From Shewanella metallivivens (GTDB lineage: Bacteria > Pseudomonadota > Gammaproteobacteria > Enterobacterales > Shewanellaceae): DNA of 64,000 bases. The stretch is from contig NZ_JAQQPZ010000006.1 in NCBI RefSeq assembly GCF_028750675.1, positions 95,875 to 159,874 on the forward strand, in the 5' to 3' direction. The first letter of the stretch is position 1. Each line of letters starts with the position of its first letter. Position numbers and translations under genes: made by a program. Shown piece after piece: positions 1-64,000 of the stretch. The notes beneath the pieces are model-generated. The model did no database searches, was not told the origin of the DNA, and was given only the letters and a program-made list of their open reading frames with translations.

Positions 1-1368
1 AGTGTCGAACTTAGGATCAATACCCGCATCAATTTGCTCACGGTAATCGTTAATAACTCTAACGGCTAAACCAGATAACAACACCAGTGCCACCAAGTTA
101 ACAATCGCCATCAATCCCATCGATACATCCGCTAAATCCCACACTAGGCTAATTTTAGCCATTGAACCAAACATCACCATACCCAAAACCACTAAACGGA
201 AAATTGGTAACGCTTTTTTACTGTTACCAGACAAAAACATCACATTAGTTTCAGCATATGAATAGTTCGCAATAATAGAGGTAAAACAGAACAGCAATAT
301 CGCAAAAGCAATAAATGCTCCGCCCCAATCACCAACGTGACTGGTTAAAGCACTAATGGTTTTCGCAATTCCGTCTGAACCTGCTGCGGCATCACCTGAT
401 AATAAAATAATCGCAGCGGTGGCGGTACAAATCACGATAGTGTCAACAAACACCCCCATCATTTGCACAAAACCTTGCGATGCTGGGTGATTAGGATTGG
501 GTGAGGCACTTGCAGCAACGTTAGCGGCACTCCCCATACCAGCTTCGTTTGAAAACAGACCACGGGCAATACCAGCTTGCATTGCTTGTGCAACACTATA
601 TGCGATACCACCTGCGGCCACTTCTTGCCAGCCAAATGCACTATTTATCACCAACATAAATACATCGGGAAGCTTTTCAATATTCATTGCCACCACCACA
701 AACGCAATGGCGATATAAGCAACAGCCATCACTGGCACAATTAATTCAGAGGCTTTAGCGACTTTCTTCAAGCCACCAGTAATAACGAACGCGCTACAAA
801 TAACAATGCCAATACCAATATATAACGGGTCAAAGCCAAAGACTTGAGTCATAGCACCAGTAATCGTATTGGCTTGAACGGCGTTAAAGACTAAACCAAA
901 AGCTAAAATTAAGAAGAATGAAAACAGAATCCCCATCCAACGTTGGCCTAAGCCTTTTTCCATATAATAAGCAGGACCGCCTCGATACTGCCCATCAGAG
1001 TCTTTCACTTTATAAACCTGGGCTAAAGTCGATTCAATCATCGCTGTTGCCATACCTAGTACGGCAATCGCCCACATCCAGAATACTGCACCGGGGCCTG
1101 CGGTACCAATTGCAACAGCGACACCAGCCATGTTACCTGCACCGACACGGGCAGCCATACTGGTGCAAAACACCTGAAATGATGACAGACCATGTTTACC
1201 AGGGCGACGACTGATGGCTAAGACTTTAATACCATGAACAAAGTGCGTTACCTGAATAAAGCCAAGACGTATGGTAAAAAACAGACCCGCACCAACCAGA
1301 CCGTATACCAATAATTTGCCCCATAGTAGGCTGTTCATGAAGTTAACAATCGTTTCTAACATTGCCAT
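1..1368 (-). CDS. Sodium:alanine/glycine symporter, AlsT/AGCS family (partial, 3' end cut)
   Basis: A polytopic inner-membrane carrier that imports alanine or glycine with Na+. The minus-strand frame is open from the ATG at 1368 to the window edge, giving 456 codons with no stop, so the C-terminus lies outside. Family signatures are clear: a GAGNMAGVA stretch near residue 80-90, GGPAYYMEKGLG, and the motif SNEAGMGSAAN. The start is preceded by GGGGA at about 1382-1386 and a second ATG lies two codons later. It is transcribed divergently from xfp. AlsT family membership is seen directly in the motifs; whether the substrate is alanine or glycine is inference. Confidence 0.9.
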   Translation of the reverse strand, partial: MAMLETIVNFMNSLLWGKLLVYGLVGAGLFFTIRLGFIQVTHFVHGIKVLAISRRPGKHGLSSFQVFCTSMAARVGAGNMAGVAVAIGTAGPGAVFWMWAIAVLGMATAMIESTLAQVYKVKDSDGQYRGGPAYYMEKGLGQRWMGILFSFFLILAFGLVFNAVQANTITGAMTQVFGFDPLYIGIGIVICSAFVITGGLKKVAKASELIVPVMAVAYIAIAFVVVAMNIEKLPDVFMLVINSAFGWQEVAAGGIAYSVAQAMQAGIARGLFSNEAGMGSAANVAASASPNPNHPASQGFVQMMGVFVDTIVICTATAAIILLSGDAAAGSDGIAKTISALTSHVGDWGGAFIAFAILLFCFTSIIANYSYAETNVMFLSGNSKKALPIFRLVVLGMVMFGSMAKISLVWDLADVSMGLMAIVNLVALVLLSGLAVRVINDYREQIDAGIDPKFDT

Positions 1369-1873
1369 ATTGATTTATCTTCCCCGTTATAAGGTTATTT
1401 TTCTGTTTCAGATTTATACCTGAATATTTATATCGACATAAACAGACTAAGCACGTCACTGTGCAAACTGCTTTGCGTAAAACGTGTTGCGCATAAAGTT
1501 AATTAAACATTATAAAAGCTAAAGTATGTTGATTCATAGGTATTGTTTGCCGGAGAGCTTGAATGCTAAAACCATGTTATCTAATAGCGGTTTTGTTAAA
1601 GCAGATAACACGTGAAGGCAACACAATTAAAACAAAACCCACAAGTGAGCACCATCACACTTTACCACTTCTCTAATTAATGCTCTATTTATAAAACACC
1701 AATGAATCGTTATTAAATTTCAAGCTATTAGCACTAAAACCTCAAAAAGTGCGATCAAGGCGTAAAAATAATGCGTAAAAATTAGATAAAGGCCACATTA
1801 TTGTAAGTAAATTACGAATACAGTGTTCTCCAAGAAAGTTAATTAAATATTTTCACTTTTAACCGAGGTCACT
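1369..1873. other. Intergenic region between divergent alsT and xfp
   Basis: About 500 bp of AT-rich DNA separates the two divergent starts. It must hold both promoters. I see no small gene, tRNA or long repeat. A GCGTAAAAAT motif occurs twice in quick succession near 1758-1782, and a HexR-like box lies near the xfp end. Confidence 0.6.
1802..1816. promoter_or_regulatory. Candidate HexR operator upstream of xfp
   Basis: The sequence TGTAAGTAAATTACG matches the HexR consensus as I recall it for gammaproteobacteria (TGTAATTAAATTACA) at 13 of 15 positions and keeps the GTAA/TTAC palindrome. It lies 58 bp before the phosphoketolase start. HexR is a sugar-phosphate-responsive regulator of central carbon genes in Shewanella. 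A weaker copy lies upstream of tal. Confidence 0.5.
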
Positions 1874-4240
1874 ATGGCTAACTCAAATGAGATCACCGCG
1901 CTAAAGAAATACGTAAGAGCAACCAACTTCCTTGCTACTTCACAAATTTATCTAAAGCAAAACGTTCTATACAAACGTCCTTTACAGCACACAGATATCA
2001 AACCACGTCTTCTTGGTCACTGGGGTACCTGCCCTGGTATCAACTTCGTCTATGCCAATGTTAACCGTTTAATTGTTAAACATAAGCGTGAATTTATTTA
2101 TCTTGTTGGCCCTGGTCATGGCTTCCCAGCAGTACAAGCTAACTTATTTGTTGAAGGTTCATTAAGCCACTTCTATCCAGAAACGATTCCTTATACCGAA
2201 ACCGGTATTGAAGACATTTGTAAAAAATTCTCTGCTGCGTATGGATATCCTTCACATGCCAACCCTGAAGCACCAGGACAAATCCTAGAAGGTGGTGAGT
2301 TAGGTTATTCACTTTCGGTTGCTTGGGGCTCAGTACTTGATAATCCAAACCTTATCGCAGCCTGCTTAATTGGCGATGGTGAAGCAGAAACAGGTCCTTT
2401 AGCCGCGTCTTGGTATGCAAACCGTTTAGTCTCTCCAGCTAACAACGGTGCAGTACTGCCAATTGTACATATCAATGGCTATAAGATTTCAGGTCCGACA
2501 CGCATGGGACGGATGAGCCATGAGGAATTAGATCTTGAGTTCCGTGGTTTGGGTTATCATCCAATTATTGTTGATGACCAGCTAGACACTGACATCTTTG
2601 AACAAATGACAGCAGCAATGGACTTATCATATGACATGATTAATGACATTCAGCGCCGTGCACGTTCTGGCGAAGATGTTGTCAAACCTCGTTGGCCTGT
2701 GATTTTAATGCGCACAGCAAAAGGTTGGACTGGTACATCTGAATACGATGGTAAAAAACTCGAAGGTAACTGTGAATCGCACCAAGTTATTGTCAATAAC
2801 TGCGCTAAAGATAAAGGCCACCTTGCCGCACTTGATGCATGGTTAGCCAGCTACAAGTTTGAAGAGTTAGTGCAAACAACTGAAACAGGTGAATTAGTTT
2901 TTGATAAAGACATCATGTCGTTAATGCCACCAAAAGATCTGTGTTGTGGTCGCCAACGTTTAAGCTATGGTGGAGAAGTGGTTCGTGCCCTAGCCAATCC
3001 AGATTTAGCGAAATTAGGGTACGGTGCAGAAACACCACGTGGTCAACGCGGTTATTCAATGTTAAAAATGGGTCAATGGATGCGTGATGCATTCAAATTG
3101 AACCGTGACCAACGAAACTTGCGTATTTTCAGCCCTGATGAAACCTATTCAAACCAGTTACAAGCTGTATTTGAAGAAACAGACCGCGCTTGGCAGTGGC
3201 CAATTGAAAGCTGGGATGAAGACATGTCTCGTGATGGCCGTGTCATTGAGCTATTATCAGAAAACTTACTTTTCGGTATGCTACACGGTTACACCGTAAC
3301 AGGTCGCCACGGCATGTTCCCTACTTATGAGGCATTCTCACAAGTTGTATCTTCAATGGCTGACCAATACTGTAAATATGTGCATGCGAGTCAAGGCATT
3401 CACTTCCGTAAGCCTATTCCTGCATGTAACGTAGTACTGTCATCGCTATTAGAGCGCCAAGATCACAATGGTTATTCTCACCAGAATCCATCGTTCCTTG
3501 GTGCCATGTTAGAAAAGCACCCAGATATTATCTCTGCCTATTTACCAGCGGATGCTAACAGTACCTTGGTTTATACCGAACGCGCATATGCTGACAGAGA
3601 CAAATTAAACATTATTGTTGCGGGTAAAAAGTCATTACCGCAGTGGTTGTCATTAGAAGAAGCCCGTAAACAAGCTAAAGACGGCATCATGGTGTGGGAT
3701 TTTGCCTCTGACGAGAACCCAGATGTTGTACTAGCAGGGTGTGGTGATTATGCAACACAAGAATGTATGGCTTCATTAGTATTAATTCGTGAAATACTAC
3801 CAAGAGTACGCATTCGTTTTGTGAGTGTATCAGAACTTCACAGTAGCGGTTTAGGTAGCCTTAAATTCCAAAGTAAACCTTGGATGATGGACGAAGTCTT
3901 CACTCAAGACAAAGGCGTGGTATTTAACTATCACGGTTATCCAAACACCATTAAAAAATTAGTGTTTGACTATAAAGGCAACCGTCGCTTCCGTATTAAG
4001 GGTTACGAAGAAGAAGGTTCAACCACTACTCCATTCGATATGGGCGTACGTAACGGTACTTCTCGTTACCACCTAGTGATTGATATGGCTTATAAGTTGT
4101 TCCAACAAGGTGTGATTGATGAAACTCAACATGTTGCGATTACAACAGACATGTTACAACGCTTGGTTGATCACAAGAACTACATTAAAGCCAACGGTGT
4201 AGACCCTGAAGAAATTGAAAACTGGGTATGGACTCGTTAA
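1874..4240 (+). CDS. xfp: Xylulose-5-phosphate/fructose-6-phosphate phosphoketolase
   Basis: A ThDP enzyme that cleaves xylulose-5-P (or fructose-6-P) with phosphate to acetyl-phosphate and a triose (or tetrose) phosphate. The 788-residue length is normal for the family. Visible motifs are LGHWGTCPG around His49, VGPGHGFPA around His82, and the ThDP-binding motif GDGEAETGPLAASW at 167-180. The start is set by ATG with GAGG 8 bp upstream. It is a single gene with its own terminator and a HexR-like box upstream. Lying near tal and pgi, it would give a route from pentose phosphates to acetyl-P. Substrate preference cannot be read from the sequence. Confidence 0.95.
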   Translation: MANSNEITALKKYVRATNFLATSQIYLKQNVLYKRPLQHTDIKPRLLGHWGTCPGINFVYANVNRLIVKHKREFIYLVGPGHGFPAVQANLFVEGSLSHFYPETIPYTETGIEDICKKFSAAYGYPSHANPEAPGQILEGGELGYSLSVAWGSVLDNPNLIAACLIGDGEAETGPLAASWYANRLVSPANNGAVLPIVHINGYKISGPTRMGRMSHEELDLEFRGLGYHPIIVDDQLDTDIFEQMTAAMDLSYDMINDIQRRARSGEDVVKPRWPVILMRTAKGWTGTSEYDGKKLEGNCESHQVIVNNCAKDKGHLAALDAWLASYKFEELVQTTETGELVFDKDIMSLMPPKDLCCGRQRLSYGGEVVRALANPDLAKLGYGAETPRGQRGYSMLKMGQWMRDAFKLNRDQRNLRIFSPDETYSNQLQAVFEETDRAWQWPIESWDEDMSRDGRVIELLSENLLFGMLHGYTVTGRHGMFPTYEAFSQVVSSMADQYCKYVHASQGIHFRKPIPACNVVLSSLLERQDHNGYSHQNPSFLGAMLEKHPDIISAYLPADANSTLVYTERAYADRDKLNIIVAGKKSLPQWLSLEEARKQAKDGIMVWDFASDENPDVVLAGCGDYATQECMASLVLIREILPRVRIRFVSVSELHSSGLGSLKFQSKPWMMDEVFTQDKGVVFNYHGYPNTIKKLVFDYKGNRRFRIKGYEEEGSTTTPFDMGVRNGTSRYHLVIDMAYKLFQQGVIDETQHVAITTDMLQRLVDHKNYIKANGVDPEEIENWVWTR

Positions 4241-4637
4241 TTCAGTCAGTTAGCTAACAAAAATACGCCGTAAAGGCGTATTTTTGTATCTACAGCGTCA
4301 GAAAAACGACATTTTTGAAGTGTATTAGATTAACTTGTTAAAAAATAAAGGTTATATTTACTATTGTTCGCCAATCATTCACACGCCAAAACAAACCACG
4401 CTAACCATTGTTTTAAAAAGATATTTTGTTAAAAAGTCAATTTTATAACAGTGCCTTTATATTGACCATTACAAAAAATTAATCCTTTTTACTATAGAAA
4501 AACATCTAATTACAGACCATAATTGCGCCGCTGGCTAAAATACAAAGAATCACCACACTAAGTGTCAGCAATGCATGACCCTAACAACTCCGTTACATGC
4601 ATGTATGGTGGAGTAAAATAACAATGGACTAAAAATT
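4241..4637. other. Intergenic region xfp-ompA
   Basis: About 400 bp of AT-rich sequence holding the xfp terminator at its start and the promoter and 5' UTR of the OmpA gene at its end. The long untranslated stretch fits an abundant outer-membrane protein mRNA. I see no other gene in it. Confidence 0.5.
4259..4287 (+). terminator. Rho-independent terminator of xfp
   Basis: An 11-bp perfect stem (AAAAATACGCC with GGCGTATTTTT) around a 5-nt loop, ending in a T run 18 bp after the xfp stop. Confidence 0.85.
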
Positions 4638-5750
4638 ATGATGAAGAACACATTAAAAGTAGTATTACTCACCTCAATGTTGCCTTTTGCAGCTTCTGCC
4701 GCTGAAGAAATGACTCCTTGGTATATTGGTGGTGGTTTAGGCATTAACGATTACGAACAGAATTGCGACAACGCATTGACATGTGGTGACGATGACCCAT
4801 ATGCATGGGATGTGTTTGGTGGCTATTTATTTAACGAAAACATCGGTATCGAAGTTGGTTACCGTGATCTAGGCAACGCAGAATGGACTGGTACTAACGG
4901 CAACATGTATGACGTTGGTGCTACCGGTGTTAGCGTTGGTGTTGTTGGTTTTTATCCATTAGCTGACAAGTGGAGCCTTTCTTCTGAAGTAGGTACTTAC
5001 AGCTATCTTCTAGAAAACGACAAAAAAATTAACGGCGCAAACTTGAGTGATTCAGGTGTTGGTTTATTTGTTGGTGCAGGTGTTGGTTATAACTTTACTG
5101 ACAACCTAAAATTACAAGCAAAGTACCGTCGCTATGAAAACATGGATGCTGACGTATTAGATAACCTTAAAATGGAAAGCAACTACTGGGGTTTAGCACT
5201 TAGCTACCGTTTTGGTACTGCGAGCCCAGCACCTGTTGCTGCTGCACCAGTTGTTGCCGCTGTTGTTGCCGCACCTGGCGATGATGACAAAGATGGCATA
5301 ACAAACAACATCGACAAATGTGCAGACACTCCAATGACTCACAAAGTAGATGCTACTGGTTGTACTGTTTATGAAAACGTAACATCTAAGTATGACCTAG
5401 GTGGTATTTTATTTGCTAATGATTCAGCTGAAATCCGTGCAGGTTCATTTGCTGATTTAGAAAAACTAGCAGACCACTTAAACAAATACCCACAACACAC
5501 TGTATCTATCGAAGGCCATGCGTCTAACGTAGGTAAAGCAGAATACAACATGAAGCTTTCTGAGCGTCGTGCTGTTGCAGTAGCAAATGCATTAAACACT
5601 AAATATGGCATCAGCTCTAGCCGTATCAGCTCTGTAGGCTATGGCGTAACTAAGCCTGTTATGCAAGGTAGTTCAGCTGAAGCAAACCGTGTAAACCGTC
5701 GCATTGAAGCGATTGTGACTGGCACAGAAAAACGTCCAGTAATGCGTTAA
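4638..5750 (+). CDS. ompA: OmpA-family outer-membrane porin
   Basis: An outer-membrane structural protein of 370 residues. It starts with a signal peptide (KVVLLTSMLPFAASA, cut near residue 21-22), followed by an eight-stranded OmpA beta-barrel to about 195. A Pro/Ala linker with an acidic DDDKDGITNNIDKCADTP segment (TSP3-like, possible Ca2+ site, with Cys pair) follows, then the OmpA C-terminal peptidoglycan domain from about 255. The LSERRAVAVANAL helix is kept. The usual GHTD is GHASN here, so the Asp that binds diaminopimelate in E. coli OmpA is Ser. The start ATGATG has only a weak GGA upstream. It is monocistronic with its own terminator. Confidence 0.88.
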   Translation: MMKNTLKVVLLTSMLPFAASAAEEMTPWYIGGGLGINDYEQNCDNALTCGDDDPYAWDVFGGYLFNENIGIEVGYRDLGNAEWTGTNGNMYDVGATGVSVGVVGFYPLADKWSLSSEVGTYSYLLENDKKINGANLSDSGVGLFVGAGVGYNFTDNLKLQAKYRRYENMDADVLDNLKMESNYWGLALSYRFGTASPAPVAAAPVVAAVVAAPGDDDKDGITNNIDKCADTPMTHKVDATGCTVYENVTSKYDLGGILFANDSAEIRAGSFADLEKLADHLNKYPQHTVSIEGHASNVGKAEYNMKLSERRAVAVANALNTKYGISSSRISSVGYGVTKPVMQGSSAEANRVNRRIEAIVTGTEKRPVMR

Positions 5751-5773
5751 TAGTCAAAATAATACGCTAGACT

Positions 5774-5804
5774 TAAAAGTCGCTGCTTGCAGCGGCTTTT
5801 TTAT
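5774..5804 (+). terminator. Terminator of ompA
   Basis: A 12-bp stem (AAAAGTCGCTGC with GCAGCGGCTTTT, one wobble pair), 2-nt loop and T run, 24 bp after the stop. Confidence 0.85.
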
Positions 5805-5950
5805 TTTCAGAACAACCTAAAAACCAATACAACAGTGATTATCACTGACGTTGCGCTTTCTGAATTATCAATCAAGTTCAGCTTGGTTAACCAATTCTGT
5901 CTGTTTAGCAACAATATCAATTAAATTTGAGCGAAAATAATGGGCTTTTT

Positions 5951-5965
5951 CGTAATTTTTTTACA
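5951..5965. promoter_or_regulatory. Candidate HexR operator upstream of tal-pgi
   Basis: CGTAATTTTTTTACA keeps the GTAAT...TTACA arms of the HexR palindrome (11 of 15 positions) 82 bp before tal. It is weaker than the xfp site. Its presence before a pentose-phosphate/glycolysis operon makes it plausible. Confidence 0.38.
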
Positions 5966-6046
5966 AATTAAGTTGGAATAATCCCTAAAATCGCTTCTAA
6001 TAAAGGTATAGATCTATATTAATTGCTTATCGAGAGGAAAATTTCC

Positions 6047-7000
6047 ATGGCCAACACACTCGCGCAACTCAAGTCATTCACTACCATCGTTGCTGATACT
6101 GGCGACATAGAGGCAATTAAGCGTTACCAGCCTGAAGATGCCACGACCAATCCATCGTTGATTTTAAAAGCATCTCAGATTCCAGAATACGCACCACTTA
6201 TTGATGACGCGATTGCTTGGGCTAAAACACAAAGCAGCAGCATTGAGCAACAAATCGAAGATGCTGGCGACAAACTGGCTGTGAACATCGGTGTTGAAAT
6301 TTTAAAATTAGTACCTGGACGTATCTCTACAGAAGTTGATGCACGCTTATCATTCGACAAACAACGCTCAATTGATAAAGCACATAAACTCATTAAACTT
6401 TACCAAGAAGCGGGTATTGATAAGTCACGCATTCTTATTAAGTTGGCTTCGACTTGGGAAGGTATTTGCGCTGCAAAAGAGCTAGAACAAGAAGGCATCA
6501 ACTGTAACTTAACCTTACTCTTTAGTTTTGCTCAAGCAAGAGCGTGTGCTGAAGCTGGCGTATACCTTATTTCGCCTTTTGTTGGCCGCATTTTAGATTG
6601 GTATAAAAAAGACACAGGTCAAGATTATACCGCTGAAACGGATCCTGGTGTGGTTTCAGTGACCGAAATTTATAACTACTACAAGCAGCATGGCTATGAC
6701 ACTGTTGTCATGGGTGCGAGCTTCAGAAACATCGGTGAGATTATCGAATTAGCCGGTTGCGACCGTTTAACCATTGGCCCTGCACTACTTGAAGAATTAG
6801 CTAACACAGATGTGACAATTAGCCGTAAATTAGTGGCAGCTACCTCAACTGTTGCTGCGCCAACTGCGCTCACTGAAGAACAATTCCGTTGGGATTTTAA
6901 TGAAGATCCAATGGCTGTTGACAAGTTAGCAGAAGGTATTCGTAACTTTGCCATCGATCAGGGCAAACTCGAAGTTATGTTAAAAGCAAAATTAAGCTAA
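6047..7000 (+). CDS. tal: Transaldolase B-type
   Basis: Transfers a dihydroxyacetone unit between sedoheptulose-7-P and glyceraldehyde-3-P in the non-oxidative pentose phosphate pathway (cytoplasm). From the ATG at 6047 it is 317 residues, the length of E. coli TalB. The Schiff-base lysine is K132 in [10 protein letters not shown]. The start is chosen because GAGAGGA lies 8 bp upstream and the protein then aligns with TalB; the upstream in-frame TTG at 6023 would add eight unmatched residues and lacks an SD. The stop is 19 bp before pgi, so tal-pgi form an operon. Confidence 0.95.
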
Positions 7001-7019
7001 ACAGTAGGAGACTTTACTC

Positions 7020-8657
7020 GTGACCACACTCACTCAAAGTACTACGTGGAAGGCACTGCAAGCTCACACAAGTCAATTGCCTCATATGCGCGAACTGTTT
7101 GCTCAAAACCCACAACGTTTTGATCAAATGAGTGTTAAGGCGTGTGGGCTGTTTTTAGATTATTCTAAAAATCGCATCAACAATGACACGCTTGAGCTGC
7201 TTTTTGCACTGGCAAAAGAAGCCAACTTAACAGATAAAATCGCAGCAATGTTTAATGGCGATGTGATCAACAACACTGAACACCGTGCTGTGCTTCACAC
7301 CGCTCTTCGCAGTAAAGCGGAACAAGAAATCATTGCTGAAGGCACAAACATCGTTCCTGAAGTACAACAAACACTGGCTAAAATGGCTGGGTTTGTAGAG
7401 TCTGTTCAATCAGGGCAATGGAAAGGCTACACAGGTAAAGCCATCACTGATGTTGTTAGCATTGGTATTGGCGGCTCATTCCTAGGACCTAAGATAGTCT
7501 CTCAAGCGTTAAGACCTTATTGGCATGCAGGGCTTAATTGCCACTTTGTCGCCAACGTTGACGCGACATCGATTTGTGAAAAGCTTAAAGGCCTTAATGC
7601 AGAAACAACCTTATTTGTCATGTCATCAAAGTCATTTGGCACTCAAGAAACACTGACAAATACCTTAAGTGCTAAGGACTGGTTCTTAGCACAAGGCGCG
7701 ACACAGCAAGATATTGCAAAGCATTTTGTCGCTGTGACATCCAATGTTGCTAAAGCAACTGAGTTTGGAATGGATGCTAACAACATTTTCCCAATGTGGG
7801 ACTGGGTTGGTGGACGATATTCTTTATGGTCGGCGATTGGTTTACCTATCGCGCTATTAGTCGGTATGGATAACTTTAAAGCCTTACTTGACGGTGCCCA
7901 CCAAATGGATGAGCATTTTGCCAATACGCCTTTACCACAAAATATGCCAGTGATTATGGCTATGCTGTCTGTGTTATATGGTAATTTCCATGGTTCACAG
8001 TCGCATGTCATTTTAACCTATGATCATTATTTACGTGGGTTACCAGCCTACTTCCAGCAGCTTGACATGGAAAGTAATGGCAAATCAGTCACCTTAAATG
8101 GCACTGATGTAGATTACAGTACTGGCCCAGTGATTTGGGGCGGCGAAGGCACCAATGGTCAACACGCTTATCACCAATTACTGCATCAAGGCACAGCCTT
8201 AATCCCTGCTGACTTTATCATGCCACTTCAAAGCCACAATCCTTTGGGTGAGCATCATGATCAATTAGCTTCAAATTGCTTTGGACAAACTCAAGCATTG
8301 ATGCAAGGTCGTACGTTTGAAGAAGCATTAGCAGAGCTCAGTAACAGCAAACTTGATGAGCAACAAAAAGCGCTGATCGCCAAACACAAGGTGATGTCAG
8401 GTAATAAACCAAGCAATACCTTATTAATGGATAAACTAACCCCTACTACATTAGGTGCATTAATTGCGCTATATGAACACCGCACATTTGTGCAAGGTGC
8501 GATATGGCAAATTAACTCATTTGATCAATGGGGTGTCGAACTGGGTAAACAGTTAGGTAATGATGTACTAGAACGCATTGGTGCGGACAAAGATGCAACA
8601 GAACTTGACAGCTCAAGCAATGCTTTGGTCAATTTATATCGCCAAGGTAAGCTATAA
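7020..8657 (+). CDS. pgi: Glucose-6-phosphate isomerase
   Basis: Interconverts glucose-6-P and fructose-6-P. At 545 residues it is close to E. coli Pgi (549). Family stretches include [27 protein letters not shown], the signature [19 protein letters not shown] and [18 protein letters not shown] with catalytic Glu and His. The start is GTG at 7020, with AGGAG 9 bp upstream. Second gene of the tal operon and followed by a strong terminator. With xfp and tal it can feed a fructose-6-P/xylulose-5-P shunt to acetyl-P. Confidence 0.96.
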
Positions 8658-8694
8658 AAGCCAGCTAGAGTGAACCGATAAGACGCGGTTACTT

Positions 8695-8737
8695 AAAAAT
8701 GCCGTTCAACTTGTTTGAACGGCATTTTTGTTTTTTT
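8695..8737 (+). terminator. Terminator of tal-pgi
   Basis: A 15-bp perfect stem built on AATGCCGTTCAA with a 5-nt loop and a long T tract. Confidence 0.9.
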
Positions 8738-8858
8738 AGTTCCTTCAATTCACTAAATCGTGATTTTTTAGTAACGTAAATGCAACACAAGTGTTGCACC
8801 CTATAGTTGAAATATGATACTTATTTGTTGAGACATCATAATAACAAGGGAGGTTACC

Positions 8859-9044
8859 ATGGATCGATTAGACTATGGTGGTGCGCTAGACGAAGTTGTT
8901 GAAAGACCAAGCCGCTCAAAAAGCTCGTCCAAAAAACGCAAATGGCGTGAGATTGAAGCCATTAAAGATAAACAGCGTTTGCTCAAGGAATTACAAGATA
9001 TCGATAATTCATTCGATTTTGATGTTAATACGTTAGTTCTCTAA
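8859..9044 (+). CDS. DUF3545-family small protein
   Basis: A 61-residue cytoplasmic protein, rich in Lys/Arg/Ser in its first half (SRSKSSSKKRKWREIEAIKD) and acidic at the C-terminus (DIDNSFDFDVNTLVL). It matches my memory of the DUF3545 family of Shewanella and Vibrio relatives, whose function is unknown. The coding case is good: a strong SD (AAGGGAGGT) 5 bp before the ATG and a terminator after the stop. No domain allows a functional call. Confidence 0.75.
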   Translation: MDRLDYGGALDEVVERPSRSKSSSKKRKWREIEAIKDKQRLLKELQDIDNSFDFDVNTLVL

Positions 9045-9082
9045 TCATACTGCTCAATCTTTGATTGTAGCTAACATCACAT

Positions 9083-9109
9083 AAAAAGAGCGCATTTAGC
9101 GCTCTTTTT
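9083..9109. terminator. Bidirectional terminator between the DUF3545 and hemerythrin genes
   Basis: A perfect 11-bp stem (AAAAAGAGCGC with GCGCTCTTTTT) with loop ATTTA. It has A and T runs on both flanks, so it can serve the two convergent genes. Confidence 0.85.
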
Positions 9110-9131
9110 GTTATAAACAAATAAGTATCAT

Positions 9132-9677
9132 TTATATGGTATTTTCAGCTTTCTCGATGTAAGCCCGTAATTCTTCAAACATCGATTTATCATTGTCGTT
9201 GAACAAAGGGTCATCGACTAATCGTTGTTGGCATAATACCGCTACTCTATCCCAATCCTTATCGTCGAAGGTTTGCACAAACTTGGGGAAAATCTCACGC
9301 TCTTCATATTCCATATGAAGCTGCTGTAGCTGAATATAATCGCGCAAATCGCTAATTAGCTTTTCACGAGAAATCACCACATCAGACAAAATCATATTCA
9401 AACTATAAATAAGTGAGCCAGAGGCTTCCGCCAAACGATGATGCTCGTTATACAGCTGACCACAGTTAGCTAAACCCGCTTTATTGCTATAGTAATCAAA
9501 AATAATATCTTCAAGTGGATGGTGGCTATGTTCGGCATAACCTTGCATGTACTCAACAATGTCTCTAACAAGATTAAAATTCACCCCGTTTCCATCAGCC
9601 AATCGAGTCAACTTATTTGAAAGAATATTCAACAAAATGGCAATATGTTTATGATCGCGCATTAAACGTTGCAACAT
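9132..9677 (-). CDS. Hemerythrin HHE domain protein
   Basis: A 181-residue cytoplasmic four-helix protein expected to bind a di-iron centre. The His/Glu pattern is visible: RDHKHI near the N-terminus, HSHHPLED around 51-58, NEHHRLAEASG around 81-91 and HMEYEEREIFP around 121-131. Such proteins are linked to O2 or NO sensing, storage, or iron-sulfur repair; which applies here is not shown. The start ATG has GGGAGAA 4-5 bp upstream. It is monocistronic and convergent with the DUF3545 gene. Confidence 0.8.
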   Translation of the reverse strand: MLQRLMRDHKHIAILLNILSNKLTRLADGNGVNFNLVRDIVEYMQGYAEHSHHPLEDIIFDYYSNKAGLANCGQLYNEHHRLAEASGSLIYSLNMILSDVVISREKLISDLRDYIQLQQLHMEYEEREIFPKFVQTFDDKDWDRVAVLCQQRLVDDPLFNDNDKSMFEELRAYIEKAENTI

Positions 9678-9802
9678 AACTTTCTCCCGTCATCTAGTTA
9701 CAAGACACTCTATGTATAAATAATAGTCAAATTTAGCACTTTTACTAATCTACACTGAGATACACATAATGAGGTATGACGAAGATCATAATATTTGAAT
9801 AT

Positions 9803-9843
9803 AAAAAAACACCTAACCACAACCCTGTTGCGTGTTAGGTGTT
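9803..9843 (-). terminator. Terminator of the thr operon
   Basis: On the minus strand, AACACCTAAC and its complement pair around a 16-nt loop and are followed by seven T. It lies 18 bp after the thrC stop. Confidence 0.85.
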
Positions 9844-9860
9844 AGAAAAGAGCTAAGACA

Positions 9861-11144
9861 TTATTTTAATAAAGAAAACATATGAGTTTTCAGCCGCTCA
9901 AAATCGGCGTCTAATTCTGCAGATAATATGGGTTTCTCAACTACAGCGGCTAATTCTGGAGGTAAAGGCAAATCGATCGCTAATTGTTGATCAACCACAT
10001 CTTTAAATTTAGCGGGGTGCGCTGTCCCCAAAAAGATACCACTTTCGTCACCCGTTAACCCTAGGGTTAATGCTTGCGCAGCAATAGCGGCATGAGGTTC
10101 AGACTGATAACCCAGTTGATAGAGCTCTGCTAATGCTGAAGTTGTTTCAGATTCGGATAACGCTACGCCCGTTACTAACGATAGCGGCCAGCCCATTTGC
10201 TCACAAATCGCTTCAACGCGCGGCCAATTGCTTGGTTCAGAGACATCCATGGCATTTGACATCGTTGCCACTGTTTTATGTGGTTGCCATGCGCCATCTT
10301 GTAAATAACGCGGCACGGTATCATTACTGTTAGTTGCAGCAATAAAACGTTTAATCGGTAAGCCCATTGCTTTGGCAAATAAACCGGCGGTTAAATTGCC
10401 AAAATTACCGCTTGGCACTGACATAACAATGTCATATTTGCCCGCTTTTTTCGCTTGAGCAACGGCTTCAAAGTAATAGCAAATCTGGGCTAGCAAACGG
10501 CTAATATTGATTGAATTAGCAGAGTTTAACGCTAAACCTTCACGAATATCAGTATCGTCAAATGCTTGCTTAACAAGGTGCTGACAGGCATCAAAATCTG
10601 AGTTGACTGCCACTGTATGAATATTCTTGCCCAGGGTAGTAAACATTTTTTCTTGTAGCTCACTGATTTTACCTTTTGGATAAAGCACCATCACATTGAC
10701 TTTATCTAAACCATAAAATGCATCTGCTACCGCAGCACCAGTATCACCTGAGGTTGCAGTTAAAATGGTCAGTTTTTTATCACCTGCAAGTAAGTTGACA
10801 CACTGAGCCATAAAGCGAGCGCCAAAGTCTTTAAAAGCTAATGTTGGCCCGTGAAACAGTTCTAAACAAGCGCGTTTATCATCAACATTCGCAAGGGGAA
10901 CATCAAAGGTAAACGCATTATCAACGAGTTTATCAACACTCTCCTGCCCTAGCTCATCTGCGAGCCAAGCACCCAATACTTTTTTGCTTCGCTCAGCAAA
11001 AGGCAGCGCTAATAAGGCATCGACATCCGCTAATACCGGAATTGTCTTTGGGAAAAACAGCCCTCTGTCTTTACCTAACCCCAACTGAACAGCTTGGCTG
11101 AAATTTACTTCCTGTGACGGGTGTTTTAAATTATATAATTGCAT
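9861..11144 (-). CDS. thrC: Threonine synthase
   Basis: A PLP enzyme that converts O-phosphohomoserine to threonine, the last step of the pathway. From the ATG at 11144 it has 427 residues (E. coli 428) and begins MQLYNLKHPSQEV, like the E. coli start. An upstream in-frame TTG at 11168 adds eight residues with no homology and is not preferred. The PLP lysine lies in TLAFKDFGARF; the phosphate-binding loop is seen in SVPSGNFGNL. Last gene of thrABC, 48 bp after thrB, followed by a terminator. Confidence 0.95.
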   Translation of the reverse strand: MQLYNLKHPSQEVNFSQAVQLGLGKDRGLFFPKTIPVLADVDALLALPFAERSKKVLGAWLADELGQESVDKLVDNAFTFDVPLANVDDKRACLELFHGPTLAFKDFGARFMAQCVNLLAGDKKLTILTATSGDTGAAVADAFYGLDKVNVMVLYPKGKISELQEKMFTTLGKNIHTVAVNSDFDACQHLVKQAFDDTDIREGLALNSANSINISRLLAQICYYFEAVAQAKKAGKYDIVMSVPSGNFGNLTAGLFAKAMGLPIKRFIAATNSNDTVPRYLQDGAWQPHKTVATMSNAMDVSEPSNWPRVEAICEQMGWPLSLVTGVALSESETTSALAELYQLGYQSEPHAAIAAQALTLGLTGDESGIFLGTAHPAKFKDVVDQQLAIDLPLPPELAAVVEKPILSAELDADFERLKTHMFSLLK

Positions 11145-11192
11145 TACGACTGCCTTTTTCAATTTCAAAATAATAAAGCGAATAGGTGATAC

Positions 11193-12152
11193 TTACACGC
11201 AACGGGTGCCTAATTGATCTAATTTACACACATGAGCAAAACCGCCAGACTGAGAAATGTAATGCTTGAGCAACCAATCTTTTGCTTTCTCAGCTGTAGC
11301 AAGGTCATCAGTGACACTAAACAATGTCGGACCGCTACCTGATATACCGGTAGTTAACATGCCTAACTCAGCTAATGCTGAACGCGCATCGGTATAACCT
11401 GGAATAGCCGCCGCACGATATGGCTCAGCTAATACATCTTTAAGCATTTCAATGGCCAACGCGGCATCTTGCTGATAACTTGCATGTACAAAAGCACTTA
11501 AATAACGCCCAAAATCAATGGCAACCGCTTTATCGTATTGTGCTGGCAGTAATTCACGCATTTTCGCCGTAGACAATGAAATACCAGGATAAGCGACAAC
11601 CCAATACCAATTGTCAAAGCTTGGAATAGCAGCACAAGCTTTATCCTTTGCATTAAGCATTAACTGCATACCGCCTAAATAACAAGGTGCGACATTATCA
11701 TAATGCACGCTACCTGAAATTTTGCCTTCAAATTCACCCATTAATCCAAGCAAAGCTTGTTCATCAAAGGGGTGACCAAAATGCTCATTTAAGGCATATA
11801 ACGCTGCAACGACCGAGCTTGCACTAGAGCCTAGTCCGCTGCCAACCGGAAGGTTTTTTTCTAAGCTAATGCTCACACCGTCTTTACGGTCAAGCTTATA
11901 GAGAAAGAACTCAGCACATTGGTAAACGATATTATCCTTACCTTCTGCTGGTAACTTATGCGCCCATTCACCTACTTGACTAAAATTAACCCCAGAATCG
12001 GCCGCACTAATCATGACTCTGTCACCTAACAGTGAACCATCAATTGGGGCTAATGCCGCACCCAATAAATCAAAGCCGACGCCGACATTACCCATTGACG
12101 CGGGGGCATACACGGTAAGCATCTTTTGGCTTACATTTACCGCTTGATTCAT
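11193..12152 (-). CDS. thrB: Homoserine kinase (GHMP family)
   Basis: Phosphorylates homoserine with ATP. It has 319 residues, with the GHMP ATP loop [13 protein letters not shown] near residue 90 and the C-terminal [13 protein letters not shown]. The start ATG overlaps the thrA stop by four bases (ATGA), which points to translational coupling and sets the start. It carries about ten residues ([10 protein letters not shown]) ahead of the E. coli-like start. Middle gene of thrABC. Confidence 0.95.
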
Positions 12153-14617
12153 AGCCCAACCTCTCGAGTCCAGTTTAAGGTTCTTAATACGTCAGCAAAA
12201 GCGCCAGCTGCGGTAACATCTGTACCGGCACCATATCCTCTAAGCACAAAAGGAATAGGTTGATAATAACGGCTGTAAAACGCTAGCGCATTCTCGCCAC
12301 CCTTAACGCTATATAATGGATTTGTGGCATCCACCTCAACAATTCTGACATGGCATTGGCCATCATCGATTTGGCCAACATAGCGTAACACTTTACCTTG
12401 CGCTTTTGCCGCAGCAACACGCTCAGAGATCTGAGCATCTAAGGATGGTAGGTTAGCCATAAATTGATCGACATCGCCTGAATCATCAAACGATGAAGGA
12501 AGCACTGACTCAACATTAATATCAGATAGCTCTAACGGTAAGCCTACTTCACGAGCAAGAATTAACACCTTACGCGCTACATCCATACCACTTAAATCCT
12601 CACGAGGATCTGGTTCAGTAAAACATTTTTCACGCGCAATACTCGTTGCTTGTGAAAGACTCATCCCTTCATCTAACATCCCAAAAATATAAGACAACGA
12701 ACCAGATAAGATACCGTTAAATTTATGCAGTTTATCACCTGCATAAAGGAGTTTTTTCAAGTTATCGATAACGGGTAAGCCTGCACCGACAGTGGTTTCA
12801 TATAAAAATTGACGACGCTGATTTAATGCCGTTTGGCGCAGTGCCTGATAATAAGCATAATCGCGAGTGTTAGCTTTCTTATTTGGAGTCACCACATGAA
12901 ACCCAGCATTCATAACATCAAGATAGCGGTCAGACACGAGTTCACTTGAGGTACAATCTACCAATACAGGATTTAGCAATTGTTGCTCTTGTCCCCACTC
13001 AAGTAGCTTAGCAAGATCATAATCCTGCCCTTGTTGCTCTAATGATGACTGCCACTCATTAAGCTCAATGCCGTCGCTGTTTAATAACATTTGACGAGAG
13101 TTAGCAATACCGCAAACACGGATACTGATATGCTGCTCTTTTAGCATCGCAGCCTGTTGTTTGATTTGGTCTAATAAGCCCGCACCAACGTTACCACTGC
13201 CGACTAAAAACACATCAAGATATTGCTGAACATCAAAAAAGGCTTGATGACACGCACCAATAGCATGCTTGGTTTTTTTCTGTTGAATGACCGTCGAAAT
13301 TGAACGCTCAGACGACCCCTGTGCTATTGCAATAATATTGACACTGGCTTTGGCTAACGCACTGAAGAACTTGGCAGCTACGCCTTTGTGCGTCTTCATA
13401 CCGTCACCAATTAATGACACAATCGCCAAATCTTGGCGTTGCTCAATAGACTCAAGTAATTCATTTTTTAGTTCAAGCTCAAACTCTTGCTCTAATGCCC
13501 ATTTGGCTTTATTTGCTTCATGAGTGGCAACACAAAAACTGATGCTATATTCAGACGAGCTTTGTGTAATCAATGACACTGAAATGCCACTACGCGAGAT
13601 TGCTGCAAGCGTGCGGCTTGCCATACCCACCATGCCTTTCATACCAGGACCTGAAACGTTAAACATAGTTTGATGATCTAAGTTAGAAATTGCTTTAACT
13701 TGCAAGCCCGTTTGGTCTGCTTCATTTGACACCAAAGTACCAGGTGCCGAAGGATTAAAACTGTTTTTGATATAACAAGGGATATGATATTGAGCAATCG
13801 GCGCAATCGTTTTAGGGTGCAACACTTTAGCACCAAAATAAGACAGCTCCATCGCCTCTTGATAACTCAGCTGTGACAATAATTTAGCATCAGCCACGAC
13901 ACGGGGATCAGTATTGTATACGCCATCTACGTCAGTCCAGATTTCACAGCTTGATGCATCTAAACAAGCCGCTAATACCGCTGCCGAATAATCTGAGCCA
14001 TTACGCCCTAATGTCACGACATTGCCTTGCGCATCGGCCGCAGTAAAACCAGGCATAACCCATACACGGTGATTATCTAACGGTAATAATCCAAAACGAG
14101 GTTTGCTAACGCTAATGTCAACAACTGACTCTAACGGTTGTCCGTGGGCAAGAAACAATGCCACAGGGTCAAGCTGCGAAGCTGTTAGGCCTTTAGCCAG
14201 CATCACTTGTTCCATTAATGCGGCAGACAAGCGCTCACCAGTTACAACGATTTGAGCTCGGACACTATCAGGGCATTCTCCTAGTAACTTGACGCCATGT
14301 AGCTTATCTTGCCAAACCGACATTTGTGCAGCTAACTTAGCGACTAACAACTCAAATTGTTGAGCAGAAAGTAATGAACCAGAAGCTTCAGTAAACAAGC
14401 TGGTATAGACCTGTTGAATATGCTCTAAAACCGGTTGGTAATCTTGTTGGCTTACTGCTATATCAACCATTTCTAACAATGCATTGGTGACAGTAGCAGG
14501 AGCAGAAAGCACTGTAGCAACAGATTCTACAGATGATGAGTCAGCGATAATATCTGCCGCCATCGAAAAACGTGACCAATTCGCTAGCGAAGTTCCGCCA
14601 AATTTCATTACTTTCAT
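12149..14617 (-). CDS. thrA: Bifunctional aspartokinase I/homoserine dehydrogenase I
   Basis: Catalyses the first and third steps from aspartate towards threonine. At 822 residues it matches E. coli ThrA (820). The N-terminal kinase starts [16 protein letters not shown] and has [16 protein letters not shown]. Two central ACT segments (for example [22 protein letters not shown] and the matching [16 protein letters not shown]) provide threonine feedback. The dehydrogenase starts near residue 463 with [14 protein letters not shown] and contains [12 protein letters not shown]. An SD-like AGGGAGA lies before the ATG. First enzyme gene after the thrL attenuator. Confidence 0.96.
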
Positions 14618-14675
14618 CTACATCTCCCTGTCACCACTTGATGACATATAAATTTAAAATCGTTGAATAAGAAAT

Positions 14676-14708
14676 AAAAAAGCCCGCTTCAGTTGTGGGA
14701 AGCGGGCT
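14676..14708 (-). terminator. thr operon attenuator hairpin
   Basis: A 10-bp GC-rich stem (AGCCCGCTTC with its complement) around an 8-nt loop, with T6 on the minus strand. It lies 26 bp after the thrL stop and 58 bp before thrA. The end of thrL contains GGCGGGCT, which can pair with the 5' arm AGCCCGC and so act as the competing structure. Confidence 0.88.
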
Positions 14709-14734
14709 TGTTGTACAAATCTTTTAGGGTGTAA

Positions 14735-14806
14735 TCAGCCCGCCCCCACTCTTGTAATAGTGGTGGTTGTAATAATGGTAATTACAACGAGCATAAGGGT
14801 AAGCAT
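14735..14806 (-). CDS. thrL: thr operon leader peptide
   Basis: A 23-residue leader peptide with seven Thr and four Ile, including a run of four Thr codons, ending in RVGAG and TGA. It plays the part of E. coli ThrL (also Thr/Ile rich, ending GNGAG). Stalling of ribosomes at the Thr/Ile codons when charged tRNA is scarce should favour the anti-terminator and let transcription enter thrABC. Ribosome-binding site is weak (AGAG about 10 bp upstream). Too short for most gene callers but strongly supported by composition and by the hairpin after it. Confidence 0.88.
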   Translation of the reverse strand: MLTLMLVVITIITTTTITRVGAG

Positions 14807-15344
14807 CTAGTTAATCTCTTAATCAATTCTTTGAGTTTACTGTTTTAATCCAGCAACCGAATTTGCTGATACACATTGGCTTACAGAATTGCTTTTTTTG
14901 CCCAACCTTGTCAACCCCTGCTTACAGTTTATTTTAAAGTTATTTTTATTTGTTAGTTGCTTTATGCGCTTTATGAATATAAGGAGTTTCAAATTACGAA
15001 CAAAATAAGCAAAATTGAAGTTAACAACAAATATCCTCACCATCAAAATCACTTTCAAAAAATTAAAAAAACAACAAATACATAAACTTAACCAAATGTA
15101 CAATCACTCGTAGACAGATAACTCATCACATGTTCACCGTAGCATGCATTAACTCGCATATGTTTACTTCAAGTTTGGTCAATACCGTAAGAAACGTGAT
15201 TTATTTTCAGTATCGCCTCGAAAAAGAGGAAAAGCGTAAGCAGAAATAAAAAAGCTGTGATTGAATAAGCAAAAACTGATGTTTGTCATCGCAGCCAGCT
15301 AACAAAATACGGTATGATGCGCTTAACACCAAATTGGAGGCGAT
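14807..15344. other. Divergent intergenic region thrL-slyD
   Basis: About 540 bp of AT-rich DNA holding the thr promoter on the minus strand and the slyD promoter on the plus strand. I see one possible 29-codon reading frame at 15160-15249 and no RNA gene. No confident -35/-10 pair stood out for thr. Confidence 0.45.
15160..15249 (+). CDS. Possible 29-residue small protein upstream of slyD
   Basis: An ATG-TAA frame of 29 codons. The product is hydrophobic-neutral at first (MFTSSLVNTVRNVIYFQYR) and strongly charged at the end (LEKEEKRKQK). No Shine-Dalgarno sequence precedes the ATG; an in-frame GTG at 15196 is also without one. I do not recognise it. It could be chance in AT-rich DNA. Comparison with other Shewanella slyD upstream regions would decide. 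Confidence 0.25.
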   Translation: MFTSSLVNTVRNVIYFQYRLEKEEKRKQK

Positions 15345-15905
15345 ATGAAAATTTCAAAACATGCAGCGGTTACCATTCATTACCGCTTGTCTGATGAGCA
15401 AGGTGAATTAATTGAAAGTTCATTTGAAGGTGAACCAATGGTTTATCTACACGGAACAGAAAACTTAATTCCAGGTCTCGAATCAGTTTTAGAAGGCAAA
15501 ACAGCAGGCGAAAAAGTCGATGCTAACATCCCTGCCGATCAAGGCTATGGTGAATACCACCCTGGTTTAAAACAAGAAGTGCCAGTAAGTGCATTTGGTG
15601 ACATCGAAGATATTATCCCTGGTATGCGTTTTATCGCTGAAACTGAGCTAGGCCAACGCCCAGTGCAAGTTACCGAAGTAAAAGATGATGTGATTGTTGT
15701 TGATGGCAATCACCCGCTAGCAGGCCAATCATTAAACTTTAGCGTCGAAGTCATTGCGGTACGTGAAGCAACAGCTGAAGAGCTTGCACATGGACATATT
15801 CATGCTGAAGGCGGTTGTGGTAGCCACGGACATGACCATGAACACGGTTCTTGCGGTTCTGAAAAACCAGGTTGTGATGGTAACGGCGGCTGTGGCTGTC
15901 ACTAA
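15345..15905 (+). CDS. slyD: FKBP-type peptidyl-prolyl isomerase SlyD
   Basis: A cytoplasmic prolyl isomerase, chaperone and metallochaperone (nickel for hydrogenase in E. coli). It has 186 residues. The FKBP fold is split by the inserted-flap domain: YLHGTENLIPGLESVLEG at 30-50, the IF domain to about 125, then NHPLAGQSLNFSVEV. The C-terminal tail from about 148 is a metal-binding stretch of His, Cys and Gly (GCGSHGHDHEHGSCGSE, ending GGCGCH). Strong SD TTGGAGG before the ATG. It is followed by two hairpins. Confidence 0.95.
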   Translation: MKISKHAAVTIHYRLSDEQGELIESSFEGEPMVYLHGTENLIPGLESVLEGKTAGEKVDANIPADQGYGEYHPGLKQEVPVSAFGDIEDIIPGMRFIAETELGQRPVQVTEVKDDVIVVDGNHPLAGQSLNFSVEVIAVREATAEELAHGHIHAEGGCGSHGHDHEHGSCGSEKPGCDGNGGCGCH

Positions 15906-15918
15906 AAACACATAGACT

Positions 15919-15963
15919 TTTTAATGCTTTTTGCCACTCAACAGTCAGTAAAAAGCATTAAAA
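15919..15963 (+). repeat. 14-bp inverted repeat after slyD
   Basis: TTTTAATGCTTTTT at 15919-15932 pairs perfectly with AAAAAGCATTAAAA at 15950-15963 around a 17-nt loop. It starts 14 bp after the slyD stop. It may act as a 3' stabilising hairpin ahead of the stronger terminator just downstream. Confidence 0.6.
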
Positions 15964-15969
15964 GAATTG

Positions 15970-16008
15970 AAGGCTTTGTCTAAGTTCTAGGCAAGGCCTT
16001 TTTTTTTA
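15970..16008 (+). terminator. Terminator of slyD
   Basis: An imperfect stem AAGGCTTTG / CAAGGCCTT with a loop of about 14 nt, followed by nine T. Confidence 0.65.
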
Positions 16009-16033
16009 CGTTATAATTGGGAGGTAAATCACA

Positions 16034-16100
16034 CTAATTAGTCAGACTTATTGTCGCTACTGTAAAGGACCACGGTGTAGCGAGAATCCTAACTAATTAG
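16034..16100. repeat. Nested inverted repeat upstream of a membrane-protein gene
   Basis: CTAATTAG occurs at 16034-16041 and 16093-16100 (each copy is itself palindromic). Inside lie CGCTAC at 16055-16060 and GTAGCG at 16077-16082. The arrangement is roughly symmetrical and ends 40 bp before the gene start, so it could be an operator pair or a folded leader. Confidence 0.4.
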
Positions 16101-16139
16101 CTTTTCATATAATAATTAATACGTAGCGACGGAGTGCTT

Positions 16140-16517
16140 ATGTTAATTAAACCTGTTTACGAGTTATTGCCTTTTAGCTATATGTTTGTTGGCTCTGTCA
16201 GTATTTTTTTGCTCGACCCTAGTTATGCGCTTATCGCATCCATTGTTGTGTACCTTTACGGGGCTCACATTTATAACTTACGGTCAAAAAATCGCCGCAC
16301 AGACCCAAAAAGAAAACGCAAATCAGGTGGTATGCCAGAAATGCTCTATGGGCTGATGCCTTTCTTGTATGTATTAATGGCGGTAAGTTTATATCGATTT
16401 TATCCTAGAGACTCGAGCACCTTATTTTCATTGTGCTTGATCACTTATGGCGGTTATTTATTTTTACGTCGCTCAAGTTATCGACACCATAAATACCCAA
16501 AAGGTATCCGCCAATAG
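16140..16517 (+). CDS. Small integral membrane protein of unknown function
   Basis: A 125-residue protein. It has about four hydrophobic segments (near 10-26, 28-42, 66-83 and 93-108), with a positively charged loop (RSKNRRTDPKRKRKSGG) between the two pairs. The pairs look alike (ELLPFSYMFVGS and GLMPFLYVLMAV), suggesting internal duplication. The start is ATG at 16140 with GGAG 6 bp upstream; the GTG two codons earlier overlaps that SD and is disfavoured. I do not recognise a family. It is convergent with trpR. Confidence 0.65.
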   Translation: MLIKPVYELLPFSYMFVGSVSIFLLDPSYALIASIVVYLYGAHIYNLRSKNRRTDPKRKRKSGGMPEMLYGLMPFLYVLMAVSLYRFYPRDSSTLFSLCLITYGGYLFLRRSSYRHHKYPKGIRQ

Positions 16518-16544
16518 GCTGTATAGCTATACTTGCTAAGAGCG

Positions 16545-16823
16545 TTAGTCCAAAATTAACTTTCGGACTCTCGCTCTTTGGCTTGCGGGCATGTTTTTTA
16601 AATAGTTAGAGCATCGAGTAATCGTCGCGATACTCACTTGATGTTCAGCTGCAATCTGTCGCTGACTCAACTCTCCTGCCAGCAATGTTTGAAACACCTG
16701 TAGACGACCCGACACCGCACTTCTTTCTTCTTCTGTCAGCAATAATTGAAACAACACTGACAAATCATCCTCATTATTATGAGTGAGTATTTTATCTACG
16801 ACTAAATTCCAATTGGCACGCAT
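16545..16823 (-). CDS. trpR: Trp operon repressor
   Basis: A 92-residue all-helical dimeric repressor that binds DNA when loaded with tryptophan. The core is clear: LLLTEEERSAVSGRLQVFQTLLAGELSQRQIAAEHQ then the recognition segment VSIATITRCSNYLK, close to E. coli GAGIATITRGSNSLK. It has a short N-terminus relative to E. coli TrpR (108). Single gene, divergent from the cytochrome c' gene. A weak AAGT-N6-ACTT dyad near 16860 could be an auto-operator but does not match the TrpR box spacing. Confidence 0.93.
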   Translation of the reverse strand: MRANWNLVVDKILTHNNEDDLSVLFQLLLTEEERSAVSGRLQVFQTLLAGELSQRQIAAEHQVSIATITRCSNYLKNMPASQRARVRKLILD

Positions 16824-16955
16824 AATTTTATTCTCTTTGTAGTAATGCCGAAACAGTACAAGTGTATCAACTTACCTTAGCGCTTTGCAAAAGACTCGCG
16901 TGATAAACATCAATAAAAGATATCGCAAAGTCTTAATAAAATTGTGTAGAATGAA

Positions 16956-16971
16956 TGTGATTGATTGCACG
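16956..16971. promoter_or_regulatory. Possible CRP site upstream of the cytochrome c' gene
   Basis: TGTGATTGATTGCACG matches TGTGA-N6-TCACA at 8 of 10 defined positions, about 75 bp before the start. Such sites occur by chance in AT-rich DNA, so confidence is modest. Confidence 0.3.
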
Positions 16972-17043
16972 TATACTCAAAAAAACGAGATTTACGTCGT
17001 GCTTATGGAACCAGTACCACTACTGATAAAAAGAAGGACTACG

Positions 17044-17493
17044 ATGAAAAAGTTACTATTGACCGTTGCGGCAACCGCAATACTTATTCCGGCTGCGTTC
17101 GCTAATAATTTCGAAAAACCAGCTGATGCGATTGAATATCGTCAATCTGCGTTTGGGTTAATCGCATATAACTTTGGTGATATGGGTGCCATGCTCAAAG
17201 GTAAAAAGCCATTTGATGCAAGTGTATTTAGCTCACGAGCTGACAATGTTGCCGCACTATCTAAAATACCTCATGAAGGTTTCATTGATGGTACTGATAC
17301 AGGCGACACCGAAGCATTAGCTAAAATTTGGCAAGATAAAGCTGATTTCGACAGCAAAATGACAGCATTTCAAGATAATGCTGCAGCATTAGCAGTTGCA
17401 GCTAAGTCAAGTGATCAAAATCAAATCAAACAGGCTTTTGCTAACACAGGTAAAAGCTGTAAAGGTTGTCATGACGTTTATAAAAAAGATTAA
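17044..17493 (+). CDS. Cytochrome c' / c556 family protein
   Basis: A periplasmic mono-haem cytochrome of 149 residues. The signal peptide (MKKLLLTVAATAILIPAAFA) is cut after residue 20. The single haem motif CKGCH lies at 139-143 near the C-terminus, as in the four-helix cytochrome c' family, with Met residues near 47-50 as candidates for the sixth ligand (c556 type). The start is ATG at 17044, with AAGGA 5-6 bp upstream; the open frame extends further upstream but that part has no signal peptide. Convergent with a b561 gene, which may be its membrane electron donor (inference). Confidence 0.88.
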   Translation: MKKLLLTVAATAILIPAAFANNFEKPADAIEYRQSAFGLIAYNFGDMGAMLKGKKPFDASVFSSRADNVAALSKIPHEGFIDGTDTGDTEALAKIWQDKADFDSKMTAFQDNAAALAVAAKSSDQNQIKQAFANTGKSCKGCHDVYKKD

Positions 17494-17515
17494 TACGCGA
17501 TAAATTAATCTAAAA

Positions 17516-17548
17516 AAATAAAGCCCGTCACGATGGGCTTTATTTATA
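17516..17548. terminator. Bidirectional terminator between cytochrome c' and b561
   Basis: A perfect 11-bp stem (AAATAAAGCCC with GGGCTTTATTT) with an 8-nt loop lies between the two convergent stops. Confidence 0.8.
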
Positions 17549-17568
17549 TCTTCGCAACAAATGCTGTT

Positions 17569-18234
17569 CTACAAAAAACTCACTACTGGCTCTAGCAGTA
17601 ACCACCAAATACCAGCAAACAACAACGCCACTATCACCAATGCTAACCAAGGTGAGCGCAAGGCCGGGGCAGTCACTTGACCACTAACATATTTATAGCC
17701 ACTGAACATCGCCTTAACTAGATTTTCGCCTTTAACCACATGCACAATCACAGCTGCAACGTGCAATACAACCAACCCTAAAATCACATTAAAATTGGTT
17801 TTATGTAACCAGGTTAGCCAATTTGCAGTATCAGAAGACACGAGGTGAATTAATGGCCCTTCAGTAAAAATTTCATCTGTAGCAAATAAGCCCGTTGTTA
17901 ATTGCAACACTAACAATCCAAGTAACGCAAACACCATATACCCCCCTAAAGGGTTATGACCTAATGATATTGGTTTAGGATTGCTCAGCGCATAATTAAT
18001 GACTTTTTTAGGCCCAACAAAGAATTGGTTAAATTTAGCCGTTTCACTCCCTATCACGCCCCAAATCAATCTAAACAAAATCAGTGTCATTAACACATAA
18101 GCCAGTACTTGATGCCATTGCATCTCACCCATTTCAGCGGTCCACCACAAGCCGCCTAATAAGCCAACCATGGACCAATGAAATAAACGGGTTGGAAAAT
18201 CCCATACCTTTATTTTGTGTTGTTCTATACTCAT
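17569..18234 (-). CDS. Cytochrome b561 / Ni-hydrogenase-type b cytochrome
   Basis: An inner-membrane di-haem b cytochrome of 221 residues. It has the family opening VWDFPTRLFHWSMV (haem His19), further His in MQWHQVLAYV, and HKTNFNVILGLVVLHVAAVIVHVVKGENLVKAMFSGYK. Four core membrane helices are visible, and a fifth hydrophobic C-terminal helix (WLALVIVALLFAGIWWLLL). These proteins pass electrons from quinol to soluble cytochromes or hydrogenase. Its neighbour is a convergent cytochrome c' gene, a plausible partner. Starts with ATG at 18234; upstream SD is weak. Confidence 0.85.
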   Translation of the reverse strand: MSIEQHKIKVWDFPTRLFHWSMVGLLGGLWWTAEMGEMQWHQVLAYVLMTLILFRLIWGVIGSETAKFNQFFVGPKKVINYALSNPKPISLGHNPLGGYMVFALLGLLVLQLTTGLFATDEIFTEGPLIHLVSSDTANWLTWLHKTNFNVILGLVVLHVAAVIVHVVKGENLVKAMFSGYKYVSGQVTAPALRSPWLALVIVALLFAGIWWLLLEPVVSFL

Positions 18235-18707
18235 TATAAATATCTCATATCATCTGCTTGGCCTGATTATAAGCTAATCATACAGGCGTTAAATCATGTA
18301 AGTCAGATTTAACATCATTTAAAAATGCTTAGCAAATTGTTCTGCCAAGACGGTTTTATATTGAAACGTTGAGTTTGACACAAGGCAAGAGTGTTGAGAG
18401 CGGTGTTTATTTAGGTAACACAACAAATAGTAAACAAAAGGGTAAAGCAGGATTAGCGTAAGACATAAGACCATTTACGGCGAGAAAACAAGCAAAAATT
18501 TTACTTTAGCACCTATTGATCTATTCAAATATGCGCTAATCACTACGGTAAAACAAGTCAATTTTAACTCATTTTCATCAAAAATGTCTAAGCGATCAAA
18601 TAAGCGGCAGTCGGCAGAGAACACCTATAATAATGTGATTTAGATCACGCTTTTTATGGCTAACCTTGGTAATCTGAAGTTAAGCAAACAACAAGAAGGT
18701 TCTAAAT
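18235..18707. other. Intergenic region b561-raiA
   Basis: About 470 bp without a gene. It carries the b561 promoter (minus) and the raiA promoter (plus). A TATAAT hexamer lies at 18626-18631, directly followed by a CRP-like palindrome. I see no convincing -35 for that hexamer and no RNA gene. Confidence 0.5.
18634..18649. promoter_or_regulatory. Candidate CRP site upstream of raiA
   Basis: TGTGATTTAGATCACG matches TGTGA-N6-TCACA at 9 of 10 defined positions. Its centre is 66 bp before the raiA start. CRP control of raiA would fit a stationary-phase role. Confidence 0.55.
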
Positions 18708-19061
18708 ATGCTGAAAATCACTAGCAAACAACTTGAAGTCACTGCCCTCATCCGCGAACGTATTGAAGGAAGATTAGAAAAACTATCTCGACACGATGTT
18801 CAGTTAATTAATCCGCACGTTATCATCACCCAAGAAAAGCAACTGTTTAAAATTGAGGCTTCAGTTGGATTACCTAGTGGAGATTTATTCGCCCAGGCAA
18901 AAAGTGAAAACCTATACGCAGCGATTACTGCAATGGGACAAAAGCTGGAAAAACAGCTAAATCGCCTGACCCAAAAACCCCAGGCTCAGCGCCACGTACC
19001 ATTAATAGATGATACCGAAAGCGAATTTGAGTATGTTTATAAGGAGGAAAACGCAGCTTGA
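18708..19061 (+). CDS. raiA: Ribosome-associated inhibitor A (YfiA/HPF family)
   Basis: A 117-residue cytoplasmic protein that binds the 30S decoding region and keeps idle 70S ribosomes inactive under cold or stationary conditions. The sequence opens MLKITSKQLEVT, followed by LINPHVIITQEKQLFKIEASVGLPSGDLFAQA and LYAAITAMGQKLEKQLNRL, close to E. coli RaiA. The acidic C-terminal tail (DDTESEFEYVYKEE) is typical of RaiA rather than short HPF. SD AGAAGG before the ATG. Placement directly upstream of pheL-pheA is the same as in E. coli. Confidence 0.93.
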   Translation: MLKITSKQLEVTALIRERIEGRLEKLSRHDVQLINPHVIITQEKQLFKIEASVGLPSGDLFAQAKSENLYAAITAMGQKLEKQLNRLTQKPQAQRHVPLIDDTESEFEYVYKEENAA

Positions 19062-19079
19062 TGTTATTTATCTCTCACC

Positions 19080-19106
19080 AGCGCACCTTCGGGTGCGCTT
19101 TTTTTG
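19080..19106 (+). terminator. Terminator of raiA
   Basis: Stem AGCGCACC/GGTGCGCT with a stable TTCG tetraloop and T7, 18 bp after the stop. Confidence 0.92.
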
Positions 19107-19174
19107 TCTGCAATTCACCTTTGATGAATAAAATTACATTGACAGCGGTCACTCAGAGCTTTAAGTTTTAAAGC

Positions 19175-19249
19175 ATGAAAACAAAATTCTACAGCCTTTT
19201 TATTTTCTTTTTTATTCAGCCCACCCTCGGAGGCGGATTTTCTGTGTAA
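19175..19249 (+). CDS. pheL: pheA leader peptide
   Basis: A 24-residue leader with six Phe and one Tyr codon, including FIFFFI at residues 9-14, ending in GGGFSV and TAA. It is the counterpart of E. coli PheL (Phe-rich, upstream of pheA). The segment CCTCGGAGG inside the leader can pair with the CCTCCC arm of the downstream hairpin, as expected of an anti-terminator. No strong SD is visible. Confidence 0.85.
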   Translation: MKTKFYSLFIFFFIQPTLGGGFSV

Positions 19250-19267
19250 AAACGAAAATGAAAATTC

Positions 19268-19295
19268 AAAAGCCTCCCAATTGGGAGGCTTTTTT
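19268..19295 (+). terminator. pheA attenuator hairpin
   Basis: An 11-bp perfect stem (AAAAGCCTCCC with GGGAGGCTTTT), loop AATT, then a T run. It lies 18 bp after the pheL stop and 60 bp before pheA. Confidence 0.9.
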
Positions 19296-19354
19296 GTCTA
19301 TAAATACTGTTGTATTTACGATACGACAGTCTATTGCGTTACATTGAGGTTAAT

Positions 19355-21298
19355 ATGCAAAAACCACCAGAGTTAAGTCAAACTCGTGAGCAGATAACAG
19401 CACTCGATAAATCATTATTAGAGCTGTTATCTAAACGCCGCCAATTGAGCTTAAATGTCGCCCGCAGTAAAGAAGTTGATGTTAGACCGATACGTGACAC
19501 CCAAAGAGAAAAAGAGCTCCTCGAGCGCTTAGTGCAACAAGGGCGTGAACAAGGACTTGATGCACACTTTGTCATTTCGCTCTATCAAAGCATTATTGAA
19601 GACTCAGTGCTGTTTCAGCAAACCTATTTACATGGCCGTGCTAATCCTGACACCCAAAAACAACAATATACGGTAGCGTACTTAGGTGCTCGAGGATCAT
19701 ATTCTTACTTAGCCGCAACTCGCTACTGCTCTCGCCGCCAAGTTGCCATGATCGATTTTGGTTGCCAAAGTTTTGATGACATCGTCAATGCTGTTGAATC
19801 TGGTCATGCTGATTACGGTTTTTTACCCATAGAAAATACCTCATCAGGTTCAATTAATGAAGTGTATGACGTACTGCAACACACAACATTATCCATTGTG
19901 GGTGAAACCACCATTGAGGTCGGCCACTGTTTACTGGCAAAGCCAGATAGCAAGATAAGTGATATCAAAACGATTTACGCTCATCCGCAACCGATTAGTC
20001 AATGTAGCCGCTATTTAAGCCAATACCCTCATATCAAGCTAGAATATTGCTCAAGTAGCGCAGAAGCAATGACGAAGGTTATCGAAGCAGATAATAACGC
20101 TGTAGCGGCAATCGGAAGCGCTGAGGGCGGTGCACTGTATCAGTTAGTGGCTATCGAAAAAGGGTTAGCTAACCAAAAAATTAACCAAAGTCGCTTTATT
20201 GTGGTCGCGAGAAAAGCCTCGGCGGTACCCTCTCAACTCCCAGCAAAAACCACATTAATTATGGCCACCGGCCAAAAGCCGGGCGCGTTGGTAGAAGCAC
20301 TGTTAGTGCTAAAGGCACATAACTTAAACATGAGCAAACTTGAGTCACGTCCAATACCAGGCACGCCTTGGGAAGAGATGTTTTACATCGACATCGACGG
20401 CAACTTAGCCACAACAGAAGTACAGCAAGCGATTAAAGAGTTAGAGCGTTTAACAAGATTTATTAAAGTCTTAGGTTGCTATCCATGTGAGACGGTTAAA
20501 CCAACTCAATTATCTCAAGCGCAATTATTAATTGAACCCGACAGCTCAAAACATATCGCAGCTAAAACCGTGTCGAATAATCAGGACAAACATTCGCGTG
20601 ATTACAAATCACAAGATACCCAATTAGTATGTCAAAATTTACATATTGGTGCGGGTCAGTTTGGCGCGCTACAGCAAATTAACTTACCGATTGATAATAC
20701 AGAGTTAGCGACCCAAGCAAAGCATATTAAAGAGTCAGGATTTCAAGCCATTGTGTTAAATGATTTAAAAAATCAGCTTAACGAGCAACAATTAAAATTA
20801 CATGCACAAGTGATTGAACAAGCTGGTTTGCTGTGTGTAATGCAAATCGATCAAGAACAAGACTTTGCTTTAGCTAGCCCTATTGCTGATATGCTCATTT
20901 TAGCAGGTAAGCAAATGTATAACCCTGATTTGTTAGCACTTATAGGCTCGGTTAACCTACCGGTATTATTAGAGCGTAATACCATGGCCAGTATTGATGA
21001 TTGGCTTCAAGCCGCTGATACGGTTCTTAGCCATGGCAATCAACAATTAGGCTTATGTGAGTCAGGTGTAAGAAGCTTTACTCACCCAGAGCAACTCGGT
21101 TTAGATTTAGCAGGCTTAGTTGAAGTGAAATCACGTAGTCACTTACCTGTTATCGTCAATACCAGCTTTAGCATTGATCCCACACGGTTAGCAACCCATG
21201 CCAATGCAGTAAAGCAGCTTAATGCGGATGGTATTATATTATTGAAACAAGATGGAGTATCTCAAGCAGACCTTATTCATAGCCTATATCAGACATAG
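19355..21298 (+). CDS. pheA: Chorismate mutase-prephenate dehydratase with C-terminal DAHP-synthase-like domain
   Basis: Converts chorismate to phenylpyruvate. Domains: AroQ chorismate mutase at about 5-90; prephenate dehydratase at 105-285, with the catalytic ENTSSGSINEV at 160-170; ACT domain at 298-380 with the Phe-binding ESRPIPG. A linker then leads to an extra domain at 425-647. That part resembles a class I-beta DAHP synthase (LPVLLERNTMASIDDWL, LCESGVRSF, SHLPVIVNTS) but active-site residues are changed. E. coli PheA (386 aa) ends after ACT; this one has 647. Start ATG at 19355 with GAGG 5 bp upstream; an in-frame upstream start at 19310 adds 15 residues without an SD. Controlled by pheL attenuation. 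Confidence 0.93.
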   Translation: MQKPPELSQTREQITALDKSLLELLSKRRQLSLNVARSKEVDVRPIRDTQREKELLERLVQQGREQGLDAHFVISLYQSIIEDSVLFQQTYLHGRANPDTQKQQYTVAYLGARGSYSYLAATRYCSRRQVAMIDFGCQSFDDIVNAVESGHADYGFLPIENTSSGSINEVYDVLQHTTLSIVGETTIEVGHCLLAKPDSKISDIKTIYAHPQPISQCSRYLSQYPHIKLEYCSSSAEAMTKVIEADNNAVAAIGSAEGGALYQLVAIEKGLANQKINQSRFIVVARKASAVPSQLPAKTTLIMATGQKPGALVEALLVLKAHNLNMSKLESRPIPGTPWEEMFYIDIDGNLATTEVQQAIKELERLTRFIKVLGCYPCETVKPTQLSQAQLLIEPDSSKHIAAKTVSNNQDKHSRDYKSQDTQLVCQNLHIGAGQFGALQQINLPIDNTELATQAKHIKESGFQAIVLNDLKNQLNEQQLKLHAQVIEQAGLLCVMQIDQEQDFALASPIADMLILAGKQMYNPDLLALIGSVNLPVLLERNTMASIDDWLQAADTVLSHGNQQLGLCESGVRSFTHPEQLGLDLAGLVEVKSRSHLPVIVNTSFSIDPTRLATHANAVKQLNADGIILLKQDGVSQADLIHSLYQT

Positions 21299-21317
21299 AA
21301 TTGGTTTGAAGCATCAT

Positions 21318-21349
21318 AAAAAATGCCGAGAATATTCTCGGCATTTTTT
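21318..21349. terminator. Bidirectional terminator after pheA
   Basis: A perfect 32-bp palindrome (AAAATGCCGAGAAT and its complement) with A and T runs on both sides. It serves pheA and the convergent membrane-protein gene. Confidence 0.88.
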
Positions 21350-21370
21350 ATTGTTAAAGCGCATTGTAAC

Positions 21371-21724
21371 TTATACCGCTAAGCCATCATTTAAACTAAT
21401 CCAGCCTTTAAAAATGCGATAGCTAAACCAACTTACGCCTATAAGATACATGGGTAAACTTAACCACAGTGGACTAATCCAATAACCCGCAATAAAAAAA
21501 GGGCACAGGCCAATAATACTGGTTCGCTGCCAGCGTAAGTGACTGCCTAACACTGACTCTGGATTAACATTTTTTTGAATTAAATTAAACCATAAGCTTA
21601 ACAGCACAGGGACAAAAAATAGTGGAAACGCACTCATTAAACCATAAAGAAAATGCCCAAGGGAATTGTCTTCAACCTGTTGTTGTACAGGTAGCATATT
21701 CGATGGTGTCATCGACATAGTCAT
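21371..21724 (-). CDS. Small membrane protein of unknown function
   Basis: A 117-residue protein. After a polar N-terminus (to about 22), HFLYGLMSAFPLFFVPVLLSLWF forms the first membrane segment. Next comes a loop with VLGSHLRWQRTSIIG, then two further hydrophobic segments to about 100. The SH-RWQ motif recalls small bacterial membrane proteins of the DUF4870-like type that carry SHFRWQIRTFW, but the match is from memory and partial. SD AGGA lies ahead of the ATG. Located between pheA and tyrA; no functional link is shown. Confidence 0.65.
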   Translation of the reverse strand: MTMSMTPSNMLPVQQQVEDNSLGHFLYGLMSAFPLFFVPVLLSLWFNLIQKNVNPESVLGSHLRWQRTSIIGLCPFFIAGYWISPLWLSLPMYLIGVSWFSYRIFKGWISLNDGLAV

Positions 21725-21833
21725 CCTCCAAAGGCAAGTTTACAGGGTTTAATGACACGTAAAATAATCGGTCTCATTAATTAAACATAAGCCTTGTGTC
21801 ACACTTTAGCAATAATAGAAACGATTAAAAAGA

Positions 21834-22985
21834 TTAACCCGCCTTCATATCATTGACCGACTGCAACATTGCACGGCTTTCATGTTGAAACTGCGGTGCA
21901 AAATCACCAAACCATTTAGCAACACGTTGAAACTGAGTCACAAACTCTTGACGATTTCCCGACTTAAGCATGGCAAGTGCATCACGATAGTTATCTAAAT
22001 AATCACTAATCGCATGCTGACTGCCTTGTTGGGCAAAAATTATATCGGCATAAAGTTCAGGATCTTGAGCAAACAGCCTACCGACCATGGCCAGTTCTAA
22101 GCGATATATTGGGGAGCTAAATTGCAATAGGCTTTCAATATCGGCTTCCTCTTTGCACAGATTTAAACCGTAAACAAACGTTGAAAAATGACGCATAGCC
22201 TGCACCAATTGCATCGCTTTATCATGACGCTCTGCTTCAGCTTCCACAATGCGTGCACCCCAAATCTCCATTTGCTGCAATAGCCATTGATACGCATGCG
22301 GTTCGCGCCCATGACACACTACCACGACTTGTTTAGCAAGACTCCCCACATCTGGGCCAAACATTGGGTGTAACCCGACTACAGGCCCTTTATGAGCTTC
22401 AAGCATAGCTGCCAGAGGCTTCTGCTTAATCGAGGTTAAGTCTGCTAAAATGCAGTGCTCTGGCAACTGAGTTAATTTGTCTGCGATAACGTCACAGGTA
22501 ACATTAATCGGTACGGTCACAATCACTAAACCTGCACCATCAAAAATAGCGTCGGCATTTTGCCAATCATTTTTATCAATGCTGTTAACTTTATAACCCG
22601 ATAATGTCAGCATTTGAGTGAACAATTGCCCCAGCTTACCTTCACCACCCACGATAACAACATGACCTAAATCTTGTTTAACCTGCTTAAAACCAACATC
22701 TTTTTCATTAAGATAAGATTCACGCATTAATCGACGTAAAATATCTTCAATTAATTGCGGCGATACATTGATGTTTTCAGCTTCGGCGCGGCGCTTAGCT
22801 AGCATAGATGCTTCACGCTGGGGTGCATAAATGGGGACCCCAGCCGCATGTTTTACCGCCCCAACCTGCGCGACTAAATCAAGACGCTTGCGTAATAGGT
22901 GTAACAGTTGCTGATCAACACCATCAATTAAATCACGTAGGTTCTCAAGATCAGCAGTAGTCTTTTCGTTCATTTTGTTATTCAT
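21834..22985 (-). CDS. tyrA: Bifunctional chorismate mutase/prephenate dehydrogenase
   Basis: Converts chorismate to 4-hydroxyphenylpyruvate for tyrosine. It has 383 residues: AroQ chorismate mutase at about 8-95 ([26 protein letters not shown]), then an NAD-dependent dehydrogenase starting near 107 with [15 protein letters not shown] and including [10 protein letters not shown] and [17 protein letters not shown]. The ATG overlaps the aroF stop by one base (TAATG), so it is translated in a coupled way as the second gene of aroF-tyrA. E. coli has the same gene pair. Confidence 0.95.
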
Positions 22986-24076
22986 TAACCGTTGGCAACC
23001 TGCAGTAAATCAAACCGAGTCGGTAATACTGCAGACAACTGGTTAGCGCCTTGTCTTAAAATAGTTTCAGTCGTATCCCAATCAATGCAAGCATCCGTTA
23101 CAGAAACCCCGTATTTAAGCTCTGTTAAGGGCTTATCTGAACTTTGATTTCCTTCATTGAGGTTGCTTTCAAGCATAACACCAATAATCGATTTATTGCC
23201 TGCTTGAATTTGGTTAAATACATCTTCACAAACATTTTTTTGACGTAAATGATCTTTAGACGAATTCCCGTGGCTACAATCAACCACTAAACGTGCACTG
23301 AGCTTTGCCTTGTGAATTTGTGCTTCACTTTCTGCCACACTGGTGGCGTCATAATTAGGCGCTGAACCACCGCGTAAAATGATGTGACCATCAGGATTAC
23401 CCGCAGTTTGCAATAATGCCACTTGGCCTTCTTGGTTAATCCCCATAAAGCGATGACTACTGGCGGCTGATTTTAATGCATTAATTGCCACGTCTAACTT
23501 ACCGTCTGTGCCATTTTTAAAACCTACAGGCATCGATAAACCTGACGCCATTTCGCGGTGGGTTTGTGACTCAGTCGTGCGCGCGCCAATAGCTGACCAG
23601 GTCACTAATTCTGAGAGGTACTGTGGGCTAATGGGATCAAGCGCTTCTGTGGCAATCGGTAATTCAAGCTCTGCTAACCAAATCATGAGTTCACGCGCCA
23701 TTCTTAAGCCTTTCTCAACATCAAATGACTCGTCCATATCTGGATCATTAATCAAGCCTTTCCAGCCAACCGTTGTGCGTGGCTTTTCAAAGTAAACGCG
23801 CATAAGTATGTAAAAATCATCACTGAGTTCGTCATGAAGCTTTTTAAGCTTTAATGCATATTCTTTCGCGGCATCAATATCGTGAATTGAACATGGACCG
23901 GTAACGACCAAGACTCGGTTATCACGTTTATGAACAATATCTGCCACCTGTTTACGGGCATTGAGGATATATTGGTAAGCATGAGTCGACAGCGGTAATT
24001 CTTGCTTTAATTCTGCAGGAGTCACTAATACTTGTTCTGAACTAATGTGCACATTATTGATGGTATCTTGCTGCAT
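22985..24076 (-). CDS. aroF: 3-deoxy-7-phosphoheptulonate (DAHP) synthase, class I-alpha
   Basis: Condenses PEP and erythrose-4-P, the first step of the shikimate pathway. From the ATG at 24076 it has 363 residues. The motifs [49 protein letters not shown] and [12 protein letters not shown] are all intact. AAGAGAG lies 9-10 bp before this ATG, which favours it over the GTG three codons upstream at 24085. Assignment as the Tyr-responsive isozyme (aroF) rather than aroG/aroH rests on its operon with tyrA. This active I-alpha enzyme is of a different subclass from the DAHP-synthase-like domain on PheA. Confidence 0.92.
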
Positions 24077-24147
24077 GCTTATCACTCTCTTATGACTTCA
24101 GGCCAAAGGCCACACGTAAATTATATTTTGTGAACTGGGTGTATTTT

Positions 24148-24167
24148 TGTAATGCTACACCATTACA
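24148..24167. promoter_or_regulatory. Possible TyrR-like operator upstream of aroF
   Basis: TGTAAT-N8-ATTACA is a perfect 6-bp inverted repeat about 72 bp before the aroF start. The TyrR box is TGTAAA-N6-TTTACA, so the arms match but the spacing is 2 bp longer. A second partial match (GTAAA-N6-TTT) lies at about 24117-24130. Confidence 0.35.
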
Positions 24168-24345
24168 CTCTATAAGGAACTATGCCTGTGCTTAGGTTGG
24201 AGATCAAGGCTTATTTAAGGAAAAGATTAAAATAATTTAAAATGCAGATGATTTGAAATATAAGCGAAATGAAATAGGACTAAACACACATTTTGTTAAC
24301 TTTTTTAATTGACCTAGCCTCATATCGTTGAATATGGGATTTATA

Positions 24346-24377
24346 CCCAAAAACAAAAACCCGCCTTTCGGCGGGTT
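24346..24377 (-). terminator. Terminator of the rpsP-rimM-trmD-rplS operon
   Basis: On the minus strand, AACCCGCC pairs with GGCGGGTT around GAAA, followed by TTTGTTTTT. It lies 40 bp after the rplS stop. Confidence 0.88.
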
Positions 24378-24417
24378 GTTGTGCGAACACTGCATCTTTA
24401 TTCTGTATCGGTAACTA

Positions 24418-24771
24418 TTACTTAGTTGCCAATTTTTCACGGATACGTGCAGACTTACCTGAACGCTCACGTAAATAGTACAGTTTAGCACGACGTACAC
24501 GACCGCGACGCTTAACTTCGATGCTAGCAATTAATGGGCTGTGCGTTTGGAAAGCACGCTCAACACCTTCGCCATTAGAGATTTTGCGAACTGTGAATGC
24601 AGAGTGCAAACCACGGTTACGCTTAGCAATAACGACACCTTCAAAAGCCTGAAGACGTTCTTTATCACCTTCTTTAACACGAACTTGAACCACTACTGTA
24701 TCACCAGCACCGAATTCAGGTACGTCTGTTTTCATTTGCTCATCGTTGAGCATTTTAATGATATTGTTCAT
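24418..24771 (-). CDS. rplS: 50S ribosomal protein L19
   Basis: A 117-residue protein at the 30S-50S interface. The sequence has the family blocks [50 protein letters not shown] and [25 protein letters not shown]. Last gene of the trmD operon, 33 bp after trmD, followed by the terminator. An SD-like GGAGT precedes the ATG. Confidence 0.97.
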
Positions 24772-24804
24772 AACTACTCCGTTCTAGAATTAACTGAGCA
24801 TTGA

Positions 24805-25551
24805 CTATGCGGACTTGTCCGTTTCATTCACGAACTGCGCTAATAAAGTCGTTTGTTCGTCAGTCAGAGCTAGATTTTCAAATAATTCTGGTCGTCTCAA
24901 AAAAGTTCTTCCGATACTTTGTTGCAAACGCCAGAGTCTAATTTTTTCGTGGTCACCACTTAGCAGCACTGCAGGTACATCCATACCATCCAATTGTTCA
25001 GGGCGTGTGTAATGAGGACAATCCAGTAAGCCATCAGAGAAAGAATCTTGCTCTGCTGACGCTTGCTTGCCAAGTACACCTGGTACTAAGCGAGCCACTG
25101 AATCGATTAATGTCATTGCCGGTAACTCGCCACCCGAAAGTACGTAATCACCAATAGACCATTCTTCATCCACTTCCGTTTGAATAATGCGTTCATCAAC
25201 ACCTTCGTATCGACCACACACTAAAATCATTCGGTCTGATTTAGCCAACTCAGTCACGCCACGCTGATCCAGCTTGCGTCCCTGAGGCGACAAATAAATC
25301 ACTTTTGCCCCATCACCTGCAGCAGCTTTTGCTGCATGGATGGCATCGCGTAAAGGTTGCACCATCATTAACATTCCTGGGCCACCACCATAAGGGCGGT
25401 CATCCACAGTACTGTGTCGATCATGGGTGAAATCACGAGGATTCCACGTTTGCACCTCAAGCAGGCCGTTTTTCACGGCTCGACCCGTAACACCAAAGTC
25501 TGTAACGGCACGAAACATCTCTGGAAACAGGGTGATTACCCCTAACCACAT
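24805..25551 (-). CDS. trmD: tRNA (guanine-N1)-methyltransferase
   Basis: A SPOUT-fold enzyme that methylates G37 of tRNAs using AdoMet and prevents +1 frameshifting. It has 248 residues. Motifs: [39 protein letters not shown], and the knot region [13 protein letters not shown] plus [15 protein letters not shown]. It lies 15 bp after rimM in the rpsP operon. Confidence 0.97.
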
Positions 25552-25566
25552 ATGTTGTACCTCGAC

Positions 25567-26097
25567 TTAGAAGTCAGGATCCCAATCCACTAAAATCTGT
25601 TTCCCTTGCACATCCACCTGTTTGACGAATTGCTCGGGGACAAAGGGGATCATACGTTCCGCTTTGCCGAAGGCATCTTTGGCATTAGCTTTAACTAACA
25701 GCACGTCGTTTGATCCTGTTTCCACGATCTGGTCAACAATACCCATGTTATAGCCGTTTATATTGGTCACTTCACAGCCGATAAGATCACGGTGATAAAA
25801 TTCATCATCAGCGAGCTCTTTCATTTGTTCTGGCAAAATCGCAATGTCACAATTAGTGAGCATTTGCGCATGCTCTCGTGTAGTCACACCTTCAAGTTCA
25901 GCAACAAGTGCCTTTCCCTGAAAACGCCACTGCGCAACCTTAACTTCACGCCACACGCCTTGCTCTTTAATCAACCAAGGCGAATAATCGAAAATACCTT
26001 CAACAGAATCGGCATAGGAAGTGATTTTAAGCCAACCTTTAATACCATGACTGGATCCTAATTTACCCAGTACGATTGGCTGTTGGTTTTCGCTCAT
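25567..26097 (-). CDS. rimM: 16S rRNA processing protein RimM
   Basis: Assists assembly of the 30S head together with S19. It has 176 residues: an N-terminal RimM beta-barrel ([20 protein letters not shown]) and a C-terminal PRC-like barrel from about 100 ([14 protein letters not shown]...NDVLLVKA, ending [15 protein letters not shown] and ILVDWDPDF). It is the second gene of the operon, 25 bp after rpsP. Confidence 0.95.
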
Positions 26098-26122
26098 CTA
26101 TCTATACCTTTTAAATACGCAA

Positions 26123-26374
26123 TTAAGCAGCAGCTTTACGCGCGTCTTTGATCAGTTTTGCAACACGCTCAGATGTTGCAGCGCCAGTAGCAACCCAGTG
26201 CTCAACACGATCAAGATCTAAACGTAACGTTTCTTCTTGGCCACGAGCCAATGGATTGAAGAAACCAACACGTTCGATGAAACGACCGTCACGAGCATTG
26301 CGGCTATCAGCAACAACGATATTGTAAAATGGACGCTTTTTTGCGCCGCCACGAGCTAAACGAATGGTAACCAT
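26123..26374 (-). CDS. rpsP: 30S ribosomal protein S16
   Basis: An 83-residue primary-binding ribosomal protein, complete from [25 protein letters not shown] to the Ala-rich end. A strong SD (AGAGGAA) lies 9 bp before the ATG. First gene of rpsP-rimM-trmD-rplS, preceded by a promoter-like pair and an attenuator-like hairpin. Confidence 0.97.
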
Positions 26375-26404
26375 GCGTTTTATTCCTCTAATGATTTGCT
26401 AGAA

Positions 26405-26447
26405 GCAAAAATAAAAACTGGAACTCCGTGTTCGCGAAGAGTCCCAG
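26405..26447 (-). terminator. Terminator-like hairpin just upstream of rpsP (probable attenuator)
   Basis: On the minus strand CTGGGACT pairs with AGTTCCAG (one G-U) around a 14-nt loop and is followed by TTTTTATTTTT. Only about 15 bp separate the T tract from the rpsP SD, too little for a promoter, so operon transcription must read through it. Confidence 0.7.
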
Positions 26448-26462
26448 AAAGAAAGCCGGAAG

Positions 26463-26490
26463 ATTTTACCTGACTTTTGAACTATTGCAA
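26463..26490 (-). promoter_or_regulatory. Candidate sigma-70 promoter of the rpsP operon
   Basis: Minus strand -35 TTGCAA, 16-bp spacer, -10 TAAAAT. The predicted start near 26456 is about 10 bp before the hairpin. Confidence 0.5.
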
Positions 26491-26603
26491 CCAAATCTGA
26501 TGTTTTTTAGCTCACCGATTTTGTTGCACTAATGTCAAAGATATAACCTAACCAACTGATGAATATATTAATTAACTACGTTTATACTTAAAAGATGACT
26601 TAA

Positions 26604-27977
26604 TTATCTTCCAGGAAACTTCATTCCAGGAGGTAACATGCCGCTCATTCCGCGCATCATCTTCTTCATACCACCCTTTGCAGACATCTTTTTCATCATT
26701 TTCTGCATTTGGGTAAACTGCTTTAATAAACGGTTAACGTCTTGGATTTGAGTGCCTGAACCTAAGGCGATTCGGCGTTTGCGAGAGCCTTTAATTAAAT
26801 CTGGGTTTTTACGTTCTTTGGCTGTCATCGAATTAATGATGGCTTCCATTTGACCGGTCATTTTACCGTCTTGAACTTGAGCTAAGGCTTCTGGTGGTAA
26901 TTGACCCACACCAGGTAACTTTTCTAGCATGTTCATCATGCCGCCCATGTTTTTCATTTGTTGTAATTGCTCACGAAAATCTTCAAGATCAAAGCTGCCA
27001 CCAGATTTGACTTTAGAAGCAAGCTTCATGGCTTTGTCTTTATCAACGCCACGCTCAACTTCTTCAATCAGTGACAATACGTCACCCATGCCTAAAATGC
27101 GAGATGCAATACGGTCTGGGTGGAATGCCTCTAGTGCGTCAGTTTTTTCACCGACACCTAAGAACTTAATAGGCTTACCCGTGATATTACGGATTGATAA
27201 CGCGGCACCACCACGGGCATCACCGTCAACTTTGGTTAAAATAACCCCAGTTAATGGTAGGGCTTCGTTAAAGGCTTTGGCGGTATTAGCCGCATCTTGA
27301 CCCGTCATGGCATCAACAACAAACAACGTCTCAACAGGATTAACCGTGGCGTGTAGCGCCTTGATTTCATCCATCATGGCTTCGTCAACGTGCAGACGAC
27401 CAGCCGTATCGACAATCACCACATCAATAAATTTAAGCTTAGCGTGGCTAATTGCCGCTTTAGCGATATCGACCGGCTTTTGACTGACATCAGATGGAAA
27501 AAATTCAACGTCGACTTCTGTCGCGAGAGTTTCTAGCTGTTTAATTGCCGCAGGGCGATATACGTCAGCACTGACGACTAACACTGACTTCTTATGACGA
27601 GTGCGCAGCAGTTTACCTAATTTAGCAACAGAGGTGGTTTTACCCGCACCTTGTAAACCGGCCATCATAATCACGGCTGGTGGAGTTGCTGCTAAGTCTA
27701 AGGCTTCGTTTGCCTCGCCCATGGCTCTTTCAAGCTCACTTTGAACGATTTTGATAAAAGCTTGCCCAGGGCTTAAGCTTTTTGACACCTCTTGACCCAC
27801 AGCGCGTTCTTTTACGCTGTTAACGAATTCTCTAACAACAGGTAAAGCGACATCCGCTTCAAGCAGCGCCATACGCACTTCGCGCAGGGTTTCTTTAATG
27901 TTGTCTTCTGTTAAGCGACCACGACCTCTAATATTTTTTAGTGTGCGTGACAGTCTGTCGGATAAATTCTCAAACAT
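26604..27977 (-). CDS. ffh: Signal recognition particle protein Ffh
   Basis: The GTPase subunit of SRP, which targets nascent membrane proteins to FtsY and the translocon. It has 457 residues: N domain to about 90, G domain with GLQGAGKTTSVAKLG, DVYRPAAIKQL, VDTAGRLHVDEAMM and TKVDGDARGG, and a Met-rich M domain from about 325 ending KMMRGMSGMLPPGMKFPG, which binds 4.5S RNA and signal peptides. It is transcribed towards rpsP and divergent from the ypjD-type gene. Confidence 0.97.
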   Translation of the reverse strand: MFENLSDRLSRTLKNIRGRGRLTEDNIKETLREVRMALLEADVALPVVREFVNSVKERAVGQEVSKSLSPGQAFIKIVQSELERAMGEANEALDLAATPPAVIMMAGLQGAGKTTSVAKLGKLLRTRHKKSVLVVSADVYRPAAIKQLETLATEVDVEFFPSDVSQKPVDIAKAAISHAKLKFIDVVIVDTAGRLHVDEAMMDEIKALHATVNPVETLFVVDAMTGQDAANTAKAFNEALPLTGVILTKVDGDARGGAALSIRNITGKPIKFLGVGEKTDALEAFHPDRIASRILGMGDVLSLIEEVERGVDKDKAMKLASKVKSGGSFDLEDFREQLQQMKNMGGMMNMLEKLPGVGQLPPEALAQVQDGKMTGQMEAIINSMTAKERKNPDLIKGSRKRRIALGSGTQIQDVNRLLKQFTQMQKMMKKMSAKGGMKKMMRGMSGMLPPGMKFPGR

Positions 27978-28272
27978 TGATCAGCTCTTTTAAGCATATC
28001 GATAATTGTGGCTATTATACCCAAGCCACTCTAAATTACGATACTTGCGACCACAAGAACGTCAACTGATATCCTGTTTAGGTAAATTATTTGCCGCTAA
28101 GGGTAAGATACTGTTAAATTTTGAGCCTCAGGTCACTGCCATAATAGGCCCTGTTCATGTTAATCTAAGACAAACAATGGGATTACAGTATCTGAATGCT
28201 ATTTTATTGCCTTTATTAACGCATATACTGTTTTCAACGACGCGTTCACCACTCTGATAGGTTGATGTTAAA

Positions 28273-29061
28273 ATGGTTATTTTTTCAGCTGCTGCGATGT
28301 TTTTTTATTGCATCGCATTAATTTTGGTCACCAGTAGGCTGTTTCATGCCCAAGGTCCGAACCGTAAAGCGGTCATGGTCGCGTCTAGCATTGCCGTCGT
28401 CCTTCATGGCTTTGCACTGTCTAACGCTATTTTTACCCTTGATGGGCAAAACTTCAGCTTAACGAATGTTATCTCATTGGTTAACTGGATTATCGCACTC
28501 GCGTTTACCATCACTATGCCGCGTCTTAAAGTGATTGTTGTGGTGCCTGTGGTTTATGCCTGTTCGGTATTGTCGGTTGCCCTACTTTGGCTCTTGCCGC
28601 CGCAGTATATGACTCATTTTGATTTACACCCCGAACTGCTTGCTCACGTTGTATTGTCACTGATGGCGTATAGCGCCATGATGATTGCGGCTTTATACGC
28701 CATTCAACTTTGGTTTATTCAAAACAAACTGAAAAAGAAGCAAATGATGATGAGCCCCGCAATGCCACCGTTAATGACGGTAGAAAAGCAGCTGTATCAT
28801 CTGATTATTATTGGTTTTGTATTATTAAGCCTATCTTTAATCACCGGTTTTGTGTTTTTAGAAGACATGTTTGTTGACGGTAAAGGCCATAAAGCCGTGT
28901 TATCGATGGTAGCTTGGGTGGTCTATGCCATTATGTTGTGGCAACAATATACCGTAGGCTGTAGAATCCGTACCGCTGTTATCTATAGTTTATCTGGTGC
29001 CGGATTACTTTCATTAGCCTACTTTGGCGCAAGAATTGTTAAAGAGCTGATATTAAACTAA
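28273..29061 (+). CDS. YpjD-type inner-membrane protein (CcsA/cytochrome c assembly-like)
   Basis: A 262-residue polytopic membrane protein with about eight helices. Location beside ffh and upstream of a YfjD-type gene matches E. coli ypjD. The family is related to the CcsA/CcmC cytochrome c assembly proteins; here LLAHVVLSLMAYSAMMIAALYAIQLW and a late GHKAVLSMVAWVVYAIMLW keep His residues of that fold. The WWD tryptophan motif of true haem handlers is not obvious. Molecular role is unknown. Divergent from ffh by about 295 bp that contain no other gene I can support. Confidence 0.8.
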   Translation: MVIFSAAAMFFYCIALILVTSRLFHAQGPNRKAVMVASSIAVVLHGFALSNAIFTLDGQNFSLTNVISLVNWIIALAFTITMPRLKVIVVVPVVYACSVLSVALLWLLPPQYMTHFDLHPELLAHVVLSLMAYSAMMIAALYAIQLWFIQNKLKKKQMMMSPAMPPLMTVEKQLYHLIIIGFVLLSLSLITGFVFLEDMFVDGKGHKAVLSMVAWVVYAIMLWQQYTVGCRIRTAVIYSLSGAGLLSLAYFGARIVKELILN

Positions 29062-29126
29062 TTAAGTTATTTATTCTTTAGGTAGCCACTCGCATCTCAT
29101 TGAATCATCAATAAGATAACTTGACA

Positions 29127-29157
29127 CTAACAGCCATTCATAAATAATGGCTGTTAG
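29127..29157. repeat. 12-bp inverted repeat between ypjD- and yfjD-type genes
   Basis: CTAACAGCCATT and AATGGCTGTTAG pair perfectly around a 7-nt loop, 45 bp before the yfjD-type start. There is no T run after it, so it is either a weak terminator or an mRNA hairpin between the two genes. Confidence 0.5.
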
Positions 29158-29201
29158 GATTATATACATTGGTGTTATTTCACTAATTTTACTGTACTTT
29201 A

Positions 29202-30500
29202 ATGGGGCCCTTTTTGGACGCTATATCTACCAGCGCACTCCTTATTTTTCTTCTAGTGTTGATTATCATTTCTGCCTACTTCTCAGGTTCAGAAACGGCA
29301 ATGATGAGTCTAAACCGCTACCGCTTACGCCATCTTGCAGGCAATGGACACAAAGGTGCTCAACGTGCGTTAAAGATGCTCGACCGCCCAGACAGACTGA
29401 TTGGTTTAATTCTTATTGGTAATAACCTAGTCAACATTTTAGCCTCTGCTATTGCGACCATTGTGGGGATGCGTTTGTTCGGCGATATGGGAGTTGCGAT
29501 TGCGACTGGCGTGCTCACCCTCGTAGTATTAGTTTTTGCTGAAGTGACACCAAAAACCTTTGCAGCATTACATCCAGAACGTATCGCCTTTCCTTCTAGT
29601 ATTTTATTAGGCTGGTTGTTAGTTTTATTATCGCCTTTAGTTAAGATCATCAATTTAATTACCTCTGGCTTTTTACGTTTAATGGGCATTAAAACAGTAA
29701 AAACCAGTGATGCATTAAGTCAGGAAGAGCTTCGTACAGTAGTGCATGAAGCTGGTGCCTTGATCCCTCAGCGTCACCAAGAGATGCTCTTGTCTATTCT
29801 TGATTTAGAAAAAGTCACCGTCGAAGACATTATGATTTCACGTGCAGATATTTACGCCATCAATGTTAATGATGACTTTAAACTCATTAATAAAATGGTG
29901 ATTCAAAGTCCTCACACCCGCGTGTTGGTGTATCGTGACAATATTGACGATGCGGTAGGCTTTATTCATTTGCGTGATGCGCTAAGGTTACAGTCCAAAG
30001 AGCAATTCAGTAAATCCTCTTTATTACGTGCCGTTAAAGAATTGTACTTCATCCCAGAAGGCACTCCGCTAAACGTACAGCTGTCTAACTTTCAGCATAA
30101 TAAAGAACGTATAGGCTTAGTGGTTGATGAATATGGTGATATTCAAGGACTGGTGACCTTAGAAGACATTTTAGAAGAAATTGTTGGTGACTTTACCACT
30201 TCAATGATCGCGACACCCAGTGAAGACATTAACATTCAGCAAGACGGCAGCTTCTTAATCGATGCGACAATTAACATCCGCGATCTCAATAAAGAAATGA
30301 AATGGGACTTACCTATTGATGGCCCCAAAACATTAAATGGTCTGATTATTGAATTTCTTGAAGACATTCCTGCAGCCAGCACCAGCTTACATATAGCCGG
30401 TTATCATATTGAAGTTGTAGAAGTGGCTGACAATATGATTAAAACAGCAAGAGTGCTACCCAGCAATCTAGAGCCTGTTGAAACTGATGACGATGAGTAA
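29202..30500 (+). CDS. CNNM/CorB-type transporter or sensor (YfjD)
   Basis: An inner-membrane protein of 432 residues: a DUF21 (CNNM) membrane domain at about 8-190 with ISAYFSGSETAMMSLNRYRLRHL and IGLILIGNNLVNILASA; paired CBS domains at about 205-330 with MISRADIYAI and GLVVDEYGDIQGLVTLEDILEEIVGDF; and a CorC/HlyC C-terminal domain from about 340. It aligns along its length with E. coli YfjD. Members are linked to Mg2+/Co2+ export or sensing. The ATG has no clear SD; a TTG four codons later is an alternative. Confidence 0.87.
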   Translation: MGPFLDAISTSALLIFLLVLIIISAYFSGSETAMMSLNRYRLRHLAGNGHKGAQRALKMLDRPDRLIGLILIGNNLVNILASAIATIVGMRLFGDMGVAIATGVLTLVVLVFAEVTPKTFAALHPERIAFPSSILLGWLLVLLSPLVKIINLITSGFLRLMGIKTVKTSDALSQEELRTVVHEAGALIPQRHQEMLLSILDLEKVTVEDIMISRADIYAINVNDDFKLINKMVIQSPHTRVLVYRDNIDDAVGFIHLRDALRLQSKEQFSKSSLLRAVKELYFIPEGTPLNVQLSNFQHNKERIGLVVDEYGDIQGLVTLEDILEEIVGDFTTSMIATPSEDINIQQDGSFLIDATINIRDLNKEMKWDLPIDGPKTLNGLIIEFLEDIPAASTSLHIAGYHIEVVEVADNMIKTARVLPSNLEPVETDDDE

Positions 30501-30508
30501 TCACTTTC

Positions 30509-30563
30509 AATAATTAACTCACAAAAAAGGCGCTTATTGCGCCTTTTTTGTGAGTTAATTATT
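30509..30563 (+). terminator. Very long terminator hairpin of the yfjD-type gene
   Basis: A 25-bp perfect stem (30509-30533 with 30539-30563) and 5-nt loop, GC-rich at the tip (AAAAAAGGCGC / GCGCCTTTTTT). The stem far exceeds what termination needs. Its outer end abuts the MITE-like element. Confidence 0.85.
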
Positions 30564-30827
30564 ATACCAATCGGCATTAGAATTTGCTCTTTTAGCGAAA
30601 GTTATCAGTGAGGTAGTCGAGGCGGCCTTTTGAGGGCATAGTGACTACATTAAGAAAGGCTAACAAAGAATACCACGCTGATAAATTCGCCCTTCGGGTC
30701 TGCGTCACAAACCCCATTACGGCTTCAAATGACTTTGATTTAGAATGACTACACCTGCAGTCATTTTCATTGTACTGGGTCTAGTGACGCAGCCTAAAAT
30801 AGATCACATTCTAATAAGGATTGGTAT
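30564..30827. mobile_element. MITE-like element, 264 bp, with imperfect 20-bp terminal inverted repeats
   Basis: The ends are ATACCAATC-N3-ATTAGAAT at 30564-30583 and the inverted copy at 30808-30827 (17 of 20 positions match). Inside lie the inverted pair CTGCGTCAC (30700-30708) and GTGACGCAG (30784-30792), and a local hairpin AATGACT...AGTCATT. There is no open frame that could be a transposase. TTA flanks both ends, a possible 2-3 bp target duplication. The right end runs into the TAA stop of the next gene. Confidence 0.6.
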
Positions 30828-31348
30828 TAACCACGAAGTTTTGCTTCGAGTGCGCGACGTTTATCGCGTGCAATAGGTTTAATCTCGGCTTCTAAGTTTT
30901 TTTCCCAGCCCAAAATAAAGTACAGCTCAGCCATTAAAAAGAATGGCCCAATTAATAACTGATTGATGTCATCCATAAAAGCGGGTTTGGCTTTTTCATA
31001 TTTATGGCCAACAAACTGAATAACCCAACCAATCACAAAAATAGTTATCGCAATCAAAAAGGGATGGTCGTTATGAACCACCTGCTCGGTGGTATAAAGA
31101 ACCGGTAAAATAAACAATACTAGCCCTAATGCTAGGCGGACATGAAGCAACATATAGTATGCAAGTACAACAACGGTGACAACCATTGCCAAACTTATCT
31201 GATAATCTTGCCACGTGACTCTTAGCGTGCCTAACATTAAAAATGCTGACCAAATAATCATGGGAACCCCAATAAAATGGGTGCGAATATTGTTAGGATT
31301 TAAGTGGACACTTTTATAAGTTGATAATTGCTCTACGGCCGATTTCAT
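30827..31348 (-). CDS. DUF962 / Mpo1-like membrane protein
   Basis: A 173-residue inner-membrane protein with about four helices. The opening LSTYKSVHLNPNNIRTHFIGVPMIIWSAF and later HPFLIAITIFVIGWVIQFVGHKYEKAKPAFMDDINQLLIGPFFLMAE are the signature of the DUF962/YGL010W family; the conserved His in NIRTHFIG and VGHKYE are visible. The yeast member Mpo1 is an Fe-dependent dioxygenase in sphingoid alpha-oxidation; the bacterial substrate is unknown. The TAA stop overlaps the terminal repeat of the adjacent MITE-like element, so the insertion may have fixed the 3' end. Confidence 0.85.
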   Translation of the reverse strand: MKSAVEQLSTYKSVHLNPNNIRTHFIGVPMIIWSAFLMLGTLRVTWQDYQISLAMVVTVVVLAYYMLLHVRLALGLVLFILPVLYTTEQVVHNDHPFLIAITIFVIGWVIQFVGHKYEKAKPAFMDDINQLLIGPFFLMAELYFILGWEKNLEAEIKPIARDKRRALEAKLRG

Positions 31349-31416
31349 TTTGAGTCTCGTTATATTAGTTGTTGTTATATTGTTAATCTAACCTAGTTTA
31401 ATTGCTTTTAAAAGAT

Positions 31417-31442
31417 ACAAAAAAAGGCGCCAGAGCGCCTTT
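31417..31442 (-). terminator. Terminator of the lepB-acpS operon
   Basis: Minus-strand stem AAAGGCGC/GCGCCTTT, loop TCTG, followed by a T tract, about 20 bp after the acpS stop. Confidence 0.88.
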
Positions 31443-31463
31443 AGCTAATCTAAGAGATGTGTT

Positions 31464-31844
31464 TTACCGCTCTAAAATCACTGTAGCAACGGCATAATGT
31501 TGCTCATCTGCAATGCTAATAAAGCCTTTATTACCACCAAGTTGTGTTAACCGCGCCTGAGCGCCATCGGTAAAACGAATAACCGGGGCGCCATTGGCAT
31601 CATTATCAATATGAATATGCTGAAACGACACTCCTCGGCCAATACCCGTGCCTAATGCTTTGGCTGCAGCTTCTTTTGCGGCAAATCGCTTTGCTAAAAA
31701 ACGCTCTGCTTGTGTAGACTGCAGGTATATCGCCAGTTCAGACGCAGTCAGTACCCGCTTAGCTAATCTGTCGCCTAAACGTTCACGCTGCTCATGTATC
31801 CGCGCTATCTCAACAATATCGGTACCAATCCCAACAATTGCCAT
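31464..31844 (-). CDS. acpS: Holo-[acyl-carrier-protein] synthase
   Basis: Transfers 4'-phosphopantetheine from CoA to the ACP serine. It has 126 residues, with the metal-binding opening GIGTDIVEIARI (Asp8) and the second motif RFAAKEAAAKALGTGIGRGV. The ATG overlaps the pdxJ stop by one base (TAATG), so it is coupled. Last gene of the lepB-rnc-era-recO-pdxJ-acpS operon, as in E. coli. Confidence 0.96.
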   Translation of the reverse strand: MAIVGIGTDIVEIARIHEQRERLGDRLAKRVLTASELAIYLQSTQAERFLAKRFAAKEAAAKALGTGIGRGVSFQHIHIDNDANGAPVIRFTDGAQARLTQLGGNKGFISIADEQHYAVATVILER

Positions 31845-32581
31845 TACTCGCCTCTGCGGCCTTCTAACATCAGCTTCTTCATATCACGCACTGCGGTTTC
31901 TAAGCCGTCAATCGCAGCACGCGCTATCACGGCATGGCCAATATTAAGCTCGTACAGTTCAGGAATGGCCGCAATGGCTTTAACATTATGATAATGCAGA
32001 CCATGGCCAGCATTCACCACTAAGCCTTTACTGTGCGCATATTTAGCCATTGCCGTAATACGCGCTAACTCTTGGGCTTGTTCAGCATCGGTTTGTGCAT
32101 CTGCATAGCAGCCTGTGTGGATTTCGATGTAAGGAGCACCAACTGCCACAGCTGCATCAATTTGGGTTTCATCTGCATCAATAAATAACGACACTTTAAT
32201 CCCCTCTGTGGCTAAACGAGACACCGCCGAAGAAATTTTATCTAGTTGCCCTGCAACATCGAGCCCACCTTCTGTGGTAAGTTCTTCGCGTTTTTCAGGA
32301 ACTAAACACGCATACGCAGGTTTAATATCACAAGCAATAGCAATCATTTCTTCAGTGACTGCAAACTCAAAATTCATGCGGGTTTTAAGGGTTTTAGCTA
32401 ATAAGTAAACATCGCGGTCTTGAATATGACGACGGTCTTCACGCAAATGAATCGTAATGCCATCGGCGCCAGCATGTTCAGCTACCGCAGCTGCATGTAT
32501 TGGGTCAGGGTAATTAGTGCCACGAGCCTGACGTAATGTAGCAATGTGATCGATGTTAATACCTAATAGAATTCCGCTCAC
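31844..32581 (-). CDS. pdxJ: Pyridoxine 5'-phosphate synthase
   Basis: Condenses 1-deoxyxylulose-5-P with aminoacetone-3-P to make pyridoxine phosphate. The GTG at 32581 is chosen: AAGGAG lies 6 bp upstream and the protein then begins (M)[21 protein letters not shown], like E. coli, with 245 residues. A longer frame to 32638 would add 19 residues without homology. [16 protein letters not shown] and HTGCYAD are visible. It overlaps acpS by one base. Confidence 0.95.
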
Positions 32582-32676
32582 ACCGAGCTCCTTAAAATTA
32601 ATAAACGAAGAGATAAGCTTAGAGTTAACCGTGTACAAAATGAATTGTACTTGCTTAACGCCATAATACGAAAAGC

Positions 32677-33396
32677 TTATTGTGCATTTTTAGTAAATAA
32701 CTGCCGGCTTAACAGCGGCTTGCCACCTAATAAGGGGGTTAATAAATAACGCATCAAACCTTTAGCTTGATTAAGGTGTTCGGTTTGCAGTTGTTGTACA
32801 GCTAATGCCGTTAACATTGCACCACTTAACTGGCCTTTACCGTGTGTAAACCCCTCTTTATGCTGCATTACAGGTAAAAAGCCACTTTCGGCAACAAAGC
32901 GATAGCTGCAATCAGCAGTTAATGCATTACCGAGCGAGTCATAACTCAATGACGGAAAAGCGCCTAATTCAAGCAGCAATGCCATTTCGAAATAACGTAA
33001 ATGACTGGAGCAAAAACCTTTGGCAAGTGACATCAACGCGCGGTGATAATCTATAAATAGCCCTTCGGCTTGATGCTCTACTGACAACAATCTCACTAAT
33101 AACTCATTTAAATAAAAGCCAGAATACAGGCTATTACCCACTAACGGCATTGCAGGTGCAGCGGCTTCTATTTGAGTAATGGTTTTTAAACCGAGATTTT
33201 TGGCTTCAGATTGGGCACTGAACTGAATAATGAGAGGTTGAAAAGGCTGTAAAATACTTTTGATTGAACGTTTACCTGTGCCTACTCGCGTTACGGCATC
33301 AACACGACCGACGCCTTCTATCAATAAATTGACAATCACACTCGATTCACGAAAAGGACGGTGATGCAACACATAGCCACGTTTCATGGTGGCCAT
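32677..33396 (-). CDS. recO: DNA repair protein RecO
   Basis: Loads RecA on SSB-coated single-stranded DNA with RecR and anneals strands. It has 239 residues: N-terminal OB fold ([29 protein letters not shown] and [12 protein letters not shown]) and a helical C-terminal part ([16 protein letters not shown]). The zinc cysteine cluster seen in some RecO proteins is absent, as in E. coli. It follows era by 33 bp in the same operon. Confidence 0.94.
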
Positions 33397-33429
33397 GCCT
33401 ATAGCATAACGCTAAACAAGGTTGGCGAC

Positions 33430-34434
33430 TTAGTCTTCGCCATAACCTAAGCTTCTTAAGGCGCGCTCATCATCAGCCCAGCCAGACTTCACTTTTACCC
33501 AGACTTCAAGAAACACTTTATTATCAAATAAGGTTTCCATATCAAGACGTGATTGAGTTGCAATCGTGCGAATACGCTCGCCCTTATTACCAATCACCAT
33601 ACGCTTTTGCCCTTCACGCTCAACTAAGATCAGTGCGTTAATTTGATAAACACCATTGTCCATCATTTTAAACTGCTCAATCTCAACCGTCGCATCATAA
33701 GGCAGTTCGTCACCAAGGAAACGCATGAGCTTTTCTCGGACAATTTCAGACGCCATAAAACGCTGCGAACGATCAGTCACATAGTCTTCAGGGAAGTAGA
33801 ACGGGGCTTCAGGTAGCGACTCGCGAGCCATATCCAAAATGCGCTGAACGTTAGTGCCTTTGCTTGCTGATATCGGTAATATTTCGTCAAAGTCAAACTT
33901 TTGCGCTAACTCCGTTAAATATGGGAACAAGGCTTCTTTATCTTTAATGTTATCAACTTTGTTGATGGCTAAGACAATTTTACGATCGTCATTACGGTGT
34001 TGAAGCTTTTTCAATACCATCTCATCGTCAGCGGTCCACGTCATGCCGTCAACCACAAAGATAACCATGGCAACATCAGCTAACGAACTTGCCGCTGCGC
34101 GGTTCATTAAGCGATTAATGGCACGTTTTTCTTCAATGTGTAAACCGGGAGTATCAATAAACACAATTTGCTTAGGACCATCAGTATGGATCCCCATAAT
34201 ACGATGACGTGTCGTTTGCGGTTTTTTGGAGGTGATACTGACTTTTTGACCAAGCAACTTGTTCAAAAGTGTCGATTTACCCACATTTGGCCGACCGACA
34301 ATCGCTACCATGCCACAATAAGTAACATCATATTGTGCGGCGGCAGTTGGCGCTGCTTGGTTCATCCTTGCCAGCAGTTCATCTAAGCTAGGTTCTTGTT
34401 CAGTACCCGCTGGCAAGTCTGTTTTTTTTGTCAT
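33430..34434 (-). CDS. era: GTPase Era
   Basis: A GTPase that binds 16S rRNA near its 3' end during 30S maturation. It has 334 residues: the P-loop GRPNVGKST at 47-55, [18 protein letters not shown] and a KH domain at the C-terminus ([14 protein letters not shown]). Compared with E. coli Era (301) it carries about 35 extra N-terminal residues (polar, Ala/Gln rich). The ATG overlaps the rnc stop (ATGA), which supports the long form. Confidence 0.95.
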
Positions 34435-35111
34435 TTATTCAGTAACTCCAATACCTGAGCAGCAGCAAGCTGTTCAGCTTTTCTTCTAGAACTTGCCACA
34501 CCAGTGACAACCTCATTTAATTCAGTAATTTTACATTCAACCGTAAAAGTTTGATCATGCGCTTCACCTTCAACGGCCACGACTTGGTAGTCTGGTAACG
34601 GTTTTTTAAAGCCTTGGAGGTGTTCTTGTAAAATCGTTTTAGGATCTTTTTGATTTATCCCAGGTTTTATTTTAGCTAAACGTTCAGCATACCAAGTCAG
34701 TAATAATTTACGGCATACTTCAAGATCGGCATCAAGGTATATGGCACCAATGATGGCCTCTACGGCATCAGCTAAAATGGATTCACGTCTAAATCCACCA
34801 CTTTTTAACTCACCAGGGCCTAAATATAAGTAATCACCCAGTTTAAACTCTTTTGCAATTAAAGTGAGCGTGTCACCTTTGACTAAGGTGGCGCGCATGC
34901 GGCTTAAGTCGCCTTCAGTCGCTTTAGGGAACTGGTGATATAATGCATCTGAAATGACTATCGATAAAATCGAATCACCTAAAAACTCCAAACGTTCATT
35001 ATGTTTATTGGCTGCGCTACGATGTGTTAACGCCTGCGCCAACAACTCGATGTTATTAAACTCATATCCTAAAGTGCGGCATAAGCGCGGCAAGTTTTTT
35101 ATGGGTTCCAT
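34431..35111 (-). CDS. rnc: Ribonuclease III
   Basis: A double-strand-specific endoribonuclease for rRNA and mRNA processing. From the ATG at 35111 it has 226 residues, the E. coli length. The catalytic signature [12 protein letters not shown] lies near 38-49, and a second acidic cluster in [16 protein letters not shown]. The dsRNA-binding domain is at about 155-225 ([10 protein letters not shown]...[16 protein letters not shown]). The ATG overlaps the lepB stop (TGATG); a TTG one codon earlier is the only alternative. Its stop overlaps era. Confidence 0.96.
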
Positions 35112-36025
35112 CAATGTATTCCACCTGCTCTTTCAAAACGCACACCGGTAGGGACCCAAGTAGGTAACCAATCATCAGGGGTGCGTTCAAACTCAAAACT
35201 AATCCAAATAGCCACCGCCTTACCTACGAGGTTTTCTTCAGGCACAAAGCCCCAAAAACGGCTGTCGGTACTATTATCACGGTTATCGCCCATAGCAAAA
35301 TACATGCCTTTGGGAACCAAGAACTCACCGGCTTGCATGCCTGGTTGAGGATAAAAATGTTGTCTAAAATCAGGGCGTGACGGGTTAATTAAAATATCAT
35401 GATTAACCTCACCTAATTGCTCATTTAAACGGATCAATGGCACGCCATTTTGGCTAAATTCACCGCGATTAAGCTCTGTGTGTTCAATCAGTTTGGGCGC
35501 GGCGCAATCCTTACCCGTATCACACGCTTCTTGAATCATTAACTGCTTGTTACGATATATAATTTTGTCACCTGGAAGACCGACAACCCGCTTAATGTAG
35601 TCAATTTTTGGGTTTTCAGGGTATTTGAATACAAATATATCTCCGCGCTCTGGCTCTCCGGTTTCAACTAATTTACTTCGCCATACTGGGTCACGTAAAC
35701 CATAGCTGAATTTCTCAACCAAAATAAAATCGCCCACTAACAATGTTGGCATCATTGAGCCTGAGGGGATCTGAAATGGCTCGTAAATAAACGAACGCAA
35801 TATCATCACAAACGCGATCACGGGAAAAATAGAATGGGCTGTTTCGACTAAAATGGGTTCACGGACAATTTTGTCGATGGCTTCTTCGCTTAGCTCACTC
35901 GCATTAGCTTGAGCTAATTCGAGTTTCTCACGGCGTTTAGGCGCAAAAAAGATCACGTCAACCAACCAGATAAGACCACTACCTAAGGTTACGAGCACTA
36001 AAATAAGTGAAAAATAGGCTGCCAT
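35111..36025 (-). CDS. lepB: Signal peptidase I
   Basis: Cleaves signal peptides at the periplasmic face of the inner membrane. It has 304 residues with two N-terminal membrane helices (about 5-26 and 63-80). The catalytic Ser90 lies in [10 protein letters not shown] and Lys145 in [12 protein letters not shown]; box [15 protein letters not shown] follows. These match E. coli Ser91 and Lys146. GGAG lies 11 bp before the ATG. It follows lepA after a terminator, and leads the lepB-acpS operon. Confidence 0.96.
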
Positions 36026-36149
36026 TACTGATTTATCTCCTGCAGGATGTTGGTGTTTGCATTGCTCGGGCTAAGTACCCAAGGTAACTCAATCCAGTAT
36101 GGTGATTCACTTGCAAACATTCACCCTGTTGAGTGTTACAAAATATATA

Positions 36150-36186
36150 ATAAAAATAACGATAACGCCGCAATACGCGGCGTTAT
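36150..36186 (-). terminator. Terminator between lepA and lepB
   Basis: On the minus strand ATAACGCCGC pairs with GCGGCGTTAT around a 5-nt loop, followed by CGTTATTTTTATT. It lies about 28 bp after the lepA stop, so lepB may have its own promoter. Confidence 0.8.
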
Positions 36187-36213
36187 TAAGAAAACTAAAT
36201 CAATTAATTATTA

Positions 36214-38004
36214 TTAATCGTTTAGTTTAAGTACCGCTAAAAATGCCTCTTGTGGCACTTCAACGTTACCGACTTGCTTCATGCGCTTTTTACCTTCTTT
36301 CTGCTTATTTAGCAGTTTCTTCTTACGCGAAACATCACCACCATAACATTTGGCGGTAACGTCTTTACGTAATGCTTTAATGGTTGAGCGAGCAATAATC
36401 TGGCTACCGACAGCGGCCTGAATCGCAATATCAAACATTTGGCGCGGAATTAATTCTTTCATTTTTTCAACAAGCGCTAAACCACGATGACGAATGTTAG
36501 AGCGGTGAATAATCATCGCTAACGCATCAACACGATCGCCGTTGATCAAAATGTCTAAACGCACCATGTCTGCAGTGTCGAAACGAATAAAGTTATATTC
36601 AAGTGACGCATAACCTCGACTGGTCGATTTTAGACGGTCAAAAAAGTCCATAACCACTTCAGCCATTGGCAAGTGGTATGTTACAGCCACTTGGTTACCG
36701 TGATACACCATATTAGTTTGCGAACCACGCTTTTCAACACAAAGTGTGATCACATTACCTAGGTATTCTTTAGGTACTAAGATGTTGGCTTCAACGATTG
36801 GCTCACGCAGTTCTTCAATATTATTCAGTGCTGGTAAATCCGATGGATTATCAACATAAACGATATCACCATTGGTCATTACGACTTCATAGACTACGGT
36901 AGGAGCTGTGGTGATTAAATCAAGATTATATTCGCGCTCTAAACGCTCTTGAACAATCTCCATGTGGAGTAAGCCCAAGTAACCAATACGGAAACCAAAA
37001 CCAAGTGCGCTTGATGTCTCTGGTTCAAAAAACAGTGATGCATCGTTCAAACTTAATTTGTTTAGTGCATCGCGGAAGTTTTCGTACTCGTCAGTAGAAA
37101 TAGGGAATACACCAGCATAAACCTGCGGCGTGACCTTTTGGAAACCTGGTAACGGTTTTTCAGCACCATTTTTAGCATGGGTTAAGGTGTCACCTACAGG
37201 TGCGCCATGGATTTCTTTAATGCCCGAAATCACATAACCCACTTCACCAGCACGTAGCTCTGGTTCATCTTGCTGTTTAGGCGTGAAAATACCTACACGG
37301 TCAGCATTGTAGTTTTGACCGGTTGACATCACTTTAAACTTGTCGCCTTTCTTTAATACGCCGTGCTTAATGCGCACTAACGACACAACACCTAAATAAG
37401 CATCAAACCATGAGTCGATAATCAAGGCTTGTAACGGGGCGTTTTCATCACCTTCTGGAGGTGGGATCTTAGCGATAATTTCTTCTAAGACGAGATCAAC
37501 ACCAATACCGGTTTTAGCTGAACAACGCACGGCATCCTTGGCATCAATACCTACAATGTCTTCAATTTCTGCGGCTACACGTTCAGGCTCAGCTTGAGGT
37601 AAGTCGATTTTGTTAAGGACTGGCACAACATCTAGATTCATATCTAGTGCGGTATAGCAGTTTGCTAATGTTTGCGCTTCAACACCTTGACCCGCATCAA
37701 CAACTAATAATGCACCTTCACAGGCAGCAAGCGAACGCGATACTTCATAAGAGAAGTCAACGTGACCTGGAGTGTCAATAAAGTTTAATTGGTAGGTATT
37801 ACCATCTTTTGCATGGTAATCAAGGGTAACACTTTGGGCTTTAATCGTAATGCCACGCTCACGTTCTAGATCCATTGAATCTAAAACCTGTGCAGCCATT
37901 TCACGGTCAGTTAAGCCGCCACATACCTGGATCAGGCGATCGGATAAAGTTGATTTACCATGGTCGATATGGGCAATAATCGAGAAGTTTCTAATGTGTT
38001 TCAT
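36214..38004 (-). CDS. lepA: Elongation factor 4 (LepA)
   Basis: A ribosome-associated GTPase related to EF-G, involved in ribosome biogenesis and initiation. It has 596 residues: GTPase motifs [18 protein letters not shown] and NKIDLP; domain II; domains III and V-like; and the unique C-terminal domain ending [34 protein letters not shown]. The ATG has a weak SD. The operon order lepA-lepB is as in E. coli. Confidence 0.97.
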
Positions 38005-38212
38005 TATGCTGCAATGACTACTACTAAATTTGATTAAAATTAAGGTGGCAAATTGTACCTGATTAGGGGGGCAATACCAATCAGATTCAGTAATAGTCTC
38101 TATTTTGCTCCTAAGAAGGGTTAAAATGCTATGTTTATAAGGGTAATTATAGTACGAATGGGGATCTGATAAAGCAGGATTTTATGGTTAACTAGTCTAA
38201 GTCATGGCTGAT

Positions 38213-38716
38213 TTAACCATTGCGAGCACTAATAACACCCACTTCTTGACCTAAATAGGCGATGATCACTGGCGACGCTTGAGCTTCTAATTTTGCGGCT
38301 AAGCGTTTGCCAATAATCCACGCAATTGAAGCACCGATCACCGCAAACACCATTGCTGATGTATTGGTATTCATATCTAACCCTACCGCAAGAATATGGC
38401 CAAATATCGCAAACATAAACAAACCAAACAACGGCAATAAATACACTAATGCTGCCGCTTTAATAATCACGCTTTCAGGTAAGCCGACTTTAAGTAAATC
38501 ACCTTGCTGACAAGGTTTATCAGCCGGCAATGAAAAGCGTTGAGTTTTTACTGAAAATGCCTTGGCAATGGTTGAGGTTCCGCAGTTTTCACTACTTGCG
38601 CAATGATTACAAGCGCTTTTTAATTCTACTTCGACAGTGGCCCAGCCTTGTTGATAATCAACCACACGGGCAATTTCTTCCATCATTGATGATTGTGAAA
38701 CTGTTGATTGGCTCAT
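38213..38716 (-). CDS. rseC: SoxR-reducing / sigma-E regulatory protein RseC
   Basis: An inner-membrane protein of up to 167 residues. The Cys cluster ACNHCASSENCG is near residue 34-45, and two membrane helices follow (about 84-106 and 120-136). RseC proteins are linked to SoxR reduction and modulation of sigma-E. The first ATG has no clear SD; ATGs at residues 11 and 12 would give a start that aligns better with E. coli RseC. It is separated from rseB by a hairpin and 171 bp, so it may be less tightly linked to the operon. Confidence 0.88.
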   Translation of the reverse strand: MSQSTVSQSSMMEEIARVVDYQQGWATVEVELKSACNHCASSENCGTSTIAKAFSVKTQRFSLPADKPCQQGDLLKVGLPESVIIKAAALVYLLPLFGLFMFAIFGHILAVGLDMNTNTSAMVFAVIGASIAWIIGKRLAAKLEAQASPVIIAYLGQEVGVISARNG

Positions 38717-38841
38717 ATTTAGACCTATAGCTTAAGATTGTTCAATACTAGCACAAAGTGAAATCACACCGTAGCGCCTTTAGAGTACCCTAGGTCGGTA
38801 TCTGTGAGACAAGCAGAAAGGAAGCATAAAAAGAAATAATC

Positions 38842-38876
38842 GGTTAAAACATCATGGTCACCATCATGCTTTAACC
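38842..38876. repeat. Hairpin between rseB and rseC
   Basis: GGTTAAAACATCATGGT and its near-complement (15 of 17 pairs) form a hairpin 12 bp after the rseB stop. T runs follow only loosely on the minus strand, so it may partly terminate or process the rpoE-rseAB mRNA before rseC. Confidence 0.5.
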
Positions 38877-38887
38877 TTTTAGGTAGG

Positions 38888-39820
38888 CTATTTTAAAACC
38901 AAACTATTGGCTATTCGCTCTAGTGTTTCAGATGGTACTTTGCCAATAGCAACCACTTCAAGCGCCCCCACTTTAACCACAACCATTGATAGGCCGTTAC
39001 GGGTCAGTAATTCGTTAGGCATAGGGTTATCACCCGAGCGGGCAACATAAACTGAAATATTCGCTAACCCGTCGGTTAAGGCAATATATTCAACGGGCTC
39101 ATGAATACCAATCAATCTATGATGGTCACGAACAACAATATCAAATCCTTGTGGTAACCAAGTAAACTGCCAATTTTTACCGTCAGTACGCTCAGCTTGA
39201 TTGATGATTGCTGGCCAATCTTGCTTAGCGGCTTCAATTAAAATATTAGCGGGTTCAGACAATTCAAAAAGCTCAACCACCATTGTTTGCTCAAGCAGTT
39301 GCTTTTCTTGATTTAAAGTATCAAACCTCAGCGGTAAATATGTCTCCATATCGACCCAAACTTGCGCGTCGTAGCGATTTTCATCTTTTGCCAGTAAGCG
39401 GATCATTTGCCCAGGGCGTCCAGCAATTCGGCTACGGCCACCTATAACAAACTGATAGCCTTGCTCCAATAGGCTAATATCACCCGCTAAAGCCGCAGGC
39501 CACACCCCTTGTATACGCGGAGCACTGACACTATAGGCGGGCTGATCATGTTCGATAAAGGTAACACGACTACCAACACGAATGGCGTTTTTAGGTGGAC
39601 CATTAAGGTATTCAAGCAACGCAATTTCTTGGTTATCGACAATGCCATGGATATACACCAGCGGACGAATGTGATCGGCTTGGAGTTGTATGATAGAAAC
39701 TTTGAATTGCTTATCTCGCAAAGCTTGACTCATGTTTTTAAGCCAAGCTTTTGCAGATAAATCTTCTTCAGCGTGTGTAGAAAAGGTTAAAACTAACAGT
39801 GCTAGCAGGATAAGGCGCAA
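38888..39820 (-). CDS. rseB: Sigma-E regulatory protein RseB
   Basis: A periplasmic protein that binds RseA and shields it from DegS, sensing lipoprotein/LPS stress. It has 310 residues with signal peptide LILLALLVLTFSTHA and two domains (MucB/RseB N-terminal to about 200 and C-terminal to 310). The start codon is TTG at 39820, supported by AGGAG 5-6 bp upstream; no ATG lies nearby in frame. It is 39 bp after rseA. Confidence 0.93.
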   Translation of the reverse strand: MRLILLALLVLTFSTHAEEDLSAKAWLKNMSQALRDKQFKVSIIQLQADHIRPLVYIHGIVDNQEIALLEYLNGPPKNAIRVGSRVTFIEHDQPAYSVSAPRIQGVWPAALAGDISLLEQGYQFVIGGRSRIAGRPGQMIRLLAKDENRYDAQVWVDMETYLPLRFDTLNQEKQLLEQTMVVELFELSEPANILIEAAKQDWPAIINQAERTDGKNWQFTWLPQGFDIVVRDHHRLIGIHEPVEYIALTDGLANISVYVARSGDNPMPNELLTRNGLSMVVVKVGALEVVAIGKVPSETLERIANSLVLK

Positions 39821-39859
39821 GCTAACTCCTAAATTGATAAGCCAAGGTATTGCTGCAGA

Positions 39860-40468
39860 TTATGGATTAACCGCAGCATCTTGATTGCTATTGTCGTCGA
39901 TAACGACTCCAGGATTCAAGCGTTGTTGCAACATATGGTCCTGAATATAAGCATTAATACGACGACGCTGCTCAATTACTTGATCGTTTGAGTAGTTCTG
40001 CTGATTTTGCGCCGTACCTGTTTGATAACTTACAGGAGACACTGTACCCACGAGAGGACGTGTGGTTAAAACCGGTAGTGGTGACTCCGCATCATTTGTT
40101 TGATTGTAAGACTGCACACCCACAATCGCAACCATAGCCACAGTAGCAGCAATAGCATATTGACCAAACTGTTTGAAAAATGGCACAACATTACTGGTTT
40201 TAGCTGCTGGAGCAACATGTTCCGCAGGCTCTGCTTGCTGAGCTTTAGGCATAATAATTGTTGGTTCAAGGTCAATTGCTGCCATGATATTAGCAGAAAG
40301 ATCTAAGTCAATGGCTTCAGGCAGTTCGCCGCGCATCGTATCACCAATCATGTGATAACGTTGCCATTGTTCATGTGAATCAACGTCAGCAGAGAGTTGT
40401 GCTAATGTTTTATCATCGGCTTCACCATCAACTGCTGCAGATACCCACTCTTGACTTGATTTAAGCAT
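39860..40468 (-). CDS. rseA: Anti-sigma-E factor RseA
   Basis: A single-pass inner-membrane protein that holds sigma-E inactive. It has 202 residues. The N-terminal anti-sigma domain starts SQEWVSAAVDGEADDKTLAQL; the membrane helix is near 107-123 (YAIAATVAMVAIVGVQSY); the periplasmic part holds the RseB-binding region and a Gln/Asn-rich end. AGGTG lies 6-7 bp before the ATG. It is cotranscribed with rpoE, 26 bp apart. Confidence 0.94.
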   Translation of the reverse strand: MLKSSQEWVSAAVDGEADDKTLAQLSADVDSHEQWQRYHMIGDTMRGELPEAIDLDLSANIMAAIDLEPTIIMPKAQQAEPAEHVAPAAKTSNVVPFFKQFGQYAIAATVAMVAIVGVQSYNQTNDAESPLPVLTTRPLVGTVSPVSYQTGTAQNQQNYSNDQVIEQRRRINAYIQDHMLQQRLNPGVVIDDNSNQDAAVNP

Positions 40469-40494
40469 TATTCACCTATTTAGCGTTAAGGCAG

Positions 40495-41073
40495 TTACTT
40501 TTCCAGCAAAGGCTGGAGCTGTTTGTCGATTGCTTCACGAGCTCGGAAGATACGTGATCTTACGGTCCCGACCGGACAATCCATAATATTGGCAATATCT
40601 TCGTAACTCATACCGTCTAGTTCTCTAAGCGATATTGCCATTTTTAATTCTTCAGGCAATGTATCGAGCGTATCAAAGATCACTTTACTCATTTGATCTT
40701 TCATTAATAAACGCTCAGGTGATGCAAACTCTTTTAGTGCATCACTACCTTCGTAATATTCTGCATCTTCAACATCCACATCGTTTGCAGGTGCTCTGCG
40801 CCCTTGTGAAGTCAGATGGTTTTTTGCGGTGTTTACCGCAATGCGGTACAACCAAGTATAAAACGCACTCTCACCACGAAAATTTGCTAACGCTCTATAA
40901 GCTTTAATAAAGGCTTCTTGTGTTACATCTTGCACATCCGCTTGGTTGCGAATATAACGAGAAATTAAACTCATCACTTTATTTTGATACTTCAGCACTA
41001 ACAGGTTAAATGCGTTTTTATCGCCTTGCTGTACTCGCTCAACTAATTGTTGATCACTATATTGTCCACTCAT
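40495..41073 (-). CDS. rpoE: RNA polymerase sigma factor RpoE (sigma-24)
   Basis: The envelope-stress ECF sigma factor. It has 192 residues with region 2 (LLVLKYQNKVMSLISRYIRNQADVQDVTQEAFIKAYRAL, FYTWLYRIAVNTAKNHL) and region 4 (LPEELKMAISLRELDGMSYEDIANIMDCPVGTVRSRIFRAREAI). AGGAG lies 12-13 bp before the ATG. First gene of rpoE-rseA-rseB(-rseC), divergent from nadB, with a sigma-E type promoter upstream. Confidence 0.96.
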   Translation of the reverse strand: MSGQYSDQQLVERVQQGDKNAFNLLVLKYQNKVMSLISRYIRNQADVQDVTQEAFIKAYRALANFRGESAFYTWLYRIAVNTAKNHLTSQGRRAPANDVDVEDAEYYEGSDALKEFASPERLLMKDQMSKVIFDTLDTLPEELKMAISLRELDGMSYEDIANIMDCPVGTVRSRIFRAREAIDKQLQPLLEK

Positions 41074-41137
41074 CCGAGCCGACTACTCCTAAATCTGTAA
41101 TACTGATTTCTCAGTCGCTCGAATCCTGTTCATATAA

Positions 41138-41165
41138 GTAGACTCACTGATATGAAAAAAGTTCG
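41138..41165 (-). promoter_or_regulatory. Sigma-E-type promoter of rpoE (autoregulation)
   Basis: On the minus strand CGAACTT, 16-bp spacer, TCTAC. It follows the E. coli rpoEP2 pattern GGAACTT-N16-TCTAA. The predicted start lies about 55 bp before rpoE. Confidence 0.65.
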
Positions 41166-41307
41166 ATGTTGAATTAAAAAAAGTTAATTAATTTGAGATA
41201 AAAATAAAATATCTCGTTAAAACCTCAATAAAGCTCGCTGTAAAAGTACCCAGTTAAGATGATTTGATTTACTATGATCAAACCATTTGGCTATACCATG
41301 ATACCTG

Positions 41308-42924
41308 ATGAAACAAGCAGTTGAACACCAATCTGACATTTTGGTCATCGGCAGCGGTGCTGCAGGACTGACTTTAGCATTACATTTAGCTGAAAAATCA
41401 AAAGTAATTCTTCTTTCTAAAGGGCCTTTATCAGAAGGTTCGACCTTATATGCACAAGGCGGAATCGCATCTGTGTTTGATGAAGGCGATACGATTGAGT
41501 CCCATGTCAATGACACACTGATTGCTGGCGCAGGATTATGCGACAAATCAGTTGTGACTTACACAGCAGAAAACGCAAAAAGTGCCATGCAATGGCTCAT
41601 TAATTGCGGCGTCGCATTTGATAAAGAAGAAAATAACACTGCTGATAGCTCTGCTTCAATGCCTTATCACCTCACACGTGAAGGAGGCCACAGTCATCGT
41701 CGTATTTTACATTCTGCCGATGCTACAGGTAAAGCTGTACAGACCACTTTGCAAGAATGCGCATTAGCCCATCCCAACATCACCGTTTTAGAACGTTATA
41801 ACGCCATTGATTTAATCACTACGCGAAAATTAAACCGACCCGGCAACCGAGTGCTAGGTGCTTATGTTTGGAATAGAGATGAAGAACATGTCGAAACAGT
41901 CAAAGCAAAATTTGTCGCTTTAGCAACTGGCGGCAGCTCAAAAGTATATCAATATACTTCAAACCCAGATATTGCCAGTGGTGATGGAATTGCCATGGCT
42001 TGGCGTGCAGGATGCCGTGTTGCCAACATGGAGTTTAACCAGTTTCATCCAACGTGTTTATTCCACCCAAATGCCAGAAACTTTCTCCTCACAGAGGCAT
42101 TACGTGGTGAAGGCGCTTATTTACGTCGCCCTGATGGTAGCAGGTTTATGCCTGACTTTGATGAACGTGCAGAACTAGCACCACGCGATATTGTGGCCCG
42201 CGCTATCGATTATGAAATGAAACGTTTAGGTGCAGATTGTGTTTATTTAGACATTAGCCACAAGCCTGCCGAGTTCATTATTAAGCATTTTCCAACCATT
42301 TATCAGCGATGCCTTGAGTTAGGTATCGATATGACTAAAGATCCGATCCCTGCGGTACCTGCGGCACACTACACTTGCGGTGGCGTGATGACCGATTTAC
42401 ATGGTCAAACTGACATCAACGGTTTGTACGCGATTGGTGAAGTAGCGTACACAGGTTTGCACGGTGCCAACCGCTTAGCCAGTAACTCATTATTAGAATG
42501 CTTAGTGTTTGCGCGCGCTGCTTCACACGACATTGAGAGTCAACTGCATAAGGTTACCACCCCTTGCACATTACCGGCATGGGATGAAAGTAAAGTGAGT
42601 AACTCAGATGAAGAAGTCGTTATTGCCCATAACTGGCACGAGTTGCGCTTATTTATGTGGGATTATGTTGGCATTGTACGAACGGATAAACGTTTAGAGC
42701 GCGCATTACGTCGCTGCTTAATGCTGCAACAAGAAATTGAAGAGTATTACTCAAACTTCCGTGTAAGCAATAACTTATTAGAGTTGCGCAATTTAGTCCA
42801 GGTGGCTGAGTTGATCATTCGCTGTGCGATGGATCGCAAAGAAAGCCGGGGGCTTCATTATAACATCGACTACCCTGAGCAAATTGACAACCCCAAACCA
42901 ACCATTTTACAACCAGGACGCTAA
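41308..42924 (+). CDS. nadB: L-aspartate oxidase
   Basis: A flavoenzyme that oxidises aspartate to iminoaspartate for NAD synthesis. It has 538 residues (E. coli 540). The FAD motif is [21 protein letters not shown]; active-site segments are [21 protein letters not shown]-type ([14 protein letters not shown]), [20 protein letters not shown] and AAHYTCGGV. The ATG has no strong SD. It is divergent from rpoE, as in E. coli, and its last four bases overlap the end of the convergent ygfX gene. Confidence 0.96.
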
Positions 42925-43403
42925 GCAACCTTAAGTTGTAATAATAACCGACACAGAGTGCGATATTCGGTGTCGGTTAACATATCATGCCAAACCCACA
43001 GTACTCGCCGCTCTCCCGAATGCATATCTTGTAAAAACATTATACAAAATAAAGGATTTACCAAGGCCCGACGGCAAAAATCGACAAGATAGATTTGCGA
43101 TGACGGTTCAACAATCTGGGCAAAGCCATGTTTATCAAGACTAAAAATACACTGCCAACGGGTTAATTTTCGCCAACAATAAACCAATAGGCATAGGGTC
43201 AAAAAGATGAGGAGCAATTGAGCATAAAAAGCCAATGATGATGCCAAATTTGGCCAAGCAAGAAAACTGCACAGTATCACGGCAAAAAAACACACGAGGG
43301 CTAAGCGGGACAAAAACGACGCACTCAACCCAAATTGATAGAGATGAGTGCGGGGAGAAAAATCAGAGACTTGAACAGGCTTAAGGTTCGGCGCGACCAC
43401 GGA
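42921..43403 (-). CDS. ygfX: YgfX/CptA-like membrane protein
   Basis: An inner-membrane protein with two central helices (about 30-70 of the product) then a soluble part. Position directly after sdhE and near nadB matches ygfX of E. coli, which was described as SdhE's partner and as a toxin affecting cytoskeleton proteins. The likely start is GTG at 43403 inside the end of sdhE (23-bp overlap); the open frame extends to 43466 but then overlaps sdhE deeply. The product is 160 residues with this start. Sequence similarity is weak; the call leans on context. Confidence 0.65.
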
Positions 43404-43632
43404 CTTTAACAACCATAGTAGCAAGCTGTGGATCTGGGCATTGTTCATGACCCATAAACCAAGCAAATAGCTCTGGATCTTCGCACTCTAACAAGCGAAT
43501 AAAGGTTTGCTTGTCAGCATCAGCTAATGCTTCATAGTGCGCTTCAACAAAGGGTTGAAACAAAACATCTAACTCTAACATTCCGCGACGGCATGCCCAG
43601 CGTACACGAGCAATATTCATTAATTCCAACAC
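43381..43632 (-). CDS. sdhE: FAD assembly factor SdhE
   Basis: Helps attach FAD covalently to succinate dehydrogenase (and fumarate reductase). It has 83 residues with the RGxxE motif in ACRRGMLELDVLFQPFVE and the conserved FIRLLECEDPELFAWFMG. The start is probably TTG at 43632, since GGAG lies 7 bp upstream and length before the RGM motif then matches Vibrio SdhE; an ATG three codons later at 43623 has poor SD spacing. First gene of sdhE-ygfX. Confidence 0.9.
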   Translation of the reverse strand: MLELMNIARVRWACRRGMLELDVLFQPFVEAHYEALADADKQTFIRLLECEDPELFAWFMGHEQCPDPQLATMVVKVRGRAEP

Positions 43633-43658
43633 AAATCTCCTGATGTCTATAACAGAAA

Positions 43659-43720
43659 AATACCAATCATATTCACAGCCTAGAGCGTAAAAATGGCTAA
43701 AGAAGATCCCGATAGGTATT
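43659..43720. repeat. Short inverted-repeat element with ATACC(A/T)ATC ends
   Basis: AATACCAATC at 43659-43668 and the inverted GATAGGTATT at 43711-43720 match at 9 of 10 positions and frame a 62-bp unit. The ends resemble those of the 264-bp element at 30564-30827, and again the right end overlaps a TAA stop (nhaR). Confidence 0.45.
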
Positions 43721-44642
43721 AGTTTATACGGTGTTCAAAATCTTGTACTTGACGATCTTTACCCGCAAACAAGTCATCAAAATCAGTCGCCAGTAACGAT
43801 TTAACCGACGGATGTTGAATCATTCGTTCGGCAAACATAACATGATATTCTTCTTTTATATCGGTTGTTTCACCAAGTAAAACCATTCCTTGCGACAGTA
43901 TATCATGACGATAAATAGACGGTGCGACAAAAATGCCCCGGTTAAAATAACCAAAAGCTTTCATCATTTCGGCGTCATCAAACTCACCTAAAATATTAAC
44001 ATTGAGATTTTTTTCAGCAAACCAGCGATGCAACTGCTGACCAAGTGAAGTACGTTTACCCGGAATAAGTAACTTATGTTCCTCTAAACATGCCGGAAAT
44101 GGCAACGTTGAAGGCTGCGCGGCAAAGAAACTGATGCCACATTCACCGAGTTTTTTCGACAAAATCTCAGGAAACTTTAATGAACCACCGGCACAATCAG
44201 ATAAAATCATATCTAATTTATGCTCTCTTAAGCGCTCAATTAGGCTTTCATGTGTAGATTCATAACAAGCCAAGTGCACCGAGCCATCACTTGGGAGCAC
44301 CGTTAATAATACTCGGCTCACGAGTGCTTTCGATAACGCATCCGCAATCCCCACCTCAAACAACAAAGAGTTATTTTTTTGATAATTGAGTAAGTCGAGC
44401 ATTTCATAGCCCAAGCTAAACATTTTATCAGCATAACGGAACACCAATTCGCCCAGCTCTGTGGCTTCTAAATTGCGTCCAACACGTTTAAACAAGCTCC
44501 CTTTTAAACGTTCTTCTAAGGCACGTATTTGCCCTGTAATCGTTTGCGGTGCAAGGCATAATGCTTCGGCGGCTTTGGTCACTGAGCCTTTTTTTTGTAC
44601 CATCCAAAAATAATACAGGTGGTTATAATTCAAATGCTGCAT
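43719..44642 (-). CDS. nhaR: LysR-type regulator NhaR
   Basis: A Na+-responsive activator of nhaA. It has 307 residues: N-terminal winged HTH (LNYNHLYYFWMVQKKGSVTKAAEALCLAPQTITGQIRALEERLKGSLFKRVGRNLEATELG) and a LysR effector domain with YFNRGIFVAPSIY. The opening NYNHLYYFW is distinctive for NhaR. It lies downstream of nhaA and a secreted small protein, on the same strand but after a terminator. The TAA stop coincides with the end of a small repeat element. Confidence 0.92.
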   Translation of the reverse strand: MQHLNYNHLYYFWMVQKKGSVTKAAEALCLAPQTITGQIRALEERLKGSLFKRVGRNLEATELGELVFRYADKMFSLGYEMLDLLNYQKNNSLLFEVGIADALSKALVSRVLLTVLPSDGSVHLACYESTHESLIERLREHKLDMILSDCAGGSLKFPEILSKKLGECGISFFAAQPSTLPFPACLEEHKLLIPGKRTSLGQQLHRWFAEKNLNVNILGEFDDAEMMKAFGYFNRGIFVAPSIYRHDILSQGMVLLGETTDIKEEYHVMFAERMIQHPSVKSLLATDFDDLFAGKDRQVQDFEHRIN

Positions 44643-44712
44643 ATCATTCAGAAACCTAAAGAAATTATTAATCTACTATAGCAAATAACTCACCGAACCC
44701 AGCTAAAATACT

Positions 44713-44745
44713 GGCAAAAAAAACGCAGCCAGAAGGCTGCGTTTT
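44713..44745 (-). terminator. Terminator after the nhaA-linked small gene
   Basis: Minus-strand stem AAAACGCAGCC/GGCTGCGTTTT (11 bp), loop TTCT, followed by a run of T. It lies 13 bp after the stop at 44759. Confidence 0.9.
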
Positions 44746-44758
44746 GATAACTTGATGG

Positions 44759-45145
44759 TTATTTGGGGCGCGGGCAATCCAATATTGTCGTAATGACGCT
44801 TTCTAACTCATCACTGTTACTCACATTTTTCAACGCCACTTGCTCCGTGAGTGCCGATACCACCTCTGACTTAACCAATATATGGCTAGAACAATAATTA
44901 ATATTGGCGATTTGATAACGCTTACCAGCACGATATTTAAGTGCACGCGATTCATAATTATTTGGATCGATGCGCTTTTTAGCCTGATTGTCACGATACA
45001 TCATTGCGCCATCAACCACACCTTCAAGATAACTTTGGCAGGTCGCAGACTCAGATGATGTTAAACAAACATCAAACGAATTTGCCGACGCTGGAATAAC
45101 GAAAACACTTAGCAATAATCCTAGGGTTAATTTAATTAGTTTCAT
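44759..45145 (-). CDS. Secreted small protein, possibly Rap1a/Tai-like
   Basis: A 128-residue protein with a signal peptide ([19 protein letters not shown]), so periplasmic. Cysteines at [20 protein letters not shown] and DCPRPK could form two disulfides. The motif [16 protein letters not shown] resembles the C-x2-Y-x2-G-x2-DG core of the Rap1a/Tai fold (periplasmic proteins, some of which are immunity proteins of type VI effectors); this is a weak, recalled match. Its start overlaps the end of nhaA by 14 bp, so it is translated from the same mRNA. Function unknown. Confidence 0.6.
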
Positions 45146-46316
45146 GGCTTCCTCCTGAATTAGGCAGTACTTTGGCTAACCAAAAATAACCAATCAGTGC
45201 TGCAAATAACGAACCTGTTAAAATACCTAACCTTGCATAATCACCATACTCTGCAGGCGAATGTTCAAATGCTAATGACGAAATAAACACCGACATGGTA
45301 AAACCGATACCACACATCACCGCGACAGGCATAATATGTTTCCACCCTATGCCCGGTGGTAACTCAGCTAACTTCAGTTTTACTGCAACGTAACTGAACA
45401 ACAATACCCCAATGGGTTTACCTAATATTAACCCCATCATAATACCCAATGTAATGGGTTCTGCGAACGATTCGAGTGTCATATTGGTCAATGACAAACC
45501 TGCGTTAGCAAATGCGAATACCGGAAGAATTAAAAACGTACTCCACGGATGTAACTGGTGTTCTAAATGTCCTGATGGTGATGTGCCATCTTTCGCTCGT
45601 AACGGGATACAAAATGCAATGATGACACCTGCTAAGGTAGCATGAACACCAGACTTTAATACCGCGACCCACAACATAAATCCAACTAAGGCATAGGGCG
45701 TTATAGAGGTTACCCCTTTTCGATTCAGCGCCACCATCAACACAATAGACACTGCAGCAATAATCAAACTGGTCATTGATAAATCAGTGCTGTAAAACAG
45801 CGCAATAATCACAATAACACCTAAGTCATCAATAATTGCCAAGGCCAATAAAAATACCTTTAACGCCACAGGTACTCGATTGCCCAGTAATGCCATAATA
45901 CCCAAAGCAAACGCGATATCTGTTGCTGCAGGGATAGCCCAACCCACTTGAGTTTCTGGGTTAGAATAATTAAATGTTAAGTAAAATAGCGCTGGGAATA
46001 CCATCCCACCAATCGCCGCAAAAGTTGGTAAAGAAGCTTTAGCCACACTCGACAGTGCGCCCTCTAACAACTCACGTTTAACTTCTAGTCCAATCAATAA
46101 AAAGAATAACGCCATTAATCCATCATTAATCCATAACAATAATGGTTTATTGATATCCAATTCGCCGACACGCAATTGAACTCCTGTACTCAAGAAGCCC
46201 TGATACAAATCCGCTAAAGGCGAATTTGCCAATATCATTGCCAAGGCCACCGCGACCATTAACAAAATACCGCCGGCAGACTCTTGGCTTAAAAAGTTTC
46301 TAATTGCACGTTCCAT
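45132..46316 (-). CDS. nhaA: Na+/H+ antiporter NhaA
   Basis: An inner-membrane antiporter exchanging two H+ for one Na+ at alkaline pH. It has 394 residues (E. coli 388). Typical stretches: [61 protein letters not shown], the paired catalytic aspartates in [18 protein letters not shown] and [15 protein letters not shown]. An SD-like AGGAG lies ahead of the ATG. First gene of nhaA-small protein, with nhaR following. Confidence 0.97.
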
Positions 46317-46521
46317 ATAACACTCCTAAATGAACAATAGATTGACTCTAACGCATCCATTCAAACAATAATAATCGATTGTTTCTTACCTTAAACTCGG
46401 TATTTCCGAGTTATCGATAGTTTTTAAGGAGACACACCTCACAATTAAACATTTCTAGTTTACAGATTTGAACGCATTGATTAGGTATAATCAGATTAAG
46501 CAAAAAAAGGAATTGAAATAA

Positions 46522-47373
46522 ATGAAACAGTATTTAGATCTCTGTAAACGCATCGTCGACGAAGGTCAATGGGTGAATAATGCCCGCACCAACAAAAAGT
46601 GTCTCACAGTCATCAATGCCGATTTAACTTATGATGTTGGCAACAATCAATTCCCACTTGTTACCACCCGAAAAAGTTTTTGGAAATCTGCCATAGCAGA
46701 AATTCTAGGTTATTTACGCGGCTACCAAAATGCAGCTGATTTTAGAGCGCTTGGCACCAAAACATGGGACGCCAACGCTAACGACAACCAAGCATGGTTG
46801 AATAATCCAAATCGCAAAGGTCATGACGATATGGGTTTAATATACGGTGCCCTTGGACGCGCTTTTCCTAAACCCAGTGGCGGCCATGTCGATCTGCTTA
46901 AACAAATTGTAGAGGATTTGAGCAATGGTATTGATAACCGTGGAGAAATATTAACCTTTTACCATCCTGGCGCATTCGATCTTGGTTGTTTACGTCCTTG
47001 TATGTATGAGCATCATTTCTCGCTCCTAGGTGACACCTTATACCTAAACAGCACTCAACGCAGCTGTGATGTGCCTTTAGGGTTAAACTTTAATATGGTG
47101 CAAGTGTATGTACTGTTAGCATTAATGGCTCAAATAACCGGTCACAAGCCCGGTAAGGCTTACCATAAAATCGTTAATGCGCATATTTATGAAGATCAAC
47201 TGGCACCCATGCGTGATATTCAATTAACCCGTGAACCATTTGATCCACCTAAGTTAATCATCAACCCAGAGATAAAGAGCTTAAAAGACATTGAAACTTG
47301 GGTCACATTAGATGATTTTAGTGTTGAAGGTTATCAACACCATGATGCCATTCAATATCCATTTGCGGTATAG
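46522..47373 (+). CDS. thyA: Thymidylate synthase, divergent Vibrio-type
   Basis: Methylates dUMP to dTMP using methylene-tetrahydrofolate. It has 283 residues, whereas the E. coli-type enzyme has 264. The catalytic Cys160 lies in CLRPCMY (E. coli ALAPCHA), the dUMP-binding QRSCD at 179-183 and [18 protein letters not shown] follow. An insertion near 84-102 ([16 protein letters not shown]) and the replacement of the SRRI arginine segment by DNRGEI set it apart; Vibrio ThyA as I recall shares both. AAGGA lies about 10 bp before the ATG. It is on the strand opposite to ptsP, and lgt is not next to it. Confidence 0.9.
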
Positions 47374-47386
47374 ATAGTCTTAAAGT

Positions 47387-47421
47387 AAACGCCCTGATTA
47401 TTAACTAAGACGGGCGTTTTT
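47387..47421 (+). terminator. Terminator of thyA
   Basis: Stem AAACGCCC/GGGCGTTT with a 17-nt loop and a T run, 14 bp after the stop. Confidence 0.75.
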
Positions 47422-47504
47422 ATTTGGCTATATAATGGATAAATCGTTGGGCTAAGACGAGCAGGTTTAGCAACAACGTAGAAATTCGAGTTAACTTATT
47501 CGAG

Positions 47505-48305
47505 TTAACTTAATAACAGTTTTAAGCCCACTACCACCAATAAACAGGCAAATATTTTTCGCAATACCGGTGTAGGCCATGTGCTCGCAGCTTTTACCCC
47601 AAGCGGAGCACACAATATCGAGCTAACGATTATCCCACCTAAGGCTGGTAAATAAATAAAGCCAAATGCTCCCGGCGGTAAGTCAGGTGCATCAAAGCCC
47701 GCAATCACATAACCAATGGTGCCAGATATGGCAATAAACATTCCGGTTACCGACGAAAACCCAACAGCTTGACGCATTTGTAAACCGCAATAACTTAAAA
47801 ATGGCACCAACAATACCCCGCCGCCAATTCCCATCAGACCAGCAATTAACGCGATCAAAACAGAAACCGTAAACAACACCACAAACTTAGGCATATCGTC
47901 ACCGGTTTTCACTTTTAACGGAAACGCCATTTGTATGGCCATTAACACCACAAAAATAGCAAAGGTTTGTTGTAAGTTTTCTGATGATATTTGTTCTGAC
48001 ACAAATGCTGACGCTAATGACCCTACGACAATTCCAGGCATAATGGGTTTAAACAACTCCCAGGGGACATTTCCACGCTTGTGGTGCGCTGTAGCTGATG
48101 ACATCGAGGTTAAAATAATCGAAGCCAATGACGTCGCAATAGCTACATGAGTGAGTTGAGCAACACTAATGCCAACAGACGGAAGGATATATAATAATGC
48201 AGGTACAATAACCAGTCCGCCGCCAATACCAAGCAAACCAGCTAAAAAGCCCACAATAGAACCCAGCAGTATACAAATAATAAAAACCTGTAGCATGCTA
48301 TCCAT
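47505..48305 (-). CDS. TauE/SafE-family membrane permease
   Basis: A 266-residue polytopic protein with about eight helices and the internally repeated signature GFLAGLLGIGGGLVIVPAL (about 19-37) and ALIAGLMGIGGGVLLVPFL (about 155-175). The family exports sulfite, sulfoacetate or related organosulfur anions; the substrate is not shown. It follows ptsP by 62 bp on the same strand and may be cotranscribed with rppH-ptsP. Confidence 0.9.
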   Translation of the reverse strand: MDSMLQVFIICILLGSIVGFLAGLLGIGGGLVIVPALLYILPSVGISVAQLTHVAIATSLASIILTSMSSATAHHKRGNVPWELFKPIMPGIVVGSLASAFVSEQISSENLQQTFAIFVVLMAIQMAFPLKVKTGDDMPKFVVLFTVSVLIALIAGLMGIGGGVLLVPFLSYCGLQMRQAVGFSSVTGMFIAISGTIGYVIAGFDAPDLPPGAFGFIYLPALGGIIVSSILCAPLGVKAASTWPTPVLRKIFACLLVVVGLKLLLS

Positions 48306-48367
48306 AACGAAATCCTTATTTTTTTATTAACAATATGCTACATATTGGCTAATTGACTTGATCCATA

Positions 48368-50605
48368 TTATGGATTAATCAAATCGGCTAGATCATGTTG
48401 CTGTAAAAACTGGCCTAATAATGTTCGTACTTGTTGGCCATTAGATTGGCATAACACAGTACTGAGTAACTCAGATAATTCTTGTTGCGATACTCGTCTG
48501 AGCAAAAAGTTAATTTTGGCGAGGCTAGCTTGGTTCATACTGAGCTTATGGTACCCCATAGCCACCAATAACAAAGCGCCATAGGGCTCACCCGCTAATT
48601 CGCCGCAGACACTCACATCTAAGTCATATCGTTTACAGTCATCTACTGCCATTTTAAGGGCGCGTAAAATACCAGGGTGATAACTATCAAATAACGAGCT
48701 CACACTCGGATTGTTTCGGTCAACCGCCAGTAAATATTGAGTTAAATCGTTACTGCCAACAGAGACAAAGTCCACGCGTTTTGCCACGTCTTGTAATTGA
48801 TACAATAATGCAGGAACTTCAAGCATCACACCCACTTTAGGTCGAACTAAAATAGTATTGAGTTCTTGGTTTAATTCGGTAAAAGCTTGCTCAAGATATA
48901 CTAAGGTTTGATCAATCTCATCGAGATTACTCACCATAGGCAGCAAAATTTGTAATTGATTGCCTTTTCCTGCGGCTTGCAACATGGCTCTCAGTTGCAC
49001 TAAAAACAATTCAGGATGATCAAGTGACAAACGGATACCGCGCCAACCTAAAAACGGGTTATCTTCTTTAATCGGAAAATAAGGTAAGGGCTTATCACCA
49101 CCCACATCCAAGGTGCGCATTACCACAGGGCGATCACCTGCTGCGCTTAATACTTGTCTGTATACATTGATTTGCTCGCTTTCACTCGGAAAGCGCTGAT
49201 GTAACATAAACGGAATTTCAGTACGGTATAAACCAATCCCGTCAGCCCCTTCAGCAATTTCAGATGCAATACCACTGAGTAAACCGGCATTAAGATAAAG
49301 CTGGATCCGTTGGCCATCAGTGGTCACCGATGGCAAACTTAATTCTGCAGAAAATTGCTTTTGTTTTTCAACGTCAGCATCAAGCAATAATTGATATTCT
49401 TCAATGACTGCTGGGGATGGTGACACTAATAGCTGACCGCGAGTGGCATTAAGCACTAACAATTTTTGATCGATATCGGTCGACAAAACATCGTCAGTAC
49501 CAACAATGGCAGGCACACCTAATGCGCGAGCTAAAATAGCAGCATGGGCGTTTACACCGCCTCGCTCAGTGACAATCCCCGCAAGCTTTTGTCGCGGAAA
49601 CTCAGCTAATAATGTGGCATCGACTTCTTTAGCGACTAAAATTACCGGTTTGTCTGATTCAACCTCTAAACGCCCAGGCTCAATCAATTGACGCAATACT
49701 TTTTGACCAAGCTCGCGAATGTCACTGGCCCGTTCTTTTAAGTATGGATCTTCCATCGCCAAAAATTGATCGATATAACGAAGAGACACCCGACTTACTG
49801 CTGATTCAGCTTGCCAACCAAGTGCGACTTCTCGAGCATACTCCCCGCCTAAACTTGAGTCTTCAAGCAACAGTAGAAAGGCAGTAAAGATAGACGCAAC
49901 ATCAGCAGACTTTTCGCTCTCAAAACGCTGAGAAATAGCCGAGAGCATATCCTTACAGCGTTGCATAGCTTGTTTTAGCCTAAGCAATTCAACGTCTACA
50001 TCATCACAATGACGTTCAGTTTGCTCGAGCGAAATGGCACCACCCAACACTAAGCCGTGAGCAATCGCAATACCACTAGAAGCAGTAATCCCGTTAAACA
50101 TCACTTGATGTTGTACATTAGTAATGGAGGCTTTGTGTTTAAGGCTACGTACAACCACGGCAAGTTGCGCCGCTAACGTCATTAAAAAGGCTTCTTCACT
50201 CTCACTAAATTGCCTTGCTTCAGGTTGCTGAACCACGATAACGCCAACAACCAACTTTTGAAAAATGATCGGTACAGCCAAAAAAGCACGGTAATCTTCT
50301 TCAACAGCTTCAGGGAAGAGTTTAAAACGCGGGTGAATTCGTGCATCAGCCAAATTTACGGCTTCCTCACGTTGGGCCACTAAGCCGACAAGGCCTTCAG
50401 ATAATGGCATGCTAACTCGGCCTACTGCAGACTTTTCAAGTCCTTCTGTGGCCGACAGCACAAGGTTTTGTTGCTCAAGGATATAAATGGAACAACAATG
50501 GGTCGCCATCGCGATGCGAGTTTGCGACACCAAAATATTTAATGCACTCTCCAAACTGTTGGCTCTTGCAACCGCTTGAGTGATATCCCTGAGCATGTTT
50601 AACAC
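48368..50605 (-). CDS. ptsP: PTS enzyme I-Ntr (PtsP)
   Basis: The first phosphotransferase of the nitrogen PTS: it passes phosphate from PEP to NPr and on to EIIA-Ntr. It has 745 residues: GAF domain at about 15-155, then enzyme I with the phospho-His in GGVNAHAAILARALGVPAIVG, and the PEP-binding barrel (IGLYRTEIPFM, MRTLDVGGDKPLPY, DFVSVGSNDLTQYLLAVDRNN, VCGELAG). The start is GTG at 50605, 9 bp after GAGG and aligned with E. coli MLTRLREI; the ATG three codons later has poor SD spacing. It follows rppH by 24 bp. Confidence 0.95.
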   Translation of the reverse strand: MLNMLRDITQAVARANSLESALNILVSQTRIAMATHCCSIYILEQQNLVLSATEGLEKSAVGRVSMPLSEGLVGLVAQREEAVNLADARIHPRFKLFPEAVEEDYRAFLAVPIIFQKLVVGVIVVQQPEARQFSESEEAFLMTLAAQLAVVVRSLKHKASITNVQHQVMFNGITASSGIAIAHGLVLGGAISLEQTERHCDDVDVELLRLKQAMQRCKDMLSAISQRFESEKSADVASIFTAFLLLLEDSSLGGEYAREVALGWQAESAVSRVSLRYIDQFLAMEDPYLKERASDIRELGQKVLRQLIEPGRLEVESDKPVILVAKEVDATLLAEFPRQKLAGIVTERGGVNAHAAILARALGVPAIVGTDDVLSTDIDQKLLVLNATRGQLLVSPSPAVIEEYQLLLDADVEKQKQFSAELSLPSVTTDGQRIQLYLNAGLLSGIASEIAEGADGIGLYRTEIPFMLHQRFPSESEQINVYRQVLSAAGDRPVVMRTLDVGGDKPLPYFPIKEDNPFLGWRGIRLSLDHPELFLVQLRAMLQAAGKGNQLQILLPMVSNLDEIDQTLVYLEQAFTELNQELNTILVRPKVGVMLEVPALLYQLQDVAKRVDFVSVGSNDLTQYLLAVDRNNPSVSSLFDSYHPGILRALKMAVDDCKRYDLDVSVCGELAGEPYGALLLVAMGYHKLSMNQASLAKINFLLRRVSQQELSELLSTVLCQSNGQQVRTLLGQFLQQHDLADLINP

Positions 50606-50629
50606 GGTTCCAATCCTCTTTGAAATCAG

Positions 50630-51148
50630 TTAACTCCGTTGTTTGCTTCGCTTTCTATTAAATTCGCGCGTTTGCAGCGCTAATGTCGTCGATGCGAACT
50701 CTTTCATTACTTTTCTATATACATCGCGCTTAAAAGACACTACCTGACGTACAGGGTACCAATAACTCACCCAACGCCAATCATCAAACTCTGGATGACC
50801 AGAAGAATTTAAATTAATGGTATTATCGTGACCTTTTAATTGTAGTAAAAACCATTTCTGTTTTTGGCCAATGCAAACAGGTTTGCTTTCTTGGCGCACC
50901 AAACGCTTGGGTAATCGATACCTTAACCAAGAACGAGTGGACGTTAAAATTTGTACATGCTCAGGTCTCAGTCCCACTTCTTCATAAAGTTCGCGATACA
51001 TGGCTTGCTCTGCAGTCTCGCCATCATCTAACCCACCTTGTGGAAACTGCCATGAATGTTGGCCAAAACGCCTGGCCCACATAACTTGTCCAAATTTATT
51101 ACAGATAATGATGCCCACATTTGCGCGAAAGCCGTCGCTATCAATCAC
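50630..51148 (-). CDS. rppH: RNA pyrophosphohydrolase RppH (Nudix)
   Basis: Removes pyrophosphate from mRNA 5' ends and so starts RNase E decay. It has 172 residues from the GTG at 51148. The Nudix box is [36 protein letters not shown] and [16 protein letters not shown] are typical. The GTG start is chosen because GGAG lies 5 bp upstream and the protein then reads (M)[11 protein letters not shown], like E. coli. A frame start at 51169 adds seven residues. It leads rppH-ptsP and is divergent from mutH. Confidence 0.95.
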
Positions 51149-51225
51149 ATGGACTCCAAAATTAACCAAATTTTCTATCGTCTGATTGTTTCACAAAGCA
51201 TGCCTATCGGCAAACCTCTATTTAA

Positions 51226-51771
51226 TGTGGATAATTGAATAACAATGTTAACAGAGCTTATTTATCAACAGCTGTTATGCTTTTCTCTGTAGATTATCCA
51301 CAAAATCTGTGGATATCTCTGTTCGAAACTTTGGTAATACTCAATTAGTGGGTAAAAACCAACAAATATCAATTTAATAAACTCACCCAACAAACAACTT
51401 AAAAACTAATAAATACAACATCTTAACCAATAACCCTGTATTGATAAAATCTCGATCGCTGAGATCGAACAAAAAAACAACGACTCTAGTTAAGATCAAC
51501 AACTCGATCTACTACGCGTTAAGTTATACACAAATAACAAGACGTTTTTTAAAAAAAACCAAAGAAAAAGCCATTTTATTGCGTTGACTTGCTCTTTTTA
51601 ATCAGTTAAAGACAAGTATTTTCACAGTTATCCATTAATTCTGTGGATAACTGTGTGTGAAATACTAGGGCAAAACGAGAGTAACTTGGGACAATTCAAT
51701 ATTAAAAACAGCAAAGATTTATAAAAACAAATTAAAACATAAGGTTATAAACTTATTCAATCAAAAAGTTT
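51226..51771. promoter_or_regulatory. DnaA-box cluster in the rppH-mutH gap: DARS2-like locus
   Basis: Perfect DnaA boxes (TTATNCACA) lie at 51226-51234 (-), 51294-51302 (+), 51524-51532 (+) and 51642-51650 (-). One-mismatch boxes lie at 51262-51270 (+) and 51308-51316 (-). The 51294/51308 pair faces head to head with 5 bp between, and 51262 is parallel to 51294. Four GATC sites occur within 56 bp (51454-51509). An IHF-like AATCAAAAAGTTT is at 51759-51771. In E. coli the same mutH-rppH (ygdP) gap holds DARS2, where DnaA-ADP is recharged to DnaA-ATP with help from IHF and Fis. Confidence 0.72.
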
Positions 51772-51895
51772 TACTCACAAATAATGCGCTTATTTTTTGA
51801 GCATTAACACTAATGTCAGTAAACTTGTTATTAATATCGAATACTTGCTAGCATATCAGCAGATATTTCCCCGTTTTTCATATTGATCTTTGCGC

Positions 51896-51929
51896 TTTCA
51901 TTCACTCAGTAATTTCATTCACTCAGTCA
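51896..51929. repeat. 17-bp tandem duplication upstream of mutH
   Basis: TTTCATTCACTCAGTAA is followed directly by TTTCATTCACTCAGTCA (16 of 17 identical), 57 bp before the mutH start. It could be a recent slippage product or a duplicated binding site. Confidence 0.8.
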
Positions 51930-51986
51930 ATGTGTAAGGACGCGTCAATATGACGACTAACATCAATTAAAGGTAATGAAAGTGAC

Positions 51987-52655
51987 ATGGCTAAATCCTC
52001 GCCTAAAGACATTAATGAATTAATGCTACGAGCGCATAATATGGCTGGGATCCGCCTCGCAGACATTGCAATGGACAACCAAATTACTGTTCCGGCAAAT
52101 TTAAGGCGCGATAAAGGCTGGGTAGGCCAATTGATAGAATCTGAATTAGGTGCATTGGCGGGTTCAAAACCGCAGCAAGATTTCATTCATTTGGGCGTAG
52201 AATTAAAAACAATCCCTATCGATAGTCAAGGTAAGCCACTTGAAACCACTTATGTCACAGTTGCTCCACTGGTCAACATTCAAGGGTTAACTTGGCAAAA
52301 CAGCGTGGTGTATCACAAGTTACAACAAGTATTGTGGGTACCTGTAGAAGGTGAACGCAGTATTCCTGTCGGCGAAAGACGAGTCGGTACTCCTATCTTA
52401 TGGCAACCTAACGCGCAGCAAGCACAGCAGCTACAGCAAGATTGGGAAGAAATAATGGAGTTAATCGCTTTAGGCAAAGTGGATAAAATTACAGCTCGCC
52501 ACGGAGAAGTATTACAACTACGCCCAAAAGCGGCAAATAGCCAAGCATTAACCGAAAGCATTGCTGAAGACGGCAGTATCCAGTTATCTAATCCACGCGG
52601 CTTTTATTTAAAAATCGATTTTACCCAACAGATTTTAAATAATGCTTTTGGCTAA
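51987..52655 (+). CDS. mutH: DNA mismatch repair endonuclease MutH
   Basis: Nicks the unmethylated strand at hemimethylated GATC after MutS/MutL activation. It has 222 residues (E. coli 229). The catalytic D-x(n)-E-x-K motif is visible in [25 protein letters not shown], and [35 protein letters not shown] and [12 protein letters not shown] are typical. MutH implies Dam methylation in this organism, which fits the GATC cluster upstream. SD is weak. Divergent from rppH across the DnaA-box region. Confidence 0.96.
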
Positions 52656-52734
52656 ATTAACATTTTAGCGTAATCACAATCAGTTCCATCGGCTGGGCAA
52701 AAGTTTGCACTAGGCCACATTTTTCTGCACTTCT

Positions 52735-52750
52735 CTTGATCTAAATCACA
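52735..52750. promoter_or_regulatory. Candidate EtrA(FNR)/CRP site upstream of the cyclase gene
   Basis: TTGATCTAAATCAC at 52736-52749 matches the FNR/EtrA consensus TTGAT-N4-ATCAA at 9 of 10 positions; read as CRP it keeps the TCACA half perfectly. It lies about 85 bp before the start. Confidence 0.5.
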
Positions 52751-52827
52751 AATAAACTATCCCTATTCAGCAGAATTTCTATAAACTACACCGCTTATTA
52801 CTCAGCTATTCGGATATTTTAATTCTC

Positions 52828-53910
52828 TTGAAAGCGCGCCGCCAGACTCAAAAACTATTGTTCGCTGTGTTTGCTTGGAGCGTCGCCATGGCGTCATTTG
52901 TGTTTTTCCGCTATTCACAATCCTCGCAACTTCCAGATTGGGCTGTTGGTAACGCAGATTTAGCTACCTTGGCAGTATTTATGGGGTTTATATTCGGTGG
53001 CCTTCACTGGATGTCGAACCTGATTGCCGACTTTAGTGCCATTAGTCGCCTACCCTATTTGTTTTCAGTGGTTTTTAAAGGCTTGTTCTTATTACTTGGC
53101 GCAACCACGCTTGCTTATGTTACGCAATTTTTAAACATGTGGGCGATTGATAACCACATGGTCACCTTACGACAAATGCTCAGCGTACATATTATTTATA
53201 GCCCGTCATTTCAGGCATTAATCGTTTATTTAGTCGTGGTGCGTGTCAGCTTAGCTTTTATTGAACAAATGGCACTGTTGGTAGGGCCTAAAGTGTTGTT
53301 TAATATTGGTTTAGGTAAATACCATAAACCAAGGTATGAACATCAACTCTTTCTCTTTATCGATATGGTGTCATCTACGGCCCATGCAGAAACTCTAGGT
53401 GATTATCGCTTTAGTCGACTGATTCAAGACAGCTTTAGCATGCTGGCCGATACAGTTGCAGACAACGAGGCTGAAATCTATCGTTATATGGGAGATGCGG
53501 TATTAATCCATTGGCCTTTGGAGCAAGGTATTAAACATGACCGTTGCATGAACATTTACTTCGAGTTTTGTAAGCAACTTAAATGGCAAACTCAATACTT
53601 TGAGCAACAATATGGCTTTGTGCCTAAATTTAAAGCCGCTGCACATTGTGGCCAAGTGGTCGCTGCCGTTGTGGGTGTCCACAAACAAGAGATCAGTTTC
53701 TTTAGTGATGTGCTCAATACGTTGGCAAGGCTTCAAGACCAATGCAATCCATTGGGTCAACGAATGCTACTATCTGGGGATGTGGTCCATCGGCTTGAAC
53801 AGCAAAACAGTCAATATGACTTAACCAATTTAGGCCCAATTGTATTAAAAGGTAAGCAGCACCCCATTGAAGTATTTGGCGCTGCACCTATCAAATCACC
53901 CCACTTGTAA
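52828..53910 (+). CDS. Membrane class III adenylate/guanylate cyclase
   Basis: A 360-residue protein with four N-terminal membrane helices (about 10-27, 47-66, 81-101 and 127-146) and a cytoplasmic class III cyclase domain from about 172. The metal aspartates are D179 in FLFIDMVSST and D223 in RYMGDAVLIHW; the catalytic segment FFSDVLNTLARLQ supplies the transition-state Asn/Arg. It should make a cyclic nucleotide, most likely cAMP. The start is TTG at 52828 without a clear SD; the next Met (residue 21) would break the first helix. Convergent with oxyR, 5 bp apart. Confidence 0.85.
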   Translation: MKARRQTQKLLFAVFAWSVAMASFVFFRYSQSSQLPDWAVGNADLATLAVFMGFIFGGLHWMSNLIADFSAISRLPYLFSVVFKGLFLLLGATTLAYVTQFLNMWAIDNHMVTLRQMLSVHIIYSPSFQALIVYLVVVRVSLAFIEQMALLVGPKVLFNIGLGKYHKPRYEHQLFLFIDMVSSTAHAETLGDYRFSRLIQDSFSMLADTVADNEAEIYRYMGDAVLIHWPLEQGIKHDRCMNIYFEFCKQLKWQTQYFEQQYGFVPKFKAAAHCGQVVAAVVGVHKQEISFFSDVLNTLARLQDQCNPLGQRMLLSGDVVHRLEQQNSQYDLTNLGPIVLKGKQHPIEVFGAAPIKSPHL

Positions 53911-53915
53911 CCCAT

Positions 53916-54839
53916 CTACTTCTTGTTTGGTAACTCTTGAGCGAGTAATTTTTTCTGTATCGCTAACCCTAAGGTTCTAAAGGTTGAAATCCGGCTGGTT
54001 GTTTGACGCCAAACTAACCCAATATCACGATACGGCGCTTCACCTGGTGGGTCCATCGTAATTAAATCAGTGTCATTTAATATACCGGTATCTATTGCCA
54101 TTTGAGGTAAAAAAGTTGTGCCCAGCTTGCTGTTAACCATTTGCACTAACGTATGTAAACTGGTTGCCGCAAAAGGGTTAACCTTAGTACTGTCACCTAA
54201 CTGGCAGGCAGTAATCGCATGACCTGTTATACAATGTTCTGCTTGCAGTAAAAAAATACTTTCATCAGGCATTTTTTGATAATCGATAGGTTGTATTACA
54301 TCTTGCGATAACTCTTTGTGCATGACCATCTTGAATGGGTCGATACCCACTTTCATGCTATGGAAACCATTAGTATCGACTGGCAAAGCCAAAATTAATA
54401 AATCGAGCTCGCCTTTAGCTAGAGCATCAAGCAGTCTTTCTGTGGTGTCTTCTTTCAATAACAAGCTTAATTTGGGGTAATCTTGCTGACACAATTTGAC
54501 CACCCGACTCAGTAAAAATGGCGCAATAGTTGGGATACAGCCTAAACGTATTTCACCCGTCATTGGCTCCCCTTGGTTTTTAACCAACTCAACCAAGTCA
54601 TCAACATTAGTTAAAATATTTCTAGCACGTTCAACGACTTCTTCACCAATTGCGGTAAACATAAATGATTTATGATCCCGTTCGATCAATTGATAACCGA
54701 GCTGTTCTTCAAGGTTTTGTATGCCACTAGACAAGGTTGATTGGCTAACAAAACACATTTTAGCAGCACGATTAAAGTTCTGTTCTTGATGTAAATGCAC
54801 TAAATAATAGAGATTTTTAAGGCTAGGAAGATTTTTCAT
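53916..54839 (-). CDS. oxyR: Hydrogen-peroxide regulator OxyR (LysR family)
   Basis: A LysR activator of peroxide defence. It has 307 residues: HTH FNRAAKMCFVSQSTLSSGIQNLEEQLG, then the sensor domain. The redox cysteines are C203 and C212 in EHCITGHAITAC, with the same eight-residue spacing as E. coli C199/C208; the LGTTFLPQMAI segment follows. A terminator separates it from hptA upstream. In S. oneidensis, as I recall, oxyR and hptA are also neighbours. Confidence 0.92.
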   Translation of the reverse strand: MKNLPSLKNLYYLVHLHQEQNFNRAAKMCFVSQSTLSSGIQNLEEQLGYQLIERDHKSFMFTAIGEEVVERARNILTNVDDLVELVKNQGEPMTGEIRLGCIPTIAPFLLSRVVKLCQQDYPKLSLLLKEDTTERLLDALAKGELDLLILALPVDTNGFHSMKVGIDPFKMVMHKELSQDVIQPIDYQKMPDESIFLLQAEHCITGHAITACQLGDSTKVNPFAATSLHTLVQMVNSKLGTTFLPQMAIDTGILNDTDLITMDPPGEAPYRDIGLVWRQTTSRISTFRTLGLAIQKKLLAQELPNKK

Positions 54840-54933
54840 TCTAACGATTACCCTTACCGATGTTGATTCAAATAATGAATTAAATAGGGCGAAATAACAA
54901 GTAACAGATAAGCATTAATGCGACATGCACCCA

Positions 54934-54966
54934 TAAAAAAAGCCTCATTTATAGAGGCTTTTTTTA
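54934..54966. terminator. Terminator between hptA and oxyR
   Basis: Stem AAAAAAGCCTC/GAGGCTTTTTT with a 7-nt loop and A/T runs both sides; it ends hptA on the minus strand. Confidence 0.85.
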
Positions 54967-54988
54967 ACTTAAGTGTACTAAAGAGCGA

Positions 54989-55354
54989 TTATGCTTTTGC
55001 TTCCAGATACGCTTTAAGTTGTTGTAAATCTTTAGCGGCATGTTCAACGATTTCAGCTAACCACGTTTTATGATCGGCATCCCAATTTGCTTCTTCGCTA
55101 TGTTGTAACAACTGAGCAAATTGCTGAATACGTTTTAAGCCAACAGAACCTGCCGCGCCTTTAAATTTATGCGCTTCTGCACATAAAGTGTCTTTATCAT
55201 TTGCATCTTCAGCTTTCACTAAACTGCTGACATATTCAGGCATTAGCTGCTCAAATAGCACTACGCTTTTTAATAACGTCCCAGCACCAATGGCACTGAT
55301 ATATTGCTCAAGGGTGTTGAGATCCAATATTGAGTCTAACTGCGTTGTGGCCAT
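54989..55354 (-). CDS. hptA: Free-standing histidine phosphotransfer protein HptA
   Basis: A 121-residue cytoplasmic four-helix Hpt protein. The phosphorylated His62 lies in CAEAHKFKGAAGSVGLKRIQQFAQLLQ. In Shewanella the Arc sensor kinase lacks an Hpt domain and HptA relays phosphate to ArcA, so this protein probably serves aerobic/anaerobic control. There is no kinase gene next to it. An SD-like GAGGTG lies before the ATG. Single gene with its own terminator. Confidence 0.9.
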   Translation of the reverse strand: MATTQLDSILDLNTLEQYISAIGAGTLLKSVVLFEQLMPEYVSSLVKAEDANDKDTLCAEAHKFKGAAGSVGLKRIQQFAQLLQHSEEANWDADHKTWLAEIVEHAAKDLQQLKAYLEAKA

Positions 55355-55571
55355 TGTGGCACCTCTGTATTAATTCTAACTCTATAAAATTACAAAACAT
55401 AATACCGAGTAAAATAGCCTATGCAAGGCTTGAACATGAATAGCACCACATTTATTTTAAATGATAACAAGCCATTAACACCACTTTTTCACTGGCATTA
55501 CCAATGTTTAAAAAAAGCTCATCTTGAGACTTTTTCAAGCAAGTAGAATATAAAGTAACCATAAGTCCACA

Positions 55572-56537
55572 TTAGGCCGTTTTATAAACGCCATTGAGCG
55601 CACTACCTTGGCCACCATATTCTCTTAGTTCATCCACAATGGCGACTAAACCATCCCAGCGAAATGCACACCAATCAGGGGCGAGTAACATCGGTTTTTT
55701 GGCATACGCGGTAACTCGGTGGTAAATGATGTGTTCAGGGGTATGACGAATGAGCATTGCTGCTGCAGATGCATATTCATCTAATGTTAATAACTGCATT
55801 GGCTTATAATGCCATTGTTTTGCCATGGTACTCCCTTCAACAATGTGTAATGGATGAAGCTTAATTCCATCGACACCAATTCCCAATACCGTTCTTAAAC
55901 TGTTTAAGTAGTCGGAGTTGGTTTCGCCGGGTAAACCTAAAATCAAATGCGTACATACTTTAATACCACGCGCTCTCGCTGCGATAACTGTTTGACGATA
56001 TTCCGCCAATTGGTGACCTCGATTAATTTTTTTCAAGGTGTGATTATTACTGGTTTGCAAGCCTAGCTCTAACCAAACATCTAACCCACTTTGTTGATAT
56101 TCAACGAGTAAATCAAGGACCTCATCTGGCACACAATCAGGTCGAGTGCCAATGTGTAATCCCACCACGTGCTTATCTGCAATCGCAAGGTCGTATTTTT
56201 GTTTAAGGCGGTTAAATTCATCGTAAGTGCTGGTATAGGCTTGAAAATAAGCAATGTATTTACTTGATGAAACCGGGGCTGGTCGCGATTTATTAATACA
56301 ATGCTCTCTCGAATGGGCACGCACTTTACCATCGGCAAGTTGCACAGGGATCGACAATGTTTGCCCTTGTTGAGCATTAAAAGAGGCGACATTACAAAAT
56401 GTGCAACCTCCAAGCCCCAGCGTACCGTCACGATTAGGGCAGGTAAATTCAGCATCAATTGTCAGTTTTTTTATTCTTTCACCATATTGACGCTTGCAAT
56501 AAGAACCAAATGTATTAACGTAGTCATCTAAGCCCAT
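55572..56537 (-). CDS. Radical SAM protein, YhcC/TIGR01212 type
   Basis: A 321-residue iron-sulfur/AdoMet enzyme. The [4Fe-4S] cysteines are in FTCPNRDGTLGLGGCTFCNVASF (the CxxC pair plus the earlier Cys, the spacing of the Elp3/YhcC branch). GLHIGTRPDCVPDEVL and CTHLILGLPGETNSDY follow. The reaction of YhcC is not established. In E. coli yhcC lies near gltBD, and here too it stands divergently upstream of gltB. Confidence 0.9.
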   Translation of the reverse strand: MGLDDYVNTFGSYCKRQYGERIKKLTIDAEFTCPNRDGTLGLGGCTFCNVASFNAQQGQTLSIPVQLADGKVRAHSREHCINKSRPAPVSSSKYIAYFQAYTSTYDEFNRLKQKYDLAIADKHVVGLHIGTRPDCVPDEVLDLLVEYQQSGLDVWLELGLQTSNNHTLKKINRGHQLAEYRQTVIAARARGIKVCTHLILGLPGETNSDYLNSLRTVLGIGVDGIKLHPLHIVEGSTMAKQWHYKPMQLLTLDEYASAAAMLIRHTPEHIIYHRVTAYAKKPMLLAPDWCAFRWDGLVAIVDELREYGGQGSALNGVYKTA

Positions 56538-56688
56538 CTGGCTACCCTCTTCACCTAAAAGGGCGCTAGTTTATGATTCACTTAAACACCTGTCTCGGTG
56601 CTAAATCAATAAAACTGCCATTTAAGCCTAGCAAACACGAAACTCTGCGCTATGTCGCAAAATTGTTTAAAACATCCCAACATGAAAT

Positions 56689-56728
56689 AAATTAATCAAA
56701 ATGAATATTTACTCATTTTGATTAATTT
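56689..56728. repeat. 16-bp perfect inverted repeat in the yhcC-gltB gap
   Basis: AAATTAATCAAAATGA and its exact complement flank an 8-nt loop, and the plus-strand copy ends in TTTTTT. It has the form of a terminator for plus-strand RNA although no gene lies upstream on that strand. Confidence 0.65.
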
Positions 56729-56871
56729 TTTACCCAACAACTGTATTTGAAATAAAATTCATTATTTTTAATTCAAAAACAATCCATTCCTTTTGTTACT
56801 AAAAAGTAGCTATATGTTTGAAATAATATTTAAATTGTTTTTATTCATAAGGTTATAGCGCCAAAACCCCA

Positions 56872-56889
56872 GTTTACGTTAACGTAAAC
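56872..56889. promoter_or_regulatory. 18-bp perfect palindrome upstream of gltB
   Basis: GTTTACGTTAACGTAAAC is a gap-free perfect palindrome 168 bp before gltB. It looks like a repressor operator. TTTACGTTAACGTAAA resembles, from memory, the operator of the MerR-family regulator LiuR (branched-chain amino-acid catabolism), but that link is uncertain. Confidence 0.5.
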
Positions 56890-57056
56890 CTTGTAGGCAA
56901 ATCCATTTATTTGGTAATTATATTTCAGTTTGTTGCATTTTTTTGGTTTGACCTTTATGCATTCTCAGTTTAATTTGAATGGTTCGGGTGCATATCTATG
57001 GAATGTTTCACATTTACCCCGAGTCGTATCTAGTAGAGGTTTAGGGGGTTTTTTGT

Positions 57057-62914
<5,858 letters not shown>

Positions 62915-62928
62915 CAAGTTGCCCCGCA

Positions 62929-62952
62929 TAGCCTGTGATTGATTACAGGCTA
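62929..62952 (+). repeat. Hairpin directly after gltD
   Basis: TAGCCTGT and ACAGGCTA pair around an 8-nt loop without a T run. Probably a stability hairpin before the true terminator. Confidence 0.5.
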
Positions 62953-62991
62953 CTACTGATTATAACGTACCGAGTTTGCTTGTGAATTTTA

Positions 62992-63018
62992 GCGCATCTA
63001 TATGATGCGCATTTTTTT
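62992..63018 (+). terminator. Terminator of gltBD
   Basis: Stem GCGCATC/GATGCGC, loop TATAT, then A and seven T. Confidence 0.85.
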
Positions 63019-63033
63019 GCCCAAAAACAGTAA

Positions 63034-63699
63034 TTATTTATTCGCAGAGTTCACTAAAAAGTGGCTAAACAATTTGTTTTTTAACTCTGGGTGTTCATCC
63101 GAAAACCTAACCCCTATTGTCATTTCGCCTTCAAGTTGCTGCACCTTAACCGCGGTTCCGGTCAGAATGCCTGACAAGTTTTCATCAATAGAAATGGCCA
63201 CATGTATTTCAGCATCTTGCTCAAGAACCATCGATTTAGGGGCTAAAGTGACAAAACACCCTGTCAAAGAAAAATCGAGCATTTTAGCAATGATCTTATT
63301 GTCGTTGTGCATAATAAACACATCTTGTTCAATATCGACTCGCAGCTGCTCTCTGACCTTTTTCTTAGTGATCGATTTTGGCACGCTAAGGCATAACATA
63401 CGCACTGGATGATTCACCATTGATAAAATAGAGGTCTTAAAGGCAATGATGTCTTTAAAGCCACTGTTCGTCATTGCTCTCACCACAATTTCAGCATTGG
63501 CTAACATATGCTGGTAAGCTTCAGAAAAATCTTTAGTGGGAAATTCAATCAAAATAAAACGGTTGATTTGATAACCAATCAAACTCGAACGAGATTGGAC
63601 TTTTTTACCATTAGCAAAATGGATCTCAACAAACAAATCCATACCAATATCAATTAAGCGCAAATCGTCAAGCAACTCGCTCACTGGTGTTTTTATCAT
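63034..63699 (-). CDS. PilZ-domain protein (YcgR-like architecture)
   Basis: A 221-residue cytoplasmic protein. The N-terminal half (about 15-105) has the beta-rich YcgR/PilZN pattern (IDIGMDLFVEIHFANGKKVQSRSSLIGY). The C-terminal PilZ domain starts near 112 with the c-di-GMP motif R-x3-R in KKVREQLRVDIE and the second motif DFSLTGCFV. It should bind c-di-GMP and act on motility or surface behaviour; the target is unknown. It is convergent with gltD and ends 16 bp after the gltBD terminator. Confidence 0.82.
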   Translation of the reverse strand: MIKTPVSELLDDLRLIDIGMDLFVEIHFANGKKVQSRSSLIGYQINRFILIEFPTKDFSEAYQHMLANAEIVVRAMTNSGFKDIIAFKTSILSMVNHPVRMLCLSVPKSITKKKVREQLRVDIEQDVFIMHNDNKIIAKMLDFSLTGCFVTLAPKSMVLEQDAEIHVAISIDENLSGILTGTAVKVQQLEGEMTIGVRFSDEHPELKNKLFSHFLVNSANK

Positions 63700-64000
63700 A
63701 GAACTTTCACCCTGTAAGTGGACGTGATAGAGCTCTGCTTCATCAATCTATTGACCCAAAATTTCATCATTAACATAAAGATAACAGATTTCGTATTGTT
63801 CTACCTAGAGCTTGCCAGTCTTTGTGAAAAAGAATTTTGTTTCTTTTAGCCAGAAGCAATAGGAATATGACGCGACATAAACAATCTTAATAGAATAACG
63901 CGCTCACCGACAGAGGGATAAATAACCCTAAAACAATTCAGGCCAGCAATGCTGGCCTGAAATACCAATAGTTACATCGTTATTTTACCGTAAACTTAGT
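63700..64000. other. Right-end intergenic region
   Basis: About 300 bp upstream of the PilZ gene. It holds an 11-bp GC-rich hairpin at 63937-63961 (TTCAGGCCAGC and its complement, loop AAT) with TTGTTTT after it on the minus strand. This suggests the terminator of a minus-strand gene entering from the right. I see nothing else. Confidence 0.5.
63980..64000 (-). CDS. Possible C-terminal end of a gene beyond the window
   Basis: The minus strand reads TKFTVK and TAA from the window edge, 18 bp before the terminator-like hairpin. Six codons are too few to identify anything; the call rests on the hairpin's position. Confidence 0.25.
   Translation of the reverse strand, partial: TKFTVK

Follow-up and report, generated by a model that had tools for sequence, protein, structure and literature searches.

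The intergenic region between rppH and mutH in this stretch of Shewanella DNA very probably contains the Shewanella DARS2, a known DNA switch by which DnaA, the protein that starts replication, is recharged, and works in the manner of its E. coli namesake. This reading draws on the position of the locus, the geometry, order, spacing and conservation of its DnaA boxes, the presence of genes for Fis, IHF and SeqA in the genome, and a location roughly midway along the replichore. The window (the whole 64-kb stretch that was analysed) belongs to a 4.6-Mb genome in 16 contigs, with the locus on contig C13; the nearest named record is Shewanella basaltis, whose RppH is 97% identical. Open reading frames with Pfam NUDIX and MutH matches place rppH at 50630–51169 on the reverse strand and mutH at 51987–52655 on the forward strand.

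The gap between the two genes holds four perfect TTATNCACA boxes spanning 425 bp (Table 1), in agreement with the preliminary description, which had also reported two or more near-perfect boxes and a head-to-head pair; we find three sites with one mismatch and a fourth with two, arranged so that there are two head-to-head pairs rather than one. The weak sites at 51320 and 51262, as well as the third box of the pta-linked core described below, end in AACA, not CACA. Dinucleotide shuffling of the 817-bp gap (5000 replicates) left zero, one or two perfect boxes in the richest 425-bp stretch in 4662, 325 and 13 cases, respectively, and never three or more, against the four observed. Shuffles of the whole window gave 4.3 perfect boxes per 64 kb, which replaces the earlier estimate of one box in about 33 kb, a figure that presumes equal base use. 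Since 40 of 100 such shuffles reach the five boxes present in the window (the fifth lies outside the gap, at 63306), that total is ordinary and the unusual part is the clustering. The notion of a chance cluster in AT-rich intergenic DNA might appeal to the base composition of the gap and to the outermost box at 51226, which is confined to 4 of 59 Shewanella gaps, but it is refuted by the shuffles and by the conservation of the right box II, perfect in 59/59, and we regard its probability as negligible. A terminator scan returned two terminator-like sites in the region (51295–51315 and 51469–51451) versus 0.3 in shuffles; the first of these is the left head-to-head box pair itself, so that a role at the RNA level is conceivable for part of the palindrome, a point that counts against the DARS2 reading.

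Table 1 Features of the rppH–mutH region and related loci (positions in the window unless a genome or locus is named; mismatches are to TTWTNCACA).
Feature	Position	Strand	Remarks
rppH–mutH intergenic region with the probable DARS2 ortholog	51170..51986 (817 bp)		ORFs and Pfam
Perfect DnaA box TTATCCACA	51226..51234	-	in 4/59 genus gaps only (L002–L005, closest relatives)
Upstream weak box TTATCAACA	51262..51270	+	one mismatch
Left core box I TTATCCACA	51294..51302	+	perfect; same register as E. coli
Left core box II ATATCCACA	51308..51316	-	one mismatch; head to head with box I, 5 bp
Left core box III position TTTCGAACA	51320..51328	-	3 bp from box II; degenerate, 2 mismatches
IHF-like site	51367..51379	-	one mismatch; ~275 bp upstream of right box II, off the usual place in the genus
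Degenerate Fis site	51467..51481		2 mismatches; copy of a site well kept in the genus
Forward box TTATACACA	51524..51532	+	perfect; taken to be box V
TTGACT, possible -35 of a putative mutH promoter	51584..51589	+	TTGAC columns kept in genus alignment
Right cluster box-I-like site TTATCCATT	51628..51636	+	two mismatches
Right cluster box II TTATCCACA	51642..51650	-	perfect; head to head with the 51628 box, 5 bp
Right cluster box-III-like site TTTCACACA	51654..51662	-	one mismatch; 3 bp from box II
DARS1 counterpart	G000:C1:622584 (L123:1501-1535)		own genome (G000); perfect core match ~390 bp upstream of uvrB
pta-linked core	G000:C1:226291 (L125:1501-1535)		own genome; beside small unclassified lipoprotein gene; also L403, L404
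Short-gap records	L155, L156, L158, L160-L167, L173-L175, L180, L191, L196, L200, L203, L204, L207, L209		rppH beside mutH, gap too short for DARS2

A search of 99 genomes found RppH in 98. The window's genome and its genus account for 60 of the 99 and yielded a set of 59 whole rppH–mutH gaps, one locus (L017) being dropped at a contig end. The preliminary description had named a lack of box conservation in other Shewanella gaps as one observation that would speak against it, and across the 59 gaps the boxes are conserved. Left box I is perfect in 14, has one mismatch in 44 and two in one, left box II has at most one mismatch in every gap, and in 58/59 the two stand head to head at 5 bp with at most one mismatch each (the left boxes were counted wherever they scored best within a 150-bp stretch). 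At the box III position there are two mismatches in 54 gaps and three in five, which counts against the DARS2 reading, and the place itself is conserved in the genus alignment. On the mutH side, the right box II is perfect throughout, the box-I-like site preserves TTATNC in 59/59 (with one, two or three mismatches over the whole box in 11, 41 and 7 gaps) and the box-III-like site has at most two mismatches in 50/59. This mutH-proximal cluster, whose 9-5-9-3-9 geometry is that of a DARS core, is probably a second DnaA assembly site. The forward box was found in 54 gaps and missed by the pattern in five, again a point against DARS2; omitting those five from the spacing count, it lies 117–120 bp from the right box II in 53 of 54 and 132 bp in the other, and the left and right clusters are separated by 331–337 bp in 54/59. 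The weak box TTATCAACA recurs exactly, within 50 bp to the left of left box I, in 55/59, and the DnaA boxes rank among the best-conserved columns of the 59-row alignment. Upstream of rppH, GATTGTTTCACAAAGC (51183–51198) likewise hardly varies within the genus, and E. coli has the same first ten bases.

Two functional alternatives to DARS2 bear on this pattern. It is unlikely that the boxes serve mainly as a DnaA operator that represses or activates transcription of mutH (and rppH). Such an operator would fit the position of the right box II, which lies 200–209 bp upstream of codon 1 of mutH in 39/59 gaps (345 bp in the window) and downstream of the conserved TTGAC, as well as the placement of E. 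coli DARS2 in the mutH promoter by PMC5835720, but it needs neither the left core, some 330 bp further from mutH, nor near-fixed spacings; promoter-like sites, moreover, occur at the chance rate (4 vs 3.9), and the consensus promoter scan does not list the TTGACT at 51584 among its matches. Titration alone, in which the boxes would soak up DnaA without nucleotide exchange, is very improbable: although DnaA occupancy is high in E. coli (PMC11317965 Table 1), both the head-to-head geometry and the Fis site are conserved and titration requires neither. In a search of 60 genus genomes for TTATCCA-N(0-30)-TGTGGATAA, 65 of the 108 distinct places among the matches listed (40 genomes) have the exact DARS spacing, while the wider oriC-type spacing accounts for 38 and other spacings for 5; the 65 are not independent, since many are orthologs of each other.

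The DARS2 reading also calls on IHF and Fis, both of which are encoded in the genome (curated cut-offs are exceeded by Fis and by the alpha and beta subunits of IHF), together with a SeqA gene that passes the Pfam cut-off and whose scanned C-terminal fragment falls below the NCBIfam SeqA cut-off. A Fis match 170–179 bp upstream of the right box II is exact in 28/59 gaps and within one mismatch in 51/59, versus 0.2 and 6.2 in shuffles, while beside the forward box (-40 to +20) an exact match occurs in 0/59 against 2.0 in shuffles. IHF matches with at most one mismatch are enriched at -205 to -245 from the right box II (19/59 vs 8.3 in shuffles), a zone that coincides with the place of E. coli IBS1-2; they number 12/59 vs 8.0 at -118 to -205 and are unenriched at -245 to -330 (8/59 vs 9.9). 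The window's own copies are poor for both proteins, the IHF match lying away from the usual place and the Fis site having two mismatches, and this we count against the DARS2 reading. The IHF-like site reported earlier is thus present as a one-mismatch match at 51367–51379, but not where the genus matches cluster or where E. coli IBS1-2 lie. The reported GATC clustering likewise holds for the window, with five in the gap, a number reached by 20 of 1000 shuffles, but is not conserved: the 59 genus gaps average 1.64 GATC vs 1.43 in shuffles. We therefore rejected a conserved SeqA element, as 22/59 gaps have no GATC at all.

Beyond the genus set, a forward box and a right box II stand 110–135 bp apart at 42 of 80 named loci (14 Shewanella, one Aeromonas and 27 Enterobacteriaceae-type records), at 119 bp in 28, 117–118 bp in 13 and 132 bp in one. 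The earlier proposal that a DARS2-like element is kept as far as Shewanella is sustained by these 42 loci and, in the 59 gaps, by the position, the geometry of the core and the order and spacing of the boxes. At 22 of the 80, rppH lies beside mutH with a gap of 38–150 bp, too short for DARS2 (the Alteromonas, Colwellia and Idiomarina group and others, and one metagenome bin of Shewanellaceae). A further ten carry TGTGGATAA but no forward box 110–135 bp from it (seven Pseudoalteromonas, and Enterovibrio, Marinobacter and Symbiopectobacterium), five have neither, and one (L201), in which mutH was not seen, was left out. Four Pseudoalteromonas loci (L197, L199, L210, L211) have a single core, TTCTCCACA-5-TTATCCACA, in a short gap of some 410 bp. 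In a record named Marinobacter nauticus (L157), which may be contamination, a core-like cluster lies between rppH and mutH, and GATC occurs 11 times in the 594-bp gap. The exact forward-box/right-core pattern matched in 142 of 394 genomes of the order and in none with the backwards control, although some of the matches listed are not DARS2, being an oriC-type pair of 113–115 bp or a few other contexts. Outside the order, 72 genomes have MutH, and the DNA upstream was read in 53 (about 1.4–1.5 kb each, 0.5 kb in one). None of these 53 has RppH beside mutH at E 1e-4, on which basis we rejected DARS2 outside the order, and a scan in the DARS2 orientation found only weak core-like matches, in two of the 53.

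The window's own genome contains further cores of this type. When as many as two mismatches were allowed, a core scan returned 48 matches in the forward and 40 in the reverse orientation, against 19 and 26 in the control; because the control was this high, only matches with zero or one mismatch were considered, and those at DARS2, uvrB and pta were taken further. The uvrB match is perfect (Table 1), and E. coli DARS1, too, is found upstream of uvrB. A 30-base DARS1-like pattern, allowing three mismatches, was found in 78 of 80 genomes and never in the control, not every match being DARS1. UvrB lies beside the core at all 12 Shewanella loci of the DARS1 class among the 30 loci returned and at 16/16 further genus loci, making 29 genus genomes with that of the window, as well as near the core at 7 of 16 loci of other families. 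In 19 genomes, all with UvrB confirmed, the replichore position of DARS1 has a median of 0.93 (range 0.39–1.00). One genome (G010) has DARS2 at 0.87 and DARS1 at 0.39, reversed with respect to its congeners and probably through rearrangement. Another (G003) has two more DARS-spaced head-to-head cores (L421, L422) that adjoin no uvrB, pta or lipoprotein gene.

The third core lies downstream of pta, next to a small unclassified lipoprotein gene, in most of the Shewanella genomes covered. Since the first loci of this class had been found by the core pattern itself, the search was restarted from pta, accepting a 9-5-9-3-9 arrangement whose boxes I and II together have at most two mismatches. A core was found within 1.5 kb downstream of pta (181–1486 bp) at 54 of 58 genus loci versus 3 of 1160 dinucleotide-block shuffles; two loci without pta (L310, L324) are excluded from the 58, and the DNA of seven of the 58 (L315, L317, L321, L325, L327, L328, L330) was first retrieved through the core itself, next to which the best pta match in each of those genomes lies. 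Among the four misses, in two genomes (G013, G025) the lipoprotein gene again adjoins the core, at another place in the genome, and two (G044, G049) have no pta-linked core; in G001 and G059 the core adjoins the lipoprotein gene and pta is further away. The lipoprotein has no Pfam match. Outside the genus, in a sample of 20 genomes of which 17 matched and 16 were read (G073 was left out), the core is present at 3 of 16 pta loci (G067, G070, G078). The core is typically TTATCCACAGAATCTGTGGACAA, with a box-III-like site three bases further; box I is TTATCCACA in 53/54, while box II is TTGTCCACA in 42, TTTTCCACA in 10 and another sequence in two. As box I is near-constant and box II varies, outer pairing is not kept, and no T-run was seen beside the core; a hairpin or terminator was accordingly rejected. 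In 22 genomes the core maps to 0.72–0.82 of the replichore (approximate where the end of pta served as proxy), on the arm opposite DARS2 in 17 of them. Table 1 of PMC11317965 lists no E. coli DnaA peak at pta, and none of the matches listed from the open-licence literature on Shewanella with DARS, DnaA boxes or pta describes a pta-linked DARS site there. The pta-linked core is therefore apparently undescribed and, judged by its sequence, a candidate DARS-type site; it offers a concrete candidate for the 'DARS3' that appears with DnaA as speculation in PMC4585315, and does so in a genus whose laboratory strains are amenable to gene deletion.

How the Shewanella DARS2 would operate can be pictured by analogy with E. 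coli, from which we infer its biochemical steps. At the left core, ADP-DnaA molecules on boxes I and II would associate head to head via their AAA+ domains, with the box III position aiding assembly, while IHF and Fis would bend the DNA between the left core and the forward box; ADP would then be released, and the freed DnaA could load ATP and thereby set the timing of initiation at oriC. The position of DARS2 measured from dnaA (24 Shewanella genomes in which a single contig carries both rppH and dnaA) averages 0.535 of the replichore (sd 0.083), with an outlier at 0.869. E. coli DARS2 presumably lies at 0.41, given the oriC coordinate that we assume. A bolder and tentative proposal, to which we give rather less than an even chance, is that Shewanella recharges DnaA at at least three loci with at least four DARS-type cores. 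DARS1, close to the terminus and upstream of uvrB, would be one of these loci; DARS2, with two cores, would lie at about 0.52 of the replichore, and a 'DARS3' at about 0.76, downstream of pta. On this proposal, the right core of DARS2 and the pta core would both exchange nucleotide.

That the initiator-recharging scheme of E. coli should be laid out almost identically in a distant genus matters because its parts become testable by natural variation, the handles being the 117–120 bp spacing of the forward box, the right cluster and the relatives whose rppH–mutH gap is too short. DARS2 in Shewanella is itself already in print: the Fig. 8 legend of PMC8682772 names DARS2-homologous sequences in Vibrio cholerae and Shewanella denitrificans OS217, a likeness given by published name rather than by base-by-base comparison, and PMC10380432 refers to DARS1- and DARS2-like sequences in many proteobacteria. 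The present locus adds another example. What is new, as far as sequence comparison can indicate, is the second-core geometry of the right cluster, the DARS1 counterpart at uvrB and the putative third core at pta.

Other known DnaA-binding loci are readily told apart from this one. It is not oriC, as the locus is on C13 and dnaA, with an oriC-type box pair some 9 kb from it, belongs to contig C5, nor is it datA, which PMC10380432 places between the glyV tRNA operon and queG, the neighbours here being rppH and mutH. Those same neighbours flank E. coli DARS2, as the preliminary description had pointed out. Its further impression that the box layout differs is not supported: the E. coli gap (NC_000913), scored on box I(+), 5 bp, box II(-), 3 bp, box III(-), has the same three clusters in the same order and orientation, and the layout thus does not differ. 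The left core reads TTATTCACC/CTATCCACA/TTCTTCACA in E. coli, with 1, 1 and 1 mismatches, and TTATCCACA/ATATCCACA/TTTCGAACA in the window, with 0, 1 and 2, so the window has a perfect box I and a degenerate box III where the E. coli box III has one mismatch; the right cluster has 3, 0 and 2 mismatches in E. coli and 2, 0 and 1 in the window. Both gaps also have two weaker pairs in the scan. Left box II, the forward box and right box II fall at gap positions 151, 348 and 467 in E. coli and 139, 355 and 473 in the window, such that the forward box is 119 and 118 bp, and left box II 316 and 334 bp, from right box II, respectively. The E. coli weak box TTATAAACA occupies the same alignment columns as TTATCAACA at 51262, whereas a perfect TTWTNCACA box downstream of the right cluster, at gap position 594, is found in E. 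coli and has no equivalent in the window.

The published functional map of E. coli DARS2 can be laid over this arrangement. The rppH-proximal cluster is the published core, as the 'DnaA box I-III' deletion primers of PMC4585315 flank it and the double boxes of PMC11317965 Table 1 comprise its boxes III+II, with a second double box from the mutH-proximal cluster; the same table gives DnaA ChIP peaks at DARS2 of 78-, 199- and 213-fold over control. PMC4585315 describes boxes 1 and 2 as crucial and states that full activity in vitro requires box 3. PMC4245941 reports IBS1-2 and FBS2-3 to be conserved in related species, and its IBS1-2 fits a pair of one-mismatch IHF sites, 3 bp apart, at 230–258 of the E. 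coli gap. The Fis site of the genus lies about 175 bp upstream of right box II, and E. coli DARS2 has matches at 137 (one mismatch) and 185 (exact), the former of which we take to be FBS2-3. If, as seems reasonable, the E. coli forward box at 348 is 'box V' and the right cluster belongs to the 'right half', then the conserved right cluster of Shewanella falls, by our mapping, in the half (boxes IV–VI) without which plasmid-borne DARS2 is reported still to stimulate initiation in E. coli (PMC4245941). The right cluster also shares its geometry with E. coli DARS1, a single cluster with 1, 0 and 1 mismatches that acts in vitro without added factors (PMC5742627) and lies between bioD and uvrB, so that both the geometry and the neighbouring gene are common to it and the Shewanella uvrB site. 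The spacing of 5 bp between boxes I and II and 3 bp between boxes II and III is the same in the window, in E. coli DARS2 and in E. coli DARS1.
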